From IMG/VR virus record IMGVR_UViG_3300015245_000073, positions 1-25,505 of that record: a DNA stretch of 25,505 bases, one strand, 5' to 3'. The position numbers and the translations under genes are program-made. The notes beneath the pieces were generated by a model that ran no database searches, was not told where the DNA came from, and saw nothing but the letters and a program-made list of their open reading frames with translations. Numbering within the stretch: position 1 is the stretch's first letter; each line of letters opens with the position of its first letter. The stretch comes from a virus. Positions 1 to 25,505 of the stretch are shown here, one piece after another.

Positions 1-401
1 ATGCCGTCGGTGCCCGACCAGAAGTGCGTCAGCGAGTCGACGATGACGACCTGGCTGCCTTTGGCCGAGGCTGAGGCGAGGGCCTTCACGAGGTCCCTGG
101 GGTCGTACTTGCTCATCCGCAGGGTGTCGAAGACGAATCCGCTGGCCGTTGAGCCCGGGGGCTTGGAGTACTTGGACGCCGAACCGCGTTCGGTGTCGAT
201 CAGCGCGATCGGTCCGCCCAGTGCCGTGGCGGTCAGCAGCGCAGTCCAGGTCTTGCCGCTGCCGCTGGGGCCCGCCAGGGCGATGCGCGCCTTGGCCTTG
301 TCCTTGGTGGCCGGCTCGAAGTCGAACGCGCCGCCGGACCCGCTGAAGGAGGGGCCTTGCGTGCGCGCCGCGACGGCACCTGCGATCGTGTTGCTGCTCA
401 T
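1..401 (-). CDS. RecA/Sak4-like phage recombination ATPase (AAA_24-type), 3' end outside window
   Basis: Read from the complement of 401, the first 133 codons give a P-loop ATPase. A Walker A motif GPSGSGKT lies at residues 44-51, a strand with LIDTE at 67-71, and a Walker B strand QVVIVDSLTHFW at 117-128. This layout fits the short RecA-like phage ATPases (AAA_24, Sak4-type), which anneal or pair single strands during phage recombination; that role is known for the family and inferred here. The ATG at 401 overlaps the stop of the upstream exonuclease gene by one base (ATGA layout), so the two are translationally coupled. An exonuclease plus annealing/recombinase protein is the usual two-component phage recombination system. 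The C-terminal part is beyond the window, so a helicase or other P-loop ATPase cannot be fully excluded. Confidence 0.8.
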   Translation of the reverse strand, partial: MSSNTIAGAVAARTQGPSFSGSGGAFDFEPATKDKAKARIALAGPSGSGKTWTALLTATALGGPIALIDTERGSASKYSKPPGSTASGFVFDTLRMSKYDPRDLVKALASASAKGSQVVIVDSLTHFWSGTDG

Positions 402-1300
402 CAGATGCCGCCTCTGGTCGGTTGAAGACTGTGGGTGGTGCCGTCGGCCTTGACGGTGCGGATCGCGACCCGCTCGGTGCCGCACTCGGCGTAGCGGGCG
501 TTGCCGATGGCGGCGAGGACCCGGGCGGAGGCTTCGCGCTTGGCGTCCCTGGCCAGGTCGTACTGCGCGCGGGCCGTGTCGTACTTGCCGGCGAGCGAGG
601 GCGCGATCTGCACGGCCTCGTCGATGACGCCGAGCGCGAGCTCCTTGACGGTCCGGTAGGTCGCCGCGTGGCTGTCCAGATCCGGGACGACCCCGGCCGC
701 CAGGGACGCCATGAACGCCGCCCCGGCCTCGCGTAGCAGCGCGGCATCGACAGGGTCGTAGTCGACGATGTATTCGCGGTAGTCGCAGTTGCCGATGAGC
801 ACGGGCACGAGGAACCGGCGCAGGCCGATGGTGTCCTCGTAGTGGATGACCTGCGCCCGGTAGTACACCGGGATCTCGTCGGTGCCCTGCCGGCCCCAGC
901 CGTCGCCGTCGTGGGCGGTCTTGGCCTCCACGCCGATCCATTGGCCGAGGCGGTCGACGGCGAGGCGGTCCGGGTTCGCGATCTGCCAGGGCCGGGCGTT
1001 GTTGCGGTACGTTCCGGCGGAGACGATGAGTAGTTCGGGGTGGCAGAGCCCGAGCTTTTCGACGACGTCGTCCTCGAGGCGCTGCCCCCATTCCATCGCC
1101 GGGGTCTGCTCGACGGGGCGGGCGAGACCGGCCTTGCGGTGCCAGAGGCTGTAGTGCGACTCGAACGGCGACAGGTCGACGACGGCGGCCATCTCGGACC
1201 CGCCGAGGCCGTTCGCGCGAGCGGCATGCCAATCCGGGGACCCGGGCGTGAACTCGCCGAGGAGGACCGCGTCCGGGGTGGCGTAGGCGGCGGCGGTCAC
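401..1300 (-). CDS. YqaJ/lambda-exonuclease-type viral recombinase nuclease
   Basis: This 299-residue protein carries the hallmarks of the YqaJ family of PD-(D/E)XK exonucleases. They are an N-terminal GLGGSEMAAVVDLSPF segment, MEWGQRLEDDVVEKL with the acidic helix residue, PDRLAVD followed by GVEAKTA (the D...ExK catalytic core), and the YYRAQVIHYE helix that carries the conserved Gln. Enzymes of this family digest one strand of double-stranded DNA ends to supply single strands to an annealing protein, which fits the ATPase gene directly downstream. I chose the GTG at 1300 because it overlaps the upstream stop (GTGA), as elsewhere in this operon, and because the frame further upstream is low-complexity Arg-rich shadow sequence. 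The N-terminal tryptophan region (GSPDWHAARANGLGGS) is typical of the family. Confidence 0.88.
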   Translation of the reverse strand: MTAAAYATPDAVLLGEFTPGSPDWHAARANGLGGSEMAAVVDLSPFESHYSLWHRKAGLARPVEQTPAMEWGQRLEDDVVEKLGLCHPELLIVSAGTYRNNARPWQIANPDRLAVDRLGQWIGVEAKTAHDGDGWGRQGTDEIPVYYRAQVIHYEDTIGLRRFLVPVLIGNCDYREYIVDYDPVDAALLREAGAAFMASLAAGVVPDLDSHAATYRTVKELALGVIDEAVQIAPSLAGKYDTARAQYDLARDAKREASARVLAAIGNARYAECGTERVAIRTVKADGTTHSLQPTRGGI

Positions 1301-1605
1301 GGCGCCTCCCGCCGTGATCCGGTCAGGCGGCCGGCGACGGTGACGCCCGCGCCGAGGACCGGCAGCTCCACGACGATCCACCCGGTCGTGGGATAGCGGT
1401 GGCCGTCGAGGTATGAGGCAGCTGGCGAGACGACGGCGGGCTTCAGACCGAACGCGAGCGCCCACTCCCACACGTCCGCCCGGATCTGCCGGTCGGTGCC
1501 GGTCGCGGTCCCGGTGACGCCGTGGGTCCGGTCTTCGCTCCAGTCCAGCCGGGGCAGCGCCATCAGCTCCGCGACGGCGGAGGCCAGCATCGCGGGGGAG
1601 ATCAT
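1297..1605 (-). CDS. Unrecognised 102-residue early phage protein
   Basis: The product is a small soluble protein with no motif I recognise. It has an amphipathic N-terminal helix (MISPAMLASAVAELMALPRLDW) and a mixed strand-rich second half ending in GRLTGSRREAP. It starts at ATG 1605 and ends in TGA overlapping the GTG of the exonuclease, and its own start overlaps the stop of the gene above, so it is embedded in a translationally coupled chain. Position next to the recombination genes suggests, but does not show, a role in DNA metabolism or host takeover. No membrane segment or signal peptide is visible. Confidence 0.6.
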   Translation of the reverse strand: MISPAMLASAVAELMALPRLDWSEDRTHGVTGTATGTDRQIRADVWEWALAFGLKPAVVSPAASYLDGHRYPTTGWIVVELPVLGAGVTVAGRLTGSRREAP

Positions 1606-1979
1606 GCGTCACGCCCCGACCGGCTCCAGTCGACGGGCGCACCCGTCGGCACGGCCTCGTTCACGACGCGCGGCGGCCGCCGGCCGGCGTAGTCCCGCGA
1701 CACGTCGCCGGTCAGCCGGGCCGCGATCTCGTCCAGGCCGACCAGGCGCGCCAGCGCCTCGTGGAGCGTGTCGGCAGTGTCGATGAGGTACTCCACGTCC
1801 GGCGGGAGGGCGGCGCGCCCGGCCTCCTGCTCCCGGGTCAGGCCCCCGCGCGCCTCCTCGGCCGCGTTGTGTGCGGCGCGGAACGCGGCCAGGGCGTTCC
1901 GGACCTCGCCGGGCCCAGGGGCCGGGCGGACGGCGACGGCCGTGGTGGTCTCGGCGTGGGTGAACGTCAGGGCGCTCAT
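1602..1979 (-). CDS. Unrecognised 125-residue early phage protein, helical
   Basis: The predicted protein is largely alpha-helical and alanine-rich. It has a likely helical hairpin at residues 25-100 (EVRNALAAFRAAHNAAEEAR, then PPDVEYLIDTADTLHEALARL) and a basic, flexible C-terminus. I recognise no catalytic motif. ATG 1979 overlaps the TGA of the preceding gene and its own TGA overlaps ATG 1605, so its reading frame is well supported by coupling. Function unknown; a small DNA-metabolism accessory protein is only a guess from the neighbourhood. Confidence 0.6.
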   Translation of the reverse strand: MSALTFTHAETTTAVAVRPAPGPGEVRNALAAFRAAHNAAEEARGGLTREQEAGRAALPPDVEYLIDTADTLHEALARLVGLDEIAARLTGDVSRDYAGRRPPRVVNEAVPTGAPVDWSRSGRDA

Positions 1980-2179
1980 GCGGCCACCGCCGTGAGGAAC
2001 TCCACGTTCCGGATCGCGAGCGCGCCGCCGGACAACTCGACCTCGGCGACGGCGCTCCCGATCACGTCCGGGTACACGCGGCGCACGACGCCGGACACCC
2101 GGTCCGGGCTCTCGCTGACGAACAAGGACACGCGGGTCCCGGCGGCGATTGCGGCGGGGCTCTCGTCAATGGCGGTCAC
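1976..2179 (-). CDS. Unrecognised 67-residue early phage protein, beta-rich
   Basis: The gene starts with GTG 2179, which overlaps the stop of the gene above (GTGA). The frame further upstream is Arg/Gly shadow sequence. The protein has alternating hydrophobic strands (GTRVSLFVSESPDRVSGVVRRVYPDVIGSAVAEVELS) that look like a small beta-barrel or SH3-like fold, ending in FLTAVAA. No family is recognised. The stop overlaps the next start by 4 nt. Confidence 0.5.
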   Translation of the reverse strand: MTAIDESPAAIAAGTRVSLFVSESPDRVSGVVRRVYPDVIGSAVAEVELSGGALAIRNVEFLTAVAA

Positions 2180-2595
2180 GGCGCGTCCACCTCCGCCGGC
2201 TGCCCGTCTGCCGCGTGATCCTCGGCGGCGGGGTCCTGCTCGGACGGCCATGCGGGCTCGTCGGCGACCGTGGCGGTCTCGGGCCCGTGGACCGCGGCCC
2301 ACACCCGGACCGTGACGCCGTCGAAGACGCCGGACGCGCTGACGTCCACGAACGAGTGCGGGCCGTTCGGCACGAAGTGCTCGGGCTCGACCGCCAGGCC
2401 GAGGGCGTCGGCGTAGCGGCGGACCTCGGCGCGGCAGTCCAGGCCGGTGACCGGCTCCAGCTCGCCCGCGAGGTCCGCCGACGTGTTGATCCGCCAGGTC
2501 GCCTCGGCCAGGCCGTCGGCGGCCAGGATCCGCGTCAGCGCGAATGCGGCGGCGAGCTGGGTGGTCTGTGCGGTCTGGGTCAGGGTGTCGGTCAT
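2176..2595 (-). CDS. Unrecognised 139-residue early phage protein
   Basis: The start is ATG 2595, overlapping the TGA of the preceding gene (ATGA). The product begins MTDTLTQTAQTTQLAAAF, has a mixed alpha/beta body with VDVSASGVFDGVTVRVWAAVHGP, and ends in a long acidic tail rich in Asp, Glu and Pro. A C-terminal acidic tail on a small phage early protein is reminiscent of single-strand binding proteins or DNA mimics. The core does not show a recognisable OB-fold signature, so I leave it unassigned. Confidence 0.55.
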   Translation of the reverse strand: MTDTLTQTAQTTQLAAAFALTRILAADGLAEATWRINTSADLAGELEPVTGLDCRAEVRRYADALGLAVEPEHFVPNGPHSFVDVSASGVFDGVTVRVWAAVHGPETATVADEPAWPSEQDPAAEDHAADGQPAEVDAP

Positions 2596-3320
2596 CGCGC
2601 CCTCACCCCGGTCATCGCGTCGCCGAACACGGGCGTCGAGACCGTCGCGTAGACGGCGGTGTCCCGGTCGGCGGTGCCCCCGGGGCGGCGGGCTGTGATC
2701 GGCCTGCCCGCTGCGACCTTCCACCGGTCGTTGAACGTGACCATCCCCTGGTCGCGGGCGGCGGTCCTGGCCTCCTGCGCGGCCACGAACGCCAGCAGCG
2801 ACCGCTCGTACCGGGGCTGTCCGTCCGATCCCCGGAACCATGCCGCGTCGGGGGCGGCGGTGTGCGTCAGCGCGGAGTTCCCGAAGTTCCCAAAGGGCTG
2901 GACGAGGCGCTGCTGCACGGCGCGCAGCTCGCGCGGCGTCCGGTCCAGCGGATTGTCGAACGTGCCGAGCAGCGACGGGGGGCTGCCGTGGTCGTACAGG
3001 TCCGGGTACCAGTTGTGCGGGTCGACGACGTCCTTGACGGTCGCGAACGGGACGGTGGCGTCGGTGCAGCCGAGCGGCTCCGGGGCGGGCGTGTCGCAGA
3101 CGGCGCCGAACAGGACCGTGAGTCCGTCGCGGGCGACCAGCGGCGCGACGTATGCCAGGTCTGCGGGGTCCGCGTAGTCCGGGGCGGTCGGCGGGCGCTG
3201 GGCCATGCCCGGCCGGGGCGCGGCCTCAGGCTCGACGGGTCCGGCGTGGCGGCCCGGCAGCGGACGGGCGGGGCGGGTGGCGGGCGCGGGGGCTCGCTTT
3301 GCGCGGTATCGGCGTGTCAT
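2592..3320 (-). CDS. Unrecognised 242-residue phage protein, first of the coupled early chain
   Basis: The N-terminal 45 residues are basic and proline-rich (MTRRYRAKRAPAPATRPARP...), likely disordered and possibly nucleic-acid binding. The rest is globular, with FGAVCDTPAPEPLGCTDATV, many aromatic residues (NWYPDLYDHG, AAWFRGSDGQPRYERSLLAF) and a terminal VFGDAMTGVRAR. I recognise no family. ATG 3320 is chosen. An in-frame TTG at 3332 is possible and has an AAAGGA about 12 nt upstream, so the start is uncertain. The stop overlaps the next start (ATGA). The size and odd composition make it a good candidate for a novel early function. Confidence 0.6.
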   Translation of the reverse strand: MTRRYRAKRAPAPATRPARPLPGRHAGPVEPEAAPRPGMAQRPPTAPDYADPADLAYVAPLVARDGLTVLFGAVCDTPAPEPLGCTDATVPFATVKDVVDPHNWYPDLYDHGSPPSLLGTFDNPLDRTPRELRAVQQRLVQPFGNFGNSALTHTAAPDAAWFRGSDGQPRYERSLLAFVAAQEARTAARDQGMVTFNDRWKVAAGRPITARRPGGTADRDTAVYATVSTPVFGDAMTGVRAR

Positions 3321-3426
3321 CCTGGAAAACAACGGATGCCCACATCCTTTCTCGGTCTTAGTGGTCGTACTGGTGGGCGTTCGAGGCGATCGACCGGTGG
3401 CAGCCGGGAGGTCGCCTGTTGCGCTT
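3321..3426. other. Intergenic gap inside the early region
   Basis: About 100 bases separate the excisionase-like gene from the long chain of coupled early genes. I see no convincing hairpin terminator. This is the only real break in the left operon, so a second promoter for the recombination genes could lie here or inside the gene above. Confidence 0.4.
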
Positions 3427-3753
3427 TCAGTGCTGGCGGGTGGCCCGTGCAGGGCGCGGTTTCCGGCCCGTGTCGCCGGGCCGCTTGCCCTGGCCGTGCA
3501 TCTCGACGATCTGCTGGAGATCGAGCCGGGAGAACATCAGCCGCCCGGCGAGGTAGGTGCACGGGATCGAGCGCTCGGCGCTGCGCTTGTACAGCCAGTT
3601 CGATGAGCGAAGCCCGAGTTGGAGCGCGGCTTCCTCGGGTTCGAAGAGGAGCTTTTCCGACTCCGTGTCTGCGGGGCCGAGCTCCAGCAGCTTTCCGAGC
3701 GCCGCGTGGATGACGCGCGCCAGATCGAGGTCCACTGCGCTGTCGGTGGTCAT
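3427..3753 (-). CDS. Excisionase-like MerR-type winged-helix DNA-binding protein
   Basis: The 108-residue protein has a compact helix-turn-helix/wing at residues 36-85: LFEPEEAALQLGLRSSNWLYK as recognition helices, then IPCTYLAGRLMFSRLDLQQIVE. This is the pattern of phage Xis/AlpA-type proteins (first helix pair, 'R-I-P' turn, wing with G-R-hydrophobic-F-x-R-x-D-L). A basic C-terminal tail follows (KRPGDTGRKPRPARATRQH). Its position, directly after a Cro-like gene and about 1 kb from attP and the integrase, supports a directionality factor or early regulator. ATG 3753 overlaps the TGA of the upstream regulator. An alternative role is a plain transcription regulator. Confidence 0.68.
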   Translation of the reverse strand: MTTDSAVDLDLARVIHAALGKLLELGPADTESEKLLFEPEEAALQLGLRSSNWLYKRSAERSIPCTYLAGRLMFSRLDLQQIVEMHGQGKRPGDTGRKPRPARATRQH

Positions 3754-4031
3754 CCGCGGGGCCTCTCGGCGCGGACGCGCTCGAACATCTCCACCCGGGC
3801 GTGCTCGCGGCTCGCGCCGGTCGTCTCCGCCAGGTCGAGGAACCCGTCGATGAACTTCTGTCCCGGCAGGCACTCGCCCCGCTCGACGCGGTTGAGCGTT
3901 GAGCGGCTGATGCTGGCGTCGGCGAGGATGCGCGCCTGGTGCAGCTCGCCGTTGGGCTTGATCCATCTGTCGCGGTTGCGATGGGCGAGCCAGTCGAGGC
4001 CGTTGGGCTTGAGCCGGGTCTCGTTTCTCAT
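3750..4031 (-). CDS. XRE-family helix-turn-helix regulator (Cro-like)
   Basis: The 93-residue protein contains an XRE-type helix-turn-helix: GELHQARILADASISRSTLNRVERGECLPGQ, where helix 2-turn-helix 3 (ADASISRSTLNRVERG) is the classic signature, followed by a short helical tail. I prefer ATG 4031, because AAGGGGGA lies about 9 nt upstream. An in-frame ATG at 4058 sits inside the operator-like palindrome and has no ribosome site. It is the first gene of the leftward early operon and faces the other repressor-like gene across a short regulatory gap, which is the usual repressor/Cro arrangement. Which of the two maintains lysogeny cannot be decided from sequence. Confidence 0.75.
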   Translation of the reverse strand: MRNETRLKPNGLDWLAHRNRDRWIKPNGELHQARILADASISRSTLNRVERGECLPGQKFIDGFLDLAETTGASREHARVEMFERVRAERPRG

Positions 4032-4058
4032 GCGGTGGTCGTCCCCCTTCCGAGTCAT

Positions 4059-4136
4059 CTCGTCTCAGTGACGAGACTATCCCAGTAGGTCCCGTGCGCG
4101 CAACGACTTTCGGGAAGCCCGTCCCTGAGACGAGAC
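4059..4136. promoter_or_regulatory. Operator-like inverted copies of CTGAGACGAG in the divergent control region
   Basis: The sequence CTGAGACGAG occurs on the minus strand at 4068-4059 and on the plus strand at 4125-4134, so the two copies point away from each other across the gap between divergent HTH genes. The left copy is part of a local palindrome, CTCGTC (4059-4064), 5-nt spacer, GACGAG (4070-4075). The right copy extends as CTGAGACGAGAC to 4136. Placement over the predicted promoter start supports repressor/Cro operators. Binding is inferred. Confidence 0.5.
4076..4103 (-). promoter_or_regulatory. Candidate leftward early promoter
   Basis: Read on the minus strand, TTGCGC (4103-4098) and GATAGT (4081-4076) are separated by 16 bp and resemble sigma-70-type -35 and -10 boxes. 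The predicted start of transcription, near 4069, falls inside the operator-like inverted repeat, so binding there would block the early operon. Confidence 0.45.
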
Positions 4137-4271
4137 GCGCGGTTTTACGCCACGGTGAAGGAAATGCCTGGTCTGGTCTGTACATCGGGGGAGTGCTGAG
4201 TAGCGTGACTTGCGGAACCACCTCGCGACGTGTTGCATGTACGGGACACTCCGGCTGATGGGTACCAGGGG

Positions 4272-4730
4272 ATGACTGACAGCGATACCGAGGCCAAGGT
4301 CCGTTTTGCCGCATGGCTCAAGAACCAACTCGACTTCCGCGGCTGGTCGAGCTCAGTCCTGATCAAGGGCGGCGGCGATGTGTTCGGCCGCAACGCCGTG
4401 TACCGGTGGCTCAACGGCGAGAACCTGCCCAAGCCCGCCGCCGCCAGGCGCATCGCGGAGGTCTTCGGAATCGACCCGCGGGAGGTGTTCGACGCCGCGG
4501 GGATCACCCACCTGATGAACGTCGAGGGGGGACTCGTCGTCGCCACCGACCCGGCCGAGGTGTTCGTCGCGCAGGTCCGGGCGCGCGGCTTCCCGCCGGC
4601 TGTCGAGGAGCGCCTGATCGAGCAGGTCCGGCGGGACATCGCCGAGCGCCGTGCCGTGCTGGACGCGCAACTCGACATCGTGGAGGAGGCGCAGCGGTCG
4701 GCGCGGGGAGAGCCTGAACCGGAGGTTTGA
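4272..4730 (+). CDS. Helix-turn-helix repressor-like protein (candidate immunity repressor)
   Basis: The 152-residue product has an N-terminal lambda-repressor-type HTH domain at about residues 8-65: FAAWLKNQLDFRGWSSSVL, then NAVYRWLNGENLPKPAAARRIAEVFGIDPREVFDAAG. A long charged helix (EERLIEQVRRDIAERRAVLDAQLDIVEEAQRS) at the C-terminus could dimerise. It is read away from the leftward early operon and converges on the integrase, a common position for the prophage repressor. ATG 4272 is chosen because homologous HTH proteins begin just ahead of this helix. AGGGG abuts the codon, so a leaderless or in-frame GTG start at 4230 is possible. No cleavage or peptidase domain is visible, so SOS-type self-cleavage is unlikely. 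Confidence 0.72.
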   Translation: MTDSDTEAKVRFAAWLKNQLDFRGWSSSVLIKGGGDVFGRNAVYRWLNGENLPKPAAARRIAEVFGIDPREVFDAAGITHLMNVEGGLVVATDPAEVFVAQVRARGFPPAVEERLIEQVRRDIAERRAVLDAQLDIVEEAQRSARGEPEPEV

Positions 4731-4750
4731 TCTGGAGACGATCTGGAGAC
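4729..4750 (+). repeat. Left arm-type repeats, two tandem GATCTGGAGAC
   Basis: GATCTGGAGAC occurs at 4729-4739 and again at 4740-4750 without a gap. The first copy overlaps the stop codon of the repressor-like gene. The same motif recurs on the far side of the core, as expected for binding sites of the integrase N-terminal domain. Confidence 0.65.
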
Positions 4751-4760
4751 GATCATCTCT

Positions 4761-4800
4761 AGTCAGTACCGATGAGTGCCGATCAGAACCGACCAGGGCC
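4761..4800 (+). repeat. Four 10-bp direct repeats between arm and core
   Basis: Four successive decamers read AGTCAGTACC, GATGAGTGCC, GATCAGAACC and GACCAGGGCC, with consensus GATnAGnnCC. A 10-bp step places each copy on the same face of the helix, as for cooperative binding of a small protein. The excisionase-like protein encoded at 3427-3753 is the natural candidate; this is inference. Confidence 0.5.
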
Positions 4801-4872
4801 TATGGGCGTCGGAAATGGCGGCAGGTCAGGATCCTGACGAAGCCGTGACCAGCGGGCCGATACCGGAGCAGC

Positions 4873-4919
4873 CTTCCCTGACACGGAAGAGGTCACTGGT
4901 TCAATCCCAGTATCGCCCA
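4873..4919 (+). other. attP core: 3' half of a tRNA-Val(GAC) gene
   Basis: The sequence forms the 3' half of a tRNA. The anticodon stem is CTTCC/GGAAG (4873-4877, 4885-4889) with loop CTGACAC giving anticodon GAC. A variable loop AGGTC follows, then T stem ACTGG/CCAGT (4895-4899, 4907-4911) around TTCAATC, and the acceptor strand ATCGCCC with discriminator A (4912-4919). No acceptor 5' strand GGGCGAT and no proper D arm are found upstream, so it is not a functional tRNA. Temperate phages that integrate into tRNA genes carry exactly such a fragment to restore the gene, so the host attB is predicted to be tRNA-Val(GAC). Confidence 0.85.
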
Positions 4920-4923
4920 CACC

Positions 4924-4957
4924 GACAAGCGGCCAACCGGATGGTTGGCCGCTTGTC
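4924..4957 (+). terminator. 15-bp perfect hairpin just after the tRNA 3' end
   Basis: GACAAGCGGCCAACC (4924-4938) pairs perfectly with its complement at 4943-4957 around a GGAT loop. It starts five bases after the tRNA discriminator base. The simplest reading is a tRNA terminator carried along with the core, replacing the host's own terminator after integration. It may also end the repressor-like transcript. Confidence 0.65.
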
Positions 4958-4978
4958 ATATACTTGATAAAGTGCGCC

Positions 4979-5011
4979 GATCTGGAGCGGATCTGGAGAT
5001 GATCTAGGCGA
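4979..5011 (+). repeat. Right arm-type repeats, GATCTGGAG series
   Basis: GATCTGGAGCG (4979-4989) and GATCTGGAGAT (4990-5000) are tandem 11-bp copies of the left-arm motif. A degraded third copy, GATCTAGGCGA (5001-5011), contains the integrase stop codon. Same orientation and same 11-bp step as the left arm. Confidence 0.6.
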
Positions 5012-5033
5012 GTGTCGCCCAGATCATCTCCAG
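4993..5033 (-). terminator. Long hairpin spanning the integrase stop codon
   Basis: CTGGAGATGATCT (4993-5005) is complementary to AGATCATCTCCAG (5021-5033). One mismatch inward, GGCGA (5007-5011) pairs with TCGCC (5015-5019) around a GTG loop, giving about 18 base pairs. The right strand codes for the last integrase residues (LLEMIW) and the left strand overlaps the arm repeats, so it is both a likely integrase terminator and part of attP. Confidence 0.6.
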
Positions 5034-6227
5034 GAGCTCCGGGCGCGCCGCGACCGCCGTGTCCCAGCGGGCCTGCAACGCGTCCAGCCGGCGCTTGCGC
5101 ATCAGCCCGGTGACGTGGCTGTAGACGCCATCGACGCCGCCGTACTCGTGTCCGAGCTGCTCCTTCTGGAGCACCTCCGGAACGTCGTCCTCGATCATCG
5201 CGGTCTTGTGGCCGTGGCGCAGGCCGTGGGTCTCCAGGCCCGGCGCCACCGCATCCCATCCCGGCGCCGCCGCATGGCCGCGCACCGTCGGCCGTGCCTC
5301 ACGCCCGTCCGCGGCCGGACGCATCACACGCGTCGCGAAGTTCGAACGCCGCAGCCACTTGCCCCGCTGCCCGCTGAACACCTTGTCGAACGGCCACGTG
5401 GCCATGTGGGCGAGCAGGAGCTCGGCCAGGAACGCGGGCACGTCGACCTCGCGCGCGCCGTTCGGCGGCTTCGGCGGGCCCAGATACATCCGCAGCCGGT
5501 CCACGCCCTTCCCGTCGGGCACGGACACCTCCTTCAACGCGCCCACGTCGGGGTCGATGCAGATCACGTACCTCTTGACCTTCCCGCCGTCGATGACGTC
5601 CCAGCGGACGACGCAGCAGTTCGACTTCACCAGCCCGGCCAGCTCGCCCCACCGCATGCCGCAGAACGCGGCAGTGAGGATCAGCAGGTTCGCCGGGCGT
5701 CGGCACCGCGTCGCGACCGGCAGCGACATCTCGGGGAGCACCCACACCCGGGGCGGCGTCTTCGCGGTCAGGTTGAGCTTGACCCGGTACAGGGGGTTGG
5801 CGGCGGTCAGCCCGGCGTCGGCCGCCGCCGAGAGGATCGTGGACAACAGGCTGACGACCTGCTGCACGGTCGACGGCGCGCACTTGAGCCCGCGGGCCCA
5901 CGTGCGGACGGCGAACTTGGTGTGGGCGCCGAGCGCCGTGTCGGACCACTGCGGAAGGATGTAGGTGTCCAGGTAGTACCGGACCCGGTACATCGTCGTG
6001 TCCGCGTAGTCGTCCTGGGCGTCCAGCCACGTCGCGATCCAGTCGCCGGTGGGCGTGGCGCTCTTGCGCGGGTCGATCCAGACCCCGCGCCCCACGTCCG
6101 TCTCCTGGTCCCTGCCGTACTTCAGGGCGGCTGCCTTGGTCTTGAATCCGGACTTGGGTGCCCATGTGCCGTCGGGCCTCTGGTACTTGACGCGCCAGCT
6201 CTTCACTAGCTTCTCGGCGTATGCCAC
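5004..6227 (-). CDS. int: Tyrosine-type site-specific integrase
   Basis: The 407-residue protein is a phage tyrosine recombinase that would integrate the genome at the tRNA-Val core beside it. An N-terminal arm-binding domain begins VAYAEKLVKSWRVKYQRPDG, a typical actinophage integrase opening. A SAM-like core-binding domain follows (about residues 60-160). The catalytic domain shows Arg192 in AAFCGMRWGEL, His334-x-x-Arg337 in THGLRHGHKT, His360 in QLGHE and the nucleophile Tyr369 in GVYSHV. I chose GTG 6227 because family members begin there. A longer frame from TTG 6299 adds 24 residues with no family character. The gene converges on the repressor-like gene and its last codons lie in the right arm of attP. 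All catalytic residues are present, so it should be active. Confidence 0.93.
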   Translation of the reverse strand: MAYAEKLVKSWRVKYQRPDGTWAPKSGFKTKAAALKYGRDQETDVGRGVWIDPRKSATPTGDWIATWLDAQDDYADTTMYRVRYYLDTYILPQWSDTALGAHTKFAVRTWARGLKCAPSTVQQVVSLLSTILSAAADAGLTAANPLYRVKLNLTAKTPPRVWVLPEMSLPVATRCRRPANLLILTAAFCGMRWGELAGLVKSNCCVVRWDVIDGGKVKRYVICIDPDVGALKEVSVPDGKGVDRLRMYLGPPKPPNGAREVDVPAFLAELLLAHMATWPFDKVFSGQRGKWLRRSNFATRVMRPAADGREARPTVRGHAAAPGWDAVAPGLETHGLRHGHKTAMIEDDVPEVLQKEQLGHEYGGVDGVYSHVTGLMRKRRLDALQARWDTAVAARPELLEMIWATLA

Positions 6228-6356
6228 AGGTGTGTCCCAGGGGCTGAGTTCGGCGGGGGCCTTCCACGTTAGGGCCGAAATGACGCGCGCACGGGACAAT
6301 GCCGAAGTTCCGGGGTGCGCCCGCCGGACGCGGACGGTCCGGGCCGATCCAGAGGC

Positions 6357-6710
6357 CTAGCCGCGGCGGGCTGGCGTGGTCTCGCCGGCGGGGCGCTGGG
6401 CGGGGAGCCGCGGGTGCGCGTCGGCGATGTCCTGTCCGAGCTCCAGAGCCCATGCGAGCTTGTCCGCGAGGACCTCATCGGCCTCCCGCCCGTCGCGACG
6501 GGCGGCCACCGCCTGCAAGATGCGGGAGCCGACGTTGGCCGCCGTCGCGGCGAGGGCGACGCCGACGGCCAGTACTTCGACCGCGACGCCCTTCACGGCG
6601 CCGCGCCCGGTGTCCGCCCGGAGCGTGCCGATGCCGACGGCGATCGTCGCGGCCCAGCCGACTATGAGGGCGGCGCCGCTGGCGCGGCGGGTGGTGCGTA
6701 AGGCGTTCAC
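6357..6710 (-). CDS. Small membrane protein of unknown function
   Basis: This 117-residue protein has a basic N-terminus and two predicted membrane helices, GAALIVGWAATIAVGIGTL (about residues 12-31) and VAVEVLAVGVALAATAANVG (about 42-61), then a soluble helical tail (DEVLADKLAWALELGQDIADAHPRLP). GTG 6710 is preceded by AGGGAG at a 7-nt spacing. The frame upstream of it has no ribosome site. The fourth codon is TTA, very rare in such GC-rich genomes. It sits between integrase and a divergent regulator, a place where lysogeny-expressed membrane proteins such as superinfection exclusion factors are often found. A holin is less likely because the lysis cassette is elsewhere. Confidence 0.6.
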   Translation of the reverse strand: MNALRTTRRASGAALIVGWAATIAVGIGTLRADTGRGAVKGVAVEVLAVGVALAATAANVGSRILQAVAARRDGREADEVLADKLAWALELGQDIADAHPRLPAQRPAGETTPARRG

Positions 6711-7023
6711 GACGCGTCTCCCTAGATGTACCCGGGCGGGTGCCCTTGCCCGATCGCCACCGCCGGGGTCTGGGACGGACAGCCAGTTGATGGCCACGCG
6801 GCCCCGGACCCGCAGGTGCGGGGTGCGTCTCAGCGCACGCTACGCCGCCGCGCGCCCCCTGCCTACGCCCCCGGAAACAGGAGTGTAAGCAAATCGGGTC
6901 ATTCCCATCACCCGATGGGGTGAATCCGGCCCCTGACGTCGCATGACCCTGATCCGGCGCGGTGAGAACGGTGGGATCAGGGAGATCGTCCGAGGCGGCG
7001 GGCGCGGCAGGCTGGAGGTCATC
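6711..7023. promoter_or_regulatory. Divergent control region with palindrome CCCATC-n4-GATGGG
   Basis: About 310 bases separate two divergent genes. The clearest element is CCCATC (6904-6909), ACCC, GATGGG (6914-6919), flanked by ATTC and GTGAAT as an imperfect outer arm. It lies about 105 bp before the regulator start and could be its own operator. I see no convincing small gene or strong -10 box here. Confidence 0.4.
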
Positions 7024-7872
7024 GTGCTCTGGGACACGCCGCACCGCCGCGCCGCCGGGTTCGCCGTGGAGGTCCTGCGTCGCCCGCGGACCCACGAGGT
7101 CCTGACGGCGCTGGCCGACGGCATGCACATGCGGCCGAGTGAGATCCTCGGGGTCCTGGTGCGGGCCGGCCGGCGCGACGCCCCCGTCGTCGGTGCGCGC
7201 CCCCTGGACTACCGGATCGTCGTCCGCAAGGTCGCGGAGCTGCACGGCGCCGGCCTGGTCGCGCGCTGCGGCGAGCACGCGGCCCGCGGTTCGCACACCG
7301 CCTACGACCTGACGCGCCTCGGGGCCGGGCTCGCCGGGTCGCTCGACGGCCTCGGCGACTGGGGCGCGGCCCACTTCGGGCAGCTGGTCCGGGCGTCCCG
7401 CCTGCGCCGGGAGCTGGACCCGGGCGCGCCGGTCCCGCCCGCGCGGCGCCCGCCGGACCGGCACACGGCACGCCTCGCCGTCCGCCTGGCGCTCGGGGCG
7501 CTGGACACCCGGTGGGCGTTCTCAGCCCTCGTCCACTGCTCCGCCGGTCCGGTGGCGCCGGGGGAGCTGCTGGCGCGCGTCAACGGCGCGATCGCCGGCC
7601 AGCCGGACCTGGCCGGGCGCCGCCACCTGGCGACGGGCCCGCTGTACGGGACCCTGGCGTCGCTGACCCGGGCGGGGCTCCTGGACCGGGACGGCCCGGA
7701 CGGCCCGGAGTACGCGGCGCGGGTGCTGTACCGGCCCTCGGAGCTGGGGAGCGGGCTGCTCGGCGCGCTGTGGCCGGTGGCGGAGTGGGGGGTGGGGCAC
7801 GACCGGGAGCTGTTCCGTGCCGTCGCGTCCCGCGCGGGCTGGACGGAGGCCGCCGGCCGCATCCGGGCATGA
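7024..7872 (+). CDS. Putative regulator with two HxlR-like winged-helix domains
   Basis: The 282-residue protein appears to contain two related winged-helix units. Unit one (about residues 10-120) has VLRRPRTHEVLTALADG, a helix with RIVVRKVAELHGAGLVAR, and wing SHTAYDLTRLGAGLAGSLDGLGDWG. Unit two (about 155-265) has LALGALDTRWAFSALVHC, YGTLASLTRAGLLDRD, and YRPSELGSGLLGALWPVAEWG. In each, the order start helix, recognition helix ending L-x-x-x-G-L-(V/L)-x-R, wing, then L...L..W/G matches HxlR-type repressors, which normally have one such domain per chain and act as dimers. GTG 7024 has GGAGG 5 nt upstream, so I prefer it to ATG 6943, which has no ribosome site. It lies alone between integrase and lysis genes. 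Role is probably a lysogeny-time or morph-gene regulator; domain assignment is by eye. Confidence 0.6.
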   Translation: MLWDTPHRRAAGFAVEVLRRPRTHEVLTALADGMHMRPSEILGVLVRAGRRDAPVVGARPLDYRIVVRKVAELHGAGLVARCGEHAARGSHTAYDLTRLGAGLAGSLDGLGDWGAAHFGQLVRASRLRRELDPGAPVPPARRPPDRHTARLAVRLALGALDTRWAFSALVHCSAGPVAPGELLARVNGAIAGQPDLAGRRHLATGPLYGTLASLTRAGLLDRDGPDGPEYAARVLYRPSELGSGLLGALWPVAEWGVGHDRELFRAVASRAGWTEAAGRIRA

Positions 7873-7879
7873 AGAAGCG

Positions 7880-7905
7880 GCCCCGCCCTCCGGAGAGGAC
7901 GGGGC
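7880..7905. terminator. Bidirectional terminator hairpin between convergent genes
   Basis: GCCCCGCCCTC (7880-7890) pairs with GAGGACGGGGC (7895-7905), with one mismatch, around a CGGA loop. It lies 8 nt after the stop of the rightward regulator and just beyond the stop of the leftward lysis cassette, so it can end both transcripts. Confidence 0.7.
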
Positions 7906-7929
7906 TCGACAGGGTCCTGCTTCAGCGGC

Positions 7930-8319
7930 CTACGGCGGCGGCGCGGCCTGACGCCTGCCCGGGTGCTTCCGGTTCTCGTCCTCCAGCTGCCCGATCGTCT
8001 CGTACAGGTCTTTGATCTGCGCGGTCTTGTCCTTCATCTGCGCCCGCAGCTCCGTGTTCTCCGCCCGCAGCGTGCTGACCTCCAGCGTCACCTGGTCGAG
8101 GCGCTCCTGCAACGCGGCGATCGTGCGCTGCTGGATGACGGTGGCCTGGTCGGCGATGCCGAGGATCGACTGCCGTTCGACGATCGGCTCCCGGGCCTCG
8201 GCGCGCTTCTCCTCGGCGGTTTTCCGCCGCTCCTCCAGCGCGTACTTGATGGCCTGCTGCACGACGGCGAACAGGGTGAGGCCGCCCGCGCCGCCGAGGA
8301 TCGTCGACAGGTCAACCAT
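7930..8319 (-). CDS. Membrane-anchored coiled-coil protein of the lysis cassette
   Basis: The 129-residue protein has an N-terminal hydrophobic segment (LSTILGGAGGLTLFAVVQQAIKYAL in two parts, residues 4-28) followed by a long charged coiled coil (about residues 29-118) with regular heptads around ALQERLDQVTLEVSTLRAEN and TELRAQMKDKTAQIKDLYET. It is the last gene of the lysis cassette and overlaps the preceding gene by 8 nt. A single anchor plus coiled coil in this place resembles actinophage spanin-like or holin-partner proteins, but no defined family is recognised. Confidence 0.65.
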   Translation of the reverse strand: MVDLSTILGGAGGLTLFAVVQQAIKYALEERRKTAEEKRAEAREPIVERQSILGIADQATVIQQRTIAALQERLDQVTLEVSTLRAENTELRAQMKDKTAQIKDLYETIGQLEDENRKHPGRRQAAPPP

Positions 8320-8800
8320 CGGTGGCGTCCCCGCGCGCGGCGGCCCGGCGTCCGGCGTTGATGCCGCGCCAGGCCCGCACGATGATCCGGGCCCGGTGCG
8401 CGCACGCCGCCGACCAGGACGCGATGATGAGGCCGCCGGACAGCCCGGCGGTGCCGAGGGCCAGGACGGCGGCGGCGTACATGCCGGCGGCCCCGGCGAA
8501 CAGGATCATGCCGAGGGTCTCCAGGCGGTTCGCGGCCTCCAGCGCCCCCTGGGTGCGGGCGGCGGAGACCCGCCACCTGGCGGCGAGGGTCACGGCCGCG
8601 CCGAGGCACAGGCCGCCGCCCCAGGAGCGCAGCACCCACGGCGACAGCTGGTGCGCCAGCGACGACGGCGCGCCGACGCCGAGCAGCACCGAGGTCCCGG
8701 AGACGAGGGCCGCGACGGCGAGCCACACCTCGAACGGCTCGGAGAAGAACAGGCCGGCGCGGGCCGACCAGCCGCGCCAGGGCGCCGTCGCCCCGCTCAC
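8312..8800 (-). CDS. Four-helix membrane protein of the lysis cassette
   Basis: This 162-residue product has four hydrophobic segments: FEVWLAVAALVSGTSVLLGVG, VLRSWGGGLCLGAAVTLAA, LGMILFAGAAGMYAAAVLALG and GLSGGLIIASWSAACA. It ends in a basic cytoplasmic-type tail. GTG 8800 overlaps the stop of the upstream holin candidate (GTGA), showing coupling. Position between holin candidate and coiled-coil protein implies a role in lysis or its timing. It could itself be a holin or an antiholin. Confidence 0.62.
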   Translation of the reverse strand: MSGATAPWRGWSARAGLFFSEPFEVWLAVAALVSGTSVLLGVGAPSSLAHQLSPWVLRSWGGGLCLGAAVTLAARWRVSAARTQGALEAANRLETLGMILFAGAAGMYAAAVLALGTAGLSGGLIIASWSAACAHRARIIVRAWRGINAGRRAAARGDATDG

Positions 8801-9033
8801 GGCTGGGGGCCCTCGGGCGGTGCGGCGTGCCGGGCGGCGGACGAGCGTGCGGGGACGGTCGGGGCGATCTCCCGCCAGATGACCTCCAGCACCGCCGGGA
8901 GTCCGGCGAGCAGCGGGTAGCGGGCCAGCCAGGTGTGGAAGAGGGCGACGACGGCCGGGGCGGTGGCCAGCCCGAACGCGGTGATGCGGATCAGCCGCCA
9001 CAGGTGCGCGCGGGTCTGCGCGTTGAGGGCCAT
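8797..9033 (-). CDS. Putative holin, 78 residues
   Basis: A short protein directly downstream of the endolysin, with 5 bases between the genes. It has a basic amphipathic N-terminus (MALNAQTRAHLWRLIR), a hydrophobic stretch ITAFGLATAPAVVALFHTWLA, a second apolar stretch YPLLAGLPAVLEVIW and a polar Pro/Ala/Arg tail. Size, membrane segments and place fit a small actinophage holin, which would form membrane lesions that let the lysozyme reach the cell wall. Holins share little sequence, so the call rests on context. Confidence 0.6.
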   Translation of the reverse strand: MALNAQTRAHLWRLIRITAFGLATAPAVVALFHTWLARYPLLAGLPAVLEVIWREIAPTVPARSSAARHAAPPEGPQP

Positions 9034-9038
9034 GGCGG

Positions 9039-9374
9039 TCAGCCCTTCGCCAGCGTCGCGGCCAGGTGCGCGACGACTGCGTTCGCGACCGCGTCCGGCG
9101 AGGCCCCGGCTGTGATGTGCGGGGCCAGGGCGGCGGCCAGGGCGTTGACGTCCACGGCCGGCGGGGATGCCGAGGCCGGGCGGGCGAGGAGTTGGTCGAG
9201 CTTCGCCGAGTTCGCCTGCTCCAAGTCGCGGGCCTGGCGCGCGTACAGTGCGGCGGCCCTCGCCCCTCCATCGGCCCAGATGAGCGCGCTCTCGTCGGTG
9301 AAGGTCGCGTTCGGGGGGAAGTCGCCGGCCAGTTCCGGCCACTTCTGGCTGATCGACGGGGGGATGGTGCCCAT
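9039..9374 (-). CDS. Possible independently started C-terminal endolysin product
   Basis: Inside the endolysin gene and in the same frame, ATG 9374 (codon 220) is preceded by AGGGAGG (complement of 9382-9388) at an optimal 7-nt spacing. Translation here would give a 111-residue protein, MGTIPPSISQKWPELAGDF..., equal to the region after the lysozyme domain and its linker. Some endolysins, such as enterococcal Lys170 and clostridial CTP1L, make a free wall-binding part this way that assembles with the full-length chain. Whether it is used here is inference. Confidence 0.45.
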   Translation of the reverse strand: MGTIPPSISQKWPELAGDFPPNATFTDESALIWADGGARAAALYARQARDLEQANSAKLDQLLARPASASPPAVDVNALAAALAPHITAGASPDAVANAVVAHLAATLAKG

Positions 9375-10031
9375 GGTGCTGCCTCCCTGGGGAGTCGGTG
9401 GAGAAGTGGTGGGAGGTGCGCCGAGGAAGGCGGCGAGCTGCTCGCGGGTGCCCTTGAACGCGTTCACATCGCCGACGCGCTGCCCGCCCTCGACCGCATG
9501 GTCGGTGTACTGGTACAGCAGCGGGGTCATGCCGCCGTAGGGCTGCCAGCCCCCGGCGCCGTCGCCCGGGTAGCCGGTGCCGCCGGGGTACGCGGAGGAC
9601 ACCAGGGCGATGCCGCGCGTCTTCAGCGGCGTCAGGTCCGGCGACCCGATCTGCGACCAGTACCAGCGGGGCAGGTACGCCAGTCTCGGGCGGAGGCCGT
9701 GCGCCGCGCACCGGTCCGTGAGGGCCAGGACCTGCGGCAGCGTCGGCCTTGAGGACCCCGTCGGCTCCACGTCCAGCATCAGCGGCAGCGACGCGTCGAC
9801 GATCCACGCGGCGATCCACGCGGCCTGGTCGTCGGGGGCCTCGCCGGCGACGACGAAGTGGTAGGCCACCGCGAGTTTCCCGGAAGTTTTCGCTTGCCCT
9901 AGCCAACCTTCGTAGTCGGCGTCGGCGTAGTACGTGCCCTCGGTGACCTTCAGCAGGACGAACGGGTCGGGCAGGGCGGCGACATCGATGCCGTGCTGGT
10001 AGCTGGAGACGTCCGGCCCGAAGATCGTCAT
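9039..10031 (-). CDS. Endolysin: GH25 lysozyme with C-terminal region
   Basis: The 330-residue protein opens with FGPDVSSYQHGID (conserved Asp), then VLLKVTEGTYYADADY, VAYHFVVAGEAPDDQAAW, and LPLMLDVEPTG with the catalytic Asp-x-Glu near residue 91. Later, LLYQYTDH closes the glycosyl hydrolase 25 barrel by about residue 205. GH25 enzymes cut the MurNAc-GlcNAc bond of peptidoglycan. A Pro/Thr linker leads to a C-terminal region (220-330) of no recognised wall-binding family, with ALIWADGGARAAALYARQARDLEQANSAKL in pieces and a helical end. ATG 10031 has GGGAG 6 nt upstream and the protein begins without a signal peptide, so it depends on the holin. A strong in-frame ribosome site and ATG at 9374 may start a separate C-terminal product. 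Confidence 0.9.
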   Translation of the reverse strand: MTIFGPDVSSYQHGIDVAALPDPFVLLKVTEGTYYADADYEGWLGQAKTSGKLAVAYHFVVAGEAPDDQAAWIAAWIVDASLPLMLDVEPTGSSRPTLPQVLALTDRCAAHGLRPRLAYLPRWYWSQIGSPDLTPLKTRGIALVSSAYPGGTGYPGDGAGGWQPYGGMTPLLYQYTDHAVEGGQRVGDVNAFKGTREQLAAFLGAPPTTSPPTPQGGSTMGTIPPSISQKWPELAGDFPPNATFTDESALIWADGGARAAALYARQARDLEQANSAKLDQLLARPASASPPAVDVNALAAALAPHITAGASPDAVANAVVAHLAATLAKG

Positions 10032-10214
10032 GCCGCGCTCCCGAGCAGAACCATGACGACCTCCGTAGCCGGACACCCCGATGCCGCCAGTCTCCCCACG
10101 GGATCAAGCGCAGCCGCCGGTGTTGAACCCGCGGAGACACTGGAGATCAAGCCGCCTCGGGAGCGGCCTGCCGCAGCGCCCGGCAGGCGCAACCGTTGAT
10201 CAGGGAACATTGAG
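10032..10214. promoter_or_regulatory. Divergent gap between lysis and structural operons
   Basis: These 183 bases must carry the start signals for the leftward lysis genes and the rightward packaging/structural genes. AGGGA lies 8 nt before the terminase small subunit start. I see no box pair close enough to consensus to call. A 48-codon frame from ATG 10053 to 10199 exists but lacks a ribosome site and features. Confidence 0.4.
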
Positions 10215-10682
10215 ATGAGCCGATCCACGGAGGCGCGGATCACCACCGCCGAGCGCCGCGCGCACGTCATAGCCCTGCGCCGCGAGGGGCGCACGTTCGC
10301 CGAGATCGGCGAAGACCTCGGGGTGTCGGCGCAGCGCGCCCACGTGATCTACCTGGAAGCGCTCAAGGAGATCCCGGCACGCGAGGTCGACCAGTACCGC
10401 GCCGAGGCGCTCGACCTCATCCACGCCGCGATCGAGGACCTGCTTCCCATCGCCCGCGACCACGATCAGCCCAGAACCCGAGTCGAGGCCTGGAGCCAGC
10501 TTCGCGCATGGATTGAGCGGCTGGCCAAGACCACCGGCTTCGACGCCTCGACGAAGATCGACGCGAACGTCATGCCAGCCGCTCAGGAGGACCCCGAACT
10601 CACCCGGCTCCTGACCGAAGCCCGCGAACGCCTCGCCGCAGAGGAAGCCGAACTCCTCGGCGAGACTCCGCCCACGACGTAG
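10215..10682 (+). CDS. Terminase small subunit
   Basis: The 155-residue protein has an N-terminal sigma-region-4-like helix-turn-helix (ERRAHVIALRREGRTFAEIGEDLGVSAQRAHVIYLEAL) followed by helical oligomerisation segments and an acidic C-terminal helix (LTRLLTEARERLAAEEAELLGE). Directly before the large terminase and first in the structural operon, this is the usual place and build of a small terminase, which recognises the phage DNA for packaging and loads the motor. The HTH resembles those that bind pac or cos sites. ATG 10215 follows AGGGA at 8 nt. Confidence 0.78.
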   Translation: MSRSTEARITTAERRAHVIALRREGRTFAEIGEDLGVSAQRAHVIYLEALKEIPAREVDQYRAEALDLIHAAIEDLLPIARDHDQPRTRVEAWSQLRAWIERLAKTTGFDASTKIDANVMPAAQEDPELTRLLTEARERLAAEEAELLGETPPTT

Positions 10683-10685
10683 TCC

Positions 10686-12236
10686 GTGGACTACCGCGGC
10701 TTCAAGCTCGACGCGTGGCTGGAGACGCTGGATCCGAAGCTCATGGCCACCAGTGAGGGCCGGCGCATCCGCACCCGCCTCGACCCCATGGCCTTCGGAT
10801 ACACGTACCTCAGGCATCACCTCGCCGGGCCGGAAACCAAAGAGCGGATCACATTCTCGGAGTTCCACCTCGACGTGTACCGGCAAGCGAGGGCGTGGGC
10901 GAAACCGAACGCCACACCTGCGGCCAACCGCGATGCCTACGTCGCCCCAAGGTCGGCGGCGAAGTCGACGATGTTCTTTTTGATCCTCCCCCTGTGGATG
11001 GCCTGCCACCGCCACGAGGACTTCATCGCAGCCTTCGCCGACTCCGGCACGCAGGCCGAGATGCACCTGGCCACGTTCAAGCGGGAGCTGGAAACCAACG
11101 AGTTGCTGCGCATGGACTTCCCGGAGCTATGCACCCCGGCGAAACGGGCCCGCGGCACGACCGAGGCCGACAACCGCGGCATGCTCATCGCGTCCTCAGG
11201 GTTCGTGTTCGGCGCCCGCGGCATCGACGCGTCCAGCCTGGGGATGAAGGTCGGCCGACGCCGTCCGGGCCTTCTCTTAGGAGACGATCTAGAACCGGGA
11301 GAGGAGACGTATAGCGCCTATCAGGCTGAGAAGCGCCTGGGTGCGCTCATCGACTCCGTCCTGCCGTTGAACGTCTACGCCCGCGTCGTCGTCGTTGGCA
11401 CCGTCACCATGCCCGGGTCGATCGTGCATCAGCTCGTCAAGACCGTGACGGCCCCCGATGAGCCGCCGGAGCGGTGGATCGTGGATGAGAAGTTCCGCAC
11501 CCACTACTACCCGGCGATCCTGACGGACCCGGAGACGGGCGAGGAGAGGTCGCTGTGGCCGCAGAAGTGGCCGATGGGCTACTTGGAGTCGATCCGGCAC
11601 ACCCGGCAGTACAAGAAGAACTACGCCAACGATCCGGCCGGCCGTGACGGCGACTACTGGAACGCCGAGGACTTCGTGTACGGCGAGGTTCCGGCGCTGA
11701 CGCATCAGCTGCTGTCGATCGACCCGGCGGTGACGGCGAAGAAGCGCTCCGACTTCACGGCGCTGGCGGTGATCGGCTACTCGGCGGGCGGGCAGCGGTG
11801 CGTGGTGCGGTGGGCCCGCGCGGTGCGGATCCAGCCGGGCGCGCCGCTGCGGGACCTGGTGCTGCGGGTGCTGGATCAGTTTCCGGATATCCGCGGCGTC
11901 CTGATCGAGACGAATCAGGGCGGGGACGTGTGGCGGTCGGTGCTGCACGGTCTGCCGGTGCCGGTGAAGACGGTGCACCAGTCCGAGGCCAAGGAGGTTC
12001 GTGCGGCCAGGCTGCTGAACTTCTACCAGCGCCGTCGCAACGGATTGCCGCTGGTGATGCATGAGCAGCGCCTGCCTGCGGTTGAGGAGCAGATGATCGG
12101 CTTCCCGAAGTCGGCGCATGACGACCTCGTCGACTGCGTCGGCACCGGCGTGGACGTGTTCCTGCGCCGCAGCAGGAAGGCCGGCGGCTCGTCGGTCGAC
12201 CCGCGGTACGGCGACGAGGACGACGACGCGTTCTGA
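10686..12236 (+). CDS. terL: Terminase large subunit (packaging ATPase and nuclease)
   Basis: This 516-residue motor protein starts at GTG 10686, three bases after the small subunit stop. The ATPase domain shows a variant Walker A, APRSAAKSTM (Lys93), a Walker B LLLGDDLE (196-203) and a coupling segment around VVVVGTVTMPG (234-244). The RNase H-like nuclease domain shows LLSIDPAVTAKKRSDFTALAVIG (Asp346), GVLIETNQGG (Glu408) and SAHDDLVDCVG (Asp479/480), the expected acidic triad. It translocates DNA into the prohead through the portal and cuts the concatemer. The Walker A lacks the common second Gly and has Ala-Ala before Lys, a known kind of variation among large terminases. Around Walker B the gene uses codons rare in the rest of the window (CTT, TTA, GGA, CTA). 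Confidence 0.93.
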   Translation: MDYRGFKLDAWLETLDPKLMATSEGRRIRTRLDPMAFGYTYLRHHLAGPETKERITFSEFHLDVYRQARAWAKPNATPAANRDAYVAPRSAAKSTMFFLILPLWMACHRHEDFIAAFADSGTQAEMHLATFKRELETNELLRMDFPELCTPAKRARGTTEADNRGMLIASSGFVFGARGIDASSLGMKVGRRRPGLLLGDDLEPGEETYSAYQAEKRLGALIDSVLPLNVYARVVVVGTVTMPGSIVHQLVKTVTAPDEPPERWIVDEKFRTHYYPAILTDPETGEERSLWPQKWPMGYLESIRHTRQYKKNYANDPAGRDGDYWNAEDFVYGEVPALTHQLLSIDPAVTAKKRSDFTALAVIGYSAGGQRCVVRWARAVRIQPGAPLRDLVLRVLDQFPDIRGVLIETNQGGDVWRSVLHGLPVPVKTVHQSEAKEVRAARLLNFYQRRRNGLPLVMHEQRLPAVEEQMIGFPKSAHDDLVDCVGTGVDVFLRRSRKAGGSSVDPRYGDEDDDAF

Positions 12237-12306
12237 CGCCGCGATCTGGTGTGGACACGCTGAATACCGTGGCGACAGGGATGATCAACACGTCGTCAGG
12301 AGCCTG

Positions 12307-14013
12307 GTGGCCACCACAACCGCGTCCGTCGCCTCCATCTCCTACGGTGACGGCGCACCGTCGCTGACCGAGCAGGTCCCCGGCTCCGACCTGGAGTTGG
12401 CGATGGTCGAGCTCGGGAGCGCGATGCGCGGCTACCGGGTGGCCGAGGAGTACTACGAGGGCACCCGCGCGGAGGTGTTCGCGTCGGTGCGGCTGCGGCG
12501 GGCGATGGCCAAGACCGGCGCGGCGTTCAAGTTCAACTTCGCGAAGAAGGCCGTGCAGGCGGTGTGCGAGCGCCTGGAGATCGCGGCGGTCGACTCCACG
12601 ACGCCGGGGGCGAAAGCCCGGATCGACGGCTTGTGGAAGAGCAACAAGCTGACACGCCAGTCAAAGCAGATCATGCGGCGGGCCAGCGAGTACGGCGACG
12701 CCTACGTGATCGTGTGGCCGTCGGCCGACACCGACTGGGACAACGACGGCGTCACGAACGTCGACGTGTTCTACAACTCCCCGCAGTCGGTGCGGATCTT
12801 CTACGACGCCGAGAACCCGCAGATCAAAGCATTCGCGATCAAGCAGTGGGTGCTGGCGGCGCAGAAGAAGGTGCGGGTGGACCTGTACTACCCGGACCGG
12901 ATCGAGAAGTACGTGTCGAAGCAGGGGGTGCTGCACCCCAAAGCCGAGGACATGGTGCAGTTCTACGACACCGACGACCTCGACGGGCAGGACATCGACG
13001 CCGGCCCCGGGTGGCCGCGCCCGAACCCGTTCGGCGAGATCCCGATCTTCCACTTCCGCAACGACGACCCCTACGGGACGCCGGAGCACGAGGGCTTCTA
13101 CGGGACCCAGGACTCGCTGCGCAAACTGGTGCTGTCGCACATGGCCGGGGTGGACTACCAGGCGTTCCCGCAGCGCTACGCCCTCGCCGACGGCACCGCC
13201 GACTCCTCGGAGCTGGCCGCCGGGGACGAGGACCTGTTCCAGTACGCGCTGGACACCGGGGCCACGTCCCGGGCCGGGGACCCGACGTCACAGCTGTCCG
13301 CCGACGCCGGGGCCGTGTGGTGGCTCCAGGGCGTGAAGGGCGTCGGCCAGTTCGACCCGGCCGACCCGTCCAATTTCACCGACCCGATGACCCTGTACCT
13401 GCGCTTCGGCGCCCTGATCACGGACACGCCGCTGTCCCGCCTCGACCCCACCGGCAACGTGGAGTCCGGGGAGTCCCGCCGCGCCGCGAACGAACCGTTC
13501 ACCATGAAGATCGAGGACCGGCAGGAGTCCTACGGCGACACCTGGTGCGAGGCGGTCGAGTTCGCTCTGAAGATTCTGGGCATCGACGGCGCGGAGGTCA
13601 CCGTCCGGTGGAAGTCCGCCGACGCCATCGACGACCAGACCGGGTGGGAGACGCTGCTGCTGAAGCTCCAGGCGGGCTTGCCGCCCAAGCAGGCGTTCAT
13701 GGAGCAGGGCTACAGCCAGGAGCAGGTCGATGAGTGGTTCGGCGACGGCGACGACGAGCAGATCGACGCCGAGCTCCTCCTGAAGCTGGCCCAGGCACTC
13801 GGGGCGCTGGCGCCCGCGGTGTCCACCGGCGTCATCGACGACCAGCAGGCGCAGAAATTGCTGGCCGCGCTCATGGGCGATCTGCTCGGGCCACCTGCGC
13901 CGGAGCCGGATCCGGCCGCGCTGCCGCCGGCCCCGGTGCCGCCTCAGCTCATGCTCCCGGCACCGCCGCAGCCGCCGGCCACGGGAGCCGCCGGTGACGA
14001 CGCAACAGGTTGA
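12307..14013 (+). CDS. Portal protein (SPP1 gp6-like)
   Basis: The 568-residue protein fits phage portal proteins: an N-terminal helical region, a central segment with VRIFYDAENPQIKAFAIKQWV and GEIPIFHFRNDD, the ALITDTPLSRLDPTGNVESGES motif common in actinophage portals, and an acidic, then proline-rich C-terminus. It forms the dodecameric vertex ring through which DNA enters and to which the tail connects. I start it at GTG 12307, preceded by AGGAG at 4 nt. The open frame upstream to 12118 overlaps the terminase gene and is shadow. The gap 12237-12306 has no gene. The end overlaps the minor head gene by 20 nt. Confidence 0.9.
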   Translation: MATTTASVASISYGDGAPSLTEQVPGSDLELAMVELGSAMRGYRVAEEYYEGTRAEVFASVRLRRAMAKTGAAFKFNFAKKAVQAVCERLEIAAVDSTTPGAKARIDGLWKSNKLTRQSKQIMRRASEYGDAYVIVWPSADTDWDNDGVTNVDVFYNSPQSVRIFYDAENPQIKAFAIKQWVLAAQKKVRVDLYYPDRIEKYVSKQGVLHPKAEDMVQFYDTDDLDGQDIDAGPGWPRPNPFGEIPIFHFRNDDPYGTPEHEGFYGTQDSLRKLVLSHMAGVDYQAFPQRYALADGTADSSELAAGDEDLFQYALDTGATSRAGDPTSQLSADAGAVWWLQGVKGVGQFDPADPSNFTDPMTLYLRFGALITDTPLSRLDPTGNVESGESRRAANEPFTMKIEDRQESYGDTWCEAVEFALKILGIDGAEVTVRWKSADAIDDQTGWETLLLKLQAGLPPKQAFMEQGYSQEQVDEWFGDGDDEQIDAELLLKLAQALGALAPAVSTGVIDDQQAQKLLAALMGDLLGPPAPEPDPAALPPAPVPPQLMLPAPPQPPATGAAGDDATG

Positions 14014-15058
14014 CGCCGCGCCGACGCCGGAGTCCGCGGCGGTCCGGCAGGCGCTGCGGGCCGCCGACGTCCTCGCGCTGGAGCGTGCCGCGGTCCGGGC
14101 CGTCGCATGGCCGCTGCGCGCACGACTCGTGACCGTGCAGCGCGCCGCGGTCCGGGCGTGGATCGCCGCGTTCGGGAGCCTTGAAGCACCCGGCGACCCG
14201 ATGCGCGCCGCCGCGGTGACCGCGCGGATCATCGGCGACCTGGCCGGCATCGGCGCGTCGGCGACCGCGCCGCTCGACGCCTACGTGCAGCGGGCCGTCG
14301 CCCTCGGCGTCGCGCAGGCCGCGCACGCCACCGGCGCCGCGATGACCGCCGAAGGCATCGGCGCGGTACCGGACGCGGCCACCGCCCGGACCGTCGCAGG
14401 ACTCGACCAGGCGATCCGCTCCCGGATCGCCGCAGCCGAGGCCGCCGTCACCCGGGCCTCCGGATCCGGCTTCGCCGAACTCGACACCGCACTGGGCCAC
14501 GCGCACAAGGCTGTGGCAGCCGCCGCCCGCGACACGGTCACCGCGGTCAACGGCGGCGCGAACGCCGGACAGGCCGCAGCCGCCGACTTCCTCGGCGCGG
14601 ACCGGCTGTGCTTCGCGGAGCCGGATTGCTGCACGACCTGTGCCGGCCTGGCCGGACGCGTCGCCGCGCCGGGCCAGCCGTTCGACGCCCGGTTCGCCTC
14701 GACGTTCACCGACAAGCCGCACCTGTGGCCGCCCGGCCCGCTGGAGCACCCCCCGTGGCACCCGAGTTGCCGGTGCCGGGCGGAGACGTACCTGGGGGTC
14801 GAGCCCGCCGCGTCCGGTCCGTCGCTGCCGCTGGCGCTGCAACGAGAAGCCCGCCGGGCGATCCTGAAGGGCTGGTCGCTGCCGTCGGAATCGCAGCCCG
14901 AGCGGATCCGGGCCGCCCGCAAGACGCTCGCCCGGAACGCCGCCGCCCCGGCGTCGGTGAAGGCGTACTCCCGCCGCGCGGTCGCCGCCGGACGCTTCCC
15001 CACCCGCGACGTGCCGCGATACGCGCCCCGGCCCGGGGCCGCCAAGACCAAGCACTGA
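13994..15058 (+). CDS. MuF-like minor head (head morphogenesis) protein
   Basis: The 354-residue protein has a long alanine-rich helical N-terminus (about 1-200) and a C-terminal cysteine/histidine segment: CFAEPDCCTTCAGLAG, then HPPWHPSCRCRAET. That C-x-x-C ... HPxCRC pattern marks the SPP1 gp7/Mu gpF family of proteins bound inside the head near the portal and ejected or needed for DNA exit. It starts at GTG 13994 with GGAG upstream, within the portal gene, and is followed by the scaffold gene. The last 80 residues are basic, fitting contact with packaged DNA. No toxin domain is seen at the C-terminus. Confidence 0.85.
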   Translation: MTTQQVDAAPTPESAAVRQALRAADVLALERAAVRAVAWPLRARLVTVQRAAVRAWIAAFGSLEAPGDPMRAAAVTARIIGDLAGIGASATAPLDAYVQRAVALGVAQAAHATGAAMTAEGIGAVPDAATARTVAGLDQAIRSRIAAAEAAVTRASGSGFAELDTALGHAHKAVAAAARDTVTAVNGGANAGQAAAADFLGADRLCFAEPDCCTTCAGLAGRVAAPGQPFDARFASTFTDKPHLWPPGPLEHPPWHPSCRCRAETYLGVEPAASGPSLPLALQREARRAILKGWSLPSESQPERIRAARKTLARNAAAPASVKAYSRRAVAAGRFPTRDVPRYAPRPGAAKTKH

Positions 15059-15084
15059 CGACCACGACAACGGAAGGCACGCGC

Positions 15085-15861
15085 ATGACGCTCGGGAACA
15101 GCGAACGCCCAGGGGCGGTCATCGGCTACCGCAAGGACGGCCGCCCCATCCACCTGCTGGCCGGCGGATCCGGCGAGGACGAAGACGACACCGGCCTGGA
15201 CCTCGGTGAGGACGGTGGCGAAGAGGAGGCCGACGACGAGTCCGAAGCTGACGCCGAGGAGGAGGCGGAGGAGTCTGAGGAGGAGAAGCCGAAGCCCAAG
15301 CCGAAGCCGCAGTCCAAGCCGACTGCGAAGGGCCCGACCGAGGCAGACCTGACACGCGTTACCGGGGCGCTGGAGAAGGAACGGGCGGCGGCGAAGACCG
15401 CGCGGGCCACCGTCCGGGAGCTCCAGGCGGAGCTGCGGGCGGCGAAGAAGGCCGCTGAGCCGAAGTCGGGCGATGACGACGCCGTCGTCAGGGCCGTTGA
15501 GGCTGCGCGTGCAGAAGAGGCGGCGAAGTACAAGCCGATCGTCGTGACCAAGGCCGCCCGTGCTGCGCTCCTGGAGGCCGGGCTCGCCACGGACACGCCG
15601 AGCGACAAGGTCAAGAAGATGCTCCGCCTCATCGACTTCGACGACATCGACTTCGACGAGGACGGCGAGGTCTCCGGACTGGAGGACCAGGTCGACCAGA
15701 TCAAGACGGACTTTCCGGAGCTGTTCCGCAAGCCCGAGCCCGAGAAGCCCGAGCCGAAGCCCCGCGCGCCGAAGATCGACGCCGCCGACCGGCAGAACCG
15801 GCAGCCGCAGCCGAAGACCACCGGCGAGAAGCACGCCGCCGCGATCCTCGGGAACCTCTGA
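15085..15861 (+). CDS. Capsid scaffold protein
   Basis: The 258-residue protein is highly charged and low in complexity. A long acidic block (residues 30-75) is followed by a KPKPKPKPQSKPTAK stretch, a coiled coil (about 90-165), and an acidic C-terminal part with LIDFDDIDFDEDGEVSGLEDQ. This composition, and its place just before the major capsid gene, identify a scaffold that guides prohead assembly and then leaves. The N-terminus carries VIGYRKDGRPIHLLAGG (12-28), which is repeated in the capsid protein. ATG 15085 follows GGAAGG at a 7-nt spacing. No protease is fused or nearby, so scaffold exit probably does not need cleavage by a phage-coded prohead protease. Confidence 0.85.
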   Translation: MTLGNSERPGAVIGYRKDGRPIHLLAGGSGEDEDDTGLDLGEDGGEEEADDESEADAEEEAEESEEEKPKPKPKPQSKPTAKGPTEADLTRVTGALEKERAAAKTARATVRELQAELRAAKKAAEPKSGDDDAVVRAVEAARAEEAAKYKPIVVTKAARAALLEAGLATDTPSDKVKKMLRLIDFDDIDFDEDGEVSGLEDQVDQIKTDFPELFRKPEPEKPEPKPRAPKIDAADRQNRQPQPKTTGEKHAAAILGNL

Positions 15862-15868
15862 GTCCCGA

Positions 15869-15899
15869 CCGCGCGGCCTGACTAAGTCGGGCCGCGCGG
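15869..15899 (+). terminator. Hairpin after the scaffold gene
   Basis: CCGCGCGGCC (15869-15878) pairs perfectly with GGCCGCGCGG (15890-15899) across an 11-nt loop. It starts 8 nt after the scaffold stop. It is a likely terminator, attenuator or 3'-end stabiliser that would separate scaffold and capsid output. Confidence 0.65.
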
Positions 15900-15984
15900 C
15901 ATACCGTTCGATTCGGCGCCGTGATCGTGACGATCCGGCGCAGCAGGACGCCGGTGATCGGTCTAGTTCCCGGCCCGCGTGCCC

Positions 15985-16021
15985 GTGATGGGGCGCAGGT
16001 GACACCCAGCCTCCCCATCAC
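15985..16021 (+). promoter_or_regulatory. Hairpin in the capsid leader
   Basis: GTGATGGGG (15985-15993) pairs perfectly with CCCCATCAC (16013-16021) across a 19-nt loop and ends 17 nt before the capsid start codon, next to its AAGG ribosome site. It may tune capsid translation or protect the transcript. The 177-base gap 15862-16038 holds this, the upstream hairpin and possibly a promoter, but no gene. Confidence 0.5.
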
Positions 16022-16038
16022 AGACAAGGCACCCCCTC

Positions 16039-17088
16039 GTGTCCCTCCGCAGCAGGACCCTGTTCGATCCCCGAGTCCAGGACGTCGACCCGGGCGACGT
16101 CATCGGCTACTACGACGACGGCCGCCCGATCCTGTCCCTGGCCGGCGGCGCGCGCGACACCTTCGAGAAGTGGATCCCGGAGGAGTTCGGGTCCGACGTC
16201 ATCCAGAAGGTCAACCAGATCTCGGCGATCGAGTCCTACGCGCAGCGGATCCCGATGAAGTCCCAGACCCGGTCGACGCCGCGGTCCGGCGGCGTGTCCG
16301 TGGACATCGTCGCGAAGGGCGGCACCTATGGGGAGGACGTCACCGCCAACGACGACGTGGTCCTCAGCGTCCAGAAGTTCGGCCGCGCGGTGCGTGTCGC
16401 CGAGGAGGACATCGACGACTCCCTGGCGGACATCCTCAACGCGAAGATGAAGGACTGGGGCACCGCCTACGCGAAGGGCCTGGACAACGCCTGCCTCGGC
16501 GTGACCGCGTCGAAGTCCTCGACGACCTGCGCGTTCGACAGCCTCTACTACGTCCTCGGGCAGAACGACACCGCGACGAGCTACACCGCGAACTCGAACA
16601 TCACCCAGTCCGGGACCGCCGGCACCACCTACGACGGCCTGTCGACCGCCGCGGGGATCATGGAGGCCGGGGACTACTGGGACGACGACGCCGCCCTGTG
16701 GATCTGCCACCCGATCTTCAAGAAGAAGCTGCGCGGGATCAAGGACGCCCAGAACAGGCCGATCTTCAACGAGTCGTCCAACGGGACGGCCGGCGGCGCG
16801 CAGAACGTCCCGGACTTCATCATGGGCTACCCGGTGAAGTGGTCCCTCGGCGCGAAGACCAGCGCGACGCCGACGTCGAAGCCGACCGGCAACCCCCTGG
16901 CGATCCTGTGCAACCCGCTGTACATGCTCCTGGGCGTGCGCTCGGGCCCGGAGTCGGTGTTCATCGACGGACGGAGCGGGCTGTCCGCGCTGACCGACGA
17001 GTCGATCCTCAAGATGCGCGCCCGGCGGGCGTTCGTCCCCGGCGTCGAGCAGGCCTTTTCGCTGTTTGAGGACAACTCCGGCAGCTGA
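16039..17088 (+). CDS. Major capsid protein (HK97-type fold, inferred)
   Basis: The 349-residue protein follows the scaffold and has the run of features of an actinophage major capsid protein: an N-arm, an E-loop-like region (QRIPMKSQTRSTPRSGG and VAKGGTYGEDVTANDD), a helical spine FGRAVRVAEEDIDDSLADILN, a long A-domain with ALWICHPIFKKKLRGIKDAQ, and a terminal MRARRAFVPGVEQAFSLFED. Residues 21-37, VIGYYDDGRPILSLAGG, match the scaffold N-terminus. The start is GTG 16039 with AAGGCAC 6-12 nt upstream. Hundreds of copies form the shell. The fold assignment comes from context and strand/helix order, not from a motif unique to HK97. Confidence 0.88.
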   Translation: MSLRSRTLFDPRVQDVDPGDVIGYYDDGRPILSLAGGARDTFEKWIPEEFGSDVIQKVNQISAIESYAQRIPMKSQTRSTPRSGGVSVDIVAKGGTYGEDVTANDDVVLSVQKFGRAVRVAEEDIDDSLADILNAKMKDWGTAYAKGLDNACLGVTASKSSTTCAFDSLYYVLGQNDTATSYTANSNITQSGTAGTTYDGLSTAAGIMEAGDYWDDDAALWICHPIFKKKLRGIKDAQNRPIFNESSNGTAGGAQNVPDFIMGYPVKWSLGAKTSATPTSKPTGNPLAILCNPLYMLLGVRSGPESVFIDGRSGLSALTDESILKMRARRAFVPGVEQAFSLFEDNSGS

Positions 17089-17116
17089 GCCGACCGGGTC
17101 CCGCCCGCCGGCGACC

Positions 17117-17152
17117 GGTGGGTGCGAGGGGTCCCGAGCCCGCGCACCCACC
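17117..17152 (+). terminator. Hairpin after the capsid gene
   Basis: GGTGGGTGCG (17117-17126) pairs perfectly with CGCACCCACC (17143-17152) across a 16-nt loop, 29 nt after the capsid stop. It is probably a partial terminator or mRNA 3'-end protector, since genes continue in the same direction only 25 nt later. Confidence 0.6.
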
Positions 17153-17176
17153 ACCCCGAACCCCACGGAGAACCCG

Positions 17177-17617
17177 ATGGCCGACGACGACCTCCAGATG
17201 GAACCCAACGAGCCCGAGCTGCCGGTGCAGCCGGCCACCGTGCAGCACCCCGCGCTCGGCGGCGACGTCCAGGGCGAGATCGACCACCGCACCGCCGACC
17301 CCGCCGGCGTGCCGGGCCGGTACTCCCGCACGTTCGTCCTCGGCTGCACCGGCATCCCGGACGGCCACCCGCTGCACCTGGCGAACGCGGCCGAAGTCCT
17401 CGGCGACGCGACCCGGCGCGGGCTGCACCCCAAGGGCGGCGTGGAACTGGTCGGCTCGGTCGAGACCGAGGGGCTCCGCTCCGGATACACAGCCCTCACC
17501 TACGCCGTCGACGTCGTCCCGGCGGTCGTCGACCGCGACGCGGCCTCGACCGCCACCCCGGGCGGGGCCGCACGCGCTGCGAGGAAGCCCGCCGGGACGA
17601 AGAAGGCAACGGGCTGA
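17177..17617 (+). CDS. Unrecognised 146-residue head-region protein
   Basis: The start is ATG 17177, with GGAG 6 nt upstream. The N-terminus is acidic (MADDDLQMEPNEPELPV), the core is strand-rich (GRYSRTFVLGCTGIPDGHPL, GVELVGSVETEGLRSGYTALTYAVDVVP) and the tail is basic (ARAARKPAGTKKATG). In this position, between capsid and connectors, phages often encode a decoration or head-stabilising protein, or a small connector. I cannot choose between them by sequence. Confidence 0.62.
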   Translation: MADDDLQMEPNEPELPVQPATVQHPALGGDVQGEIDHRTADPAGVPGRYSRTFVLGCTGIPDGHPLHLANAAEVLGDATRRGLHPKGGVELVGSVETEGLRSGYTALTYAVDVVPAVVDRDAASTATPGGAARAARKPAGTKKATG

Positions 17618-17618
17618 C

Positions 17619-18062
17619 ATGGCCACCGACTCCTGGGCGCAGGCCGCCGACGTCACCGGTGTCACCGGTGTCACGGTGACGGACGCCCAGGTGATGCAGG
17701 CGCAGGCGGTCATGGACATGTTCTCGGCCCGCACCTACGAGGCGCGGCCCCGGATCGGGACCCGCGACCTGCACTGGCTGAAGCTGGCGACGGCGTATCA
17801 GTGCGCGTGGATGCTGGCGCAGCCGGACCTGTTCACGCGCCTGGACTTCCAGACGATCGCCATGGGCAACCGGCCGGTGCAGCTGAGGAGCGACGCGCTG
17901 CTCATGGGCCCGCTCGCGCTGAAGGCGCTGAGGCGCTGCTCGTGGATGCGGTCCCGCTCAGTGCATGTGCGCAGCCCGTTCATCGACGGCCTCAGTCCAA
18001 TCTCGTCGGACCCGGACAGCGCGGGCAACGACTTTTACGAGCAGTGGCAGGGGATGGGCTGA
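17619..18062 (+). CDS. Head-tail connector (adaptor) protein
   Basis: The 147-residue protein is helical (VTVTDAQVMQAQAVMDMFSA, LHWLKLATAYQCAWMLAQPDLF), then has a segment with DALLMGPLALKALRRCSWMRSRSVHV and a flexible end. Helical proteins of this size right after the capsid region are the SPP1 gp15/HK97 gp6-type adaptors that sit under the portal ring. ATG 17619 follows the previous stop almost directly. TGA 18060-18062 overlaps the next start (TGATG). Confidence 0.65.
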   Translation: MATDSWAQAADVTGVTGVTVTDAQVMQAQAVMDMFSARTYEARPRIGTRDLHWLKLATAYQCAWMLAQPDLFTRLDFQTIAMGNRPVQLRSDALLMGPLALKALRRCSWMRSRSVHVRSPFIDGLSPISSDPDSAGNDFYEQWQGMG

Positions 18063-18397
18063 TGTACGCCCTCGCGACCACCACCGTCTCCGTGCTCCGC
18101 GGTACCGCCGTCGACCCCGTGTACGGCGACGCCGTCGCGACGGCGAACGTCATCGCCTCGGGCGTCATCGCCTCCATCATCGAAGACCGCAGCGTGAAGG
18201 CGACCACCCCGGGCAACCCCACGCCACGCATCACCCGCGCATATGACTGCGCCCTGCCCTCCGATGTGGACGTCACCGACGCCGACCGGCTCAGGGACGA
18301 GCGCACCGGCCAGGTCTACGTGATCGTGTCCGTGTCGCAGCAGGCGCTGCCCGGGATCACCTCCGACCAGAACCTCGAACTGCGGCGGGCCACCTGA
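18062..18397 (+). CDS. Head-tail stopper-like protein
   Basis: The 111-residue, beta-rich protein (VSVLRGTAVDPVYGDAV, ITRAYDCALPSDVDVTDADRLRDE, GQVYVIVSVSQQ) has the size, strand pattern and 'DxxLRDExxGxxYxI' style of SPP1 gp16-like stoppers that close the head-tail gate. ATG 18062 overlaps the upstream stop and its own stop overlaps the next ATG, so it is coupled in the connector cluster. Confidence 0.65.
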   Translation: MYALATTTVSVLRGTAVDPVYGDAVATANVIASGVIASIIEDRSVKATTPGNPTPRITRAYDCALPSDVDVTDADRLRDERTGQVYVIVSVSQQALPGITSDQNLELRRAT

Positions 18398-18717
18398 TGG
18401 GCCGCGTGAAGATGATCGCAGGGTGGAGCAGGCAGCTCGACGGCGACGTCAGGGAGCTGCTGGAGACCCGCTACGGCCCGGCGATCGTCGCGGACGCCCA
18501 GGCCGCGTGTCCCGTCGACACCGGGAAGCTCAAGGCCAGCATCCACCAGGTGATGCGGGACGACGGCATGGCGGTGCAGGTCCACGCCGACGCGAAGGCC
18601 GAGGACCGGGACGGCGCGGACCTCGGCTACACCTACGCCGGGTACGTCGAAGAGGGCACCCGGCACATGGCACCTCAAGCCTTTTTGCGGCCCGCTTTGT
18701 GGCGGAGGCGGTCATGA
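18397..18717 (+). CDS. HK97 gp10-like tail/neck protein
   Basis: The 106-residue protein has the family's most recognisable segment, ACPVDTGKLKASIHQVM ... YTYAGYVEEGTRHMAPQAFLRPAL, as in HK97 gp10-like proteins: the P-V-D/R-T-G-x-L-x-x-S motif, then the Y-x-x-x-V-E-x-G-T and P-x-x-F-L/M-R-P-A motifs. They act at the head-tail joint or in tail completion. The start at ATG 18397 overlaps the upstream stop; the stop overlaps ATG 18714. Confidence 0.85.
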   Translation: MGRVKMIAGWSRQLDGDVRELLETRYGPAIVADAQAACPVDTGKLKASIHQVMRDDGMAVQVHADAKAEDRDGADLGYTYAGYVEEGTRHMAPQAFLRPALWRRRS

Positions 18718-19187
18718 CCGTCCTCCAGCACGCCACGACGCCCCTGGTGACCGTCGCCTGGCTGGCGTCGCTGCCCGGGTTCAGTCCGGCGATGGTCGGA
18801 GGGGTCCTGCCCCGGCCGGACTCCGACGGCGTCCTGCCCTGGGCGCAGACGGGTTTCGTGCAGGCCACCACGCCGGTCGGCGGCGGCTCGGACATGTACG
18901 TGCCGCTGGCCTCGCCGGTGATGCAGATCGACTGCTGGGCCGCGCAGTCGAACTCCGACCTGCCGCCGTATGCGAAGGCGAACGCCCTCGCCGAGACGAT
19001 CCGCTGGGCGTGCCTCGCGGACGCCAACTTCCAGGGCGCGCTGACGCTGCGGGCCGGCTACGCGCAGGCCCGCGTCAAGTCCGCGTACCTGGCGGGCGAG
19101 CCGAGGCCGGTGTACGGCGACGAGGCCGACTACGGCCGCTACCTCCTCAATGTCGTCCTGAACTGGGTCGAGGTGACGGTCCCGTGA
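18714..19187 (+). CDS. Tail terminator/completion-like protein
   Basis: The 157-residue protein follows the gp10-like gene, with GGAGG 5 nt before ATG 18714. It has an alpha/beta build: VTVAWLASLPGFSPAMVGGVLP, then strands FVQATTPVGGGSDMYVPLASPVMQIDCWAA, a helix YAKANALAETIRWACLADAN and a closing strand RYLLNVVLNWVEVTVP. This is the layout of tail terminator proteins (SPP1 gp17, lambda gpU type) that cap the tail tube and join it to the head. The assignment rests on fold pattern and gene order. Confidence 0.68.
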   Translation: MTVLQHATTPLVTVAWLASLPGFSPAMVGGVLPRPDSDGVLPWAQTGFVQATTPVGGGSDMYVPLASPVMQIDCWAAQSNSDLPPYAKANALAETIRWACLADANFQGALTLRAGYAQARVKSAYLAGEPRPVYGDEADYGRYLLNVVLNWVEVTVP

Positions 19188-19405
19188 AGCGCTACGCCGC
19201 CGTCGGGCCCGCGTCGGGCGAGCTGCTGTCCCTGGGCGGCCTGATCCTCGTGCACCCGGACCGGGCCGAGCTGGAGTGGCTGCTCGCCGGCCAGCGCGTC
19301 GTCGAGGTCCCGGCGCACGTCCCGGCCGGGCAGACCATGCCGTGGTCCCGGCACCCGCAGATGGACGCCGTCTCGTTCCCGCTGAACCGCGAGGAGTTCC
19401 GGTGA
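19184..19405 (+). CDS. Unrecognised 73-residue tail-region protein
   Basis: GTG 19184 overlaps the upstream TGA. The protein (VKRYAAVGPASGELLSLGGL, LEWLLAGQRVVEVPAHVPAG, SFPLNREEFR) is small and mixed alpha/beta, with no recognised motif. Its coupling to both neighbours supports that it is real. Small genes here in actinophages have no known job. Confidence 0.55.
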   Translation: MKRYAAVGPASGELLSLGGLILVHPDRAELEWLLAGQRVVEVPAHVPAGQTMPWSRHPQMDAVSFPLNREEFR

Positions 19406-19671
19406 GAACCGTCCACACGACCATGCGGCCCGGCGAGGCGATCGAGGTCGGCGACGCCGAGTACCTCGACCTGCGAAGGCAGGGGCTGCTGCTGGACAGC
19501 GCCTTGGGCAGCGGCGAACCCGCTGGCACGCAGGCCGGCACGCGCATGGGCCAGATGCCGCAGACGCCGTACTGGGCGGCCGGCACGGCCGAACCCGAGC
19601 AGTCCCCGTCCAACGATCCGGCCTCACCGGAGACCACTGACGCGCCCGCGTCGCCGCCTGAAGGAGGCTGA
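19402..19671 (+). CDS. Unrecognised 89-residue tail-region protein
   Basis: GTG 19402 overlaps the upstream stop and has GAGGAG 5 nt before it. The N-terminus (VRTVHTTMRPGEAIEVGDAE, then YLDLRRQGLLLD) resembles a small beta-hairpin plus helix. The rest is a low-complexity tail of Gly, Pro, Thr and Glu. Its final codons carry the AAGGAGG ribosome site of the major tail gene, and its stop TGA shares its last base with the proposed ATT start. Confidence 0.55.
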   Translation: MRTVHTTMRPGEAIEVGDAEYLDLRRQGLLLDSALGSGEPAGTQAGTRMGQMPQTPYWAAGTAEPEQSPSNDPASPETTDAPASPPEGG

Positions 19672-20240
19672 TTCCCATCAGTGTCACCACGACCAATCTC
19701 GTGCTCGGCCCGGGAAAGCTGTACACCGGCGCGTTCGGCGCGGCGGAGCCCGCCGACTCCGCGGTGAACACCGCCCCGGCGGCCTCGGCGTGGACGGACG
19801 TCGGCGGGACCGTCGGCGGCCTGACGGTGGAGGTCGCGCAGACGTACACGGAGCTGGAGGTCGACCAGATCGTCGACTCCGTCGGCCGGCGGCTGACGAA
19901 GCGGGAGTTCACGGTCGGGACGTCGCTGGCGGAGCCGACGCTGGCGAACCTGTCGCTGATCCTCAACGGCGGCACCACGGCCTCCGGGGCGGGCTGGGCG
20001 TCATACGACCCGCTGACGTCGTCGTCCGCGACGCAGCCCACTTACATCGCGGTGATCGTGGACGGCTGGGCCCCGGGCGGGGCGTTCAACCGCCGGGCGG
20101 TCGCCCGCAAGTGCCTGTCCACGGCGAAGGTCGACTTCCTGTACGCGAAGGACAAGCAGAACGTCTTCGCCGTCACATGGAACGGCCACTACGTGTCGCC
20201 GACGGTCACCCCGTACCGCTGGGTCGACCAGACGTCCTGA
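19671..20240 (+). CDS. Major tail tube protein, probably with an ATT start
   Basis: The 189-residue product is a major tail protein: NLVLGPGKLYTGAFGAAEPADS at the N-terminus, then strands with VGGLTVEVAQTYTELEVDQI, RLTKREFTVGTSLAEPTLANL, AVIVDGWAPGG and FAVTWNGHYVS. Such proteins stack as hexamer rings into the tail tube. No ATG, GTG or TTG lies in frame close to the ribosome site. GTG 19701 would remove the conserved start (…VTTTNLVLGPG) and has no ribosome site, and GTG 19681 is out of frame. ATT 19671 follows AAGGAGG and overlaps the upstream TGA as the other genes here do. ATC 19677 at a 9-nt spacing is the alternative. Confidence 0.85.
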   Translation: MPISVTTTNLVLGPGKLYTGAFGAAEPADSAVNTAPAASAWTDVGGTVGGLTVEVAQTYTELEVDQIVDSVGRRLTKREFTVGTSLAEPTLANLSLILNGGTTASGAGWASYDPLTSSSATQPTYIAVIVDGWAPGGAFNRRAVARKCLSTAKVDFLYAKDKQNVFAVTWNGHYVSPTVTPYRWVDQTS

Positions 20241-20258
20241 TCCCCGTCCACCTGTACC

Positions 20259-20285
20259 GGGCGCGCGGATCGGTCCGCCGCGCCC
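20259..20285 (+). terminator. Hairpin after the major tail gene
   Basis: GGGCGCGCGGA (20259-20269) pairs with TCCG-C-CGCGCCC (20274-20285, one bulged C at 20278) around a TCGG loop, 18 nt after the major tail stop. A probable attenuator or mRNA end protector for the abundant tail tube transcript. Confidence 0.55.
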
Positions 20286-20305
20286 TCCCTCGGGAAGGCA
20301 CGCGC

Positions 20306-20743
20306 ATGGCAGCGACACCGGCGGCCCGCAAGGCCGCGGCGAAGAAGGCGGCGGCACCCCGTGCGCCCCGGGCGGTGCAGCCGCGCCTCGCGGCGGTTCC
20401 GGAGGCGTCCGTACCGGCGGTGGAAGGGCTGGTGCTGGATCCCGCGCGACCGGTCCAGCCGCCGGACACGTTCCCGATCTTCGCGCTCGGCGACGTGCAG
20501 TACTACGCCCCGGCCGAGCCGTCAGTGAACGTCGAACTCACCTACCTGTACAAGATCCGCCACGAGGGCACGAGGCTGGCGACCTCGTATCTGCTGGAGG
20601 AGCTACTGGGCGACGGCTACGTGGCGCTCATGAACTACAAGGCGCTCACCGGCGACGACCTGGCGCGGATCGTGGCCCTGCTGCGCGAAGCGATGGACAG
20701 GGGCGTGGCCGCAGGCCCAAAAGACGAGCTGAAGATCGGCTGA
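20306..20743 (+). CDS. Tail assembly chaperone, short form (gpG-like)
   Basis: The 145-residue protein has a basic Ala/Lys/Pro N-terminus (residues 1-40) and a folded part: FPIFALGDVQYYAPAEPSVN, LTYLYKIRHEGTRLATSYLLEELLGDGYVALMNYKAL, ARIVALLREAMDRGVAAG. Gene order (major tail, this gene, frameshift product, tape measure) and size identify the gpG-type chaperone, which coats the tape measure during tail assembly. ATG 20306 is preceded by GGAAGGCACGCGC, identical to the scaffold leader. The last codons contain the slippery site CCCAAAA. Confidence 0.82.
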   Translation: MAATPAARKAAAKKAAAPRAPRAVQPRLAAVPEASVPAVEGLVLDPARPVQPPDTFPIFALGDVQYYAPAEPSVNVELTYLYKIRHEGTRLATSYLLEELLGDGYVALMNYKALTGDDLARIVALLREAMDRGVAAGPKDELKIG

Positions 20744-21057
20744 GGCGGTTCGGCTGGGTCCTGGACCTGTTCGACGAGGTCGAGTCGGACCTGTCGAGAT
20801 TCCACCGGATCGACGACGTGCGGGCGATGGCCGCGAGGCGGTTCTTCCGGCTGGTGCCGCACCTACACGCCTACGGCGGCGCGGTCGCCGCAGCCCTGAG
20901 CTGCCTGGAAGGAGAACCGGCCCCGATGGCCGCACCCATAGCCCCGACTCCCGGCCCCGCCGTGCCCGGGGGCGCCCGGGTGATCGGGGCGACGGCGGCG
21001 GAGCTCGGCATGTCCGACATCGGGGACCTGTTCTCGCACGGGGTGTCCGGTGGCTGA
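20306..21057 (+). CDS. Tail assembly chaperone, frameshifted long form (gpGT-like)
   Basis: The frame after the short chaperone (to TGA 21055-21057) has no start codon or ribosome site of its own near its beginning, but joins by a -1 shift at CCCAAAA (20716-20722; zero-frame codons CCA AAA, shifted CCC AAA). The join 20306-20722 with 20722-21057 gives 250 residues reading ...GPKRRAEDRLRRFGWVLDLFDE, then DLSRFHRIDDVRAMAARRFFRL. This is the conserved tail-gene frameshift of long-tailed phages, where a minor fusion protein is needed with the short form. The C-terminal part is typical of actinophage chaperone extensions, ending before the overlapping tape measure start. Confidence 0.83.
20716..20722 (+). 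promoter_or_regulatory. -1 ribosomal frameshift site CCCAAAA
   Basis: The heptamer fits X-XXY-YYZ with zero-frame codons CCA and AAA. After slippage the tRNAs pair with CCC and AAA, and translation continues in the frame that stays open to 21057. It lies 19 bases before the zero-frame stop at 20741-20743. Confidence 0.8.
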
Positions 21058-24000
21058 GGACGGGCTGAAGTTCGGCTCCGCGTATGTGGAGCTGGAGGCG
21101 GACGCCTCAGGACTGGAGGCGGACGCCGAGGCGAAGGTCCAGGCGGCGGCCGGGGACCTGAAGGCCCCGGTCAGGCTGACGATCAACGAGGCCGGGTTCC
21201 GGGAGGAGATAGCCGCCGCCGCGCGCGCGGGCGGCGCGGGCGAGGAGGTGAGGGTCGAGGTCGGGGTCGACGGCGGGCACCTGCGGGAGTCGGTGGCCGC
21301 CGAGGCCGCCGAGGCCGGGGCCGGTGAGGAGATCAGGATCCCGGTCGAGGTCGACGGCGACGCGTTCGAGCGGGAGTTCCGCGCGGCGATGGCCGGCGTC
21401 GAGCAGGCCAGCCAGGAGGCGGACCGGACGCTGACCCGTTCCTTCGGGGACGTCGAGAGGGCGTCCCGGACGGTCCGGGCGTCCCTGGACGACGTGGGCG
21501 CGGCCGCCGACGGCGCGGGCGGGAAGGTCAAGGACGCCGGGGACAAGGCGTCCGCGGCGGGGGCGAGGGCCGGGTCCTCCGGCAGCGGGTTCCTCGGCAT
21601 GTCCGGCGGCCTGTGGGCGCTGGTCGGCGCGGCCGGGGCGCTGGGCCCGGCCCTGGCGGCGCTGCCTGCGCTGCTGGGCGGCGGGGGCCTTGCGGCGGCG
21701 ACGATGGGCGGGGCGTTCGCCTCCGTCGCCTCCACCCTGAAGGACCATGTCACGGCTACGCAGGCGGTCGGGCAGTCGTCGGCGGCGCTGGCCGCGACCG
21801 AGCAGGCCGACGCGGTCGCGATCCGCAACGCCGTGCAGACGGTCGCGGACGCCAAGAAGGCGCAGGCGTCCGCGGAGCTGTCGTCGGCGGCGCAGGTCGC
21901 GTCGGCCCGGCAGTCGCTGGCCGACGCCGAACGGCAGGCGGAGGCCGCCGCCCGGTCCTCGGCGGACGCGATCACGGCGGCGCAGCAGCAGGTGGCGTCG
22001 GCGACGTACTCCCTGACGCAGGCCCAGCAGGCCGAGACGAACGCCGAGCAGGCGCAGCTGTCCGTGCGCAAAGCGCTGACGCAGGCGCAGGCCGGCGCGG
22101 CGAACACCATCGCCGACGTCAACAACGCCGCCGCCGACAGCCACCTGGCCGTCGAGCAGGCGGTGATCAACGCGGCGAACGCGCAGAGGAACCTGGACGC
22201 CGTCAACGGCAACTCCGTCGCCACCGCCGACGCGAAGACCCTCGCGGACCTCCAGGCCCGGCAGGCGCAGCAGGGGCTCACCGACGCCAGGCAGCGGGAC
22301 CTGGAGGCGACGCAGAAGGCCGACGAGGCCAACAAGGCCGGCGTCGCCGGGCTCCCGGCGGTGGTGTCGGCGCAGCAGGCGGTGAAGAACGCCGCCGACG
22401 CCACGGCGAACGCGCAGCACGGCGTCACCGCGGCGCTGCAGGGGCAGGCCGGGGCGCAGCACGCCCTGGAGGTGGCGCAGGCCAGCGCCGCGAACCAGCA
22501 GATCACCTCGAACGAGGCCGTCGCGAAGGCGCAGGCCGGCGTCGCGAGCGCGGTGAAGGGCGCTGCGGACCAGCAGGCGGCGTCGGCGCAGACGGTGGCG
22601 CGGGCGGTCCAGTCCCTCGCGGACACGCAGACGCAGCAGGGCCTGGCCGCCGCCGCGGCGGCGGCGTCCGCAGGCGGCGCGGCGTCGAAGTTCGCCTCCG
22701 ACATGGCGAAGGATTCCGGCCCGGTCAAGGACATGGTCAATCAGCTCCTGTCGATGAAGGGCGGCTTCGACCAGCTGAAGCTGACGGCGGAGTCGGCGAC
22801 GCTGCCCGGGTTCACGCAGATGCTGAGGGATTCCGGACCGCTGTTCCCGATCATCAATGGCGGTATCTCCGACATGGGGCTCCAGCTGTCCGGCACCGCG
22901 ATCGCGTTCGGGCACCTGTTTCAGAACACCGCGTTCCAGGACTCGGCACGTCAGTTCACCGGGCTGATGACCGCCGGGTTCGGTCAGTTCGCGTCGGCGC
23001 TGCCGCCGCTGCTGAACGCGATCGTCACCGACGGCGCGAAGGCCGGTCCGCTGATCAGCGCGGTGGCGACCGGGATCCATGACGTCATGGCCACCGGGCT
23101 GCCCGATTTCCTGTCCGGACTGACGGTGAACGCCTCCGGGGCCGCCCTGGGGGTGACGGCGCTGTTCAACGCCGGCCGCGACCTCCTCGGGCCGGTCGGG
23201 ACGCTGAGCGGGGCCTTCGCCGGTGCGCTGGGCCCGGCCCTGGCCGGTGTCGAGCCGCAACTCAAGATCCTCGCGGATGACATCGTCAAGACCCTGCTGC
23301 CGATCATGCCGCAGCTCAGTGACGCGCTGCTGGCCGGTGTCGACGTCCTCGGCCAGCTCCTGCCGATCCTGGAGCCGCTGATACCGATGATCGGTGTCGG
23401 GCTGTCGGGCGGGCTGTCGAACATCATTCCGCTGCTGCGGGACACGGCCGGGTTCCTCCACGACAACGCCGACTGGCTCGGGCCCGTCGCCGAGGGCGTG
23501 CTGGGCCTGGTCGTCGCCGTCAAGGCATGGAACATCGCCAGCGGTCTGGCCTCCGCCTCGGCCACGGCGTGGAAGTCCTCGATGAAGCTGTTCTCCGGCG
23601 AGGCCGAGGCCGCCGACACGAAGACCGTGGGCGCGGGCGCGGCAATCAAGGGCCTGGCGGGAAAGGTCGCAGGCGCCGTCCCCATCTTCGCCGCCGCCAT
23701 CCCGTTGGTCCTCGACCTCGGGCACAAGATCGGGGAGATGGCCGGTGTCGGCGACCGCACCGGCCAGAACATCACCGACCTGAAGAACCGGCTGCTCGAC
23801 ATGAGCCAGGGGCTGCCCGGCTCCACGCAGCACATGCAGGCCCTGGCGGTGCAGTTCGCCGAGATGGGCAAGGTCCTGCACCAGGTGGACAGCGACAACC
23901 CGGCGGCCGTGCAGGGCATGAAAGACCTCGACAAGTCGGTGGCCGACCTGGTGAGGGGCGGCAACGCGGACCAGGCCGCGGCCTCGTTCAAGGCGATGCA

Positions 24001-24485
24001 GGACGCCCTCGTCGCGCAGGGCTTCTCCATCGGCTACATCAACGACCAGCTGTTCCCGGCGTACAACCAGTCGCTGAAGGACACGGCGCTGGCGGGCCGC
24101 TCGGCTGCCCTGGGCGCGGATGCCACGAAGACGTCCGTGAAGGATGCCGGCGGTGCGGCGCTGGCCGCGCAGACCCCGTTCCAAGGCCTCACGCTCCGGC
24201 TGCTCGACACAGGGCAGGCCGGACGGAACTCCGCCCTGGACCTCGGGAAGCTGGACAAGGCCCTGTCCAACATCGACGCGCAGATCGCGAAGAAGCAGGC
24301 GCTGGACGAGTACAACAAGGCCCTCGGCAGCATCAAGGACGGCGCGGCCGGAACCAGCAAGGCCATCGACGGCAGTACCCAATCGGCGATCGACAACCGG
24401 GGCCAACTGGAACAGGGCGTCACCGCAGCCCGCCACTTCTACGACACGCAGCTGTTCTTCGATCCCTACGCGGGCGGCAAGTTCG
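21050..24485 (+). CDS. Tape measure protein, 3' end lost at the junction
   Basis: GTG 21050 overlaps the end of the chaperone frame. About 1145 residues of a tail tape measure protein are present. The N-terminus has repeating strand-helix units about 26-28 residues apart (residues 12-114). A glycine/alanine hydrophobic segment follows (about 185-230), then a long Ala/Gln-rich coiled coil (about 240-560), a region with QLLSMKGGFDQLKLTAESATLPGF, hydrophobic helices PIMPQLSDALLAGVDVLGQ and ILEPLIPMIGVGLSGGL, and a mixed C-terminal part. This protein sets tail length and is ejected on infection. The natural sequence ends between about 24440 and 24490. The frame stays open to 24853 only through foreign antisense sequence. 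Confidence 0.88.
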
Positions 24486-25505
24486 CGCAGTACCTGTTCC
24501 GCCTGCTTGCGTCGCAGGAACTGGCCGACCTGCTCGCCGATCACACGAATGGTCTGCAAAAGTGGCGCGTCGGGCTCACGAATCGAGCGGCTGGAAAACG
24601 CGAGCACGCCGATCACCTTTCCGTCCGACAACACCGGGAAGGAAAACGTCGCCCGCTCGCCGGTACGTTCGACCCGTTGCTTCCAGGTCGTGTCCGACGT
24701 CTTCATGTCGCTGATCCAGATCGGCGCGCCGGACGCGGCCACGCGGCTGATCAGGCCACCCGGAGGGATCACGGTGTCGATCGTTGCCTTGTAGTACTTG
24801 GAGGCATCGGCGCCCATGCCGGGTCCGCTCCAACCGACCACCAGGCGCGATGAACCGGCCTCGTCCTCGATACGAAAGTAGCCGGCGGTTTCCCATTGCT
24901 CCGATTCGCAGATCACGCGCATGACCGCTTGCAGGACGCGGCGGCTGGTGTCGGCTTCGGCAAGGCTGCGCGTGACTGCATGTTCCAGCGCGACCAGCGA
25001 TTCGGCCCGCTGGCGCGTAGTAACTTCGCGCGAAGTGCCGCGATAACCGGCGAACACGCCATCGCTGCCGAACATCGGTTCGGCACTGACGCTGAGGTAG
25101 CGAAAATGGCCCTTGTGATCGCGCAAGGCGTAGCTCAGGTCACGAAACGACTCGTGCTGCTCGAGCGCGGTGCGCAGCCGTGCGAAATCCTCTGCTTGCG
25201 TGACCACGCCGTCCTGCTCCCACAAGCGCAATCCAAGCCGCGGGTCGGACTTGTCGCGGCGCGCGCCGGTGGCGTGCCCCTCGAGCCGAACCAGGCGCAG
25301 TTCGGTGTCCGCCTCCCAGTACCAGTCGGATGCGAGTTCGACCAGGCAACGGAAACGGCCCTCGCTATCGCGCAATGCCTGGTCGGCTGTGCGGCGCGCG
25401 GACTCGCGTTCGAAGTTGCCGATCGCGAAAGCGGCGTTGTCGGTCATGCGCTGCAGCCACGCGATGACCTGCTTGGTGAACGCACGCCGCTCTCGCGCAA
25501 AAAAG
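24486..25505 (-). CDS. Fragment of a proteobacterial GAF-PAS-GAF signalling protein, partial at both ends
   Basis: Read from the right edge, the frame is open from the first base (FFARERRAFTKQVIAWLQR) and gives the end of one GAF domain (...MTDNAAFAIGNFERE). A PAS/PAC domain follows (RFRCLVELASDWYWEADTEL ... FRYLSVSAEPMFG, GYRGTSREVTTRQRAE), then a second GAF domain (LEHAVTRSL ... ICESEQWETAGYFRI, FSFPVLSDGKVIGVLAFSS, RVIGEQVGQFLRRKQAEQVLRE). This layout is common in beta/gammaproteobacterial sensor kinases and GGDEF/EAL proteins, and the output domain is missing. The ATG at 25447 is internal. Codon use is unlike the phage genes (more TCG, GAA, GAT, AAG/AAA mix, lower GC). No phage gene of this type is expected here; it joins the tape measure gene abruptly. 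Confidence 0.85.

Follow-up and report, generated by a model that had tools for sequence, protein, structure and literature searches.

Does the lysin gene of this virus contig specify one protein or two? The window, as we call the whole 25.5-kb stretch of viral DNA analyzed here, has a leftward lysis region on its minus strand, and its terminase and portal genes lie on the plus strand from position 10686 on. A sequence-only reading of the window had singled out a ribosome binding site inside the lysin gene and had proposed that this gene makes both a full-length enzyme and a free C-terminal protein that assembles with it, the C-terminal region being an undescribed wall-binding or oligomerization domain.

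The lysin gene and the recurrence of its internal start

The lysin ORF extends from ATG 10031 to the stop at 9039 and encodes a protein of 330 amino acids (34.3 kDa) that opens MTIFGPDVSS (Table 1). ATG 10031 is most likely the start of the gene; the outermost start in the mechanical ORF list, GTG 10076, was rejected because GH25 homology begins at ATG 10031 and a leader ORF overlaps that codon. The protein matches PF01183 (GH25) in Pfam (E = 3e-12) and the endolysin family phrog_3084 in PHROG (E = 1e-38). The AlphaFold model has a pLDDT mostly above 85 over the GH25 domain (residues 1-203), falling below 50 at residues 214-223, and a Foldseek search with it retrieved GH25 lysozymes, with that of Streptomyces coelicolor (1jfx) at the top. 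Acids D87, E89, and D188 are invariant across 20 relatives, and D7 nearly so. Profile, modeled fold and catalytic acids all identify the protein as a GH25 muramidase, with a predicted enzyme activity. Of the small codirectional genes downstream, 8800-8312 weakly matches a phage membrane-protein family and 8319-7930 a “hol-like” family (E 5e-5 to 4e-3 for both), and 9033-8797 had no match in the family search of window genes. Judged by sequence, these three genes are probably the rest of the lysis cassette.

Table 1. Features of the lysin region, in positions of the window.
Feature	Position	Strand	Description
Full-length endolysin	9039..10031	-	GH25 domain, Pro/Thr linker and C-terminal module; PF01183, phrog_3084, Foldseek
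GH25 catalytic domain	9423..10031	-	Residues 1-203; Pfam, catalytic acids, model, Foldseek
Pro/Thr-rich linker	9375..9422	-	Residues 204-219; includes PPTTSPPTPQGGST; also encodes the internal Shine-Dalgarno sequence
Internal Shine-Dalgarno sequence AGGGAGG	9382..9388	-	7 nt before ATG 9374; duplex energy -11.1 kcal/mol
Predicted short product (module M1)	9039..9374	-	111 aa, 11.18 kDa; start conserved in L005, L107 and L109
Conserved core of M1, IWADGGARAAALYARQ	9186..9296	-	Short-product residues 27-63; long helix predicted, low confidence
C-terminal 39-aa tail common to M1 and M2	9048..9164	-	Ala/Val-rich predicted helical hairpin; hhalign probability 97.6%
Eight-codon leader ORF (MVLLGSAA, then stop)	10028..10054	-	Own GGAGG; stop overlaps lysin start (ATGA)
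Small genes downstream, codirectional with the lysin	7930..9033	-	9033-8797, 8800-8312, 8319-7930

The internal site is as the sequence-only reading described it: on the minus strand, AGGGAGG (9388-9382) is followed by CAGCACC (9381-9375) and by ATG (9374-9372), in frame with the lysin. This ATG is residue 220, where the PPTTSPPTPQGGST linker ends, and the GH25 domain ends near residue 203, placing an in-frame start with its ribosome site between the domains; a single stop codon would serve both products. The earlier estimate of about 11-12 kDa for the short product agrees with the computed mass. The window contains a single AGGGAGG-N5-9-ATG, where shuffles predict 0.17. By duplex energy, its Shine-Dalgarno (SD) sequence is stronger than the one before the full-length start (-6.6 kcal/mol), and among 40 in-frame ATGs within 12 other window ORFs, some of them mechanical, not one reaches -9 kcal/mol. 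RNA folding places the full-length start in a stable stem (z -3.2) but not the internal start (z -0.25), and control by a hairpin at the latter was ruled out on its ordinary RNA structure. Ribosomes very probably use ATG 9374.

Relatives were gathered by GH25 patterns alone, blind to the internal site, which yielded 22 distinct, complete lysins besides that of the window. Counted by eye, an in-frame start with an SD sequence stands at the GH25 border in 14 of the 22 (L005, L006 (= L002), L007, L008, L010, L011, L013, L016, L018, L023, L025, L027, L028, and L030). Its absence from the other eight (L009, L012, L014, L017, L020, L021, L022, and L024) weighs against the two-product reading. An automatic scan (cut-off -6.4) gave 15 rather than 14, L024 passing on a GTG inside its peptidoglycan-binding domain, and in L018 the scan chose a later GTG over the border ATG. 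Taking as border ATGs those in frame and at most 32 residues past the GH25 end, and as SD matches values of -6.4 or lower, we found matches at 12 of 14 border ATGs, and at 10 of the 87 ATGs that these genes have in other places (Fisher p = 4e-8); permutation of linker codons in 14 genes gave p = 2e-13 when combined, both p-values being too small because the relatives are not independent. Loss of the site and its ATG in close relatives would have told against the original proposal, and L002 (55% identical) and L005 (60%) retain the two.

An alternative explanation for such a site is chance or constraint on the protein, in which a GC-rich gene whose linker is acidic or rich in Gly produces GGAGG ahead of a methionine by accident. 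The linker of the window could be read in this way, since its Gln-Gly-Gly alone forces an SD-like run and every synonymous recoding still gives one; the 10 matches among 87 other ATGs also show that SD-like sites arise elsewhere. When synonymous codons were shuffled with the protein held fixed, the SD sequences were not significant (combined p = 0.20) and selection on codon choice was not seen, because linker residues (Gln-Gly-Gly, Glu-Asp) already spell SD-like codons. The excess at border ATGs and the permutation result nevertheless argue against this explanation, as does the presence of the start in lysins with unrelated tails. Moreover, GGAG(G) is spelled by different residues in different registers: CAG GGA GGC in the window, ACC GGA GGA in L006, CCG GAG GAC in L008, AAG GAG ACA in L011, CCA GGA GAG in L013, and CAG GAG GAC in L030. 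Because different residues and codon registers write the same SD sequence, the recurring signal appears to be a nucleotide signal, not a peptide. In the genes compared, the internal site with its border position is more than chance, and we regard chance or protein-level constraint as a most improbable account of it.

Tail modules and their exchange between catalytic domains

The tails behind the internal starts belong to about ten sequence types, mostly unrelated; those beyond M1 to M4 were told apart by eye and by absent tblastn matches, not by profile comparison. M1 comprises the tails of the window, L005, L107, and L109 (the others 65-66% identical to the window's), M2 those of L002 and L007, M3 nine copies, and M4 those of L010, L129, L132, and L133. 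Profile comparison found no relation of M1 to M3 or to M4, and M1 and M2 share only their last 39 residues. In L007 this hairpin tail is partly duplicated, and it makes a smaller exchangeable unit inside the module.

The fold prediction for M1 is poor (mean pLDDT 67) and holds only helices, namely the long helix and the hairpin. The 111-residue tail has no match in Pfam, PHROG or PDB sequences and is not recognizable as a known wall-binding domain, and tblastn searches with M1 against isolate phages and plasmids returned nothing even at E = 10 and E = 1. Against 394 genomes of the class of Catenulispora there were three weak hits only (L120, L121, and L122). L120 and L122 were rejected as homologues, being unrelated Ala-rich or Arg-rich frames, and L121 scores no better. 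These searches, and the four members found (the window included), support the earlier suggestion that the tail is an undescribed module. Among the proteins tested, tails with an internal start had no Pfam match, whereas relatives without one include L012 and L024, which end in PG_binding_1, and L017 and L022, which end in a weak fn3 match. In this small sample, the contrast fits the idea that modules come with an internal start when additional free copies of them are needed.

Two of the modules occur behind more than one kind of catalytic domain. M1 follows a GH25 domain in the window, L005, and L109; in L107 it follows the Rv2525c-like domain PF08924 (E = 2e-23), and this junction has an in-frame GTG after TGGAGG. 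M4 follows GH25 in L010. It stands behind PF08924 in L129 (Mycobacterium abscessus prophage prophi91-3, with the GTG at residue 219 of its LysA), and sequence similarity makes the same arrangement evident for L132 and L133; all three PF08924 junctions carry AGGAG(G) and GTG. On a tree of the GH25 domain, M1 and M2 are scattered and M3 needs four changes, a single M3 clade being rejected (p-AU 1.6e-45). Because M1 and M4 both sit on GH25 and PF08924 with starts at the junctions, and because of the tree, these comparisons indicate that cassettes of SD sequence, start and module are exchanged under different catalytic domains.

With module exchange this clear, the SD sequence and start could be a relic of the recombination that joined two genes, unused, with only the full-length protein made or relevant. 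A junction formed in this way would carry the old start along, and the synonymous shuffling shows no codon-level selection. An unused site should decay, however, and SD sequence and start persist within module families (4/4 copies of M1, 2/2 of M2 and 9/9 of M3), down to 52% protein identity and with module and linker at 52-66% identity. In addition, a strong, unstructured SD sequence followed by ATG is normally used, wanted or not, which counts further against a relic. We consider a relic quite improbable, and continued use of the start the better reading.

One of the tails is also found as a gene of its own. Counted from its internal ATG (residue 212), the L023 module matches phrog_2424 from position 1 (E = 2.6e-20), and homologues occur in 144 Mycobacterium phage records; among the records listed, the homologue is a separate hypothetical gene adjoining an annotated holin. 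In phage Contagion it is gp33, located between the holin gp32 and lysin B gp34. By this homology, at least one tail type also has a separate gene in the lysis cassette, and the start of that gene is equivalent to the internal start in the fused lysin. The proteins of phrog_2424 are small lysis-cassette proteins homologous to the L023 tail, but they are free-standing and unfused, and they are not homologous to M1 of the window. The homologous segments are 4001-4339 of L119 (Contagion gp33) and 3634-4011 of L023, and no lysis role is annotated for gp33.

A tail with such a history might lead a dual life: a separate small lysis gene would have been joined in frame, its old start would still be used, and the free protein would act alone rather than as an enzyme subunit. 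The stand-alone homologues of the L023 tail, the position of gp33 in its cassette and the swapping of cassettes between catalytic families together with their starts all favor this explanation. On the other hand, the searches turned up a free-standing homologue for just one of the roughly ten module types, and IMG/VR holds none for M1, M2 or M3, all copies found being fused. All four M1 copies are attached to an enzyme, and the attachment seems to matter. We therefore rate action of the free protein solely on its own as rather unlikely, and favor a gene whose short product serves the full enzyme. Because the homologue of the L023 tail is a stand-alone lysis-cassette gene, the short product might have an independent action as well.

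Proposed products and their known counterparts

We propose that one message is translated in two ways, with ATG 10031 giving the complete GH25 lysozyme, tail included, and independent initiation at ATG 9374 giving the free 111-residue tail. The tail would be a replaceable cassette with its own SD sequence and start codon, and, most likely, free copies would associate with the one on the full enzyme to give an enzyme with several anchoring or oligomerizing tails. The two-product endolysin of the sequence-only reading is well supported, because divergent lysins with unrelated C-terminal modules have an in-frame SD sequence and start at one and the same domain border, and production of both proteins from the gene is, on this comparative evidence, very likely. 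Association of the full and short products is about evenly balanced, and binding of the tail to the wall slightly less probable than that. An excess of short product over full enzyme is plausible because the internal SD sequence is the stronger one (-11.1 versus -6.6) and a stable stem covers the full-length start. Oligomerization and wall binding by M1 are put forward as hypotheses, the model of the module being of low confidence.

Two-product endolysins are known and are predicted to be common, with experimental support for several genes (PMC9430671). Predicted internal starts occur in about half of Gram-positive phage endolysins and in 15.2% of portal-protein genes (PMC9430671), and the latter figure counts against taking a predicted start as a sign of two products. 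Among endolysins with one catalytic and one C-terminal domain, association has been shown with stoichiometries of 1:3, 2:2, and 1:5, and LysJavan488 makes two products whose association was not seen (PMC9430671). In CTP1L, an SD sequence within the linker leads to a free C-terminal domain, which is lost when two SD-coding residues are changed (PMC4777826). The clostridial CTP1L, CS74L, and CD27L resemble the window lysin in that one gene has an in-frame internal SD sequence and start in the linker and a short product that is the C-terminal domain alone (PMC4777826), and Foldseek matched the glycosyl hydrolase domain of CTP1L to the window lysin. For their C-terminal domain, the structure is solved and oligomers are demonstrated, whereas M1 has neither a PDB sequence match nor a reliable model.

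Lys170, LysIME-EF1, and LysP7951 likewise have a single catalytic domain, which an in-frame internal start separates from a single C-terminal domain (PMC9430671, PMC7098653). Their full and short products form 1:3 or 1:5 complexes, whereas for the window lysin a complex is a proposal; they belong to phages of enterococcal or streptococcal hosts, and their module is unrelated to M1 as far as Pfam and PDB sequence searches go. Among actinophages, Ms6 uses an in-frame start in lysA to produce a second protein (Lysin384/Lysin241) in its mycobacterial host (PMC3111421), and the mycobacteriophage lysin LysPollywog also has an in-frame internal start that gives a second product (PMC9430671). Few actinophage two-product cases have been tested, and in these two the short product keeps a catalytic domain, whereas that of the window would be the tail only.

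The window adds to this known kind of system an undescribed tail family, its presence on two catalytic families and a wider actinophage pattern. We did not find start-carrying tails described in a literature search that left out most subscription journals and bioRxiv preprints. The internal start travels with many unrelated tails and with two catalytic families, so that its conservation can be told apart from that of the protein. The comparison also yields a short list of undescribed modules as candidate oligomerization or wall-binding domains for actinobacteria, and recoded cloning of such lysins may lose a subunit. Tentatively, and with a little less than even confidence, we suggest that actinophage lysin tails in general are mobile cassettes carrying their own starts. 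Small lysis genes would have been fused in frame behind catalytic domains and swapped between them, keeping their start, so that the gene always makes the free tail along with the enzyme. Several undescribed tail families, including M1, would oligomerize or anchor to the wall, and some would also work unattached.

Other LysA proteins and the sequence upstream of the lysin

Some of the three-part LysA proteins of isolate phages and prophages of Mycobacterium, Rhodococcus, and Corynebacterium have a strong SD sequence and in-frame start at a domain border. These lie just before GH25 in L125 (residue 156) and L127 (residue 165), and just after it in L126 (residue 376) and L128 (residue 377). The LysA proteins of L123 and L130 have them at neither GH25 border.

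The leader ORF at the start of the window lysin has a counterpart in L002 (MNWVASAP followed by a stop, 3819-3845), in which length, SD sequence and overlap are kept and the peptide differs. In the window, the leader region folds into the stem that covers the lysin start (z -3.2). The leader ORF could couple or attenuate translation of the lysin, its exact form being found in two genomes only. Immediately beyond it, a stretch at about 10055-10150 of the window and about 3720-3820 of L002 is strongly conserved, apparently more than the lysin itself. It is located between the lysin and a divergent 155-aa gene at 10215, which probably encodes a small terminase or DNA-binding protein. The stretch holds two copies of GCTTGATCyC and is possibly a cos/pac site or an operator.
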